NCBI GenBank assembly: GCA_002179805.1
Contig: NAVB01000150.1
Span: forward strand, 1-64,000
Direction: 5' to 3'
From: Acanthamoeba lenticulata
Taxonomy: Eukaryota > Discosea > Longamoebia > Acanthamoebidae
DNA: 64,000 nucleotides
In this document: positions 1 through 64,000 of the stretch, piece after piece
Layout of the letters: every line of letters begins with the position of its first letter
Numbering within the stretch: the first letter of the stretch is position 1
The notes under the pieces: model-generated
What the model was told of the DNA's origin: nothing
The model's input: only the letters and a program-made list of their open reading frames with translations
Databases searched by the model: none
Made by a program: the position numbers and the translations under genes

Positions 1-53
1 TGCTCTCTCAGCGACCAGACCTTCTTCAACTGCACACCATCGAGCTGCCTTCC

Positions 54-875
54 ATGGCTTCTGGATATGTGTTTGCGGCACAACTGGCCGAGAAAGGGTG
101 GCTGTCCCTGCGCCAGTGGGCACACCGAAATGGCTGCCCCTTGGGCAAAAGCACCTGCCACAAGGCGGCCGGGGCGGGCCATCTGGCCGTGCTCCAGTGG
201 GCGCGCGCCAACGGCTGCCCATGGGACAAGACGACTTGCACGGAGGCCGCCAGGGGCGGCCACTTGGAAGTTCTCCGGTGGCTGTGTGTCAACGGCTGCC
301 CATCAGACGAGATGACCTGCGCCGCGGCGGCTGCGGGCGGCCACCTGGCAGTGCTCCAGGAGGCGCGCCAAAACGGCTGCCCATGGGACGAGCGGACCTG
401 CATCGAGGCGGCCAAACAGGGCCATCTTGAAGTGCTCCAGTGGGCATGCCAGAACAACTGCCCGTGGGACAACTCCACGTACGCCTACGCGGCCAGCGAG
501 GGCCACCTCGCGCTACTCAAGTGGGCGCACCAAGAGGGCTATCCGTGGGACAAAGCGGTTTGTTCCTGGGCAGCCTGGGGCGGACACCTTGATGTGCTCC
601 AGTGGGCCCGCGCCAATGGCGGCCCGTGGGAAGACACGTGCACCTTTGCCGCCAAACAAGGTCATTTGGAGGTGATCAAATGGGCTCGCGCCAACGGCTG
701 CCCGTGGAACCGGATCACCTGTGCCTACGCCGCCATGGGCGGCCATCTGGACGTGCTCCAGTGGTTGCGTGCCAACGGCTGCCCGTGGGACGGAGGGACG
801 ATCGTAGCGGCGACCCAAACTGGCCACACGGACGTCGCTGAGTGGGCTCGCGCCAATGGCTGTCCCAGTCCATGA
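54..875 (+). CDS. Ankyrin-like repeat protein (5' end possibly outside the window)
   Basis: About nine tandem units of roughly 27 residues, each with the pattern GHLxVLQWARxNGCPWD followed by xTCxxAA, fill almost the whole protein. This divergent ankyrin-like repeat class is common in Acanthamoeba, oomycetes and giant viruses, and is taken to mediate protein-protein contacts. The ATG at 54 gives 273 residues, but the same frame is open upstream to the window edge, so the true start may lie outside or in an earlier exon. No F-box or other domain is visible in what is present. The stop is followed by an A-rich stretch with AATAAA at about 985. Repeat assignment is seen directly; the function is inference. 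Confidence 0.8.
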   Translation: MASGYVFAAQLAEKGWLSLRQWAHRNGCPLGKSTCHKAAGAGHLAVLQWARANGCPWDKTTCTEAARGGHLEVLRWLCVNGCPSDEMTCAAAAAGGHLAVLQEARQNGCPWDERTCIEAAKQGHLEVLQWACQNNCPWDNSTYAYAASEGHLALLKWAHQEGYPWDKAVCSWAAWGGHLDVLQWARANGGPWEDTCTFAAKQGHLEVIKWARANGCPWNRITCAYAAMGGHLDVLQWLRANGCPWDGGTIVAATQTGHTDVAEWARANGCPSP

Positions 876-1060
876 AAGGCTATCGGCCCAGACGAGGCGT
901 GGGGAAGCAAGGGAGGAAGATATCGTTCAGGGAACAAACAGCAAACTTGAGACAAACATTCCCGCAAGAAAAAGAAAAAGAAAAAAATAAACAATATCTC
1001 ACATCTTGCAAACAACTGGTGCACGCGTGACATGGCTCACCTAGCTGAGGAGTTTGTGGA

Positions 1061-1581
1061 TTGAGGGAGCTCGCTACGTGGATCAGCCACCAGAGTCACC
1101 CACGCCACGTTTCCTTCTTACCTGACAAGTTTCTGCTGAAAGGCTGGAGGCCTCCAGCCTGCAGCTCGACCAACCTCTCAGTCGACGGCAGCTTCATCAC
1201 CACTATCCTCCTCGATCGTCTCAGCCACGACACTGTTGAGGCTGAAGGCGAAGAGTTGATCTGGCCAGAGGGTGATCATTCGTCGGGCCAGGCTTGTGTT
1301 TCGCGTGAACGTGCGCAAGCTTGCACAGCTCGCGGCGGTTCGTGCTGGCTTTTGTGCTCGACGAGCGGCTTGTTGGCGTCAACCCGCCGCCCTGGTGCCT
1401 CCCGTCAACGACTGACATCGAGCACCGCTACGCGCTCAAAGTCGCCCTTCGCAAGGCGGGGTTCTGGGTGGCCTCCACTGCCGAGGAGGCCCTTATCGAG
1501 CCCATCGTCCTCGACTCGCCACAACTGCTCCTCGACGACGACGAGAAGAAGAAGAAGGAGGACAACAATGGAAGCAAGTAG
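1061..1581 (+). CDS. Uncertain multi-exon hypothetical gene
   Basis: The last 80 or so residues (about 1329 to 1581) look coding: VGVNPPPWCLP, then an amphipathic stretch HRYALKVALRKAGFWV, then an acidic-lysine tail ending NNGSK. Upstream, two other frames also look coding (VEAEGEELIWPEGDHS in one, RLVFRVNVRKLAQLAA in the next). Candidate acceptors end at 1268 (CCAG) and 1328 (ACAG). I could not join them into one convincing model without a frame change near 1335. It may be a multi-exon gene, a gene with a sequence error, or a decaying gene. I do not recognise the family. Confidence 0.25.
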
Positions 1582-1681
1582 TTGACATTTTATTTATTTA
1601 TTTATTTATTTTTATTGAAGAAAACGTCTTTTTATGTACAGCTTTGTGCATTGGTGGAAGAGGAAGAGGAGTCGCGGAGGG

Positions 1682-2936
1682 TCAAGCGAGGACGCTCTTC
1701 TTGAGGGCCTGGGCCAGGCCCCGCTTGCCGCGGTGGACGAACGTGACGGCCTCGCCCTTGCCCAGGAAGCAGTAGGGGTACATCCGCATGTCGGGGCTGC
1801 CCCGTAGGACCTCGATCCGCGTCTGGATCTGCAACCTGTTCTTGTAGAAGTAGAGAAACGACGACGGTGAAGAAGAAGAAGAAGAAGAAGACGATGACGA
1901 GCCCTTGGTGTTGGAGCCGGGGGTAACCGGGGCGAGGACGAGGAGGATGCCGAGGGTGTCACCCTTGTGCCACCGCGGCAGCTTCTTCTCGGCCAGGAGC
2001 GAGCCCCGCACGTAGACGTTGCCGTCGTTGTACCACCCGATACCGTGGTCCTTGGCCGTCCACCCGCTCAGGTACGACCGCGTCGTGTCGATCCCACTGG
2101 CGTTGGCAATCGTTGGAGGTCAGCGCAAACACAGAACAAAAGCGCTTGCGGGGGGCAAGTAGTGGAAGTAGTGTAGCAGGTTCGTACTCGTTGGCGATGC
2201 CAAAGGCCTGGTAGGTGGCGGCGGGCTCCTCGTCGATGCGCACTTCAAAGTAGTGCATGCCCTGGTTGACGCCGCGCGAGCCACGGACCGGGCAGTAGCT
2301 CGAGAGATGGCACTTGGCCGAGAGGCCGCCGTTGCTGAGCGTGATGTGGTCGTGCTTGGCCATTTCGTCCCAGCCCCACCTGCTCACACCAGTCAGTGCG
2401 GCGACAGATAAAGAAGAAGAGGAAGAAGAGGAGGATTGTACCTGTAGACGCGTTTGTAGGTTTCGAGGGCCGGTTCGTCCGTGTTCTGGGCGGTGATGAC
2501 GCCAAAGTCGCGTTCGATCAGCTGTCTCCAGACCTTGCTGTCTGCCGCTACTGTTCGCAGGTGCGAGCAGACCTGTTGTTGTCGTAGTCATCAGTTGTCG
2601 TCACCATGGGAGCGTCTTGTGTTCAAGAGGCAAACGAAGGCCAGCCTCCCAGGTTCATAAAAGTCTAATGTTCCCACCCCGCGGAACAAATCTAATAATG
2701 ATAATCTTCAGAAATGGGGACAACTGGCGCACCTCCTGAAGGCGACATAGATCGGTGTGCACAAGATATCCGCAGATCTCGACAAGGATCTCTGGCGGAA
2801 GGCTCAACAAGTCTTCGAGATGTGAAGAACCGAGGTTGAACGTCAGTGTTGCCATTCCCGCTTTTGCAATACTGCCCAACGCAACAGCCTCGCCACACCA
2901 CTTGTCTTGCTGCTTCACGACCAGCGTGTCCGCCAT
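1682..2936 (-). CDS. F-box and SPRY domain protein
   Basis: Four exons can be joined: 2733-2936, 2442-2572, 2188-2379 and 1682-2096, with GT..AG introns; the total is 942 nt (313 residues). An N-terminal F-box (LPPEILVEICGYLV, near residues 45-60) is followed by KVWRQLIERDFG. A SPRY domain follows (HYFEVRIDE, FGIAND, GIGWYNDGNVYVRG, KGDTLGILLV), interrupted by a serine run. This architecture (compare FBXO45/FSN-1) acts as an SCF ubiquitin-ligase substrate receptor, with SPRY binding the target. The start chosen is the first in-frame ATG; an upstream TTG-containing extension was ignored. It is divergent from the importin-alpha gene, sharing roughly 260 bp of upstream sequence. Confidence 0.8.
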
Positions 2937-3194
2937 TCTCACTCTTCCCAGCACTCGACTCTTTGCCTGTGTACACAACTGCTTTATCGGTCTTCCTCCT
3001 CGCAACCCCCCCCCCCTGTTGCTCCGGGTAATAGGCTCGAGATGCCGGGCGAACGGTTACAGTTCTTCTGCGGAATCTTGTTTACTGTGGACAAGCGCAT
3101 TCCTGAAATTTTACGCCCTCAAAATATTCCTGTAAGGCAAACGAAAGCTTAGCCGTGTAATTTAGGGCGTTGCGGGATTATTTTTCTCGCGACA

Positions 3195-4695
3195 ATGATG
3201 AGCGCAGAACAGCTAAACGAGCTGGCAGCGCAGGTGAGGGGCAGCGACCTGCGACAGCATCTTACGGCCGTGTCGCAGTTGCGCAAGTTGCTCTCACTTG
3301 AGACCAACCCGCCCATCAATGAAGTGATCGCCGTCGGCGTGGTGCCCCCCTTAGTGCAGTTCCTTGCCAACCATTCGACGCCTATGCTCCAGTTCGAAGC
3401 CGCGTGGTGCCTCACCAACATCGCGTCGGGCACGTCCGCCCAGGCGCACGCGGTCGTCGAAGCAGGCGCTGTGCCTCTCCTCGTCCAGCTTCTTGCGGCA
3501 GCGACAAACGATGATGTTCGCGAACAGGCCGTGTGGGCCTTGGGCAGCCTGGCGGGCGATTCGCCTCCGCTTCGAGACTATGTTCTGCAACAGGGCGCCC
3601 TCCCGCCACTCCTCGCCGCAGTGACCGAGGCCAGCAAACTGTCGCTCCTGCGCAACGGCACCTGGAGCCTGTCGAACCTGTGCCGTGGCAAGCCGCAGCC
3701 CAACTTCGAGCTCGTGAGGCCCGCGCTGCCCACACTTGCGCGTCTCATCTACGCCAACGACGACGAGGTGTTGGCCGACGCCTGCTGGGCGCTCTCCTAC
3801 CTCGCTGATGGGCCCGACGACAGGATCCAGGCGGTGATCGAAGCCGGGGTCTGTCGCCGTCTCGTCGAACTCCTCATGTACAAGCTGCTGTTCTCCACTT
3901 GTGTGCTTGACCTTCCCTCAAAATGTTGACCGTCGGTGCGTGATGATGCGTCTTGTCCAAAACAGGCACGTCCAGGACAGTGTCAAAGTACCTGCTCTCC
4001 GCGCTGTGGCCAACGTAGTCACGGGGGACGATACGCAGACACAAGTCATGCTCAACGTCGGTGTCCTGTCCCATCTGCACTTTCTTCTGCACCATCGCAA
4101 GAGGAGCGTGCGCAAGGAGGTGTGTTGGGCCATCTCCAACATCACCGCTGGCCCAACCCCCCACGTCCAGGCCGTCATCGACGCCAACATCATCCCGCAG
4201 CTCATCCATCTCCTCCGTGGTGATGGGGAGGGAAGCAGGCAGGCGACGAGCGGCTTCCAGCTGACTTCAGAACTGGAAGTGCAGACGGAGGCCGCTTGTG
4301 CTCTCGGAAACGCCATCGGCAGTGGCAAGCCGGTGCAGGTGCAGTACATCCTGGCTCAGGGCTGTGTGCAAGCCTTGTGCCAGTTCTTGTCCCTCGCAGG
4401 CAACCGCCACAGCGCTGTTCTCGTGGCGCTGGAAGCGCTCGACAACGTCCTCCAGGCCGACTCGACGTCCGGCTCGAAGCAGCTCATTGAAGACGTGGGC
4501 GGGCAGGCTCTGATCGAGCAGCTCCAGGCCTCGAGCAGCAACGACGACGTGCAGGCCAAGGCGGCCCATATCCTGTCCACCTACTATGGCTTACAGGTGG
4601 CCGAGCGTGACGACATGGAGGACGACCTTGGCCCAACAACAGAGGCAAGCACCCCGCCATTCACGTTTGGTGCTTTTCGTTCGGCGCTGCCCTGA
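3195..4695 (+). CDS. Importin-alpha-like ARM protein lacking the IBB domain (copy 1)
   Basis: Exons 3195-3877, 3966-4219 and 4271-4695 give 1362 nt (453 residues). The second intron is only 51 nt, a multiple of three without a stop, so it can be misread as coding; removing it restores the consensus LLRELEVQTEAACAL. The protein is almost entirely armadillo repeats with the W..N ladder of importin-alpha (WCLTNIA, WSLSNLC, WAISNIT); in one repeat the Asn is replaced (WALGSLA). It begins about 15 residues before the first ARM repeat. The Arg-rich importin-beta-binding domain that normally opens this family is absent, and the divergent neighbour leaves little room for it. NLS-cargo binding is likely; recruitment of importin-beta is doubtful. 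Confidence 0.85.
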
Positions 4696-4828
4696 TCCCT
4701 CGGATCACGTCTTGAAATGCACACAATCGAGTGCTGTTGAGCGACCCCTAGGGGCCCTATGAATTCTTTTTGTTGTAGGCCCTTCCTTTTGCCAGAGACA
4801 GGCAGAGGCACGAAGCAAAAGATAAAGA

Positions 4829-4946
4829 GGATACGACACGGTGGATTCCCGGGTGGTCGCCCACCCCAGTACTAACACCGCCTGGCGCAGCTTAACTTCG
4901 CTGTTCGGATGGGAAGCGGTGCTTTCTGCGCAGTATGGCCGTATCC
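4829..4946 (-). rRNA. 5S rRNA: 5S ribosomal RNA (copy 1)
   Basis: On the minus strand the 118-nt segment begins GGATACGGCCATACUGCGC and ends with the complementary GTCGTATCC, giving the closed helix I. The internal CCCATCCGAACAGCGAAGTTAAGC is the universal 5S loop B / box A region. The 3' end is followed on the minus strand by TCTTTATCTTTT, a Pol III terminator. It differs from copy 2 at one internal position. Confidence 0.96.
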
Positions 4947-5022
4947 ATCATTATTACATTTATATGCCGGTGTGACCGCCTCCACGTTTGCTCTGCGGTG
5001 ATTGGGCATCGCCTGCGCCATC
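4947..5022 (-). promoter_or_regulatory. Conserved 5' flank of 5S copy 1
   Basis: These 76 bases immediately upstream of the 5S start match the flank of copy 2 (6872-6947), with 7 differences counted by eye and no gaps. The block contains CATATAAA (about 13-20 bp upstream of the transcript) and a GC-rich part containing CGCAGAGCAAACGTGG on the minus strand. Identity ends abruptly at 5022. An external Pol III control element or recent duplication could both explain it. Confidence 0.6.
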
Positions 5023-5231
5023 TGTAAAGGGTGATGACTACAACATCAATGCCATTAACAATTCTATCTTACAACAATGAGGACACGCGTGTATCCATTC
5101 ACAGGTTTGTTGTATTGTTGTGTTACATTGGGTTGGCCGGCAACGGTTGAAAAAGCCAAGTTGTATACAAGTTGATGTTGTTGTATTTACTGGAGAGACA
5201 GATTACAGGGCTGCCAAGGCGACGTAGTCAC

Positions 5232-6614
<1,383 letters not shown>

Positions 6615-6753
6615 CTACCGCAATCCTCTTTTCACCAAAAATAAAAAAGGACAAAAAAACTAAGGGGCAAGCGGTCTACCGCCCCAACAAGGGATGATGT
6701 GCAGGCAAAGAGAAAGAAAGAGAGGGAGCGAAGCAAGCAAAAGAAAAGGAGGA

Positions 6754-6871
6754 GGATACGACACGGTGGATTCCCGGGTGGTCGCCCACCCCAGTACTAG
6801 CACCGCCTGGCGCAGCTTAACTTCGCTGTTCGGATGGGAAGCGGTGCTTTCTGCGCAGTATGGCCGTATCC
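6754..6871 (-). rRNA. 5S rRNA: 5S ribosomal RNA (copy 2)
   Basis: This is a 118-nt near-identical copy of the 5S gene at 4829-4946 in the same orientation (ACTAGCACC here versus ACTAACACC there, plus strand). The 3' flank on the minus strand is TCCTCCTTTTCTTTTGC, containing T-runs that can end Pol III transcription. The copy starts about 150 bp upstream of the actin CCAAT elements, so a Pol III and a Pol II unit are closely packed. Confidence 0.96.
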
Positions 6872-6947
6872 ATCATAATAACGTTTATATGCCGCTGTGA
6901 CCGCTTCCACGTTTGATCTGCGGTGATTGGGCATTGCCTGCGCCATC
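6872..6947 (-). promoter_or_regulatory. Conserved 5' flank of 5S copy 2
   Basis: This 76-base block directly upstream of 5S copy 2 aligns without gaps to the flank of copy 1 (4947-5022). It includes CATATAAA close to the start and the conserved minus-strand GATGGCGCAGGC at its far end. Downstream of the two 5S genes there is no comparable similarity. Confidence 0.6.
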
Positions 6948-7025
6948 AGGTCCAGCAACCTGAACATTTTAACATGGAATTGATTTTCTTGTGTAAAAAA
7001 AAGAAGAAAAAAAAAAGCACCAAGC

Positions 7026-8768
7026 TCAGGGCAAGTGCTGGAGGAGCACGCGACGCATGTTGCCGCCCATGACCAGCAGCACCTCGTCGGGCGTGAAGCC
7101 GACCTCCAGGAGGCCGTTCGTGATCTGCACCAACTGCGACGTGTCGAACGGCGTCGTCACCGTCCCGTCAAAGTCGCTGCCCAGGCCAACGTGCTCCACA
7201 CCCACGAGATCCCTGCTCGTCCCGTTCGTTCAGCAACGAAAATAATTAATACAAAAATTAATGGGCACGAATTATTTGATTTTTAAAAAAAGAAGATAAA
7301 GGAACGAAAAAGGTGGGAAAAGGGCGTACTTAATGTACTTGATGGTCTTGATGATGCCCTCGAGCTCAGTCTCGCCGCAGATGGCCGGGCGGAAGTAGGC
7401 CACCCCCATCACACCGCCCGAGCGGGCGATGCCCTTGATCTCCTCGTCGCCCAGGTTCCGCTGGTTGTCGCACACCCCACGCACGCCTGACGTGTTTCCC
7501 ACCCATCCACCCAGCCGTCAGCGCCGTCGCTGCATCTCCCATGCGATCGAAGCCACCAACAACAACAGCATCGAGACGCGGTGACGCACCCGTGTGCGAA
7601 CTGAGGATGGGCCGCGATGCAATCTCGAGGAGCTCGAGGATGGCGCGCTGCGAGGCGTGCGCGACGTCAACAAAGATCTTCTTGGCCTCCATGCGCGCCA
7701 CCACCTCGCGCCCGAACGGGGTCAGCCCGCCCTTGGCCTTGCCGTGCGCGCTCCCTGTAAATATTCATAAATAGATAAATAAAATACAATTAATTATTTG
7801 AAAATTATAAAAATTTGAAACGAGTACCAGAAAGGTCGTTATCAAAGAAGTGGGCGAGGCCCATCATGCGCACGCCGGCGTCGAAGAAGACGTCGACGTT
7901 GGTGATGTTGCCGTCGAGCGCGTGGAGGCCCTCGATGCCGAGCACGGCAGCCACCTTCCGACGATCGGCCTCGCGCGCGCTGATGAAAGCCTCGAGCTCC
8001 TCGCGGCTGCGCACGAGGCGGAGGGTGTCGTTGGAGCGCCGGACAAGGTCGTGCAGGTTACGCGCCTGGAAGAGGGTGCGGGCCGCGTTGCTCCCGAGCG
8101 CCTCCCAGCCCCAACCCTACACGAAAAAGAAGAAGAAAGTAGTGATGATGATTGTTGCATGTTTGGGGGGAGGGACAAAGAAGTGGCGCACCTCGACGGC
8201 GACCTTGGGGGTGAGCTTGTCGAGGGCCGGGTGGGGCGGAGCATGGTTGGACTCGAAACTTTGGCCGTAGGGCACGCTGGTCACGATGGTAAACATCTGT
8301 AGCGCGACGTTGCCCTCCTGCAGGCGAGGCAGATCGACGTGCGCCCACTCGTTGCGACGGAAGAAGTCGCGCTGGGGCCACAACAGCGTATCCGCGTGCA
8401 TGTCCACCACAAAGGCCCTCCTGTGCAGCTCTGGATCACGCAAGATGTAAGTTGCTTGTGCAATCAATTTATCGCATTTTGATCCAAGTACCGTGGGCAC
8501 GAGAGGCGATGGCAGGCGACGGCACTTTGTGGATGGTGTTGAGGCCCACGTCAACGAGCATGGGTCCAAGGGCCACGAAGGTGCCCAGGGCCACCGCGAA
8601 CACCAGCGGCCCGGCCACGGTCGTCCACCGCACCGATCCACGACCGCCGAGAAGAGATCGCAGGAGCGGGCGCAGAGAGAGTACGCACCACACGAAGGAA
8701 AGAGCAAGCGCGAGGCCCAGCGCTCGCAACGCCCACTCAAACAAGTTTGCCCCAAGGTACTTCTCCAT
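7026..8768 (-). CDS. Membrane dipeptidase (peptidase M19 family)
   Basis: Six exons (8492-8768, 8192-8430, 7828-8116, 7754 down to 7590, 7330-7486, 7026-7212) sum to 1314 nt, 437 residues. The catalytic part shows M19 zinc-site motifs: DMHADTL near the start, AVLGIEGLHAL (bridging Glu), DVAHAS, ILSSHTG and the C-terminal VGLGSDFDG. Renal dipeptidase relatives cleave dipeptides with a binuclear zinc centre. Before the catalytic domain are two hydrophobic segments (ALGLALALSFVWCVLSL and GPLVFAVALGTFVALGPML). This suggests N-terminal membrane anchoring rather than the signal peptide plus GPI anchor of the mammalian enzyme. The 5' end lies about 80 bp from the tRNA-Met gene. Confidence 0.88.
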
Positions 8769-8850
8769 GCTGGGCGTGCTTGTGTTTGTGATTTTTATTT
8801 GATTTTTTTTTTTTTTTTGTGTTTTTGGTCTTATCTTTTCCCAGAGGTTG

Positions 8851-8923
8851 GGGATGTTGGTGTAAAGGGCAGCACACTGGTCTCATAATCCAGGAGTACG
8901 GGTTCAATCTCCTGTACATCCCG
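8851..8923 (+). tRNA. trnM-CAU: tRNA-Met (CAT), elongator type
   Basis: The acceptor arms GGGATGT and ACATCCC pair perfectly. The D stem is GTGT/GCAC. The anticodon arm CTGGT-CTCATAA-TCCAG carries anticodon CAT with the T-T closing mismatch typical of eukaryotic elongator tRNA-Met. The T arm ACGGG/CCTGT leaves an 8-base loop, one more than usual, which lowers confidence in full function. A TTTT terminator follows at 8927-8930. Confidence 0.75.
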
Positions 8924-9010
8924 CAGTTTTGAAGAGGCACAAGACTAGCACTGGTGTGTGTGGCCACCACACTTACAGGCCATCTCTCCAGGTTCTATCT
9001 GCTACAGCCG

Positions 9011-10452
9011 TCAGGGGAGCGCGGTCCGAAAAGCACCAAACGCGAACGGGTCGGTCGCCCCTGCAGTTGGGCCAAGGCCACCCTGTGGACCGCCGTAGGC
9101 CTCCTCCATGGCGTCACGCTGCACCACCTGGACACCAAAATAGGTGGACAGAATCTTGGCCGCCTTGGCTTGCGTCTTGTTGTCGTCGTTGCTGCTCGCT
9201 TGAGCATAGAGCTGCTCGATCTTGGCCAGCCCGCCCACGGCTCGAAGCAACTCGGCCAACTGAGAGGTGCCGAGCGACGAACCAACTCGAAGAACGTTGT
9301 CGAGCGTGTCCAGCGCCACGCTGCAAAGGTCATCGGCCACAGACAAGAGGCCGCACATGGCTTGCACACAGCCCTGAGCCACGACGTACTGCACCTGTTC
9401 TGGACTGCCGCAGTTGGTGGCGTTTTCAAGGGCATACGCGGCCTCCTTCTGGGTCTCCTTATCGCCGCTGAATGAGCTTCGGGATGACGTTGGCTTGGAT
9501 GACGGACTGGATGTGGTGGACCGGGCCAGCGGTGATGTTGGAGATGGCCCAACACGCGTCCTTGCGCACGGCCCTCTTGCGATGGTTCATCAACGCGATC
9601 AGACAGGGAAGGACGTTGCAGTCGAGCAAGACTTGCGTGTGCGTATCGTCCCCTGACGCGATGAAGCCCACCGCACGCACAGCAGGCGTTATCACATGGG
9701 CCTGGTGATGCCTAAGCATACACGCACAAGGTCAGCACCGGTTCGCAAATGTTAAAGTGCAGCATACGAGACACGTACATGAGTAGCTCGACGAGACGGC
9801 GACAGACTCCAGCTTCGATCACCGCCTGAATCTGGTCTTCCGGCCCGTCACTGAGGAAGCACAGCGCCCAGCAGGCGTCGGCCAACACCTCGTCGTCGTT
9901 GGCGTAGATAAGACGCGCAAGTGCGGGCAGCACGGGCCTCACGAGCTCGAAGGCGGGCTGCGGCTTGCCACGGCACAGGTTCGACAGGCTCCAGGTGCCG
10001 TTGCGCAGGAGCGACAGTTGGCGGGTCTTGGTCAGGTTGGCGAGGAGTGGCGGGAGGGCGCCCTGTTGCAGAACATAGTCTCGAAGCGCAGGTGAATTGC
10101 CCGCCAGGTTGCCCAAGGCCCATACGGCCTGTTCGCGAACATCATTGATTGATGTTTCCTTCAGAAGCTGGACGAGGAGAGGCACAGCGCCTGCTTCGAC
10201 GACCGCGCGCGCCTGGTCGGACGTGCCCGACGCGATGTTGGTGAGGCACCACGCCGCCTCAAACTGGAGCATAGGCGTCGAATGGTTGGCAAGGAGTTGC
10301 ACCAAGCGGGGCACCACGCCGACGGCGATCACTTCATTGATGGGCAGGTTGGTCTCAAGTGAGAGCAACTTGCGCAACTGCGACACAGCCGCAAGTTGCT
10401 GCGAGTCGTCCAGCCCCTGCGCCAGCGCAGCCACGCCTTGAGCGCTTTGCAT
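9011..10452 (-). pseudogene. Importin-alpha-like ARM gene without IBB, frameshifted (copy 2)
   Basis: Exon 1 (9781-10452) and exon 2 (from 9711 down) share the exact intron position of copy 1, after CRRLVELLM. The ARM ladder is clear (WCLTNIA, WALGNLA, WSLSNLC, WAISNIT). After NVIPKLIQ the frame runs into a stop at 9459-9461. The rest of the protein (GDKETQKEAAYALENA through GAFRTALP) continues in the next frame from 9466, with one unpaired base at 9467. Relative to copy 1 several bases and about three residues (HLL) are missing here. No GT..AG intron can repair it without deleting conserved helices. As in copy 1, no IBB domain precedes the ARM repeats, and only 138 bp separate it from the upstream gene. 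Confidence 0.75.
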
Positions 10453-10590
10453 CTGGTTTTGGAAGGGTCCTGGCTTATAAAATGGTCCCTTTTGGGCTCA
10501 AGTTTCCCTGCTGTCATGTGTAGTTTCTTGGAAGTTTTTTGAGTTTTTTTTTTTTTTCATTTGTTTTTTATTATGTTTGTTTGCGTTCGT

Positions 10591-12046
10591 TTACAAGGGA
10601 CGCAGCCACCAGGCCCACAACACGGCGAGAGCGAGCATCAGGCCCATCCAGCCCCACATCTGAGACTGCTGCGCACTGGACTGAGCATCAACCGGCTTCT
10701 GTGTGGCGGCGGTCTCGCGCTCGGCAGCCGCGGCCGCTGCCGCCTCGTTCCTCTTCCTCTTCCGCTTGCGCTTCTTGCTCTCGGCCGACGTCTCCGCAGT
10801 CGCCGAGGCCGCGTCCGCCTTGGCCCCGCCAGCGCCATCGCCGTCGCCATCGACGGACGAGTCGTGTTCCCCGCGCGACTCGCGCTCGAGCTTCAAGATG
10901 GCCTGCGCGCCCGAATGGCCCTGCGCGGCGGCCTTGGTGAACCAGACCATCGCCTCGCCGTCGTCCTGCGGGACGCCCTGCCCGCTGGCGTAGGCCACGC
11001 CCAGGTTGAACTGGGACGAGGCGTTGCCCTGGAGCGCGGCCTTGCGCCACAGAGCCGCGGCCTTGGCGTGGTCCTGGGCGACGCCGCGGCCGGCAGCGTA
11101 CATGCTGCCCAGGTTGTTCTGGGCGCGGTCCAGGCCCGCCTCGCTGGCCTGCTCGTAGAGCGCCGCCGCCTCGCGCTCGTTGCGCGGGACCGCCTCGCCG
11201 CCGATCTCGAGCAGGCGGGCGAGCAGGTACTGCGCGTCGGTGTGGCCCTGTGCCGCGGCCTTGCGGTACCAGGCGGCCGCCTGGGCCCAGTCCGCCTCGA
11301 CGCCCTGGCCCTTCTGGTAGAGCACGCCCAGGTCGTACTGCGCCTCGCGCAGGCCCCGCGCGGCGGCCTTGGCGTACCAGGCGGCCGCCTCGGCGTCGTT
11401 TTGCTCGACGCCCTCGCCGACCTCGTACAGCTGGCCCAGCGTGTACTCGGCCTTGGCGTCGCCCTCGGCGGCCTCCCGGCGCAGGCGGGCGACGACCTCC
11501 TCGCCGGCCTGGCGCACGCCGTCGAGGTGGCGCTGGGCCTCGGGGTGGCCCTGCGCGGCGGCCCGGCTGAGCCACGTCAGGGCCTGCGCGTTGTCGCGCT
11601 CGACCCCGAGCCCGCCATAGTACATGCTCCCGAGGCTGTACTGTGCGTTGGCGTCGCCCAGCTCGGCGGCCTTGAGGAAGCACTCGACGGCCAGCTTGAA
11701 GTCCTGTGGCCGCCCTTGCTCGCCCGTGCAGTAGGTGCACCCGATCAAGAACTGCTCGTGCGCCTCCTTGGCCTTGCCGGTCAAGGGGGCCGGGGGCTGC
11801 TCGCCTTGTTCGGCGGTTTTGTAAGGCCTGCGAGATGCGGAACGGTAAACGGACTGGAAAAAGAACGAAGCCGGGGAGGGGGTAAGAAGGGGCGGTGACT
11901 CAACAAGGCGCGTACACAGCGGCGGCTTTGCTGGTCATCTTTTTTTGGTTCTTCTCTCCGGCTTTGCCACCAGGCGAAGCGCTGGTTTGCTTCGTTGCGC
12001 TTCCCTTTCCTCCCTTGCGCGCCCCTTTGGCCGCCTTCTTCTCCAT
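10591..12046 (-). CDS. Sel1-like repeat protein with C-terminal membrane anchor
   Basis: Two exons (11918-12046 and 10591-11853) sum to 1392 nt, 463 residues. A basic Lys-rich N-terminus (MEKKAAKGARKGGKG) precedes about eight Sel1/TPR-like repeats of roughly 36 residues with the signature AxxLGxxYxxGxGVxxD and AAxWYxKAAxQGHxxAQ. After a charged linker with a KKRKRKRKR run, the protein ends in one hydrophobic helix (WMGLMLALAVLWAWWL), consistent with a tail-anchored protein. Sel1 proteins act as adaptors, for example in ER-associated degradation; a specific partner cannot be read from the sequence. The repeat core lacks an internal ATG near its start, and the upstream exon supplies one with good splice signals. 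Confidence 0.8.
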
Positions 12047-12138
12047 CTTTCGTGTGACTTTTTCTTTGTTGTTGATTCGTGACAGGGGACACAGACGTGT
12101 CCGTTCTTTTTTATTGGTCGACATCAATTCCACGCGGA

Positions 12139-12405
12139 TCACGACATGCAGTCTTTGCTCTTCTTCTTCCTGTCGGTGGCCTCGTCTGGTCGCCCAAATA
12201 AGCGCAGGGCGCATGTCGCGGCGATGTAGCGGGCCAGGAGGTCGATATTGTAACCTGTTGCCGCACTCACCTCCACGTACTCCCGCTTGGCCATGACGGA
12301 GAACATGTGCCGTGCGTGCAAGGAGATGAAGGGCATTACAACCATTGTCTTTTCGTCGACAAGTAATGGAAAGAAAATGAAGTATTTACCAAAGCGGTGT
12401 AGCAC
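12139..12405 (-). pseudogene. Orphan 3' fragment resembling a Rab/Ras-type GTPase
   Basis: The frame contains EYVEVSAATGYNIDLLARYI, which resembles the G5 box (SAxTG) and the following helix of Rab-type GTPases. It ends with a basic tail KKKSKDCMS and a stop at 12139. A Cys lies three residues from the end, not at the position of a CaaX box. No G1-G4 motifs are present upstream; the villin-headpiece gene begins directly there. It may be a leftover fragment, or an alternative 3' exon of another gene. The similarity is short, so the assignment is weak. Confidence 0.35.
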
Positions 12406-12412
12406 CCATCCA

Positions 12413-13074
12413 TCACCACAGCTTGGTGGAGCGCTTTAACTGTTCCTGCCGCCAGGGAGCCAACTTGGCAAAGGAATCACGATCCATCTTGAGAACTTGC
12501 GCAAACTCAGCGTCCGACAGATGGTCCTTTGGGGCAAGAGGACAACAATCAGCACAAATTTCTGATGAGCACTTCCTTCCAGTTGTGCGCAGGGCAGCAG
12601 TACCTCGAGTTTTGCCGAACGCAGCTCAGGAGGTCGGCGAGTGGTAAGCAAGGAGTAGGGGTACACCTTCTTGCCCAGCGAATTGACGCTGGCCGGCGCG
12701 TTGCTGATGGGAGAGGCCACGGGACCCTCGGCTCTGGCATGGTCGCGTTGTGGGGCGTGCTGACTCCTGCTCCTTTGCTGCTCGTCCTCGGCCCTCTTCT
12801 TCTCTACCTCCATTTGGCGACTTACAAGAGAACTGCTGCGTCGCCCCATCTGGTCTTGTCGACGCTTCTCCGTCAACAGCTTTTCTTCTGCCAGTATCTC
12901 TGCTTCAAGAGACACTACCTTCCCCTCAAGTTCGTCGATCTTCTCTTTGACAGGGCTCATCTCCATTATTTGGACCTGCAGTGCTTGGATCTCTCTTTCC
13001 AGTCTCGCAATGTGTCTTTCATCTTCTTCTATCTGCTTCTGCAGCGCCTGTAGCGTTCTCCTGTTGTCATCCAT
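12413..13074 (-). CDS. Coiled-coil protein with C-terminal villin headpiece
   Basis: Exons 12604-13074 and 12413-12526 give 585 nt, 194 residues. Residues 1-75 form a heptad-rich coiled coil (LQKQIEEDERHIARLEREI). A Ser/basic linker follows. The C-terminus reads YPYSLLTTRRPPELRSAKLE, then HLSDAEFAQVLKMDRDSFA, then LAPWRQEQLKRSTKLW. This matches the villin headpiece fold (YPY, LSDxEF, F, PxWKQxxLKK), an F-actin binding module. No gelsolin repeats are present, so this is a minimal dimer-plus-headpiece protein that could crosslink actin. The headpiece only appears after removing a 77-bp intron (12527-12603). Confidence 0.8.
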
Positions 13075-13251
13075 CCTTGGTGGACCGAGTCAACCGTTTG
13101 TGCCGCACCTGGGTCCCCTTCCCCTACAGCGGCCTGCAGTGTAACTTGATGCTCACTTGAATTTAGGTTGTAACCAAAAATGACATGAAGTTACCTGGTA
13201 ACTAAATTATTTATGATTTTAATTATTTATTATTCATTGTTTTGTGGTTGA

Positions 13252-15631
13252 TCAATCACGCGCGGCCCACTCCAGGAGGACCTGCACAAACTCTTCCTTC
13301 TGAAAGGGCTTGCGGAGGAAGTCGTTCATGCCGCACTGCATGCACTGGCGCTGGATTTCGCGCGTGGTCGAGGCGGTGAGCGCGATGATGGGGATGCCCT
13401 GTGCCTTCAGGCCCAGCTTTGGTCGCGCCCACCTCTCGGCGGCCAACAGCTGCTGGCGCGTCCCGCCGCTCTCTTCGTCGTCGTCATTGTCGTCGTCCTC
13501 GCAGCTGTCCAGTTCGTCCGTCTTCTGTTTGCCGTTCTCGAGGTCGCTGTCGTGAAGGGCAGAGAACACAGCCGAGTGTGGGTGGACATGTCTCTGTCGG
13601 CGCGGCGTGTACGGGATCAAGCCCGAGGCCTCCAGCGTGCGGATCGTGCGTGTGGCCTCGAAGCCATCTATGTTGGGCATGTGGCAGTCCATCAGAATGG
13701 CGTCAAATTTCTCCGCCTGCACGATCGCCAAGCACTCCTCGCCGTCGCTGGCCACCTGCCAGACCCAGATGTATATTAGGCGCAGAGTCACACATTTCGT
13801 CCGTCAGAAACGCAGCCCTCTACGATCGTAGAGGAGGACCAAGTCCGCTTGGGGGGGCCTTGATAGGTGCTGACCTTGACGTTCAAACCGAGCTTGGTGA
13901 GCAGCTTGACGCCCACCTTTTGGCTGATTCGATTGTCCTCAACGAGGAGAACCTTGGTGCCCGCCAGGACGCGCACTGGGGCGTCGGGGTCCTTCTCGAT
14001 CTTGCCGCTGTCCTCAAAGTCGCGCTCACGGGCCGACCGCGGGATCCGAAGGCGGCACGTGAACGTGGTGCCCTCGCCCGGGACGCTCGTGTAGGAGATG
14101 TGTCCGTCCATGGCCTCGCACAGGCCCTTGCAGATGGCCAGGCCGAGGCCGCTGCCGCCAAACTTGCGGCGGATGTCGGGCGTGCTCTGCGAGTAGACCT
14201 TGAAGAGGCTCTCGCGGTACGACTCGTCGATGCCGATGCCCGTGTCGCGCACCTCGATCCGGACCACGTCGGGCTCCTCTACCTCGGTGAGCACCGACAG
14301 GGACACGTGCCCGCACTCGGGGGTAAATTTGATGGCGTTGCTCAGCAAGTTGTAGAGCACCTGCCGGAAACGCAGCGGGTCTCCGATGCGCATGTCGTGG
14401 TCGATGAGTTGGTGCATGTCGAGCAGGATGTCCTTCTGGTGGCTGAGCACGGCCAGCAGGTTGACCACCTTGCTCGCCTCCTTGCGCAGTGAGAAGGGAA
14501 TCGCCTCGATCACGACCTGGCGGGCTTTGACGCTCTCGTAATCCAGGATATCGTTGACCAGTGACAGCAAGTGGTCCGACGAGTCTGCGCTCGCCCAAGA
14601 AGGTGGTGAAGATGATGATGAGCACCTTGACAAGGACACGAAGCTCTTTCATGGTGGTGTGATCGGTTGCGGTACCAGAGATGATCTGCACAGCCTCCCG
14701 ACTCTTGACATCCATTTGTGTGGATTCAAGCAAGTCCTTGGCCTGGAAGTAGTGAGGGTGAGCGTTGCCCGTGATGACGAGAGGAGTTGGCAGGAGCGCA
14801 CCATCGATATAATAGCGTGCATTGGTGTGCGCAGCTCTGGACGCAAAAATAAAATGAAATAAAAAAGTAGAGCAACAGCATTAATCAAACGTGATTGAGA
14901 TGGAAAGAGAGGCAGGGATGTGCTGCACCGTGAGTCATGTTGGCCAAGAATTGGGCTTTGGCCAGAGTGGATTGCTGCAGGCGCTCGTTGACAAGATGGA
15001 GGCTGGCAAGAGCAACACGTCGCGCATCCTCGTAGGCAAAGCACACGGAACTCACGGTAAGGAGGAACGACACGGTGTTCAGACCGCGTCCGGCCGTTGA
15101 GAGGTGGAAAGAAACACTCGACAAATCCTCACTCTCATAGAAGAGGCTTGTGTCGAAGAAGATGTGAAAGAGATAGATGAGAATGGCCTGCGGGATGATC
15201 ACCAGAGTCGCGATGAAGCCGGCCTGCTGTCCCACGACGAATAGAAGGTAGAGCGGCAAGACAACAAGCCACTTGGTGACGTCGGCGTTTGGATTCGAGT
15301 AGGCGAGGCTGAGGAAGGTTATCACTAAGTCCAGCTGCGTTGCAAACAAGATCGCCGTCCGCTTCAGCTCTCGGGGCCTCGCTCGGAAATACCAAAAGAG
15401 AGAGAAAGAGCAGAAGGTGTTGACCGCGCTCCCAAGCCCGAGGGGCGACAAGACGTGCTGATCCCATAGCACAACGAGAAGCAAGTAGAGTGTGCAGATG
15501 GCGCCAAAAGTGAGGAGAGCGCCGGAGAGTAGCCGCCCCCTTCGGGCCTCGTCGTCCGCGAGCAGCACTGCATCCTGGAGCAAAGCGAGGGCGTCTTTCG
15601 TCGGCACGGGGGCAGCACTCTTGGCGGACAT
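13252..15631 (-). CDS. Hybrid sensor histidine kinase with response-regulator domain
   Basis: Five exons (14929-15631, 14802-14836, 14676-14742, 13875-14584, 13252-13755) sum to 2019 nt, 672 residues. The N-terminal part has about six hydrophobic helices (for example LLSGALLTFGAICTLYLLL and LVIIPQAILIYLFHIFF). The phosphoacceptor box is MTHELRTPMHAI, split by an intron right after the His codon. HATPase motifs follow: N box LLSNAIKFT, G1 DTGIGID, G2 GGSGLGLAI. A receiver domain begins LLVEDNRIS, with the phospho-Asp in AILMDCHMPNIDG and the Lys in LRKPF; it carries a long acidic insertion. It probably feeds a phosphorelay from the membrane, as in Dictyostelium. The ligand is unknown; no PAS or CHASE domain is visible. 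Confidence 0.9.
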
Positions 15632-16562
15632 GGCGACCACAGCGTAATGGCGCAGGAAAGAGAGCCGGCAATGAATGAACCTTTGAGGCAGGAGTCCAGT
15701 TGTCCTGCGCCATCCTTGGCTTAGCAACGCAGGATCAGCGTCACGAGGCGCACGTTACAGCTAGCAAGGAGGGCGACATAAGGTCCGCTCGTGGAGTTAA
15801 ATGGCGGAAAGGCCGTGTGCTCCACGCAGAACGACCAGCCCGGGCAGGGCGGAACCAAGCTTCAACACGTTGTAAGCTTTAAGCAGGGGCTCCAACTCAC
15901 CTTTAATGCACCATGCGCAGGACCTGCCACGGAGATTGATAGCAACCGTTGATGACCTTTACGACAGATGATTCAGCCAAGTACTAATCCTTTCCATTCT
16001 CCGACGGAGATGCTCATGCTTCTTCGCCGTCGGAGAACGCTTTTTGTTTTTAACTTTTTCTATTATGAATTCTTGGCCTGTAGGCAAGACCCACGCTAGT
16101 GAAACAGACGGCAGATAGGTGCCTGCTCCGTTGAGGGTGGTTCCTACCCTTTGCTCTTGGCAAAAGGGAACGGGAGCGCAGAAGAGAGAAAAACCGCTGC
16201 GTCCAGATAGAATGCCAGTAAATTGTTCAACTTGCCAAAATCGTGATTCAGACATTTTATAAAATGGTTTCGTGCCTGCCCTTATGGGATGTTTTTTGTC
16301 GATTTTTACCTTTATTTTCCTTGGTCATCTTCCTTTCTCCCGGGATCCCTGGTATTGTTGGTAATTCCACTTTCTCTTCCCACCCAAACAGCGCCCCCAA
16401 GCGGTGAACTTGAACCTGACCTGTTTGGTCCAGGGTAGTACCACTCACGTGAATGTACGCCCTCAAGGCCATCTTCCGCCCACGCAAGACACAGACTACA
16501 GGAGTACTTTCCTCCCTGTCCGCCTTGTGATTTTGGATGTGAATTTTGTTGTCTGTTGGTTG
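15632..16562. other. Intergenic region between histidine kinase and F-box/SPRY gene
   Basis: About 930 bases between two divergent genes. No convincing coding exon or tRNA is seen. A short minus-strand frame (15959-16255, 98 residues) has no recognisable domain. The region contains the perfect inverted repeat reported at 15997-16037 and probably both promoters. Confidence 0.4.
15997..16037. repeat. Perfect 11-bp inverted repeat (hairpin)
   Basis: TTCTCCGACGG at 15997-16007 is the exact reverse complement of CCGTCGGAGAA at 16027-16037, with a 19-base loop. It lies in the noncoding interval between two divergent genes. It could be a protein-binding palindrome or an RNA hairpin. Confidence 0.7.
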
Positions 16563-18184
16563 ATGATTGCGCTTTTGACACCATATCACCTCTTGGCAAA
16601 ACAAAAGAGCGAGGCGAAGTCGTGGGTGCGGGTGGAACAGGATGCCGAATGCTGGATTCTGCAACGGCTGCCACCCGAGCTACTCGACCTCATCTTCCAC
16701 TTTTTGCTCACCGGCCCGGCCACTGAGCAGGTGCGCGACGTGTCCGCCTGGTGCCTCACCTGCGCGGCCTTTCGCGACCTGTGCGACGACGAGACGCGCT
16801 GCCGCCTGCGCTGCCTGACCGCCTATCCGGCGCTCTTCACGCTCGCGCTGGCGCCCGTCTATGGCGGCCCGCCCGGCGAGCCCGCCAGCACCTTGACCAC
16901 CTCAACGACCTCGTCTTCCACCACTTCGCCGTCATCATCTTCATCATCCTCTTCCTTATCGTCGTCGCTGCTGCGACGACGCTCCTCTCGAGCGCCGCCG
17001 CGGCTGACGTGGCGCCAGCGTGTCGAGCTGCTGGCCTACCTGCCGGAGCGCGTCGTCCTGTGCGAGAGCGACCGCCAGGCGCTGGGCCTCGCCAAGCTGG
17101 CCCACGGGGCCGGCGGCGGTGGTGTCGTCGGCAGCGGCGCGGCCAACGCGCTCCTCAAGCGCATCTTCCGGCGCGAGGAGGACGACCTCGACCAGGTCGT
17201 CGACAGCGTCGACGCCAAGTCCGGCCGCCACCACACCAACCAGAGCGGCCAAGTCAACAACCTGCACGCCGACCAGCCCTTCCTCACCACGCACGAGCTC
17301 GCGCTCTCGAGCGTCTTTGACGCCTCCGCCGCCACCGATGGAAGCGACGGCCACTACAACTACAACGGTGAAGGCGATGATGATGATGATGAGGATGATG
17401 ATGAAGACGATAGCGTCGAGGAGGCTTGGTGCGTGGGCGCGGCCGCGGGCGAGCGGCGGCGCCAGCGGCGGGCGCAGTTTCTCGAGGCCTTTCTGTACAG
17501 GGGCGTCGATTACTTTGAGATGACGGTGGTCAACAACCTCGTCTGCTGGAACCGGGCCGTGGCCATCGCCCTCGCGCAGTACTTTGACAGCATGACCTTC
17601 CTCGGCTGGACCGCCGACACCATCGCGTATCACTCGGACGACGGCACCATCCGCGGCGGCGGCGTACTCCTCCTCCTCCTCTTTCCCCATTCCCCGTCGA
17701 CGACGATGAAAACGTAGGTCGGCTCACATGACATGAGGTGCAGGACAAGGTGCATCGGTTCGAGATCTTCAGCACGGGCGCGGTGGTCGGCTGCGGCATC
17801 GACTGGGACGCCGAGGAGGTGTTCTTTGTGCTGAATCGCGCCGCGCACGACTCGTCGGAGTGCACGGAGGTCCACGTCCAACGACGGGCCCTGGCGCGCA
17901 AGCCCTGGTTCCCTGCCATCGGTTCGCGAAGCTTCTTCTCTCTCTCTCTCTCTCCCCCCCCCCCACCTGCTTGCTTGCTTGCTACAGCTGATCGTCGTCG
18001 TCATTGTCGTGGCTTCCTCCTCGCAGGATCGATGAGCAAGGACGACGCGCTGCAGGTGAACTTGGGCCAAGAGCCCTTCGTGTTCGACCTCAAGACCTTC
18101 ATCCTCAAGAAGCGGGCGGGCGACTTGGCCGGCCTCGCTCGGGATCGCATCCGGGTCCATTGCGCCCCAATCCCCTCTGTCTAA
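16563..18184 (+). CDS. F-box-like and SPRY domain protein
   Basis: Exons 16563-17663, 17744-17921 and 18027-18184 sum to 1437 nt, 478 residues. The F-box-like motif is LQRLPPELLDLIFHFLL near residues 36-52. A serine run and an acidic run interrupt the middle. The second half is SPRY: YFEMTVVNNL, VAIALAQ, TIAYHSDDGTIRGG, GAVVGCGIDWDAEEVFF and FPAIGSMSK follow the usual order. The ATG at 16563 is the nearest in-frame start before the F-box; the frame stays open upstream, so an earlier exon cannot be excluded. It resembles the F-box/SPRY gene at 1682-2936 in domain order, but the sequences are not close duplicates. Confidence 0.75.
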
Positions 18185-18374
18185 AATCAACATGTGTTGT
18201 TCTTCTTCGCCCGCACGGTCGTCATGACAGGACAAGCTTGGTTGGTTGGTTGTTGTTGTGTTTTTCTTTTTGAGACAAAAAGCTAAGTACAGGCGTAAGG
18301 GAGCAAGAGGGAGGGGAGGAGGATAAAAGCAACGAAGAGGGGAGGGCCAAGGTGGTCCACCCCGACAAAGCTCC

Positions 18375-21339
18375 TCAGGCGAAAAGGCCGGCGCAGTCCG
18401 TGTCGAGGAAGCGCTGGACCTCCTTGTCCACGAGCGATGGGCCCAGCGCGTCGGGGCTCCGCCAGAGCTGTGGCCTCCTCAGCCGCATCTCCTCCAGCTT
18501 GGGGAGCGAAAAGAACGGGTGATTGAGCGCCTCCTCCGCCGAGATTCTGGATTTGTGGTGACGACGATGACGCCATCAGTGCGGACGCCCACTTACTGCG
18601 TAGCATCACCAACAGCAACAGGAATCCAAAAGGTACGGTACCGTTGGGCGGGATCAAATGTGAGCATCTTGGAGAGGAGCTCCAGCACATGCTCGCGGGT
18701 ATCGTCGTCCATCAGCTCGACAGAGCCGACGTCATGCAAGTCGATCAGGTCCTCGCCGGCCTCAGCCTCGTCCTCTTCCTCCTCCGCCCGGATCTCGCGC
18801 CGTCTCGTCGACTGTTTTCGGCCGCTGCCACCACCACCACCACTGGCCCTTCGGCGCCGGCGCGCGGCGGCGGCCCGTCGCCTGAGGTCTTCGAAGCGCT
18901 GGTGGAGGGAGCGAGTCGGGTCGGCCTTGATGGCCTCGTGCTTGGTCAGCATGGGGAACCGCGCGAGCATGTCGCCCAGCGTCTCTCGGCAGTCCGTGTA
19001 GGAGAGCATCGTCACCAGGATGTCGTCGTGGTCCGTCGCCCGTCCGACAAACAGGGGCTCCCTACAGTGCCCACACGTTAAAACAACGAGGCCTCATAAC
19101 AAGAAGAAGAAGATGATGAAGGAGAAGAACGAGGACGCACTTGAAGAGGATCTGGGCCATGATGCAGCCGCAGCTCCAGACGTCGGCCGCCTTCCAGTCC
19201 TCGTCGTCCAGGGACTTCTGGAGGTGCGGCGCCGTGAGGATGACCTCTGGCGCCCGGTAGCACAGGTAGGCCGATGGGGGCAGGATGTCTGTTTTTATGA
19301 TTGTTGGCGGAGGAGATCATCATGTTAGCCATCACGAGTCGAGCCAAGAGACTGCCACGCGAGATGACGGATATCCGCGAGGGCGTACCAAAGGGCTTGC
19401 TCCGTAGATTGCGGGCCTTGCCCAGGGAGGTCAGCCAGATCCGCGCCTTCCCGTCGTGGCTGATCATGATCGACCGTGGCTGGATGTCCCTGTTCGTTGT
19501 GCGCGTTGGCGTTTTTGAGTTTGATTCATTCACACACAACAACAACAACAAAAACAGTTCAACTTACCGATGGACGATGTTGGCCGAGTGGAGGTAGGAG
19601 ATTGTGAGCAGGAGCTGGTGCATGACCCATCGCAGCTGCACATGGCACGTGACGTTTGTCAGGACGTTTGAAGAATGTGCGGAATGCAGGAATAGAGCAA
19701 TGTGGGTGTGTACCTGGTCGATGTTGAGGGTGAGCCGCTCGAGGGCGTGGTCCAAGTCGTACTCGAAGAAGGGCAGCACCATGTAGACCTGGTTTGTGTT
19801 CTCGTCCCGCACCATGCCTTGGAAGAAAAGGAGAAAAAATGAGATACAATTATTATAACCAAAACAAAAAATAAAATGAAGAAAAATGTACCCTTGAGCT
19901 TGAGGAGGTTGGAGTGGGCCAAGTGGTAGTGGTACATCGCCTCGCGAAAGACCAACAAATCGGAGCTACGACTCTGCCCGCCGTAGGGCAGAAGCTTGAG
20001 GGCGACAACGTCGCCCTTCTCCTTCTCCACGGCCCGGAAGACGGGCGAGTCTCGCCGCGCGCCTCGGCGCTCCATCAACCTGTACTCTGTGCGCACAATT
20101 GTTCCCCGCTCGCGTAAGTCAACACCGCCTGTGGCCAAGCGCAGCCCCGCCCTCTGTGTTGGAATCTCGTCGTACTGTGGAAAGAGTGGACGAGCTTGCC
20201 CTTGGGGGTCGACGCGCCCCAGATCCACGAGAGGCCCCACGAGACGCTGGGGACGGGCAGGGGCACCGAGGGGAGGAAGTCCCACATGGACCACTTGGCC
20301 AGCTGCTCCTGCGTCTTGCGGGCCTCCTCCTGGAGGAGCTGCTGTTGGCGGAGAACGCGCTGGAGCTCGCCCTCAGTTTGGTTCTGTTTGCGATTGAGGG
20401 CGTCGATGTGGGCCCGGTTCTCCTGTTCGCGGCGGCGCATGAGGGCCTCACGCTCTCGCTGGAGCTGCTGCTCCTGGGCGCTGCGCTCGCGGGTGTCGGC
20501 CTCGAGGCGTTGGCGCTCGCGCTCGGCCGCCAGGCGATGTTCTTCGCGTTCGCGCTGGAGGCGGACCTGTTGCTGGCGCATTTCCTCTATAGCGCGCTCG
20601 TGCTGCTTCTGGAGCTCGGCGAGTCGCGCGGTCTCGGCCGCCAGGCGCTGGTTCTCGGCCTCAAGCTGCGCCCGGGCCTGCTCGGCCTCCTCGCGCTGGC
20701 GCGCTTCGCGCTGGATGCGCTCGCTGAGCTCCTTACGGCGGCGGCGCTCCTCCTCGGCCCGCCGTCGCTCCTCTTCAGCCCGCTGGCGCTCTTCCTCGGC
20801 CCGCCGACTCTCCTCAAGCGCACGTTGTCGAGCCTCTTCGATCTGCTGGCGCTCTTCCTCAATACGGTTCTGTTCCTCGAGGCGGTCCTCCTCCTCTTCG
20901 GCAAGCTTCTCACGAGCCTCGATGTCCCTCAGGTGTTTCTCAATAGCCTCTCGAAGCTTCCAGTTGGGTACAACGTCGGTCCCCTTGTTAAATCGCGTGT
21001 TGCAGCTCGGACACAACGCGTCGCCAGGCTGTTCTCCCACCTGCCCACACATGAAGTGGATTGATGAATTTGAGGCCAAATTTGGCTTGAAAGGAATATG
21101 ATGAGGGGTTTCATCCGCCTATCACGTACTTCTCGCAAGTCATCCACGGTTTGTTTGCTCAAGGAATGCCCGCATTGTTTCAACAGCACAGCATCTTCCT
21201 GATGATTATATCAGGGGTAGCGTTTGGTCGAAATCAGTACTGCTCATGCGAGAGGCATCAGCAAGCAAGCAGCACGAAGTCAACTTACCATTATGGTGAA
21301 GGTAACTGGATCTTCAAAGATGTCTTGGCCCTCTTCCAT
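18375..21339 (-). CDS. U-box, coiled-coil and MAPK-like pseudokinase protein
   Basis: Exons 21289-21339, 21130-21198 and one starting at 21040 assemble a complete U-box: DIFEDPVTFTIM, LLKQCGHSLSKQTVDDL, ALCPSCNTRF, VVPNWKLREAIEKHL. About 200 residues of Arg/Glu-rich coiled coil follow. After an intron near 20170 a protein-kinase fold begins: VALKLLPYGG (ATP Lys), PFFEYDLDHAL, SYLHSANIVHRD, YRAPEVIL, ADVWSCGCIMAQIL, LLSKMLTFDPAQRY, in CMGC/MAPK order, over six or more exons. The catalytic loop reads HRDIQPRS instead of HRDLKPxN. DFG is replaced (LTSLGKAR), and the glycine loop is degenerate, so catalysis is unlikely. The exon joining coiled coil and kinase is inferred; two separate genes remain possible. 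Confidence 0.75.
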
Positions 21340-22076
21340 CTTGGCGTTGGAAGTGCAGCCTGATCAATGGAGAGCAAGACAAGCGGGCAGCAGGAAAAGC
21401 GCAAGACCTCCTCTTGCAGAAGAGGTCAAATGGGACGTGCGTATGATTCCGCCGAATCTCTGTGCAGCACCGGATGTAGATTTATGCAGGGAGTAAAAGA
21501 AGCTTACCCGAAACGACGAAAGATCTCACGTTTTGCCGTCTGGAAATTTCGTGAAGCCGCCTGGCGGTTCGCGAAGGCCCAGCAGTGGCGAAGGTTTCTA
21601 AAGAATCTACAAAAATCAGAACCATTTGGGTTGTGCTTAGTGGAGTCTGTTCAACTCCTTGGCTTTATTGGAGAGGACACGAGTCCCAGCAACAACACTG
21701 CGCAGTTGTTCAATGTGCCCGTTTTACAAAACAAAACACAAAATCTGAGACTTTATTGCACTGTTTTTTCTTTTTCGTTTTCCTCCACCGGACAACCGCA
21801 ACTGCAACATTTCGCTCCTGCCATCTCGCTTACCTATCCTCCGCCTGTCACCACCTACACTCCTGCTCCATCCACATCTCTGCAATCGTTCTCTTCCTGC
21901 TTTGATTTTCTCCCCTTGTAAAAACATCACTTCTTTTTTTACGTGCCCATCCATCGATCGCTTATCTTCAGCGCGGGCCCACGTGGGGCTGGGGATGGGG
22001 AAAGGAGCCACCCTCCTTATCAGCAATCCTCACTGTTTTCATCGTTGAGGCACACATTGACCATCGTTAGGGGGCC
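21340..22076. other. Intergenic region with divergent promoters
   Basis: About 740 bases between the U-box/pseudokinase gene and the F-box/WD40 gene. A 184-residue plus-strand frame (21367-21921) exists. Its composition drifts into Ser/Pro/Thr-rich translation of pyrimidine-rich sequence and it shows no domain, so it is not called as a gene. Confidence 0.4.
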
Positions 22077-24825
22077 ATGTCAGCAGACACAGTGAAGAAG
22101 AGCATTGGAATGAAGCGAAAAGAACGCGACAGCGACAAGCTTTTCGAATTCATCGATAGCCCTTCGGCCGTGAGCATCAATCTGCCTGTAGAGCCTCACG
22201 ACCATGGAGAGGAAAGCGGAGATGGAAACTCTCAGGAGAAGGAGGAGCCTGACGAAGATCTACCGCAAGCGCCGCCCTCGACTCTTCCACTTCCCCATTC
22301 TCCATCGAGCTTAGGTGAGACACAACAGGGGGAGGAACACCAAGATTCGACCGTTGCATCTTCCAGCACGGTCGCATCACTCGCGGCCATTGTTCGACCC
22401 GAGTCGTTCCTCAATGAAAGCAACAGCTTCGTGCCGGCTAGCACGGATGAGCTACGGAACATTCGCTCGTTAGTGCGGACCATCACGCAAGACATCGGGC
22501 AGCTACAGCAGACGCTACAGCAATCACCCAACCAATGGCACTTCAACCATTTAGTGGGTCAGCTCTCTCTACTCTCCCAGGACCTCAGCGGAGAAGTTGA
22601 GCAGACCACCTTCCTCTATACACTCTTGGTACCTTTTTCCTAAGGCCTTCCTCCATTTTCCGTCATCATCCTTCTAATCCACTCTCTACAGCAAAATCAC
22701 AATCTGCTCGACGAGATGAATCGCAAGGGTGTATGCTCTGCGGGCTTCTTCAGGTTCGTCCTCCTTACCTGCTTGGGAAATCAGGCAATTCATCACCATT
22801 AAGCGTACAACTTTGCGTGCCGTACAGCGTGCTGCCCGAGGAGTGCATCCTGCACGCCCTTTCGTTCCTCTCCGAGCGTGACCTTGCCAGTGTGGCGCAG
22901 CTCAACCGACAGTTTAAGCGTCTGGCCGAGGACGACGCTATCTGGCGACTACTCGCCATGCGGTACTCGTCCCTATCCTGCCGCCTCTTCCCGACCGGGC
23001 TTGGCTCATCGCACGCGTATGCGTGTTTGAAATAGACGATGGAAAAAGGCGAGGGAGAGGGGACGGGAGAAGGCCAGCAAGAGGCGGCGGCACGCGTGGC
23101 GAGAGTACTTCATGGGCCGGCGGCACATCGACGCGAACTGGCGCTCGGGGACCTACTCGCTGCGCACCATCACGGGCCACGACAACCAACTCTACTGCCT
23201 CCAGTTTGATGAAGACAAGATCGTCTCTGGTTCCGAGGACGAAACCATGAAAGGTATATTGTGCCGTGTCGTCATCATCGTGTTGTTGTTGTTGATGCAG
23301 ACGTTGACTGTGTCTACTACAACTAGTGTGGGATATTGCGTCGGGCAAGTGCCTTAAGACGCTGCGCGGTCACACCTCGGGCGTGTGGTGCCTTCAGTTT
23401 TGGCAAGATCGCTTGCTTAGGTACTGTTAAACAACACTAGTGTATTTTCATTTTATTTTATTAATAATTTATATATAAACTATTATATATCAAATAACCA
23501 ATTACCATTGTTGCGCCACCAGTGGGTCAGAGGATTCCACGATTCGTTTCTGGGACCTGGAAACGGGCAACTGCGAGCACGTCTTGAGCGGGCACAAGTA
23601 CGGCGTCTGGAGCCTTCAGTTTGATGACCGCATTCTCGTCAGCGGGGCCGAAGGTACCGTGAAGCCGCCTCCTCCTCCTCCTCCTTCCACCTTCTTCCCT
23701 CTTACGCGGCCGATTGTCGTCAGACCAAACGATCAAGCTGTGGGACATGACTACGCTGCAATGCATGAACACCCTGCTGGGCCACAAGAGCGACATCTGG
23801 TGCTTGCAGTTTGATGCCGCGCAGCAAATGATCGTGAGCGGCAGCGGCTACGAAGGTGCGTCTTTTGGTTTAATATTTTTGGTTAACCAATTAATGAATT
23901 AATGAATTCCTTTTTGTCCACAGACCGAACGCTGAAGATATGGGACATGCGGACATGCACGTGCGTGATGACGCTGACGGGGCACATGGGCGCCGTCAAT
24001 TCGCTGTGCGTCTTTTACGGACCGCAGAACCACCCGCACCGCATCCTCTCCGGCTCGGCCGACCAGACCATTAAGGTGTGGGACCGACGGATGGGCCAGT
24101 GCGAGACGACGCTCGAAGGCCACCAGGGCGAGGTCCTGTGCCTCAAGATGGCCGACACGCGCAACCCGCGCATCGTGTCGGGTGGCGGCTCAACCTGCAA
24201 AACCATCAAAGGTTTCTTTTGTTTTTTGTTATTTTTTTTAATATTGTTTTTTTGGTTTGTTTGTTTGTTTGTTTTTTTTCTGACGTGTGCGGCGCCTGCA
24301 GTGTGGGAGGACTGGTACTCCGAGCTCGGCGCAGCCGCCAGGCACGACCGCACGTCGCTCTCGCTGTCGGGCCACGACAACGGCGTGTGGGGCCTCCAGT
24401 ACGACGAGGACAAGATCATCTCGGGCTCGGCCGACAAGACGATCAAGATATGGGACTTTAGCTGTGTCGCGGCCGACGAGCGCCACCACCAGGAGCACGT
24501 CGAGGCCTCCATCGGCGGCGGTGGCGACAACAACAACAACGATGATGGTGCCGAGATGATGGTGGGGGCGGACCAGATGCACCACCAGCATCCTCTTCAT
24601 CATCTTCATGGTCATCACGACCATCGCTACCACTCGTCCGTGCGAGAGGAGGAGGAAGAAGAGGAAGAAGAAGAAGAGGAAGAAGATGAGGACGGCGAGG
24701 GCGACGCGATGGCCGACGAGACCGACGGGCGAGCGCGTCACACCGGCCTGTTGGTCGTCCGCGGCAAACGCAAGCGCGAGGACGATGACGATGCCACGGG
24801 GGACGACAATCACGACAGCCTCTGA
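22077..24825 (+). CDS. F-box and WD40 repeat protein (FBXW7-like architecture)
   Basis: The N-terminal exon is acidic and Ser-rich and ends in a predicted helical region. After two introns an F-box follows ([19 protein letters not shown]), then AIWRLLAMR and [14 protein letters not shown], the linker seen between F-box and propeller in Fbw7/Cdc4 proteins. At least seven WD40 blades can be read, each GH..V..LQF....L.SGS.D.TI.VWD, spread over exons separated by short introns (for example after DETMK, GAE, GYE). The tail is His- and Glu-rich (a run of about 13 Glu near 24650-24690) and ends at 24825. The protein should be the substrate receptor of an SCF ligase; the propeller face would bind phosphodegrons. 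Confidence 0.85.
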
Positions 24826-25013
24826 CATGTTGACGATGAAAAGAAGAAGACAAAGGCCGGCGGTGGTGAGGAGAGCTGATGGAAGAGGCGGATGGGAGGA
24901 GAGCGGAAGTGGCGTGGGTGGAGGATGAACCATCAATTAATTGTATCTACATCAAACAACAAACAAGCAACAACACTTGCGTGTTGTGTACAAGAGAGCC
25001 GAGTGAGCACGAC

Positions 25014-25802
25014 TCACTCGAAGGGGAGGGTCTTGTTCCAGATGATGAGGTTGATGCGCTCGCCCTCCTCGATCTTGACCGCCTGGTGGATGTGCGACCC
25101 GAAGTGGATGAGCCCTGTCCCGATCTCGTGGTCCACCTGTCGGGTGACGGCGTTAGAACATCATGGGCCGTGTTGGTGATGAGGGCTGCGTACGCGATGC
25201 TCTTGCTCCTCGGCCGCGTAGCGGTGGAGGTTCTTGGGCACACGCACGAGGGCGGTGTCTTTGCAGCCTTGAAAGAGGAGGTGGCCGCCCTTGAAGCCTT
25301 CTCGGCCGAGGCAGACGTTGAGGGTGATGTCTGCGTTATCGACGTGCTTGTCTAGCTTCTTGTCCTCCGTTGGCGCGTAGCGGACGGTGAAGGCGTGATG
25401 GTACTTTAAGCCAAGGGTCTTGCTCTGTTCTCCTTCTCCAGCTGAAGGTGAACAAAAGAGAAGGTCGGCAATGGGCGAGATGATCCGCGCGCAGATCTCA
25501 TCCATGAGTGATTTGAAGCCGCATTTGTCGAGGATGGCACCATAACGATTCATGCTGTTGGGTCGTGCCATTTGCACGCCACTGCGCTCAAGGTGGTCCA
25601 GTTCCTCGATGAGGCGCTTGCAGAAGTCTCGCCGCAGGCAGGGAAACTTGAACACGCCGAAGACGGGGGTGTCCAACACGCTGAGGATGGCATCTTGGGT
25701 GCCCTCGTGCAAGGCAGCCAACAGCTTGGGCTCAATGAAGTCCTCGTTGTATGTGTAGACGTCGGGGTGCACCGGCGTGTAGTGCGTCGTCCGCTGTTCC
25801 AT
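25014..25802 (-). CDS. 2-oxoglutarate/Fe(II)-dependent dioxygenase (OGFOD2-like)
   Basis: Exons 25194-25802 and 25014-25136 give 732 nt, 243 residues. The iron-binding facial triad is visible: His and Asp in DKHVDNADITLNVCLG, and the distal His in GSHIHQAVKIEEGERINLIIW, where the Arg would hold the 2-oxoglutarate carboxylate. The N-terminal half (VFGVFKFPCLRRDFCKRLI) matches the helix that opens this prolyl-hydroxylase-like group. The distal His lies in the second exon, so a model without the 57-bp intron would lose it. The substrate is unknown. Confidence 0.85.
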
Positions 25803-26012
25803 CTTTAAGGCTCTTGTGTTCTGTTGCTGTTTGCGCAGCACTACACTGCTAACTCTCGGGGATGGCCTCCGTGCTATTGGTTGACATGTGGTTCTTGGCG
25901 AGTTGTCATCGCCTACTCGCGTCCACTTCATGTCGGGTCCGAGGCACTGGCAGAGCCAAGCGCACCCCACGACAACAAGGCAAGGTCCTACAAGGGTGGT
26001 CAAGCAGAAAGC

Positions 26013-26464
26013 TCAAAGCCAAAAGTTCTTTTCGGTCTCTTCGTGCCCGCGAGACAACTGAGCAAAGGTTTCGTCCCACCGCGTGATCTTGAGGGCGTAG
26101 CGCTGGAGAAGGGCATCCTTGGCCGCCACAGTCGCTTCCAGTTCAGCTATCTCGCGGGTCAGGGCTGCTCGCCGGTCACTAGACACTTCTTCGTCGTGCA
26201 CGCGATCAAACTCATTGCGCAGTCGTCGCCCGAGCTCCACGAATTCGGCTATGAGCTCTTCTAACTCTGGAAATTGGCGAGGAGGTGGAGCTCACGTGAG
26301 TGGATGCTCGTGGTGTCGAAACGCAGGCGAGTCGTACGCTGTGGTCGATCAGGACCGGCAACAATGTCAATGATTTCGTTCATTCGTGTCTCAAACTGTC
26401 GTGCCATGGCCACTAGAGGCCCTTCTTCTCCATTTTCAACCTCCATCTGCACTCCATCTTCCAT
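26013..26464 (-). CDS. Probable Mediator subunit 28-like protein
   Basis: Exons 26296-26464 and 26013-26266 sum to 423 nt, 140 residues. After an acidic start, a predicted helix (ARQFETRMNEIIDIV) and a long coiled coil follow. The C-terminal segment AELEATVAAKDALLQRYALK then ITRWDETF resembles the MED28 helix, where ELxxxLxxKDALVQKHLxKLxxWQ is typical. Length is a little shorter than animal MED28. The match is to a short coiled-coil signature, so any small coiled-coil protein remains possible. It is divergent from RRP36, with about 110 bp between start codons. Confidence 0.5.
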
Positions 26465-26573
26465 CTGAATTAAAAACGAAACAGAAACGCGGAAAGAAAA
26501 AACCACACAGTTTTTTTTTTTGTTTTTTTCATTCTTTCTTCTGCGACCGGAAGAGTTGAGATTAGAGCACAGA

Positions 26574-27700
26574 ATGTTTGGCCGCAACGGGCGATCAGGT
26601 CGACGACGGGCTGTTGAAGATCGAAGCAGACGCCGGAAGGCCGAGGAAGAGGAGGAAGAAAATCAAGATGAAGAAATATATGAAAATGAAGATGCAGATG
26701 ATGGTGATGATGTAGAGGGAGACTCTAATGCTAGTGCAGGCGAAGAGGACGAAAAGGAAACTGATCCCGCGAGCGAGCTGGCGCAAGTGGTACGTGACAA
26801 CAAAAGCACAACTCAAGCTGGCAAGCTGACACTGCTTTCTCTTGCTGTAGCGGGAAAGTCTTGCAAGCGTGCCCTTCGAGGTCCTGCAGGTAAATCACAC
26901 TGCACTCATTAAACGTCCCCAATTTTTTACAGCTTTTGTTTAATGATTTATTTATTAATTAATTTAAAACAATTATTTTTTGCTTTATAAATGATTTGTT
27001 GCACAGGCTCTCAAGAAGCGAGGAGACACCAAGCCACCTCCTCGGCGCGTCCACGAAGCAGAAGAACCGGAAAAGAAGAAGCCAGGCAAGAACCAGTACG
27101 TGCTCTTTGGTGATGAACACTTGAACGTCGATGTCTCATCTCGTCGATGGCGTCACGTCGACGTGCAGGCCGGTGGAGGCGAGCTCGAAGCGGCGGCCGT
27201 CGCGGTTCATCGACTTTGGGACGATCCCGAAGACGGCGCAGCAGCGCAAGAGCCGCGACCCGCGCTTTGACGGGCTCTCGGGCAAGCTGAACGAGGACCT
27301 CTTCCAGAAGAGCTACGCCTTCGTGGAGGACTACAAGCAGGACGAGGTGCGCGAGCTCAGCGAGCGGCTCAAGAAGGAGAAGGACCCCGAGGCCAGGGCC
27401 GAACTCGAGGCGGCCCTCCGCGTGCTGAAAACGCAGCTGGGCATGTCGAGGCAACAACAAGAGCAAAAGGAGAAGAAGCAGGCGCGCAAGAAGATGGAGC
27501 GGGAGCTGGTGCTCCAGGGCAAGAAGCCCTTCTACACCAAGAGAGGCGACGAGAAGACGCTCGAGCTGCTCGAGAAGTTCAACGAGCTCAAGAAGAAGGG
27601 CCAGCTCGACAAGTACCTCGCCAAGAAGAAGCGCCGCAACGCCGCCCGGGAGCACACCCGCATCCCGTGGCGCCGCCGAGCGGCTGGCGACGCCGAGTGA
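26574..27700 (+). CDS. RRP36: Ribosomal RNA processing protein RRP36
   Basis: Four exons: the first ends after ELAQV near 26789, a short one encodes RESLASVPFEVLQ, the third starts ALKKRGDTKPP, and the last starts at about 27170. The last exon shows the family hallmark RDPRFDGLSGKLNEDLFQKS followed by YAFVEDYKQDE. A Lys-rich coiled coil and the terminal KKKRRNAAREHTRIP follow. RRP36 is a nucleolar factor in 90S pre-ribosome maturation of 18S rRNA. The N-terminal exon is very acidic (EEEEEENQDEE), as usual in this family. Confidence 0.9.
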
Positions 27701-27790
27701 CGAGGACCACAAAGCAAAACAAAAAATAAAAATAAAAAATCATTTACGAAAGAGACTTTTCATAATTCAAAAAAAGAAAAGCAACAAGAG

Positions 27791-28909
27791 ATGCAAGCGA
27801 GGGGAAGGGTCAGCGGCAAGGTTGCAGTGGTCACTGGTTCGTGCGCAATCCCTCTGTAGCTGGTTTCTCGCTTCTGCTGGCCTAACCAGGGTCCAACGTG
27901 GCTGCGGGGTCACCGTCTTCCTCACGCTCACCCCACAACACCACACACAAACCCCTCCAGGAGCGGGAGGCGCCATCGGGCGAACCATTGCGCAGGTGTT
28001 GGCCGACGAGGGCGCGAAAGGTGCTGCGTTTCGCCCACCCCAACTCTGTGGCAGTGGTTCGTCGTGGCCAATACTCGTGGCGGTGTAGTTGTTGTGTGCG
28101 ATGTGGTCGACAAGGAGGGCCAGCAGACCGTCGAGGAGATCCAGGCCAAGCACGGCCAGGACCGGGCCTTCTTCCACAAGGTCGATGTCTCCAAGGAAGC
28201 TGAGGGTTGCGCCACCACGTCCCCTCTTCCTGTCCTCGCCTGAAGCTCACAATTTGTGGAGTGCAGTGGAGAGCCTCGTGAAGACCGTGGTGGAGCGGTG
28301 GGGCACCGTCGACGTGTTGGTCAACAACGCGGCGCTGTTTGTGTTTGGCACGATCGAGGAGGTGTCGTCTGAGGACTGGGATCGCGTGCTCGGGGTCAAC
28401 GTCAAGGGCTACGCCTTCATGGCCAAGCACGTGGTGCCCGTGATGAAGGCCCAAAAGGGCGGGTCTATCATCAACGTGGGCTCCATCAGCTCGTTCATCG
28501 CCCAGCCCGCCTTCGTGCCCTACAACACCACCAAGGTGAGCAATTTTAGTGAATATTGATATATTTTATTCTGTTTTTATTTACTGACCTTTATTTATAA
28601 AAAAAATTTGATTTTTAGGGTGCAATCATGCAGCTGACGCGCTGCCTCGCCCTCGACTGTGGCGAGTGGAACATCCGCGTCAACTGCGTGTGCCCGGGCA
28701 GCATCGACACCCCTGCTACGGCCAATCACGCCAAGAAGCTCGGCATCCCCAAGGACGAGCTCGTGGAGCAGGCTATCAAGCAGCACTTCATCAAGCGCAT
28801 GGGCACCACGGACGACGTGGCCCGCTGCGTCCTCTTCCTCGCCTCGGAGGAGAGCACCTTCATCACCGGCGCCGCCATCCCTGTCGATGGCGGCGTCCTC
28901 GCCCAGTAA
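27791..28909 (+). CDS. Short-chain dehydrogenase/reductase (classical SDR)
   Basis: The cofactor-binding motif VVTGAGGAIGRT forms only after splicing out an intron starting after VVT (GTTCGTG..CAG). The rest follows the classical order: NNAALFV (NNAG motif), the catalytic Ser in NVGSISS, YNTTK (YxxxK), and the PGSIDTP segment after the active site. It ends PVDGGVLAQ. Several short introns (near 28020, 28205 and 28536-28618) interrupt it. The substrate cannot be deduced; family members oxidise or reduce small alcohols and ketones with NAD(P). VVVCDVVD at the end of the second beta strand suggests NAD preference (Asp). Confidence 0.85.
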
Positions 28910-28976
28910 AGGATTTGAATAACAAATTTGTGTTGTGGTTTATTAAATAGTTTTAAAAATCAGTCCTCAATAGTGT

Positions 28977-30186
28977 TTATGGATTGGGCTTGTGGTCGTG
29001 GGGAGGCCCCATCGACGAGGACGACGGTGGCGGCCACGGCCAGCCCGTCAACACACTGTCGGAAGACAGCGCGAGCGGCGACGACGCCGTGGCAGTCGCC
29101 GCAAACAGCGGGAAGGCGTCGGCCGACTCGGGGCCTGTGGCCGTAGCCGTGGCCGTGGGCGACCAGTAAAAGTCGGTCGCGGCGGGCACCCCGCCGCCTG
29201 TCGCGTGGGCGATCCGGGCGGCCTCCTTGCCCTTGTCCCGCATCTGCAGCCGCTTGCGGCTGGCCAGGGACATGACCTTGGGGAACTTGACCTTGCGCCC
29301 GAGCCTGCGCCCGACCGACGACAGGCCCGACCGGATCCCGTGGCCGCCGCCGCTGCCGCCCTCGTACTCGGCGTCGGGGTAGTAGTAATCGTCGCCACCG
29401 GCGTAGTCGTCGTAGTCGTAGGCGTCAGCGGTGTGGCCGTGGCCGTGGCCGTAGCCGCCGTGGGTCTCGGCCTCGTCGCCATAGGACAACGTCGGGCCGT
29501 TCACGTCCTCGATGTCGGCCACGTCAGACTCCTTGAAGGCTGAGTGCGCCTGTTGGCGCCGCTGTGGGCTGCTGCCCGCGCTGGCACTGCCACCGCCGCT
29601 GCCGCCGCCGGTCAGGTAGCCCAGCGCGGTGTTGAAGCCGCGGGTCCAGTCTGATGACGACGACGCCGAGTTGGCCTGGGCGGCCGTCGCGAGCTTGGAC
29701 CGCTGCTCCTCCTCGAGGAAGCGCTGGATGTAGCGGTCGGTGAAGAGGAGGACGCCGTCGGGCACGAACTTGTCGTGGGCCGGCGATCCGCTGTCGAGGT
29801 GGCGCTGCAGCGTGTCGACGACGCTCTGGGCCTCCTCGGCCTCGTAGTCCCGCAGGCGCTCCCAGATCAGCGCCTGGCTGTGGTCGTCGCTGGTGGCAGG
29901 CGGTTGGCCATCTTCCCCTGCTGTAGGAGCGGGGTCGCTTGTGGCCGCGATGGTGTGGTGGTGAGAGGCCTCGTCTGGGCTCGGGGCGGCCGACATGCTG
30001 CTCGCCACGGCGGTGCTGTTGGTGTTTGAGATTCTGCGCAGGGTTTGCACGACAAAGGGCACGCTGCAAGCAGATGCAGAGCCAAATGAGAAAAGAAAAA
30101 GGCCAAGTTCTGTTGGATCGTCTTTTTTTCCCAAACGCGCACACCAGCGTTGAGCAACTGGGCCTCGGGGATCGTGCGTACCTCAT
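28977..30186 (-). CDS. Hypothetical Gly/Tyr/His-rich protein
   Basis: I do not recognise a family. The model uses a tiny first exon (ATGAG, 30182-30186) and a main exon starting near 30063, giving about 380 residues. The middle has a helical segment WERLRDYEAEEAQSVVDTLQ and FTDRYIQRFLEEE. Then come a Gly/Ser-rich stretch and a Gly/His/Tyr/Asp-rich stretch (GGYGHGHGH, DYDDYAGGDDYYY). A basic segment VGRRLGRKVKFPKV and an Ala/Thr-rich tail end it. The composition suggests a largely disordered protein. It is convergent with the SDR gene. Confidence 0.55.
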
Positions 30187-30328
30187 CGATCTGGCCCGTG
30201 TGGGGTGCCTCGCATCAATTCACGCAAATTGAAAGTTCGAAAATGAAAATGAAAGCTGTGCGTAAAAATAAAAGAAAGTGCAATTTCATTTAATTGCCAT
30301 TTTAGTAATAATACAAAAAAAACGTCAG

Positions 30329-32382
30329 ATGGAGCACAGCAATCGATCCATTCTGGATCTGCCTTCCGAATTGTTGCTGCGCATCCTCAATGACGTGGAC
30401 ATCTTGCAGCAGGGCCCGGTTGTCTTGGCCTGCCGCCGGTTCAAGGAGGCCCTTTACGCCAATACGCTACGCACCGTGCTCGACCTCTCCCTCACTCCCG
30501 TACGCCAGCCTCCTCTCTCTCAATGAGGTCAACTTGACATATGCTTGCTTTAACGCGGCCTCTCCTTCTTCTTCGTCACCCAAAAGTACCGCATTGCCGT
30601 CACCGACGAAGTGCTGTTCCACCTGCTGCAGCGCTCGCCCAACCTCGAGGCACGGCTCACGACCCGCTTCTCTGTCCTTCTTTGCCTCTTCTTTCCTCTT
30701 CAACTCACCACCTGGGCGGTTGCACACGACACGCGTGAGCAGGACCTGGATTTGACCTATTGCTTCCGCCTCACCCGCCACGGCCTGGCTCAGATCAAGA
30801 CGCGGGTACGGCCCCCGCGGGCCGGGCACTTGACTGCGCGCTTCGAAAGTCTCACTTCCTCTCCCTCCTGCTTGGACAGGCCGCCACGCTGCGCAGGCTG
30901 GCGCTCGGGTGGAACAGCCGCGTCGACTCGTCGATCCTCGCCGAGATCCTCGGTGGCCTTCTCGAACGTACGCGCCCACGTGATGAATCGCGACTGCTCA
31001 CGACGGACGGCTGACATCATCGCGCCCCAAAAGGCAACAGAAAGACGTCGCAGTCGGTGTTCGCGGCGGCGGCGCACGAGCAGGTCCAGGCCAAGCCGTC
31101 GCCCGGCTGCCCGCGGCTGGAGCGGCTGGACCTGCGCGGCTGCTGGAATCTGGGCGACGTCGACCTGACGCGGTCCATCGTCCTCAACTGCCCGGCGCTG
31201 ACGCACGCCAACTTTGACTACTGCGCCTTCTCCGAGGCGGCCCTCGCCCAGTTCATCGCTGCGCAGGGCGCCCACCTCCACGAGCTCTCCCTCTGGTGGA
31301 CCGTACGCGCCGTCTCCGTCCGTCCCAGCTGAGGCTCACACTTACACACACGTACCACGCAGGGCGACGAGGAGCGCGTTCCGGGCTGCACGCTGCCGCC
31401 GCGCTACTCCAAGATCACGTTCCCGCCGCACGTGACGGTCTACAGCGAGCACCAGCCGCCCACGACGTTTGACTTTGACTACGACGCGTCGTTTGCGACG
31501 CAACTCGCGGCGGCCAAGACGCGGGCGCGAGCCGAGGACAAGCACATCCTGCTCCACGTGGCCCTCGAGCGCGGCCTGCCCGGCGGCGACTCCTTCACTC
31601 GCCGGCTCCACAACTTTCTCACCACCAACCGCGAGATTCACCTCCGCCTCGACGAGAGGTTCGTCCTCCTCCTCATCGTCCTCCTCCTCATTCTCATCTT
31701 TTGCTGACGGGCGCGCAGCTATGTGTACTGGATCGTGGACAACGTGGTGGCCGAGCCCCACCTGCCCGGCATGGGCCTGCCCAGCTTCACCGTACGTGAT
31801 ACGTTGAATACGAATAGGAGAATTCAAAGGGGAATGGCCGCCGTGTGGTGATGACTCACGACAACAAATTGGTGCAGGAGTACCCGACGCTCGTCGTGCT
31901 CAATCAGGAGGGCGCGCCGCTGGTGGTGAAGGGCTCGGGCGACCTCGAGGAGAACTGCCCGTCGGGCTGCTGCTACAACCCGCTCAAGGTCTTCCACTTT
32001 TTGCGGCGCTGGAAGCCCGGTATCTTCTTCTTCTTCTTCTTTCTTCTTTCTTCTCGTCTGGTCCTGAGCGTGTGTCCTCAACAACTGCTGTGTGTTCTTG
32101 TCTTGCCGTACGCCACGGAGCAGGCGCGGTGCTGCCTCCAGCCAGCGCGCTGCCGGACGTGTCGGAGGTCACGTCGCAGGCGCCCATCAACCCGCTCTAC
32201 AGCTTCAACCCGTTTGGGGGCCTCCCCGCAGTCATGCCCGCCCAGAATCGTACGTGTGTTTGTGTGTGCCCCTTTCGACACCGTGTGGCGTGATCGATCA
32301 TCACATCATACTAATCTCTTCTATTAACATTGTGCATAAAATTATTTACGGTGCACGCCTAGGCGACCAAGATGACTATTGA
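30329..32382 (+). CDS. F-box, leucine-rich-repeat and thioredoxin-like fusion protein
   Basis: The N-terminus is an F-box (ILDLPSELLLRILNDVDIL) followed by ACRRFKEAL. LRR-type units follow across several short exons: DLTYCFRLTRHGLAQI, LRRLALGWNSRV, LERLDLRGCWNLGDVDL. After EHQPPTTFDFDYD the sequence changes to a thioredoxin-like fold: KHILLHVALERGLPGGDSF at the CxxC site position (no Cys), then YVYWIVDNV, then EYPTLVVLNQEGAPLVV with the cis-Pro region, then YNPLKVFHFLRRW. The last exon gives RDQDDY and a stop at 32382. The SCF adaptor role follows from F-box/LRR; the redox-dead thioredoxin domain might recognise substrates (inference). Confidence 0.7.
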
Positions 32383-32439
32383 GCGACCGGAAAGCCGTGC
32401 CAGACCAGACCATACAACATGTTGTTGCAGCTCAAGCTC

Positions 32440-32744
32440 TTAAGAGCTCTTTTCGTTCCTGCTTTTCAGTTTCTTGGCCTCCTTCTCGTGGGTCCACCTG
32501 AGGCCGCAGACGTTGCAAAGCGTGCCTCGGCCGTGCGGACCCCAGCGCCACTGGCCCGTCTTGGTCGTGTGGCACTCGAGGCACTCGATGGCCCGTCTTG
32601 CCTGGCGGATCAAACTCGTGATGGAAATTGGCCTGCACGAGCAACAACATGTCAGGCCCTGGAGGACTAGCTCCAGGAAGCACGCACCATGAGTAAGGTC
32701 TGGTGGCGAAGGTCATACGGCGTCGTGTTGAAGGAGGGGTACAT
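32440..32744 (-). CDS. Small GATA-type zinc-finger protein
   Basis: The minus strand encodes a complete GATA finger: [20 protein letters not shown] followed by [18 protein letters not shown]. Its C-x2-C-x18-C-x2-C spacing is the one common in plants and amoebae. The finger is followed by a basic tail and a stop at 32440. One model starts at 32716 and splices out an intron (from 32687) with consistent phase. Another plausible first exon ([15 protein letters not shown], from 32744) is in a frame that would need one base less between the intron and the finger. The 5' structure is therefore uncertain, but the finger itself is clear. Likely a DNA-binding regulator. Confidence 0.65.
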
Positions 32745-33144
32745 GTGAAGGTTTACCTGTACTGCGCTTTGCCAGTTTTTCTTGCTTCTTTATCCAATCA
32801 CATTACTCCAATCATATGACTTTTGTACTAATAACTTTTTACCACAAAAGGGAAAGAGAGGTGCTGCCCCGGTAACGGCCACACATTGCAATCAGATAAG
32901 TGCTCATGGGACAATAGGAACCAAATGTGGACAAGCCCGTCCATCACCCGACCACAAAGGTGAGGGTAGTCGTGTTGGGTTGCCTCCGGTGGAGCTTCAG
33001 AAGAACATTACTGCTGGCGAGGAGGAGCTCCAACGTTGGAGCGGAGTTGTGGCTCACTTCAGCTAGCGCTCCTTCTCGCGCAAGAACATACGAGAGAAGT
33101 ACGTACATCTTGTGCCGGGCAGAAAAAGCGGCGTGGTCAAACTC
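32745..33144. other. Intergenic region without recognised feature
   Basis: About 400 bases between the GATA-finger gene start and the 3' end of the next minus-strand gene. I see no tRNA, repeat or convincing exon in it. Confidence 0.3.
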
Positions 33145-35236
33145 TCAACATACAGCACGAGAGAACAGTTGACTACCGAACTCTTCCCGATGCGCGTCCT
33201 CACCCACAACTCGCACCAGTATGCTGAGCATTCTTGACTGGGTGGAAACGCCAATCTGGCGTGATGGGCGGACGGTGCGGCTGGCAATCACCACCCGCCC
33301 GCTCTTCAGCGCCAGCTCGTCCACCAATTGGCCCCGTGGCAGTGACACTTGACGGCACGCAGGCCGCCCGCCACGCGCAAAGGACATCACCGCCACCTAA
33401 TAATGCCACATGCACAAGAAATCTGTTACCCTCATCTGTTGCTGTGCATGCACCGCTGGAAGAGGTAGGTCTTGTACGCTGTGCTCGCCCGTCTGGCGGT
33501 TGTGACGGCAAGCAACCAGGCGGCGTCTGTGCGACGAGCAAAGGAATACATAATGTGCATGTTAAAATGGGACAGATTGTCACCTCAACAAGAAAGCGGG
33601 GCGCACCCGTCAAAGCAAAGGTGCTTGACCTGGTCAGGCAGTGAGACCGGATGTGCCAGCTCGAGTGCAGGCTCTGCGCTCTTTGCATTCACAAAGTAAA
33701 CATTCAGTTCACGATTGATACTTCATGTGGGTACCCCGCAAGCATTACCTGCAAGGCTAAGCTCCAGCACATCACCTGCTTCGTTGACGCCACAGCCAAC
33801 CGGTCCTTCTTTTGGCTGCTCGACGTCACAACCTGCACACTGCACCATCCTTCCGGCAGCGGCAGAATGAAGGGCGCTCCCTTTACCGCCAGAGTTTCCT
33901 TTCTCACCACTACACTCCAAGAGAATCAGCCACAGCCGAGAAAACAAACAACAGATAACAAAACAATTAACAAAGATATCAATAAATATATAAAAAAAAA
34001 ATCAAAACCACAAAACTTACCGATTGCAGGACGCTGCCAAGCTATGAGCACTACGTAGTGCGATGAAAAATGGACTGTCGGTGGAGGCGGCAACAAAGCC
34101 TGGCCAGGGTCATCCATTTTACGCGCGGCGAGGTGTTGGCCAACCCTAGCTGGCTGCGTTGGGGGCGGTGTTGGGACGGGAATGTCGGCCAAGAGCGGTT
34201 TGCCGTCAGCCAGCGCGTAGATGGTCCACTTGGCGTTGATCAACACCACCACCAGACCGCCGCCGTCGGCCATCGGTCGCGACTGGCGGTGAGTACTTGG
34301 TTCCCACCTTCACCGCCCATCGAGGCTCGCGGCTGATCCCGCCGTCGTCACCAGCAGCACAACGGTCGTAGGCTTCCAGGACGGGAGAGCCCGGGCGTCG
34401 ACGCCAGACGACGACAGTGTCGGCATCGACTCCGGCCACGGGCACGTTTTCAAACCTCCGTAGGATACGGCCAGTGGCCAGCTCGATCACGATGAGTACG
34501 TCGGACTCGGCCAAGCAAAGAACGCTGAAGGAATTGACGTGCAGGACTGTCTTGAGCTTTGCTTTAACCTCCACCATAGTGTTGCTTCCACGAACCGGCA
34601 GGACGTAGAGGGACTTACTGTAGGCCACCAACGCCAGAAGCTGTGCGTCACATGCAACACAAAAAGGAAACTGTAAAAAGAAGACCGGTTGAGCTGATAT
34701 TGGAGGGAAACTGGAAAGAGTACGCTTGGCGTGTGGCTTGTGCCCATGAGGCAAGACATGTAGGGGCCAGTAGATTTTGTTGTGATCTGGCGCTCCAGTC
34801 CTGCATAGGCCTCATAATGACATGCTATTTTCAAATAAAAAGGCAGCAACACAGGAGGGCAGACGCACCCAAGCGGCAGTCGAGGAGGAGAAAGTAGCGA
34901 CGCCACCACTCCTTCTGTTGGCTGATCGAGTTTCCAGCTGCATGCTCTTCCTCTTGCTCACTTGCATCAAGCTCACGCAGCAAAGGGGCAACCGCCTCCC
35001 TGCCAGCGATCTTTGTGAGCTGGAAAAGGTGCTCTGGGGAGGGAGCGCCTATGGTACCGCCAGTAACTTGGATCGAGGCCAAGTTCACGCAGGTGGTGGT
35101 TGGTGCTCGCGACGGCAAGGACGTCTTGTGGCGCAAGCCATCGCAGAAGCTCGAGCAAGACTTCGTTTGGCAGGTCTGCCACCACAAATACGTCAGTGGC
35201 TCTCGATATGTGCTCTTGAAGAGGAGACAATACCAT
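33145..35236 (-). CDS. F-box protein with probable beta-propeller C-terminus (model uncertain)
   Basis: The first exon carries a good F-box: VVADLPNEVLLELLRWLAPQ then DVLAVASTNHHLRELGL. The text then shifts frame near DPSYWR, and continues as EHLFQLTKIAGREAVAPLLR and QQKEWWRRYFLLL. Downstream exons have propeller-like strands: LLALVAYSKSLYVLPV, SVLCLAESDVLIVIELATG, GGLVVVLINAKWTIYAL, RLAVASTKQVMCWSLAL. The last readable exon (33145 to about 33390) contains GQLVDELALKSGRVVIA. I could not place every intron, and the frame change near 35060 has no normal-size intron. It could be a real gene with small introns, a sequence error, or a decaying gene. Confidence 0.5.
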
Positions 35237-35454
35237 CAAGACATAGGATGCAGGAACTGTTGGCAAGGCTCTCCATGCCGTTGCAACGGGTCTATTTGAT
35301 ACGAACAAAAGAAAAAGAACGTACGGTCACTTTCCTGCGTTTTTGGTTGCCGGCTGGCTGGTGTTCTCACGCAACGAACGCATAGTTCAGATGTTTTGGG
35401 TAAACAGGCTGGCTGCATCACGTGAAGAAATCTTTCAATAAAAAATGCAGCCTT

Positions 35455-37291
35455 TCACAACTTCTCCTCGCACTCATTGTCGTCATCGTCATCATTTTCC
35501 TCAACACCTGCGGAGTCGACCTCGCTGTCATCCTCGCTCACGACGCGCTCGGCCTTTTCGCCGTCGCTGTTCTCGCTCACCTCGTCTTCATCCTCGTCCT
35601 CGTCCTCCTCGTGCGCCCATCGCGCGGCCCACCGCGACCCCGCGCCGCTGGCGCCGTAGCGCGAGCCCCAAGAGGGCGCCGCCGGCTCATCGGGCTCGCC
35701 CCGCTCGCGGCGCTGCCGCTCCTCCTCGTCCTCCTGGCGCTGGGCCTCCTCGAGGCCGGCCTCACGCTTGGCCAGCTCTTGGGCCTCCTCGGCCACCCAC
35801 CGCTGGTACTCGGCCGAGTTCTCGTCCATGTGCCGGAAGAAGACGCTGTCCTCGCGGTCCTCGGGGTCCTCGAGGGTCTTGGCCCGGTAGGCCGGCGACG
35901 CGTAATCGAGGGTCTTGGCCCAGAAGCCCACCAGCGACGAGCGGCAGTTGGGCAGCTGCCGGTTTTGTGTGATCTCCCGCGTCAGGAAGTCCAGCAACGG
36001 CTGCTTGTAGCGCTGGAAGCCGAGCTCGCCCAGGCTCGTCAGGATCCGCGCTGTGATGAGGTGGCGCCGCGTCAGCATCACGCCCAAGAGCACAGAAGCA
36101 AACCCTTCGTCAGGCGCCAACACACGTACTGATGCGGAGGTTGTTGTGGCCGCTCCAGTTGAGGTTGTCGTAGCGGTCACGCCAGATGCCGGGCCATCTG
36201 GCCACCTCGCCCGTCACCTCCGACACGAGCCGGATGCCGTAGAAGTTGAGCATCAGCCTGTCGTGTGTGCGTGCGCGTTGTTAAGGTGGCGGCAGCGTTG
36301 CTGGCGCGTCAGCAGTTGGGCAGATGATAAAGTGGTGGGGAAGATGATGATGGTGGGTGGGTGGTGGTGGTGGTGGTGAGGAACCTGTAGGAGCGGATGA
36401 CGCGCGTGGCGATATCAAAGTCCTGCCGCATCAGCCGAGCCTCCGACTTGGAAAGCGCTTCGGCGTCCCAGTTGACGCCCGACGACTCGAAGACCGGGAA
36501 CAGCCACTGGATGAACCTGCGCATGAACAAGAACAAGAGAAAGGCCACAAGATGGTGAGCTTGGAGCCGTACGAATGGAAAGGGGGTGGAAGGGTCTCTT
36601 CGTTGGGGCATCGTACGAGTGCTCGTATTCGAGGCGGCGGTAGTCGGCCCACCAGAGCTCATGGAACTGGTGGATGTAGACGCGGTCGGGCAAGGAGGGC
36701 GCCTTGCCCGCGTAGAACATCCAGTTGATGCCCGCGCCAGCAGGTGCTCCTGTGAGGTCTGTTTGTTTGGCGTTAGGGCAAGTCCTCTCCTTTCTTCTTT
36801 TTTCTTTTCTTTAACTTTTGCGGTTTATTGGTATTAATAAATAGCGATAACAATAAATAGATATATTGTGTTGGGGAGGGTGGCGTACCGTGGCGAGGAC
36901 GAGAGTACCGCGAAGAGAACCCATACATGTAGGAGGAGACGCCCCTCGCTGCGGGTTGGTTGGCGTTGGCATTGGCGTACCTGGGCACCACCATGAACGG
37001 AGGATCGCTATCGTCATCCTCGTCTTCGTCCTCATCTTCGTCTTCTTCGTCCTCTTCGTCGTCGTCTTCGTCGTCGTCATCTTCCTGGTCCTCGTCATCT
37101 TCCTTTTTGGGCTCGGCAGGATCGGAAGTCGTTGCTCGCCGCCGTGCTCTGGTGCCGGCCGGGTCAACCATCGAATGTGTAGCCTCGGCGTTGGCATTTG
37201 CCTGCACATGCGCGTTCGCGTTCGCGTATGGCGCCGCTCCGGGCTGAGCCACCTGGTGCAGCTCTCTCGGGTCGTTGGCGCTTGGCTCCAT
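35455..37291 (-). CDS. Opioid growth factor receptor (OGFr)-domain protein
   Basis: The N-terminal exon has an Asn/Ala-rich part and about 45 almost purely acidic residues (near 37000-37110). Spliced exons then give the OGFr conserved region: INWMFYAGKAPSLPD, YIHQFHELWWADYRRLEYEH, FIQWLFPVFESSGVNW, LMLNFYGIRLVSEVTGEV, DNLNWSGHNNLRIS, RILTSLGELGFQRYKQPLLD. The order and the FIQWLFP and RILxSLGELG motifs are diagnostic. The C-terminus is Glu/Asp-rich and ends at 35455. In animals OGFr is a nuclear-envelope-associated growth regulator; the role in protists is unknown. At least five exons are needed. Confidence 0.85.
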
Positions 37292-37422
37292 CTACAGAAG
37301 GTTTCCGTTGCCGGGTCGGGTGAGTATATTTGCAGATTGAATCCTTGAAAAAAAGAAAACAAAATCAATTCCTTGAGGGGACTTTCTGGTTTGGTCATTG
37401 TTGTTGCGCCGCGTTCCGAAAG

Positions 37423-39049
37423 ATGAAGTACGGTGGGGCTGCCATGAAGCCACGACTGGGCTCGAGGTCACGCCAAAGCGCCTACGTGCAGTGGGGCCTG
37501 CTCTTTGCCGTGGTGGCTCTCCTGTCGGTCTACATTTACGTCATGTACGTGACCTTTGGTGGGGACAGTGTGGCCGACACCACCACCTCGAGCTCCGAAT
37601 CTACTGCGCTTCGTGACAAAGTTGAGCAAAGCGAGCCGAAGACCGTGTGGATCGATCCAAAGTCGAAGATACACGATGAAGCTCATCAATCCGACCCAAT
37701 TCTGCAGCGCAAGCGCAGGATCATCCTTTCAACTGGCCATGGTGCGTTGTGTCAAATGGATTCATGGTTCATTTCGTGAATGGTCAAAACGATTCGCTCA
37801 ACGCGTCCCTTCGCCGTGGCCACGGCGCCTAGGCAAGTGGAACACGGGCGTGTGGCCTGCGTGGGGCTATGGCAAAGATGTGACGCTGAACTGGGCCGCC
37901 GCGGGCGTAGAAGTCAACAAGCAGTGCCCCGTCGAGTGCGAGATCGTGCATGAGGGCGGCTCGGGCTACGACGACGCCGACGCCGTGGTGATGGAGCTGA
38001 CCAACCACCCCAAGTTTGGCTACGGGGCTGACCTGCCCATCGCGTGGCCCGAGCGGCGGCGGCCGAACCCGCGCCACTGGTACACGACCAAGCTCGACGG
38101 CCACCGCGTGCCGACCAACCTGCCCCTGACGGGCGTCTTCTACTACGAGGCCGCGCAGAGCTACCCGGGCTACACCATCAATGATGAGGCCGTGCGCTCG
38201 CGCATCGACTTCTCCATGACGCCCGACCAGACCTCCACCATGCCGGTCTCGCTCATCTGCCCGTGGGGCCGCACCGTGTCCGAATACCTGCGCCCGGCCC
38301 CGGTCAAGTCCGACGAGCGCTTCATCGCCTACTTCAACGAGCACGGCGTGGCACCCCAGTTCCGCGACATCATCGACCAGTTCTTCCAGGTCGCCGGCGA
38401 CCGTCTCCACAGCTACGGCCCGCACCGCAGCAATCGCGCCATGCCCGACGCCGCCGGTGGCAACCCCTACCAGCTGTCCAAGCGGATCGACTTCATGGGT
38501 ACCTACAAGTTCATCCTCATCACAGAGGCCATTGAGGAAGCCAGCTTTGTGGCGCCCGAGTGGAGCCACGCCCTCCTTGGCGGCGCCGTGCCGGTCTACA
38601 TCGGCGCGCCCAACATCGCCACGCTTGCTCCGGGCCCACGCGCCTTCGTCGACATCCGCAACTTTGCGTCAGGCGCCGAGCTCTGGCAATTCCTCCTCAA
38701 CTTTGAGGACAACCACCAGCGCGGCGGCGTCGAGGCCTACCAGCAGTGGTTCGACTGGAAGCACAGCGCCAAGTTGGCCTACCGCGAGGACGAGGCCAGT
38801 GCTGGCCTGGGCGTGGGCACGGGCGAGGGCGTGCGCCCGGCCTCGGAGATCGACACGGAGCACCTGCGACGCGAGATCGTGAAGTGGACCAAGCCCGTCG
38901 TCGAGGGCATCCAATCCTTTGACTCGGCCCGCGCGGCCGACTTCCACGCGACCGCTGCGCTCGCCTGGCGCTGGTTCCGCATCCACCTGGACCGTTGTGT
39001 TCACTACGCCGAGTGTCGGCTCTGCGAGCTCGTCACTAAGCTCACCTAG
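37423..39049 (+). CDS. Alpha-1,3-fucosyltransferase-like glycosyltransferase (GT10)
   Basis: Exons 37423-37741 and 37833-39049 sum to 1536 nt, 511 residues. A short basic cytoplasmic tail is followed by one signal-anchor helix (WGLLFAVVALLSVYIYVMYV), the type II topology of Golgi glycosyltransferases. The catalytic C-terminal half shows the GT10 signature: YKFILITEAIEEASFVAPEW, then LLGGAVPVYIGAPNIATLAP, then RAFVDIRNF. This is the GDP-fucose site (FxlxxEN..., VPVxxG). The acidic Glu of the motif is present (ITEAIEE). It is divergent from the OGFr gene with about 130 bp between the start codons. Confidence 0.8.
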
Positions 39050-39453
39050 CCAGAGTTTACCAACTGCGTTGGTCTCAACACCGCCACACTTAGAAGAGAG
39101 CGTCCGAGGGTGGCTCGTGTCCGTTGATGTTGTTCACTAGGCATTTTTTTAATATGTCGACAAAACCTATGAGTCGGCAGTTAATAGACACAAGGCAAAG
39201 GACACCAACGTTCGCAAATCGAACATCCAAGACGCGTTTGAGAAGATTGGTGGTGCATTGACAGCTTGTGGGCAGAGCTCTGCGGCGACAGATACTGGAA
39301 GAGGGGAGCGAGGGGAGTATTGGTACCTGAGCCCAGTCTGCATTTGCTCCTCGAGAGAAACACTAGATTTTCATTTTTCTCATTCACCTTGGCCAGCGAC
39401 TTATCACACGCGTTTCTATTGCAGACGCCAGCCCTTCTTGTAACAATTCGAAA

Positions 39454-42400
39454 ATGGCCGCGCCCGCACCTTCCTGTAGCCGATGTGTAGAATTGGGCCA
39501 CGAGAGGGCACTTTCACAAAAGTGTGTGCAAGGCTTCGAGCAGCACGCCTGGCGCTCGGGCATGTGTCGCAACTGCAACCATGCGAGGACGTGTCACATC
39601 CACACCGCGGACTCGTCCAGCAATGACACGCCACCCGCCCCCGCAGCATCAAAGTCACTCTCGTCCTCGGCCTCGTCGCCCAGCCCAGCGGCTGCATCAG
39701 CGACGGTCACAACGGTCTTGCGGAGCGGGAGCTTCAACGGCGGCTTCCCTTCTCCTCGCAGCGGCCACTCCTCGCCGCGTGGCGTCGCCAATCAGAGCCC
39801 GAGCACCAGCCCCGGCGGTACTGCGCGAGCCGCCAAGACCGCGGCCAAGGCAGGGCCCGAGTCCAAGAAGGACGCGGCTTCGAAGCCGGCCACTGCCGAC
39901 GCCTCCTCGGCCAAGCAGGAATCGAGGCGGGAGCCGCCGCCCCCGCCGACGTCCTCCGTCGCGAGCGCCGCAGCTGAGGCCAAACCCGACGCAAAGTCCA
40001 CTGAGGCAAAGGACGCGGCCAAGGGCTCTCCTTCGGCGAGCAGCAGCAAGTCGCCAGCGAAGGAGTCGAAAGCGCGCAAGAACGCAAAGGAACCGCAGCA
40101 ACAGCAGCAAGCCCAAAGTGCGAAGAAGGCGGACTCTGGGGTCGCACCCGCGTCGGCCGACGAGACAGCCCACAACAGCGCTGCGTCCAAGAAGAACAAA
40201 AAGGACAAGGAAAAAGGAGCAAAGGACAAGGATACGCTGAAGAGCAAGCGGACCATCACTAGCCCGGCATCGCTCAACCTCAAGCAGGTCTGGGCCTCCT
40301 TTCCAGAGGAGGACGACGAGAGGGACAAGCAGGCGGGACCGACCTCCACCAACACTGGTTCGCCAATCCACACTCGCGCCGAACGTGCATTCTCCCCATG
40401 TCGCGCGTCGCTCACACTTGTGTGCCGTCATGCAGGGACCATGAAGCGCTCGCGTTCGATGCCCGATGACACGCCGATCGCCAGTGCCGTGAGCAAAAAG
40501 AAGCAGCAGAATGGTGGCAAGCAGCAGAGCAAGGCCACGTCTGTGTCCAAGGATGACGTGACGACACAGCCAAAGCGCGCCGCGACCGTTGGGCGCCGCA
40601 GCCGCAAGGCCCGGATCTCCGTCAAGCCGAGCGCCAAGGGGACGCCAGAGCTGGCGGCCTCGGCCGCTCATGCGGCTGTGTCGACGGCCGATGGCAGCGA
40701 CAAGGCAGGCCAGCAGCCCTCCAGCCCCCGCCGCTGCCTCTCTGACACCGACCTCAAGGCCACGATTGTGGTTTGTCGCCTCTTGCCTCTGTGCACCTGT
40801 GCGCCTGTATCTATGTCTCACAGGTATCGCGTGCGTGCAGGCCCACGACGATGCCGTGAACAAGAACCTGGATGAGCTCAAGAGTATGTCCCCTTCGTGT
40901 TCAAAAGTCGATCGCGGTGGGCTGGATTGTTAAACGTGCTTGGTGTTGGTGTTGGTGGTGGTGGAACAGATCTGGAAATCAACCCGTCGCTGAAGCCCAA
41001 GAGCAGGTCGTCGCGATCCCCGCGGCCGCAAGTGATGGCCATCATCCCCTCGGATGAGGGCCACCTGCAGGTCATCGTCAGCCCGAGGGCCTACCCTCAA
41101 GTGCACGAGATCAAGCTCGGCGGCAGCAACAGCGGCGTCGAAAGCGGCGACAGCGGAAGCCACGCCGCCAATGGTGGTGGTAGCAGCAGTGGCGGCGATG
41201 GTGGCGACGGTGGTGGTGGTGGTGGCGGAGACAGCGACGCCGAGGCGCTCGAGGCGTGCTCCAAGAGCCGCAGTGCGTCAATCGCCGGTATCGTTGAGCA
41301 GATGATCGAGGCCAGCAAGCTGGGATCCAGCAACAACAGTCGGCGCAGCAAGAAGGAGAAGGACACTAAGGAAGCGAAGGAGGCCAAGCGTAGGGAGAGC
41401 AATCACGATGATGACGATGGTGTCGCCAGCAGCGGCAGTGGCAGCAGTGACACGTCGCCCGTGGCCAAGAGCAGGAAAAAACCAGACAGCGGCGAAGACA
41501 CATCACGCGTAGGACTGCCCTTTGTGGTGACCAAGTCGATCCGCACGGGCCACGGGAGCGGCATCCGACGGAACAGTGGATCGCGCGCTGGCCGCTCCAA
41601 CTCGTTCGATGTCGCGCTCAAGACTGGCAGCAGTTCGCGCATCGACAGCGGCGAGCTCGACCTCAAGATCCCCTCCTCGGACTCGCCCAAGCGTGCGTCT
41701 GGCATTCTCTTTTATTTTCGTCTTTTTTTAATTATTTATTTTATCTATTACATTCTAGTCTAATTGTTATGAATTGCAGAGGCTCGTAAGAAGGAGCGAC
41801 AGCAACAACAGGGCGTGCGAGTACAAGCAGCCGCCAAGCAACATGAAACTATGCGACCGCAGCACCCTCTGGGTTCCGTCCCGGCCAACGCTTCGGTGGG
41901 CTTCCTGCGCGCCGAACTCGACCGCTTCCAAAGCCAGGCCCAAGAGCAAGAGAAGACCATGATCATGTATCGCGTACGTTGTCTTCTTTTTTCATTTTCT
42001 TTGAATATTTAGATTTTGTAATTATTTTTCTAATCTTGAATAAAATGCAGAGCGAGATAACGCGGCTCAAGCTGGTGAATGAGCAGTGGCGCCATGAGGC
42101 GCTGTCTCTGCGCGAGGAGCTCAAGAATATGCGTGAACATTGCCGATGCGGTGCCGCCGTACGTCTCTTCTCTGTTGTGCCACGCACGCGGAGCCATCGA
42201 TGCGCAGCCGCTGCTGACCTATTGGCGCGCAGGAGGGCAAGGGGCGACCATCAGCCGGCAGGATGGGAGGCTCCTCGACTTCGCCCTACTCGCGGCCGCA
42301 CAACTCTTCGCACCCGGCCAGCAGCGGCAGCGGCGGCTCGGGCGTGCGCAGCTACAACTCCTCCTTGTCGTCACTGTCTCTAACGAGCGTGCCCAAGTCA

Positions 42401-43086
42401 CCGCCACCGCCACGGCCGCCCAACTCGACGAAGGCGCCGTCGGGCACCACCATCGGGCGGATGGTCGAGCTGCGGCACGTCGGCGGCAGCGGCGACGTCG
42501 TCACTCCGACGTCGGCCAAGCCCGCTGAGGCCGACGACGTCGAGGGACGGCACAACCGCGGCGGTGAGAAGGCCGAGAGGGAAAAGGACAAGGAAAAGGA
42601 AAAAGAAAAGGACAAGGACAGAGAGAGCGAGAGAGAGAAGCCAAAGGAAAAGGAAAAAGGGAAGGAGCGGCGACACACGCTCAAGGCCGACAGCCTGGCT
42701 GCCCTCTCGTCGGGCTCCTCGGACTCGTCAGGCTCGTCAGGTTCGGGCTCAAGCGCAGGCTCGGGCTCGTCAGCCTCAACTACGGCGAAGCCCAATAAGG
42801 CCCGACGGGCCTCTGATGGATCCCTTCCTCCCGAGGATACCGCCGCTTCCCCTCCGATCAACTCTTCGTCTTCGTCTTCGTCATCTTCTCCAATATCGTC
42901 GACATCATCTTCGTCCTCATCTACCTCGACGCAGCAGACGCAGTTCTCGGAGGATACGATCGTGATCTCGGCGCCTACGCCCCTTCGCGTCTCCTTCAAC
43001 CCCACGTCGCCGTCTCCGTCCAGCAGCACCACCTTGCCTCCTCCGACTCCGCGCGCACCACCGGCCCCTACACTCGATGGTTCGTG

Positions 43087-43134
<48 letters not shown>

Positions 43135-45516
43135 AGCACCAGTGAGCGTGTGCAAGAATGCGGGCTAACAAGCGCGGCATGTGTGTATGTGCGTGTGTGA
43201 AAAACAGCAACAAGCCCGGCGGTGCCGCAGTCCAACCTGAAGTTCCAGCAGCTGATCAAGCACGCGACCAAGCGGATGAGCAAGGCCGAGTACCGCAAGT
43301 CCCAGAGCCTTAAGGGCGGCGAGGTCCGCCTCCTCCAGCAGATGGGTACCGGCCTGGCCTTCTCATCGCCGTCCTCCTTTCGCCGTTCCCGTATCTTAAA
43401 GGAATGTGTGGAATGCGTGCAGAGATGCGTGAGAATGTGGTGCGCGAGATCCTCACGACGGAGCGCAACTACAAGTCCTGCCTGTCGGCCCTCATCAACG
43501 AGTACCAGCAGCCCCTCAAGGACGCCATCGCCCATGAACCCGACGTAAGTGCCCAACTGCAGCTTTTCTTTGTCTCTTCTTTAAGGGGCTCGTACTGATG
43601 ACGCGTGTGGTCTTGTGCAGGAGTGGGACATCACTGCGGACCAAGTCAAGACACTGTTCTGCCAGGTGGAGGTCGTCATGAGCTTCACCACCGTCCTCCT
43701 CAACAAGGTGCGGCCTTGCCTCTATATGACGGCGCGCGCTTTTTCTCGTCTCGTTTCTTGCTGGGCGCTTGTTAACGACGCATGAAAAACCAAAGCTGGA
43801 GGCGCGGATTGACGGCTGGAACGCGATGACGTCCACCATCGGCGACATCTTTGTGGAGATGGTACGTCTGTCTTCCCATTTGCGCACGCGCCTGACCAGC
43901 TGGTGACTCGAGCCTCATCGCTCGTGTTGTGTCTCTGCGCAGAGCGCGTTCATGAAGGTGTACCGGAGTTACATCGTCAACTACCAGCCGGCGCACGACC
44001 TCCTCAAGAAGCTCAGCGCCGAGAGCAAGAAGTTTTCCGACTTCCTCGCCGTACGGCCTCCTCTTCCCATTGTCCCGTCGTCGCAGGGCCGTCGTTGTTG
44101 GGCCGCTCAATTCTGCTTCTCTTGAATGACGTGAAACAGGGCGTGGATCAGAGGATCAACAAGCAGAAGCAGTTCTTCGGGTACGACATGGAGTCGTTCC
44201 TCATCACGCCCGTCCAACGCGTGCCCCGCTACATCTGTCTCCTTCGTGTACGGACCCGTCACGGCAACTGCACGTGCTTCTACGTGTTGACGCTGTCGTG
44301 TGTCGTGCGGTGCAGTCGCTGCGGCAATACACGACCCCCGACCACGAGGACTTTGACCTGCTGGAGGAGGCCATCGCCCGCGTCGAGGCCGTCGCGCAGG
44401 AGAACAACCGGGCGCACGCGGCCAACTCCAACATCAACAAGCTCCTCGCCCTCCAGGAGATGTTCAACGCCCAGGTCCTCGCCCAGCCCAGCCTCGCCTT
44501 TGCTTCGGTCTCGACCTTGAGCTCATATACGTGTTAATGTGTTGCAGAACATCAACATCGTGGAGCCCGACCGGCGGTACGTGTACGAAGGCCGCGCGTG
44601 GATCGGCAAGGTGGTCAAGGGCAAGGTCATGAAGGCCGACAAGATGCGCTATCTCCTGCTCTTCTCCGACATCGTGGTCGTCTCTAAGACCAAGGAGCGA
44701 CGCTCGCGCCGTGCCACCCCCACCATCTCCAAGGACGCTGCCCGTACGCCTTTTGCTCCCTCTTCCTCTTGTAGTCTTCTTTTCATAATTATTCATTTCT
44801 GGTGGCTGACGTGGACGACGTTGATTTGGCTTTTCTACGTCGGTGAACAACAGCCATGTCGCCCAGCGCACAGCCGGCGACGCCAGATCTGATGTTCATG
44901 TACCAGCTCGACCTGCAGGGCATGAAGCTCTTCACCGAGAAGCTCGAGCTCATCCTCAACAACAGCGTTGATCTCCCGGTCCAGGTCGGTTTTTCACTCC
45001 CTTCATCAATGTTTGTATGTTTGCAAACTTATACTTAGCAAACTTGACTGACGTCATCATCATCACCATCACCGTCATCGTCACCTTGGGCCTCGTCAGA
45101 ACGCGTTCTTGTTGATGAACCCGGAGGTGACGTGCTTCGTCTACACGACCACGCTGCAGGAGCGGCAGAAGTGGATCGACGTCCTCACCAAGACGCTGAA
45201 CGAGTTCAGGGAGGACGCGCGCACCAAGAACCTCGTGCGCAGCAACACACTGCCGCGCCCGCTGGCCGGCAAGAAGCAGCGCCAGTCCATGCCGGGCGGC
45301 ACGACGCGAAACAAGAAGGCTGGCAGCAACCACAAGGAGAAGGAGAAGGACAAAGAAAAGGAGAAAGAGAAAGAGAAAGAGAAAGAGAAGGACAAGGACA
45401 AGGATGGGGACCATCACGCGGCCGATGCGGTGCAGGCAGCCGAGGCCATCATCAAGAGCCCACGACAGCCTCGCCATGAAGGTGACGAGCACGGCGGTGC
45501 CGATAAGGCCGACTAG
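39454..45516 (+). CDS. RhoGEF (DH-PH) protein with long low-complexity N-terminus
   Basis: The gene is over 6 kb with more than a dozen exons. It opens with a Cys/His-rich module (CSRCVELGHE, SGMCRNCNHARTCHIH) that may bind zinc. About 1000 residues of Ser/Lys/Pro-rich sequence follow. A coiled-coil exon (RSEITRLKLVNEQWRHEALS) lies near 42050. The DH domain starts ENVVREILTTERNYKSCLSA (CR1) and contains FITPVQRVPRYICLL-type CR3 (here FLITPVQRVPRY). A PH domain follows (GKVVKGKVMKADKMRYLLLF, then WIDVLTKTLNEF). The C-terminus is Lys/Glu/Asp repeats. It would activate Rho/Rac GTPases; the long disordered region is probably a phosphorylation platform. The 5' boundary at 39454 is the first ATG before the Cys module. 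Confidence 0.85.
43083..43134. repeat. (CGTG)n microsatellite
   Basis: About twelve tandem copies of the tetranucleotide TGCG/CGTG lie inside an intron of the RhoGEF gene, just upstream of the exon starting CCCGGCGGTGCCGCAG. It could vary in length between strains and can form Z-DNA. Confidence 0.9.
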
Positions 45517-46004
45517 TCGCGAGACGACATGTATTTGTATTTCCCGATCACCTCGCGCCCGCTCTCGGTCGGCCTCGGGCCGCCATTAAATGTCAAAGTT
45601 TTAACACAACCGACTCGCCAGCCCGCGAGACGACCGCCACCTGCGGCTTCATCCTCCCCGCCCAGAGAAAGATGTAGAAAAAAAAAAAAAAATCGCTGTT
45701 CGGGATAGGCTGTCTAAGCAGGGTGCTGGTATTCACCTTTTCTGAGCATTTGCGGCGAAAACGGCAACCGCATTGCCCGTCTGACAGCTGGTTTGGCCCG
45801 CAATGCCGTTAAAAGGCCCGAAAAAACTCAGCGAACAGCCAGTCAGAGCGAGGACAAACGTCAATTTTCCCTGCACCGGGCCTTTTAAGAATTTTCACGG
45901 CCAAGGGTTTCAGCACAACCGGGCTATACCTTCGGGCCAGCCCGCAAGTGCCAGCTATAAAAAGGGCTTGTGGTCTTTCCTGCATTCACACACCAAGCAG
46001 AGAC
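45517..46004. other. Intergenic region with PB1-gene promoter
   Basis: About 490 bases between the RhoGEF stop and the PB1 gene. An A-run of 16 follows AGATGTAG at 45672. The last part holds the TATA box described separately. Related strings GGCCCGC..GCCGTTAAAAGGCCCG (near 45796) and CGGGCCTTTTAAG (near 45879) form imperfect inverted copies. Confidence 0.45.
45956..45963 (+). promoter_or_regulatory. TATA box of the PB1/His-rich gene
   Basis: TATAAAAA at 45956-45963 lies 42 bases before the chosen ATG at 46005, so transcription would start near 45985. An in-frame ATG-like start at 45948 lies upstream of this TATA and is therefore rejected as the translation start. Confidence 0.65.
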
Positions 46005-47078
46005 ATGCAAAACCCCACCAACCTTACCATCAAGCTTATCTTCACCCCTGACGTCCAGGAGGTCCACGTCATCCAGCTTTCAGAGCAGTCCGAGTTTACT
46101 GAGCTCCTGAACGCCGCTACCAAGCCCCTATCACCGGAGGACACCACTCAATGCCAGGTCACTTTCTTCTACATCGACGACGAACAGGACCGCATCACCA
46201 TCAGCTCGACCGAGGAACTGCGCTATGCCATCGAGAACGCCAAGACCGCTGGTCGCACCCTCCGTCTCCACGTTAAGACCGCGCAAGAGCCCAAGGTGAG
46301 CGAGGAACACTGCAGCAAGCTTCACCCGAAGTCTGACGGAGACATCGACTTCGCGGCTGACAAGTTCTTCCGCAAGTGCAAGGGTCACCGCGGTCATGGC
46401 CGCCAGCACGGCCGTCACCATCATCCCCACCACGCTTACGGCTTCCATCATCATCCGCCTTCATGTCCTCCTCCTCCTCATTCTCAAGAAGCGGCGTGCG
46501 ATTACCACCGCCCGCCTCAGTCCCCTCACAGCGAGGATGACGCCGGCAAGACGCAAGCTTGGGGCGAGTTCTGTCCAAGGAGAATGGAGCATCACCACCG
46601 TCAGCACCAGCGCCACCAGCGCCATCACCATTCTCCTTGCTCACCTCCTGGTCACTTCGGCTTTCCGCCTCATCACGCCTTCGGTCATCCACTCTCCCAC
46701 GGGCCGATGTTGCCGCCCCCTCCTCCATCCCACTGCAGCTCCCCGCCCCCTGAGGACTTCGATCATCAGCACCGCCAGCACCATCACCGCCGCGGTCATC
46801 ATCATCACTCTCATGGCCCGATGGCGCCCCCCGCCTTCCCGCATCACCACGCGTTCGGTCATCGTCACCATTCCCACGGTGCGGTGTCGCCCCCGCCTTC
46901 AGCCCACTACGGCTTCCCGCCGTTCCATGGCTTTGACCAGCCCCACTGCCCGCGCCACCACCGCCGCGGCCACCACCACTCTTCTGGTTTCATGATGCCG
47001 CCTCCGGCCTTCTGCGGCTTCCCGCCGCACCATCCTTCCTTCAAGCGTCATCATCATCACCGCCACATGGCCCATTAG
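46005..47078 (+). CDS. PB1-domain protein with long histidine-rich tail
   Basis: A single exon of 357 residues. Residues 5-90 form a PB1 domain: LTIKLIFTPDVQEVHVIQL at the start, then the acidic OPCA-like loop FFYIDDEQDRITISSTEELR and an ending RTLRLHVKT. A short charged linker (GDIDFAADKFFRKCKGH) is followed by about 220 residues that are very rich in His and Pro, with repeated units of the type HHxHxHGPMxPPPPxHxxFPPHHAFGH. PB1 domains form head-to-tail heterodimers in signalling and autophagy scaffolds. The His-rich tail could bind Zn, Ni or Cu, or be a pH-sensitive disordered segment (inference). It is intronless, unlike nearly all its neighbours. Confidence 0.85.
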   Translation: MQNPTNLTIKLIFTPDVQEVHVIQLSEQSEFTELLNAATKPLSPEDTTQCQVTFFYIDDEQDRITISSTEELRYAIENAKTAGRTLRLHVKTAQEPKVSEEHCSKLHPKSDGDIDFAADKFFRKCKGHRGHGRQHGRHHHPHHAYGFHHHPPSCPPPPHSQEAACDYHRPPQSPHSEDDAGKTQAWGEFCPRRMEHHHRQHQRHQRHHHSPCSPPGHFGFPPHHAFGHPLSHGPMLPPPPPSHCSSPPPEDFDHQHRQHHHRRGHHHHSHGPMAPPAFPHHHAFGHRHHSHGAVSPPPSAHYGFPPFHGFDQPHCPRHHRRGHHHSSGFMMPPPAFCGFPPHHPSFKRHHHHRHMAH

Positions 47079-47230
47079 AAACCCCTTAAGGGTTCACAAA
47101 TCATCAGACATTTGGTGATCTCTCGTGTTGCCAATGCGCCCAGCCCCACCCTTCTCTTCCGCATGCTTCTCAATAAAAAAAAAAAAAAAGACTTCAGAAA
47201 AAGAGCACTTGTTTGTTTGTTGTTTCGCCT

Positions 47231-50200
47231 TCACGCGTCGGCGCCAAACAGGCCGTCGATCAGGTTCTGCTCGGGCTCTTTGAGGACCGGCGCCGGTTTG
47301 CTGCTGGGCTTCTTGCTGGCCTCTTCTTCTTCAGCCCCCAGCCGGCGTCGCTTGCTGTTGTTCCTCTCGTAGTCGCTCAACTCGTCCTCGTCCTCGTCCT
47401 CATCTCCGGCATCCTCGTCCTCGTCTTCCTGTTCCTTGTCCTCGTCTTCTTCCTCCTCTCTTGTCCTCTTCTTGCCCGTCTTCGTGTCCTTCCTCCTCGA
47501 TACCTCTCCATCTTCAGGCAACTGCGTGTCGTCCTGCTCTTCCACCACCACGGCCTGCCTCTTCGCGACGCTCTGCGCCTTTGTCTTCATCTTGACGGCG
47601 CCTTCATCGTCATCACCATCGTCGACTTCTTCGCGAGACTGCGGGGCCTTGGCCGCCGAGGGGTTGAGCTTCTCGGCCTTCTTGGCCAGCAGCGCCTCCA
47701 TGCGGCTCGCCAACTCCTGCACTCCATCCCATTCCAATCGGCATCAGATCATCAGTCCTTGGCCGTTGAATCAGAACAGTGAGGAGGGGAGAGCGCACGG
47801 TGAGGGAGTGGCGCTCGGCCAGCTGCACGGCGATGGCCAGCGACTTGGGGAAGATCAGCTGCGCCGCGTAGTCCAGCGCGCGAGCCGCCTTGGACGATCT
47901 GCGCACCATCACCCACAGTGAGCCGTCGCGCGGCCTAGCGAGCGAGGAGAGGGAGGAGGAGGGGAAGGCAGGCGCATACTGGCAGGCCTTCTGGATCATG
48001 CTCAACAGGTGCTTGTCGGCCTCGACTTGCTCGTGTCTGAGCTCAGCCTCTGCCTTCGCCCCTTCATCCTCCTCCGCGGCCGTGTCCACCATGAACCGCT
48101 TGTATTCAATCAGCAGCTTGTTCCTGGCGAGTGTCGTGTGAGTGTCGACACGTCTCGGGAAGGGAAGTTGATGGGGGGAAGGGAGCAAGTACTTGAGGAG
48201 GCGCTCCTCATCGACGCCGACGGGCGTGTCCTTGACCAGCGGAAGCGACAGCGGGAAGCCGACGATGTCAGGACGGGCAGCATCGGCCCCGGCTGGTGGT
48301 TGCTCCGTGTCGGGATCGCACGCGACGCAGAGGAGCTGCTCCCCGCGCAGGCCCACGACCCAGAACTGCGGCGGCTGTGCGCGCGGATCGTCCAACGACG
48401 CCTCGGCCTGCTGCTCGGCGGCGACGTCGGCAAAGTTGAAGATGGGCACCCAGCTCCATCCAAAGCTGTTGAACAGGCCGTAGACCTGCCCCACCGAGTC
48501 TCGCACCAGCGCCGTGCCCTGGCATTCCCCCAACACCAGGTCAGAGAAAAAGAACAACAGGAGCGACAGAGCGGAGTGAGGGAAAGGGGCATTACGAGGT
48601 CGGAGAAGCCCAGCCATTGGAGCGTGGCGCGCGAGGCGTTCAGCGGAACCGCGGCCGTGGCGATGCACTCGCTGCGTCGGACGTCGATCAGCTTAAGCTC
48701 GATGTTCTGCCGATCTGTATGCATTCGACACAATCAACTCATGGCTGAGCGGCACTGTAGCGGGGGGGGGGGAGCACACGCACCGCGCGTAGGCGGAGTG
48801 AGGTGGTAGGCCACGGCCAGGAGGTGCTCGTGGGCGGCGACGGCCACAGCCGGACCCGGCAGAGCGACGACGGCCAATTGAATGCCGCCGGTGGAGATGA
48901 TTCGCAGCGTGCTCGTGCTGGTGGCCGCCGCGCACCAGCCGTCGCCCACGGCGATCGCTGCACAGAATACGAGCAGTATAGTCAGCAGGCAGGCCCCACA
49001 TGTGGGCTGGGAAGGCGTCTTGCAAGGCAAACGGTCCGTACCGTCAATCTCCTCGTCGGACGGCATCTTGATGGTCCACTCGGCGTTGGCGGCCCAGCTG
49101 TTAAAGGGCCGGAACATCAGGTTCGCCGGGAACCCCTCACCACTACGTGCGGCAAAGAGGGCGCCGCGCGGGCCCATCGCCGCCATTGTGAAGTTGTAGA
49201 GGTTGGCCATCCTAAAGTTCTTGAACGTCGTCGCGTCTGTGAACTCCACTTCGATGAACGACGACGAGTCCTCACGTGTGTACTCGATCAGGCCAAACAG
49301 GGTCCAAGCTGGTCGACATTAAGTATAAAAAGGTGAGAAGACTGGACGGTCCGCGGACGTGGTGAGGGAAGGGGAACGCACCAAGATAGCGTGTAGACTC
49401 GATTGCCGGGCCAGCGTTGGGCTGGAAGGCCGGCTGGGCCTTCATGGGCGGGATGCGCACCACGCGGTAGGGCCGCACCGAAGAGGACGAGGACGAGGAA
49501 GAGGACGGCCGAGCTCGGGTAGACTCGTGCGCAGCTGCGGCGGACTCGTCACCGCCGGCATCGTCATCAAGGCCGGCCAGGTCCATCCCGTCCTCTGGCA
49601 CTGCGGCCGAAGTGGCGCCCTCTTCCTCCTCCTCGCCGATCAGATCCTCACCGCGATGACCAGGGATGTCTTCCTCCTCCTCTCCCTGCTGGTCGCCTTC
49701 CTCGTCGCCGTCGGCCTCAACAGCCTCGTCGTCAAACATGCCTGCCAGATCGTCATCTTCGTCCTTGGTGGACGCCTTTTTCGTCTTCCTCACCTTTTTC
49801 TCTTTGGTGGCCTCGGTCTTGGCCTCATCCTCCGCGGCGGCAACGCCCTCGTCGTGGTCAAAGAGGTCTGCGATGAGCGAAGAGGCCGTGGGCCGGGGCG
49901 CGCTGGGATCCTCATGCTCGGCGCCGCTCCCATCGCTTGCAGTGGCCTTCTCTGACTCCTCAGGCGAGCCAAATGGGCTGGGCCAGGCCGGCGGGATGAC
50001 GTCCTGCCAGAGAGCCCACTTGCCGCTGGCGTTGATGAGGGCCAAAGCGTTGGCCGCGGGGCTCCACGACAGCCCCAGGACGGCGCTCCGGCAGGTGACC
50101 TTGTCGATGGCCTCGCGGGTGGCCACGCGCCACACAAACACGGTTTGGTCGCGGTGGCCGGCGCTGGCGGCGTAGAGGCCGTTCGGGGACCAGCGGAACA

Positions 50201-51224
50201 GGTTGACGCCGCCCTGGCGGTGCTCGCCCTGGAGCCGCCCGACGACGTCCCACCCATCACGCTTCACGAGCGCCACACCATCGGTCGTGGGCACAGCCAG
50301 CAGCGTGCCGTGCGGATGCCAGTCCAACCGGCTCAGCAGCGGCGCACTGTTGAGCCAGAGTCGTTAGTGGACGACTTCAGGCCAACGAGCAGATCAGAGG
50401 GGGTTCGTGCCTGTCGGGATCGCCCTTGACCAGAAGCGGAAGGGAGGCAACCTCTGTGCACTCGGCGAGGCTCCACACGCGGACCGTGCCGTCGGCGCCG
50501 GCCGAGGCGAAGTAATCGCCGCGCGGGTCGAACGCGAGACTGCGCACGACGCCCTGGTGTCCCTTAAACAGCGTCACCTGCGTGCTCTCGACCAGGTTGA
50601 CAAGCTTGATGCTTCCCCTGTTGTTGTTTGCAGCGTCGTGGCACGTGCACACGTGAGAAGAGGGAGAGCGAACAACGAAAAGAAGAGGAGGAGGCGTGCG
50701 TACTCGCCGGCTACGGCAAGGTAGAGGCCGTCCGGGCTGAAGGCTACGTGTCGCACAGGGCACTGAAGGCGAATGAGAATTTTCTCGAAGGCGCCCGAGG
50801 GGTACTTGAGCAAGTGGACCTGGTTGTCGCTGAACCCCACCGCGATCCACTCTTTCTACAAGCCCACATAAGCGTGCATGAGCATCGGAACGACCCACAG
50901 CCATTGAGCGAAGCTGCCGTTGACTCTGCATGGTGCGATGGACAGCGTACGTTGGTGGAGACGGCGACGCAGGTGGCACTGTCGCTGTGCTCGCAGAGGA
51001 TGCTCGGGTCTTGCATGGCGGAAAGGGCTGCGGGACTCGTGTCATATAGTCGTACATGGCCTTCTACGCCTGCTGATATGACCATACTATGCCACAAATT
51101 AGGATCAACTGCCTCTCATTACATCATGCGAGAGCCGAAAATGTGGGCCGTACTACTCCTCGGCATATACAATGTCGCATAGGCCCTCGTTGTGGGCAAA
51201 CACCCAATCTAACTTATCCGTCAT
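47231..51224 (-). CDS. WDHD1: WDHD1 / AND-1 / Ctf4 replisome protein
   Basis: About fourteen exons. The N-terminal WD40 propeller starts at 51224 (MTDKLDWVFAHNEG) and includes HVRLYDTSP, VRHVAFSPDGLYLAVAGE, VRSLAFDPRGDYFASAGADG, RWSPNGLYAASAGHRD and VLGLSWSPAANALAL. A long acidic linker follows. The second propeller (SepB-type) is marked by AWTLFGLIEYTREDSSSFIE, then EFTDATTFKNFRMANLY, ALVRDSVGQVYGLF and WSWVPIFNF. The helical bundle follows (YKRFMVDTAAEEDE, ALDYAAQLIFPKSLAIAVQL). Ctf4/AND-1 trimers couple the CMG helicase to DNA polymerase alpha. The C-terminus is acidic with a KKRTREEEED nuclear signal. No HMG box is visible at the C-terminus, unlike vertebrate AND-1. Confidence 0.85.
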
Positions 51225-51532
51225 TGTTGGTAACGTAGAGAATCCTCCTCTCTACCTTTTCTCTGCTTCACCGATGAAGCCAATTCAAATCGCGGTACCG
51301 CACAATCCCAACAGGCGGCAAAGAACCATGCTTTTCGCGCCAAACTAAAAAATGTGTCGACACATTCTTGTGTCTGGCGAGGAGGGAGCCGTTACGTCGC
51401 CCAACTGCAAAATCTAGACATCCTGTATCTTGCTGGCAGTGATTGGTGTCACGTTGCGATTATTGTTGCAAACAGCTCGCTGACCGAATTGGTCGAAATT
51501 GATTGAGCGGGTTTGTTTGGAGGCGCGACGAG

Positions 51533-53884
51533 ATGAATGAACACAGTTATGAGGAAGAATCCGCGAGCTTCTTGAGCACGGACGGTAGCGAAGTTATCTC
51601 GGCCAGCAATGTCTCTCATGAGGTACGCCTTCCCATTCCATTTCCGTTTTCTCATTGTCCATCTCTTCCTCCTGGGCTGGGTGTTAGTGTGGCCTCACCG
51701 TGACGGCTCCACTTCCAGCTCCTTGGCGATCGCTCGGGCTTCACTGAGGCCGACGAGAGCTTTGTAGAGCGCAGCCTTAACGACCCCGACGCTCCGTCCG
51801 ACACTGGCGAGCATGAGGTCTCCCTCGCCGGTGGGGACGATGATGATGATGGCGATGATGATGAGAGCAAGAAGCCGACGCCCATCATGAGCCGGCTCGC
51901 CACCAGCATGCGCAAGAGCTTCACCAACCTCTTCAGCATCTTTGGCGGCGTACGCCCTTCACACCCCGCGCGCACTCCAGCAGTTCAGCCGCAGAGGGCC
52001 TCTGACCTGGGTTGAGGGTGGTGATGGTGCAGCCGACGGTCTCCAATCTGGGCGAGCAGGAGGAGGGCGATGAGGAGGACGAAGAGGACGGTAACTACGA
52101 GGACGCCACCGAAGGCAGCTTCCTCACCGACAACAACGGCAGTGCCCTTGGCGAAGACGATGACTCTGACACCGACGCGGACACTGACCAGGACGCGTCC
52201 TCGTCAGCCCGTGCCATCAACACCAACGACGTTGACGACTTGATGGACCTCATGGTGGGCCAAGGCGTCGTCGGCGACGTGGATCACCGCGAGGCCGCCA
52301 CCGAGAACGAGGGCCTCGTGCCCGAGGACGCCGTCCCGCACCCAGCTCAGCCTGTGAGCCTCGCGACCGCTGCCGCCGACGACGACGCGCCATCAGCGCG
52401 AGCGGTGCTTCAAGGAGACGAGGACGAAGAAGAGGAGGAGGAACTAGAGGACGAGCGCGACGTCGAGCACGGCGACGACGTGGAGATTCACAGCCTCTTG
52501 CTCGACGAGCCGCCCGTCGCTCGGGTCCAGACCACGACTGTGCTGCACTCCATGGAGGCGATGGTGGTCGAGGACGAGCAGGTTGTCATGCAGGTCATCC
52601 ACAGCGGCCAAGCCGAAGAAAATGATGGCGACGAAGAAGAAGAAGAAGGCGAAGAGGAAGAGGAGGAGGAGGAGAAGGACCAGAACGAGGTCAGCCAGGA
52701 GAAGCCGAGCGACACGATGGCGGTGGTGGGCGAAGAGGAACAGGAGGACAAGGTTGAGGGAGAGGGCGAGCACGAGGAAGAGGTGTCAGAGAGCTACATC
52801 GCGGCACTGGACCAGCGACTGCACGCCATGACCAAGAACGAGCTGGCCGCGCAGCTGCGACCGCGAGGAGAGAAGGCCTACGGCCTCAAGGACGAGCTCG
52901 TCGTCCGGCTGCGCAATGCGATCCTCCGTGAGGAGCACGAGAAGCGCCACACGACATCGTCATCAGCCTCGGCCCTGGCCAGGCTGCTGCCTGAGGTCGC
53001 CACGCCGAGCGCCGTCGTCAGCAGTGCCTCCGCTTCAACCAGCAACACGGCGTCGCCTGTGACGCCCGCCCGCAAGCGCGGTCGCCCGCGTAAGGTGCCG
53101 CTGCCCGTGGCTGTGGCTGTGCCGGCCGCCAACGGTGGAGACCACGAGCACATTGTTGTGGACCAGAAGGGCGGCAGCAACGATCATGACGACGAAGCAG
53201 ACGAGCAGTCGGTCGTCGCGACCGCCGCCGAGCCGCCGACGCCATCGCGCAAGCTGGCCAAGCGGCGGCGAGTTGCCGCCGCCGCGCCCGCAGAGGTCGA
53301 GGATGTGGTCGTGCCCGACGACCCGCCGGCCGAGGCCACTTTGAGCCAGAGTCAGGCCCAGGTTCAGACTACACACTTGGTCTGGCCCAGCCTCGAGGCC
53401 CGGCCGATGCCGCAGGGCTACGAGCCCACGTGCGGCTGGGGCGCGGCGCTGCCGGCCGTGCTGGCGTCGTCGTCCTCGACGGCGGCGACGTGGAGCCTGC
53501 CCGATCCTGCTGCGACCAGCGAGTGGGACCTGGAGAACAACGAGGCGCTGCGCCGCCAGGTGGCCCTCCTGCGCCTCTGGGTCCTCTCCCAGCCCATCAA
53601 CCTCGAGCGGAAGAAGAGCGCCTCGAACCCGACGTTCTTAGAGGTGCTTGAAGGGTGGAGCGAGCCCGACAAGAAAGAGACCCGAAAGGAGCAGGAGCAG
53701 CGGTACCACTACCGCATTCCAATGTTTCTATTTATTTATTGATTTTTGTTTATTTATTTACTGACTAAAACTTGAAAAAAGGCTGCAGGAAGCGCTTGGG
53801 CAGTGGGTGTTTGGCGTGGTCGAGCCACCACTGCTGCCACAGGAGAAGCCCGCGACTCGCGCGGCCAAGCGGCGAGGCCGTTGA
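51533..53884 (+). CDS. SAP-domain and AT-hook nuclear protein
   Basis: Exons run from 51533 with short introns near 51623-51718, 51950-52020 and 53704-53780. The first 300 residues are extremely acidic. A SAP-like helix pair follows: LHAMTKNELAAQLRPRGEKA then YGLKDELVVRLRNAI. An AT-hook (ARKRGRPRKVP) and two basic clusters (KLAKRRR, AAKRRGR at the very end) follow. SAP and AT-hook motifs both bind AT-rich DNA, so a chromatin or matrix-attachment role is likely (inference). Otherwise the family is unknown to me. It is divergent from WDHD1. Confidence 0.7.
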
Positions 53885-54209
53885 GACATTCGCCTCAAAA
53901 GACAGAGGAAGAAAGAAAAGCAGCAAGCTCGTTTGGCTGGGGGAGAGAGCCCTCCCACCTCTACGAACGGGTCCACCATGTTAATGTTTCTGAAACGTTG
54001 TCTTCTATTCTGTTTCCCTTGCATAAAAGGACGTTGTTTTATTATTCGCGCTGATGTCAGGGCCGGCAGCTTCGTTAAGCAGAGGACGCAGACGCACCAC
54101 GCTCGGTGCCAAGACGCACCAACAAGATTACAACAAACACAAATTGTACACAAGGCCGATGGACGCAAAGGCGATGATCAACCCAAAACTGGAAACCAGT
54201 AACGACGAG
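53885..54209. other. Convergent 3' region
   Basis: About 325 bases between two convergent genes; no coding signal, tRNA or repeat seen. It probably holds both 3' UTRs. Confidence 0.4.
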
Positions 54210-57108
54210 CTAGGCGGGGGACTTGGGCGGCGGGCGGAAGACACCATTCCAGTTGAGGGTCGGGAAGATGGTGCACACAGCGTCCTTTAGGCTCCCGTAG
54301 TGATAGAGCAGGCACCACAGCAGTTCGGTTCTGGTCGCCCACCCAACACACATGTTGATAAATTAATAAAAAGAATCGAGAATATTTTTTTAAAAAAGGA
54401 CAAGGCCGTACTGCTCCTCGGCCAGGCGGGTGGCAGCGAAGCTGGCCCGGCCCTTCTGCTTGTAGCGAGTCTTGGCGGCGGCCTCCAGGCCCGCCTTGTC
54501 GAGAAAGCGGACGCGCTCGCGGTGATCCTCCTGCCCCTTGCGCACGAGGAAGCTGACCTCCACGCTGGGCGCAAACGTGTGCTGGCACTTGCCACAGCGC
54601 GTGAGGGACGAGCCCTGCGCCCCCGCTTGTTGTTGCTGTTGTTGTAGTTGTTTGCAGGCCTCCATCCCGCTGGTGATCTCGTTCTTGGCCAGCCACGCCG
54701 CGCAGCCCGGGCAGTTCTCCCCAAACACGAACCGCGTCTGCTTCGGGTGGAGCGCCGCCCTCGCCCGTGCCCGCACGAGCTTCTGCCGCGCCTTCTTGCT
54801 GCTCTCCTCCTCCCCGCCGTCCTTCTCCTCGGCCTCGGCTTCCTCTTCGCCATGCCTCCTCGCTTGTCGTCCGTCCCCGCCACCGCCACCAGCAGCCGCC
54901 GCCTCGCTGGCGGCTGCCTTGTCCTGCGTCTCGGCTCGCGGGCTCTTGACCGCCTTTGGCTTGGCCGCCACGCCACTGGTTGACATCGTTGTTGTCGTCG
55001 TCGTCGTAGCTGTTGTGGTGTTGCCGACCGTCGCCTCGGGCAAGGCCTCGGTGGCGGTCCCGCCGCTCGCTTGCGTGCTCGTGGCCGAGGCCGCTGCGGG
55101 GCTCTTGGGCCTGGCCGAGGAGGAGAAGAAGGAGAGGATCGGCCGATGGTCCCGTCGCGTGCGCTCCTCCTCGAGCTGCTTCTTCAAGTTCTTGGGCCGC
55201 GGCGTCTTCGTGGCGGACGTCGCCCCGGGGCGCTGCCCGCCCTCTGTCGCCGCGCCGTCGTCACCGCCGCTGTCGTCTCCGTGGCCGCCCACCCGCAGAA
55301 GGTCGACGCCGTCGACCACGCTCGATGAGGCCGAGCTGAGCACATCAGCCGAGGCCGCGTCCTCCGCTGTCGTCGGCATTGTCACCGTCGCCGTTGTCGC
55401 TGTTGTTGTTGCTGTCACCGTTGTTGTTGGTGATTTCACGGCTGGCATGGTCTTCTGCCTCTTTGGAGGACTGCCTTTGGCCGACGCCCGGGCTCGCCCC
55501 TTCAACTTAGGCCGCGGCATGAGCGGGTCCTCGTCTTCGTCCTCCTCCTCGTTTTCCTCGTTCTTTTCCTTTTCCTTTTCCTCCTCCTCCTTCTCCTTGG
55601 CTCCGCTGAGACCCTCGGCATCACGGCCAGCACCAAGCGGCCGCTTGCCCTCTCGCGAGACCTGCTGTCTGTCCGCCGCTAGCGTCGGGCTGGGTGCCTT
55701 ATAAGGTGACGGCAACATCGGGCCAGGCGCAGAGACCACGAGAGACGGCGCTGTGACTGTGGCTGTCGTTTTCGTTGTCGTTTCCTTTGTCGTTTTCGAC
55801 GGTAGCAGCGGCGATGTGGTCACAGCTGCTGTGGTTGGTGGCGGTGGCGGCTTCTTTAGATTCTTTGCGAGCTCGCCGTCCACGCTGTTCATGGGCTCTG
55901 ACGTGTCGGAGCTCCTGCGTCGCTTGGCCTGCTTCTGGCGAGGGTCGTCCGGGGCGGCCGGCAGCTTCGTGTCGCTGGACTCGCTGGCAGCGGTCGCGGA
56001 GCCCTCGTCGGTCGGCGCGCGACTTGTGGTCTCTGGATTCGTCCGCTTGCGGAGGGAAAGGCGGCCACGCACCGGCGGCGTCAGAGACGTCAGGGACAGC
56101 TGCAGAGGCGGTGCCAGCACGAAGGGGCTCGTAATGGTGGGCGAGGCCACGGCCGCCGTCGTCGTCGTTGGCGTAGGCGCCGAAGTGCCGACCGCAGCTG
56201 TGATGGGACTGTGACGCTTGCTGTCGGTTGCTGTCGTCGTCGTCGCCGGGGTGTCGACCACAGCCGTGGTAGTGGTGTGGTGATTACCGTCGTCAAGAAC
56301 GACGATCACGACAGGCGCAGCAGCCTCGACGCTAGCTGGACCAGGCTTGCTCTCTTCATGCTGCTGCTGCAGGTCCTGTTGCTCCTGCTGCTCAGCTTGC
56401 TCATCGTCTTCCTCTGGTACCGAGGCGTGCTGGTCGGGCTGCGGCTGATGGTGCTGTTGGAGGCGTTCGCTCAAGGCAGACTTGCGCAGGTTGAACGTCC
56501 TTTCAGCCTCATCGACGATCGACATCAATTCTGTGGCCACCGGCGTACCTGCGACGAGTTGATGAGGGGAAAAGAAGAAGAAGAAGAAGAAGCAGCAGCA
56601 GCAGTGGCAGTAGCACGTGCACATCAAGACTTACCCCAACCGGGCGAAGCCAGCAGAGTCGAGGGGCTGCTGCGGTAAGTGTTGGCTGGCGTAGAAGGCA
56701 CGAGCAGCTGCACGTCATCTCCACTGCTCTGCTGTTGCTCACTCTCCTGCTGCTCGTTTGCCACCACCTCCTGAGCTTCAGAGTTCCCTCCTTCAGCCGG
56801 CGCTGATTCATCTTCAATCAAATGACAAAAACTGTCAGACGGATACAAATCAATCGCACTTTGATAAGATAAATACCGAGCAACGAAGAAGACGGCAAGC
56901 TCGCTTGGGCAGGTTCCTGTGATCGCAGCAGCAGCTGAAACTGCAACTCGGCCACCTCTTCCGTGCCCCGTGTGACCTCCGCGCGCAAGATGTCATTTTC
57001 GTGCTTGAGAGCAAGCACCCGCTTTACCAACTCCTCGTGGGATAGAGTAAAGAGCTCCGTAAAGGGGCCACCGCGCCCGTCCTGCTGGGGCGTCGCCATC
57101 CCCGCCAT
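54210..57108 (-). CDS. Large low-complexity protein with C-terminal zinc-ribbon-like module
   Basis: The N-terminal exon has a coiled coil (ELVKRVLALKHENDILRAEV). Two short exons follow (near 56870 to 56640). The main exon holds about 650 residues of Thr/Ala/Ser/Gln-rich sequence with basic clusters (KRRRS, PRPKLKGRARA). The C-terminus is ordered: RFVFGENCPGCAAWLAKNEI and LTRCGKCQHTFAPSVEVSF, two CxxC pairs able to hold one zinc. After a spliced last exon it reads TELLWCLLYHYGSLKDAVCT then IFPTLNWNGVFRPPPKSPA. An intron in the last 250 bp is required to reach this ending. The family is not recognised; nuclear localisation is inferred from the basic clusters. Confidence 0.65.
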
Positions 57109-57460
57109 GGCTCATCCTCCACCCCGTCGTGCGAAAATTGGCTTCCACGCCAAAATATTTCTAGAAAGAAAAAAAAACAGCGAAATTTGTTTTTGTTTCT
57201 TAACTACAAAACAACTAAAATTAGATAGTTAAAAAACGATGTTTTTGCTGGAGTACCGTCCCGTCTGTAATGCTGGACCAATCAGGAAACGGCTATCTTT
57301 TTAACCTCCGGCCAATCAACTCCGCTCTCGTGAAGGACATCACAGCATTGTTTTGCACGAGATGTCGCGTGGAGGTACCAAAGGAAGTAACGGAGGATAG
57401 GGCAACAAGACCGAGGTCCTGCGCAAACCTCTTACCAACCTCAAACAACCACAAGCGAAC
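57109..57460. other. Short divergent intergenic region
   Basis: About 350 bases between divergent genes, A/T-rich near 57160-57240. CCAAT occurs twice (57280 CCAATCAGG, 57312 CCAATCAAC), compatible with promoter function for the plus-strand membrane protein. Confidence 0.4.
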
Positions 57461-58061
57461 ATGTACACGACAACACTGACATTGCTCCTTGGCGCCTTTT
57501 TGTTGTTCTGTCCCCTCTACGCGCCCGATGGATTGCATCAACAATCGATGCATCATTTTTCTGTCACAGCGGGTACTTGTGGTTCCTGTTCTCCAACCCT
57601 TGCTCTGGGCTCACGTTCCTTCAACTCCTCCTATGTCAGCGCAGAAGCTTACGGCTTCAATGTGACGACTGCCGTCTCGACTTTACCCGCTTGTGTTGAG
57701 CCGTCTGCTGCCGCGACCATGTCTTCCACCCAACTCTGCGAGTGTGCTGTCGGCCGCCGCAGCAACTTTCTGTGTACAGTACGGCTGCACCCTCTTCTCG
57801 CCCCTCGCCCTCTTTCTCCTCCTACAAGATGCTAACTGTTGTTCCCAGTACGACTGCGCGTGTGCCGCCAACGGTCGGGACTGCCGCTCGTCGGCCTGTC
57901 GGCTTACCGACAACGCCAGGTCTCTGCTGGTCGTGGCCGGGCTGGCCAGTTTCATTGTCTTGGGCTTCACCGCTCTCGCGCTCTGCCATTTGGGTTTAAG
58001 GCGGAGACCCACGACAACTTGGCCGCAGCACAGCCAACAGGATCTCCTACTTCCCTTGTAA
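57461..58061 (+). CDS. Cys-rich type I membrane protein
   Basis: Two exons: the first runs to 57780 and ends NFLCT, the second starts YDCACAANGRDCRSSACRLT. An N-terminal signal peptide (TLTLLLGAFLLFCPLYAP) is followed by an ectodomain with about ten Cys (CGSC, CECAVG, YDCACAANGRDC) and several NxS/T sites. One membrane helix (SLLVVAGLASFIVLGFTALALCHLG) and a short basic tail end it. This looks like a small surface protein. I do not recognise the family. Confidence 0.65.
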
Positions 58062-58170
58062 AATCAACTACTTGCGTCGTTCATTGCTTGTATCAAGTGA
58101 ACCGAATCCTCAGCTCTAAATGTACATAAAACGTTGTTCTTCCCTCAAGTTGACGATTTCTTTCTTGGGT

Positions 58171-59325
58171 TCATCGTTGAGAGCCTCCATAGTTGATCCA
58201 GGCGAGCAGCTGTTTGCTGGTGAGCGAAAGGATGATAAACCCAACCTCACCGATGATGTAGTTCTCCTTGAAGATGCCCCATTCGGACCATTGCAGCCAC
58301 AACATAACGGCAAACGTGTTGTCCTGCCACGAGCCACAGGGCAAAGTAAGTGAAGGTCCACACTTCATCATTGAGGAGGAGCAGGAGCGCACAAGGAAGA
58401 AAATGATGAAGATGATGGCCCACACGAATCCCGGTGGATCGCCGTTCGACGCCGATTGAAAGAAGTAGCACAAGATAATGAGCCACGCCCCGAGGTGAGG
58501 CACAAACCCACTGATGAGAGGCTGCCAGTTCCTCGGTCGCTCCTTGCTCGAGAAGCCGTAGTACTTCCAGTTGGCCCTGCGCACGAGAGCCGTAACAAGT
58601 CAATCACTAGGCTAGCGTACTCAGGACCAGCAAGGCGACCTGCTCACCTCTCATGCATGGAACCAAAGATCATGGTCGTTGCTGTGAGGACGAAGATGGC
58701 AAAGAGGAGGTGGATCTCGGTCGCGCCAGACAACTGCGCTCCCATGACGTGCATGATGCTGGCCGAGATCGAGTACTCGATCCATCGGAAGTGGTTCTGA
58801 TTGCGCGTGAGCCAGTACTTGTACAGCTGCCAGCCGCCAGGAAGGGCCGAGAGGAGATGGTTGAAGGCAGACATCCACAAGAACACCGCCGAGTAGTAGC
58901 CAATGGCCATATCGGACACTTGCTTCGGGTCAGGCACATAGAAGTCTGGGCTCGACGTCTGCCAGTTCTTGACAAAGTCGCAGTACCAGGGGTAGCGGGT
59001 CGAGCTCTTCGTCAAGCCAGCAATAACCACACCTGAATTGCAAAGTGTAAGTGTCAGACAGTGAATTTTAAATGTGGACGTAGAGGGACTCACCTGTGCA
59101 CAGCTGAATAATTCCCACAATGACGTTGAACAGTCGTAGCTTCCAGTTGGGCGTGGGGCTGACGAAGTAGTCTTGACCTCCATATTCCTCTCGGCCGCAG
59201 GACATGAGCACCACTGAGTTGGCCACCCTGGCCACAATGGCAGCTCCTCGGGTTGTCTCCTCGCCCCCTTGCTCATCCGCGAAGAAGTCCCTCACCTTGC
59301 GCGCCCAGGCCGTGCACCGTCCCAT
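58171..59325 (-). CDS. Heliorhodopsin
   Basis: Exons 59094-59325, 58648-59032, 58393-58576 and 58171-58323 sum to 954 nt, 317 residues. Hallmarks in order: LRLFNVIVGIIQLCTG (first helix), FLWMSAFNHLLSALPG (conserved His), RNQNHFRWIEYSISASIM (counter-ion Glu in RWxEYS), TTMIFGSMHE, FAVMLWLQW, and LSLTSKQLLAW with the retinal-binding Lys in the seventh helix. The last intron (58324-58392) is 69 nt, in frame and stop-free; read through, it would insert 23 residues into helix six. Heliorhodopsins are seven-helix retinal proteins with inverted topology and a slow photocycle; their signalling role is unsettled. The N-terminal 55 residues are family-specific and polar. Confidence 0.88.
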
Positions 59326-59545
59326 CACGTGCGTTGTTCGTTTGTCTGCTTCGCTTTGGGTACTTCACTTGAATGGTAAGTTCCTTTTTAATCCTCCGGA
59401 GAAAGAACTGGTCGCTGCGTGTGAATCACACGTAATCATCACTATGTTTGCCGTTTTTGTTCGCCTTGACCGAATTCCTCCATTTTGGCCAGTAGCGGAG
59501 TGGCTTTTCCCTTATTTCGGCCAAATACCAAGTGGCTTGATTAGG

Positions 59546-62500
59546 TCAATTAGGCGGGTCGTTGCAAGTGAACCGGTAGAGGCGCAGCATGAGCGAGAAG
59601 AGGATGACGGGCAAGGTGGACAGGATCTCTGAGAGACCCGCCGCCGCTGGCGGGATGACGAAGCCCGTGCCCGGGTAGAGCACGCCCGCGGCCAGCGGGA
59701 TGGCGACGGCGTTGTACAGGAGCGCCCAGGTCAGGTTCGCGACAATGACGACGTGCGCACGACGCGCCAGGTCGGTCATGAGCAGCACGCCGCGCATATC
59801 GTCGCGCAAGAGGATGACGTCGCCGGCAGCGATGGCGATGTCCGTGCCACTGCCCACGGCCACCCCGACGTCAGCCTGCGCCAGCGACGGCGCGTCGTTG
59901 ACTCCATCGCCCACCATCGCAACGACGGCCTTCTTCTTCCTCCTCATGCCCTCTTGTTGCTCACTGTCGCTCGAGCTGTCATCATCATCATCGTTGTCAT
60001 CATCAGAAGCGCTCGCCTGAAGGCCGCACGCGGAAGCCACGATAGCGGCGGCGCCGAGCTGCAGCCGTCGCACGCGGTCGACCTTGTCCGCCGGAGCGAG
60101 GCCGCCAACGGCGCGGGCCTCGGCGATGCCCAAGCGGCTCGCCACTGAGCGCACAGTGCGCGGCTGGTCGCCGCTCAGCATCCACACGGACGTGCCGCCT
60201 CGCTGGAGGCGCGCGACGACCTCCTTCGCTTCGGGACGAAGCGCATCTTCGAGCGCAAACCCGCACACGGCACGTCCATCGATGGCAGCCCACACGACCG
60301 TCCGCCCTTCATTTTCGTGTCGCGCCGTGACCTCGTCGTCGTCAGCGTCGGTGTCGTTAGCCAAAGCGACCCTGTTGTCGCGCATCCACTGGCGGTTCCC
60401 AACGAGGACGGCATGGCCGAGCACGCGCGCAGACAGACCTCGGCCCGGAACGGCGGTGTAGTCCTCCGGCTCGACCAGTTTGCCTGTCGGCAGGCATGTT
60501 TCGACGTAGCTCACGATGGCTCGCGCGAGAGCGTGCTCGCTTCCCCGCTCAGCTGACCCGATGAGCCCGAGCAGCTGCTGGCGGCGCTGTTCGCTGTCGC
60601 CGTCGTCGGCGTCGCTGGCCTGCTGTTCCGACATGCCCTTCCAGTCTAGCCACCACTGGTCGACTACAGTGAGGCGCCCGGCAGTGAGCGTGCCGGTTTT
60701 GTCAAATATGACGGCGTCGATGTGGCGGCAAGCCTCGATGGTGGCGCCGCTCTTGAAGACGACACCGTTCTTGGCGCCCACGCCACTGGCCACCATGACC
60801 GCCAGCGGCACGGCGAGGCCGATGGCGCATGGGCACGACACCACGAGCACGGCGATGGCGAACTGCAGCGAGAACGGCACCCAGTGGTTGTCGTCGGTGT
60901 CGACCACGCCTGGCGCGCTGAGGCTGATCCACAGGGCGAGCACGGCCAGAGCGAGCGCGAGTACGACCGGCACGAAATACGACGCGACGACGTCGGCCAC
61001 CCGCTGCAATCGCGGCTTGCTGGCCTGCGCATCTTCCACCAGCCGCCCGATCGCTGGCGCGCCGACGTGCGCGTGAGTCGAGCAGAGCTGGCGGGGACAA
61101 GTCGACACAAATAAGTACCGGCAAGGGCGCTCTCCGAGACCGGGCGGGTGACTTGCACGTGGAGGGCGCCGTGCTGGTTGATGGTGCCGCCCAGAACGAG
61201 GCTGCCGGGCCGCTTGGCCACGGGCAGCGACTCGCCGGTGACCAGCGACTCGTCCACGGCGCTAGTGCCGAGCAGGACCACGCCGTCGACGGGCACCTTG
61301 GCGCCCGGCAGGACCTTGATCGTGTCGCCCGGCTGGACAAGCTCAACATCTACCTCCCGTTCCTCCTGCTTCGCTTCAGCCGACTCTTCGTTTTCGTCGT
61401 CCAATGATGAGAGAAGGGTGTCGCGGGGAAGAAGCAGCGCGCTTGTGGCCTGCTCGCCGCGCAGCGAGGAGACCACGTCGCAGGCCTTGCCGCGCGCCAG
61501 GGCCTCGAGATAGCGCCCCAGCATGATCAAGGTCAGAAGTATGGCAGATGTTTCGAAGAAGGACTCGCCTGTACAGTGTATTGTGAAATTAAACGTTGAA
61601 ACATAAAAACGAAGACGCCTGAGGGACGTACCTTCAAAGTTGACGCCGGCCATGGCGATGATGACGGCGATTGACGAGTAGAGATACGCCGTGAGGGTGC
61701 TCAGAATGACGAGGGTGTCCATGTTGGCCTTGTGGCCATACCACAGGGCACGCACGGAGGAGCCATACAAAGGCCACGCTAGAATAAACTGGACCGGTGT
61801 GGCCAGAAGCCAGCACAAGAAGACACCCAGCGACAGCCCTGCATTCCCTCACTGAATCAGTTCTACCTGCCAAGGGGAAGACCTTGAGGCGGTGGAAGAC
61901 GGGGTACGGACCTTGGGTCAGCTCCTCGTCAAAAGCCGAGTCGACGGTCGGCACATGCGGGAACACGAAGGAGATGAGGAAAACCGGCACGCTCAGGAAG
62001 GCGCCCACCCAGAAGCGCCAGCGCCATGACCGCATTTGCTTCTGAGCGCTGTTCTCGCCTGCGTTGTCATCGTTGCATAAATAAGCTCTATGGACGTAGC
62101 AGGCAAGCTGGAGACCACGCGTACCCGACAGCTCGCGGACCACACTCAGGTCGAGCCCAGACGCTGTCAACTCGTCCATCCTTGAACGAATCTCGGCCTT
62201 GTGCGGATCGTAGTCGACGATCAGCAGTCCCTTCTTCCGCTTGTAGACAGCGCGAGCGATGCCTGGCTTTCGTGCCAGCTCGACGACCGCCGCGGAGACG
62301 TCGGGAACGTCCTCTGCGGTCGCCGGCTTGACGCGCAAGACCAGGCGGGCCGCAGACGACGGCGCGCCTATCTCGGCGCCGAAGCCGAGAGCCCTGATGT
62401 CCTTCACAATCGTCGCTTCATCCATGCGCTGGGCGTCAAACGTGACCTCAGCTTTGTTTGTCATGGCGCTGTTGGACAAGGAGGAGTGAGCACACTAAAG

Positions 62501-63254
62501 CCCAGGACAGTGAGAGAGGGCACACCAACCTCACAACCACGCTGACAACAGCTGCGTTTCGCGTGAGCGTACGCTCCACGGTTGATGCACAGTCGGCGCA
62601 ATCCAAGCCGCTCAGGTCGAGATGAACCGTCACGAGCGAGCCAGACGGCTTCGTATATTGGCGCTCTAGCGTCAGTTGACGTCAGCGAGGAGAAGGCAAA
62701 GAGCGGAAGATCACCTGAGCCTTGCTGTCCACGCTGCTGCCAGTGAGCATCGAGGCTCCCAGCTTGCGAAGGCAGCACATGGCGGCGCAGCACAACTGGC
62801 GGCAGCAGGCGTCGGCCTCGAGGCACAAGCGGCAACACTCGGCCGCCACTTCGGCCGCGGCATCCAGAACCACGTCACCGCCGATCATGTCCGTACCCCA
62901 CTTGCACATGTCCTCGCCCAGCAGGTTGCTCGAACGCTCACCCTTTTCCAAGTCAAAGGTCGACAGCTCTTCATCAGAGACCTGGACCAGCTGGCGCATG
63001 AACCCGTAGCGACGAAGATAGCTTCTGCCCTGAGCTTGCTTGCCTTTCTCAGGGGCCTCGCAGCATCCTTTATCGCATGCAGCTGCCTCGTTCTTGTTAG
63101 ATTTGACTTTCGATTTCTTCTTGCTGGTACTCTCGGTCACGGTAGTTGCCGAGAGTTGCTTCTTCGCCGCCGAGGTGGACAATGGGGAAGCTGCTGGTCT
63201 CTTAGGCTTTCGCGCCCCCCACACGACCTTTTGTCCTGAGGCGCTCTGCTGCAT
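59546..63254 (-). CDS. Cu(I)-transporting P1B-type ATPase with Cys-rich N-terminus
   Basis: Several exons. The N-terminal 180 residues contain Cys clusters (CDKGCCEAP; EAAACDKG; ECCRLCLEADACCRQLCCAA). A heavy-metal-associated domain with GLDCADCAS (CxxC) is split by an intron; a second HMA-like segment (LVLRVKPATAEDVPDVSAAV) lacks the Cys pair. The pump core is complete: TGES in the actuator (LVTGESLPVAKRP), SCPCAIGLAVP (CPC metal site), DKTGT (phosphorylation), SEHALARAI (HP-type loop), GDGVNDAPSLAQADVG, and YNAVAIPLAAG in helix seven. The CPC plus YN signature places it in P1B-1, Cu(I) export. The ATG at 63254 lies just downstream of the Cwc24 stop. An Asp/Ser-rich insertion (SDDDNDDDDDSSS) is in the P domain. 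Confidence 0.88.
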
Positions 63255-63330
63255 CCACGAGTTGAGCCCAGCACAAAGGAAAGAACAAAGAAAAATTCTA
63301 TTTGCTGCATTTATTGGCGGAGACACGCGC

Positions 63331-64000
63331 TCAAGCGGCCTCTTCATCGTCATCATCCCCTTTGGGCTGGGCTTCGTGCTTCTTGCGAGCATCCTCGAGC
63401 TTCTTCTTTTCTACTCGAGTGGGCATGGAGAAGGCGCCTGAAGTCTTCTGAGCGCAGACCAAGCACTCTACCTTGCACTTCTTAAGCGCACAACGCTCGC
63501 AGAAGAAGTGGCCACACTTGGTCTTGACCGGGTCGGTGAACGCCTTGCGGCACACGTAGCACGCGAACGGGATGTCCTCATCGTCTTCGGGCTCAGCGGT
63601 TTCGCCTGCGTCGCCGGTCTTAGCAGCCGCCTTCTGTTTCTGCTGTTCATTCCAGTCCCGTTCTAGCTCCCATCCGCTCTTGTAGTCTCCACGGTCATGC
63701 ATGAACTTGCAGCTGTCCCCAAACCCGCAGTAACCGGTCTCCTTGTAATCCTTGCAGACGTCGGGCTGGTAGTCCCATCGCGTGATGGCACGCGCGTAAA
63801 GCGAAGCACGCACCGGGCCAGCGCGGATGCCCGCGCCCTTGATCTGGCCAGACGTATCGCCCCGATCGATGTACTGTGTGTAGTTGGCCTGTCCCCTGTA
63901 CACTTTCTTGTCCGGGTCTGTTTCCGCTGTTGTGCTAGCAGTGTTAGAACAGAGCAAGTGCAGCGGCATCGACTGTCGAAAAGGGAAGGGGCGCACCTAG
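63331..64000 (-). CDS. CWC24: RNF113/Cwc24 splicing factor (3' part, truncated by window edge)
   Basis: The last exon (63331-63926) encodes a CCCH finger (VCKDYKETGYCGFGDSCKFM, with H following) and a C3HC4 RING (FACYVCRKAFTDPVKTKCGH then FFCERCALKKCKVECLVC). Both appear in the order of RNF113A and yeast Cwc24, which joins the spliceosome before the first step. The KKVYRG and YxxYI context before the CCCH finger is also typical. An intron with GTGCGC donor covers 63927-63996; only four bases of the previous exon are inside the window. The N-terminus is missing. Confidence 0.9.

Follow-up and report, generated by a model that had tools for sequence, protein, structure and literature searches.

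A four-exon heliorhodopsin gene with a predicted retinal-facing aspartate in TM6 from the amoeba Acanthamoeba lenticulata

The window analysed here comprises the first 64,000 nucleotides of the Acanthamoeba lenticulata contig NAVB01000150.1, and its minus strand carries at 58171-59325 a single four-exon gene of the heliorhodopsin family. Judging from its sequence, it is probably a functional nuclear gene encoding an old, eukaryotic-side heliorhodopsin (type-3 rhodopsin) that serves as a retinal-binding photosensor. The family itself is known; less expected are the aspartate found in TM6 across the eukaryotic side of the family and a set of putative genes for retinal supply.

Gene structure and second copy

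The gene runs from an ATG at 59325 to a stop codon at 58171. Exon 1 (59325-59094) contains the start codon, an N-terminal tail of about 60 residues and the start of TM1; it is supported by the gene model and by the tail, which can be aligned to a Balamuthia relative. The other exons, all covered by the gene model and the Pfam match, encode the remaining part of TM1 up to the TM4 region with His136 and the RWIEYS motif (exon 2, 59032-58648), TM5 and the first half of TM6 (exon 3, 58576-58393), and the second half of TM6, TM7 and the stop codon (exon 4, 58323-58171). They are separated by three GT-AG introns of 61 nt (59033..59093, GTGAGT...CAG, phase 1), 71 nt (58577..58647, phase 2) and 69 nt (58324..58392, phase 0, within TM6). 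Splicing gives an uninterrupted frame of 317 amino acids, in agreement with the multi-exon gene of three introns and 317 residues proposed in the first-pass annotation, and the gene predicted by this model is intact.

A second copy was found on contig C1510, of whose 10,036 bases the first 10,000 align end to end with the contig of the window at 96.6 % identity, the gene order being common to both copies over 10 kb. The introns of the C1510 copy are 68, 71 and 66 nt long, with indels in introns 1 and 3, and the coding frame is kept. The coding sequences differ at 12 of 951 bases, so that 3 residues are changed and 8 codons vary synonymously (dN 0.004, dS 0.044); this gives a dN/dS of about 0.09, calculated from only these 12 differences. 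C1510 most likely represents the other haplotype, since the RPE65 and type-1 rhodopsin matches of this genome are likewise paired, with the two members scoring nearly the same and lying on separate contigs; that the segment was recently duplicated is less likely. The possibility of a pseudogene was considered separately and found no support in two intact copies with this dN/dS.

The intron model is supported beyond the splice signals by the introns of the second copy, with the frame intact, and by the metagenomic homologue P0001. The latter covers 60 % of the query at 75 % identity, starts just inside exon 2 and diverges where exons 2 and 3 end, as it was apparently called without splicing and reads through its own versions of the introns. 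This supports the presence of introns 2 and 3 at the same places in a relative. Left unspliced, intron 3 would add 23 residues to TM6, and the spliced TM6 matches that of the heliorhodopsin 48C12 with no gap. Two compensating frameshifts in TM6, considered for the readings flanking 58330-58390, were ruled out, as the 69-nt intron explains these readings and gives the gapless match. In both copies intron 3 has a length divisible by three and contains no stop, so that the helix bearing the retinal lysine stays in frame even if the intron is retained.

Family assignment, key residues and fold

The profile search that the first-pass annotation had called for places the spliced protein within the heliorhodopsins. 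The Pfam family PF18761 (Heliorhodopsin) was matched over profile positions 1-241 of 242 with 245.8 bits (cut-off 26.7) and E 5.3e-73, and sequence comparison with the PDB gave 48C12 heliorhodopsin at E 7.1e-29 and the Thermoplasmatales protein TaHeR at E 8e-23. The values for PF18761 and 48C12 exclude a chance match.

All three motifs named by the first-pass annotation are present: RWIEYS with Glu163, FNHLLSA with His136 and LSLTSKQLLAW with Lys304. Residue counts were made on the readable rows among the best 120 of 130 homologues and among 45 GTDB loci. Glu163 (58776..58778, minus strand as for all codons given here) aligns with Glu107 of 48C12, the Schiff-base counter-ion, and is Glu in 118/118 homologues and 44/44 GTDB loci; the adjacent Tyr164 (58773-58775) aligns with Tyr108 of 48C12, and with Arg160 these residues form the Arg-x-x-Glu-Tyr counter-ion motif of TM3. 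The TM2 histidine, His136 (58857..58859), is His in 117/117 readable homologues and in only 5 of the 44 readable GTDB loci, the other 39 having Leu. Glu293 (58246..58248), equivalent to Glu230 of 48C12, is Glu in 117/118 homologues and 45/45 GTDB loci. The retinal Schiff-base lysine of TM7, Lys304 (58213..58215), shows the same proportions (K in 117/118 and 45/45) and forms with Ser300 the SxxxK motif as defined in PMC9601134 (excerpts).

The fold was judged on the Balamuthia relative, whose AlphaFold2 model, built from a 63-sequence alignment, reached pLDDT 87.7 and pTM 0.83 and shows seven long helices with a two-stranded first extracellular loop. All of its ten best PDB matches were heliorhodopsins, with E from 4.8e-14 to 3.7e-12 and a TM-score by target of 0.85-0.92, and the highest-ranked type-1 rhodopsin had E 8e-4; on this modelled relative, a seven-helix heliorhodopsin fold is predicted for the amoeba protein too. 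The roughly 60 residues before TM1 gave a local score of 69 against the tail of the Balamuthia protein P0002 (maximum of 2000 shuffles, 49) and no significant alignment with P0003 (score 25, equalled by 307/2000 shuffles). In the model of the Balamuthia protein this tail shows little order, with block pLDDT values of 45-65. The heliorhodopsin N-terminus is described as cytosolic in PMC6951262 (excerpts). If the inverted topology of the family holds here, the tail would lie in the cytosol as a candidate docking site.

Genomic setting

The gene sits on a 96-kb contig together with neighbours of amoebal type. An actin gene at 5235-6359 of the window encodes a protein identical in 375/375 residues to PDB 4efh 'Actin-1', which we take to be the actin of Acanthamoeba castellanii, and the best named match of a fucosyltransferase frame at 37676-39046 is from A. 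castellanii Neff (73 % over 89 %). A P-type ATPase gene lies immediately upstream of the heliorhodopsin gene on the same strand. Eight ORFs of the window were scanned against protein families and none gave a viral one, four of the eight giving no family at all. The claim of the first-pass annotation that this is a nuclear gene of the amoeba was thus borne out by the 4efh-identical actin on the contig and by the second copy with its intron indels.

Contaminating DNA in the assembly, from algal prey or a bacterium, might be suspected since algae are eaten by amoebae and the next named relatives of the protein are algal. We give this explanation practically no credence, because the gene shares its contig with the actin and fucosyltransferase genes, is present in two copies with a common order over 10 kb, and has its nearest named relative in another amoebozoan.

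Relatives and origin of the gene

The best named protein among the 120 listed of 130 homologues is a Balamuthia mandrillaris 'Heliorhodopsin' (P0002), 55 % identical over 97 %; Balamuthia is an amoebozoan of the Balamuthiidae (Centramoebida). The presence of a heliorhodopsin in an amoebozoan, pointed out by the first-pass annotation, is hence confirmed, and its novelty is not, as the Balamuthia protein is already in databases under this name. Other names among the best 120 of 130 include Chlamydomonas sp. UWO 241, Chlorella sorokiniana, Gloeochaete, Leptocylindrus danicus and Salpingoeca rosetta. From their entry codes we take P0032 to be from Ulva and P0052 from Cyanophora, and some of the organism labels for the green algal, glaucophyte, diatom and choanoflagellate rows are likewise our assumptions from entry names. 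Only one of the best 120 of 130 is bacterial by name (P0119, Nonomuraea), most rows being nameless. No Acanthamoeba-named heliorhodopsin occurs among the names shown for the best 120 of 130, although the same database includes proteins of A. castellanii Neff; the Neff heliorhodopsin may be absent, missed or mis-modelled in the annotation, or merely nameless in the database. No paper on the Balamuthia heliorhodopsin, a name given to it in the database, was found in the PMC literature; nor was any description of an amoebozoan heliorhodopsin or of the TM6 aspartate found in the PMC excerpts consulted, subscription journals being mostly outside that collection.

Two unrooted trees were built, both with the aspartate column kept and with haptophyte and nearly all viral heliorhodopsins absent. 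The first comprised 74 hand-picked rows, among them 54 of the 120 listed homologues (including P0118-P0120), 8 of 118 matches from a second search, 10 of the 45 GTDB loci and one viral locus; for the second (70 rows) four long rows were dropped (L023, P0102, P0113, L064). The amoeba gene, the Balamuthia protein and the metagenomic P0003 form one group (100/99 in the first tree, 100/98 in the 70-row tree) which falls among green algal, glaucophyte, diatom and choanoflagellate proteins, the deeper order among the eukaryotic rows being partly weakly supported. A separate group (100/100, branch 1.66) is made up of 19 rows labelled prokaryotic, some of them nameless metagenomic ones, and the metagenomic P0118 and P0120. 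Both groups persist in the 70-row tree. The viral side is badly sampled: three scans yielded one viral contig only (L023, the same as L069), on a very long branch. The contig, IMGVR_UViG_3300032259_000001, is 127 kb long; the heliorhodopsin it encodes is very divergent, has Phe at the retinal-packing position of TM6 and carries Glu at the position of Gln216.

Between the two origins left open by the first-pass annotation, old inheritance or transfer followed by intron gain, the Balamuthia grouping and the 100/100 split from prokaryotes favour the former over a recent bacterial transfer. As far as these trees indicate, inheritance of the gene probably goes back at least to the ancestor that Acanthamoeba shares with Balamuthia; a transfer could have taken place before they split. 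That the gene was recently acquired by horizontal transfer, from either a bacterium or a giant virus, and gained its introns afterwards seems very unlikely to us. This reading draws on the heliorhodopsins of mirusviruses and some giant viruses, on virus-eukaryote exchanges inferred in the literature (excerpts), and on the single viral row in our tree. Against it speak the positions of introns 2 and 3, common to the metagenomic P0001, the gene and tail shared with Balamuthia, the prokaryotic rows standing apart, the viral row with Phe instead of Asp, and the surroundings of the gene, with the P-type ATPase upstream and 0/8 scanned ORFs of the window in a viral family (4/8 in no family).

The aspartate of TM6

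Asp268 (58321..58323) lies at the retinal-packing position of TM6, where gapless alignment pairs it with Phe206 of 48C12, the equivalent of Phe203 in TaHeR and Trp182 in bacteriorhodopsin. The aromatic residue which lies on the retinal in TM6 of 48C12 is thus lacking, and Tyr164, on the other side of the retinal sandwich, is kept. In 48C12, the retinal is held between Phe206 and Tyr108 in the way it is between Trp182 and Trp86 of bacteriorhodopsin, and this sandwich was called critical (PMC6951262, excerpts); the type-1 TM6 tryptophan is phenylalanine in most heliorhodopsins (PMC9448325, excerpts). Removal of the aromatic sandwich by Asp268 could weaken retinal binding.

Among the 118 readable rows of the best 120 of 130 homologues, the position is occupied by Asp in 110, Tyr in 3 (P0077 from Chlorella, P0061 and P0116), Phe in 3 and Val in 2, and it is Phe in all 45 GTDB loci, which are bacterial by title. 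One Val (P0001) results from intron read-through, and the three rows with Phe (P0118, P0119, P0120) cluster with prokaryotes in the tree. Phe was also found in the one viral locus, in PDB 9vfc (read by eye), and in 118/118 new matches (P0177-P0294) when the search was repeated with a more distant profile; these are mostly unlabelled metagenomic proteins, of which the named ones are bacterial. All these sets consist of best matches and are no random sample. On the 70-row tree three changes are needed to explain the split between Asp and other residues. Since Asp is common to 110 of 118 homologues bearing PF18761, it is the mark of one branch and does not define the family as a whole.

These observations led us to propose, with slightly less than even confidence, that the heliorhodopsins of cellular eukaryotes are a distinct functional class in which Asp replaces the TM6 aromatic residue and provides a second nearby carboxylate, probably with another colour, photocycle or proton path.

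Retinal supply and other rhodopsins

Matches to carotenoid genes were found within 4.5 kb of contig C3 (about C3:75289-79768, in locus L087, C3:72000-81999). A phytoene-desaturase-like (crtI-like) gene on the minus strand was detected in two pieces of 193 and 171 bits, neither of which alone reaches the whole-protein cut-off of 238. The plus strand carries two matches to lycopene-cyclase domains (56.8 and 35.8 bits, cut-off 39.4), followed by a phytoene synthase match in two pieces, so that the cluster is head-to-head; we take this arrangement to resemble the fungal carB/carRA one. Desaturase and cyclase matches occur on C3 only and the synthase also on C995. Pfam confirmed SQS_PSY and an amine-oxidase/NAD-binding fold for the C3 pieces and gave no match for the two lycopene-cyclase pieces. 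In 14 control genomes the desaturase model was unspecific, matching 14/14 (4 over cut-off), and the cyclase, synthase and RPE65 models matched 3/14, 7/14 and 2/14, respectively.

RPE65-family matches were found on five contigs (C1092, C693, C1321, C1294 and C1736; L008-L019), mostly as pairs of near-equal score, and probably represent at least three genes for RPE65-type oxygenases. The C1294 stretch contains many stops, maybe due to an intron. A Blh-type beta-carotene dioxygenase (PF15461) was matched neither in this genome nor in any of the 14 control genomes. Retinal could be home-made from the amoeba's own carotenoid pathway and the putative RPE65-type oxygenases. Phytoene desaturase mRNA was reported to rise in illuminated Acanthamoeba sp. 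fed green prey (PMC6898599, excerpts).

The genome also contains a near-identical pair of weak matches (31 bits) to the type-1 rhodopsin family PF01036, L020 (C378:92456-92740) and L021 (C784:14481-14765), perhaps corresponding to the sensory rhodopsin reported for A. castellanii. Sensory rhodopsins of type 1 have been reported for that species, as has a light response (PMC4053784, excerpts).

Proposed mode of action

Apart from the TM6 aromatic, the protein has the residues that a retinal pigment needs, which makes a coloured photoreceptor the likely product of the gene. We infer retinal binding, signalling rather than transport, and the roles of the tail and of Asp268. All-trans retinal would come from the amoeba's own beta-carotene by way of RPE65-type oxygenases, or from prey, and would form a Schiff base on Lys304 with Glu163 as the counter-ion. 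Light would isomerise the retinal and change the shape of the helix bundle, and this change may be passed to the cytosol through the N-terminal tail of about 60 residues or a bound partner. Asp268 is probably part of a hydrogen-bond network and may tune colour and photocycle. Light sensing, suggested by the first-pass annotation, is plausible and now has the putative retinal gene set in its support. The absorption near 550 nm expected there derives from prokaryotic members, which absorb from 530 to over 550 nm in a survey that left out eukaryotic and viral ones (PMC7807009, excerpts).

What heliorhodopsins do is still debated, and proton movement has been reported for some viral members (PMC9448325, excerpts). 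A rival reading is light-driven or light-gated proton transport, in which Asp268 would be the TM6 carboxylate that replaces the viral Glu191. V2HeR3 and its relatives move protons by means of a gate formed by a glutamate of TM6, next to the residue that packs on the retinal (PMC9448325, excerpts), and the carboxylate of Asp268 is four residues, one helical turn, from the Glu191 site. On the gapless TM6 alignment with 48C12 and the V2HeR3 equivalences given in PMC9448325 (excerpts), however, the Glu191 position is Ile264 and the position of Trp195, also thought necessary, is Asp268 itself, so that the Glu191 plus Trp195 hallmark of proton transport is absent. The Ile264 column is mostly Leu or Ile in the best 120 of 130 homologues (Glu in 4/118, Gln in 1/118), and in the 118 matches of the second search it is Gln in 80, Glu in 34 and Ile in 4. 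Glu at this position is thus common in some presumably bacterial members and by itself is no proof of transport. Moreover, among six proteins of E. huxleyi and its viruses a steady photocurrent came from V2HeR3 only, and no transport had been seen in earlier work on other heliorhodopsins (PMC9448325, excerpts). The missing Glu191 favours sensing or regulation over transport, for which the nearby carboxylate of Asp268 leaves some room; we regard a transporter as improbable.

A retinal-bound regulator of a partner enzyme, membrane or cytosolic, overlaps with the photosensor proposed here and differs only in its output, which would not be behavioural light sensing. Roles concerning glutamine synthetase and an ABC transporter were reported for two actinobacterial heliorhodopsins (PMC9529153, PMC11109279, excerpts), and the conserved tail could bind such a partner, but the flanking genes give no clue to its nature; we consider this output possible and the less expected one.

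For the role of heliorhodopsins in eukaryotes, an amoeba that can be cultured, lives heterotrophically, has a single locus of this kind and plausibly makes its own retinal offers a test in which photosynthesis does not interfere. If the aspartate class is real, Acanthamoeba, apparently with its own retinal pathway, would be a place to learn its function. By its aspartate at the retinal-packing position the protein differs, in a direct and testable way, from those solved heliorhodopsins that were matched by sequence. The placing of the gene on the eukaryotic side also bears on the proposal that heliorhodopsins originated in eukaryotes (PMC9601134, excerpts).

Comparison with known systems

The closest known protein, Balamuthia P0002, shares with the amoeba protein the aspartate in TM6 (Asp259), an alignable N-terminal tail and the same Lys and Glu, and differs in belonging to another genus (Balamuthiidae). 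The prokaryotic 48C12 and TaHeR (PDB 6su3, 6is6) have the same Lys, Glu counter-ion and SxxxK motif, and, as far as the Balamuthia model tells, the same fold and extracellular hairpin, but they carry Phe at the TM6 retinal-packing position and a short N-terminus. V2HeR3 of Emiliania huxleyi virus 202, as described in PMC9448325 (excerpts), resembles the amoeba protein in having a polar residue near the retinal in TM6; it is, however, a proton transporter, with Glu191 and Trp195 where the amoeba has Ile264 and Asp268. The type-1 sensory rhodopsin-histidine kinases of A. castellanii (literature excerpts) are candidate light sensors of the same genus, with the weak PF01036 match found here too, but unlike the heliorhodopsin they belong to PF01036 and are fused to kinase domains.
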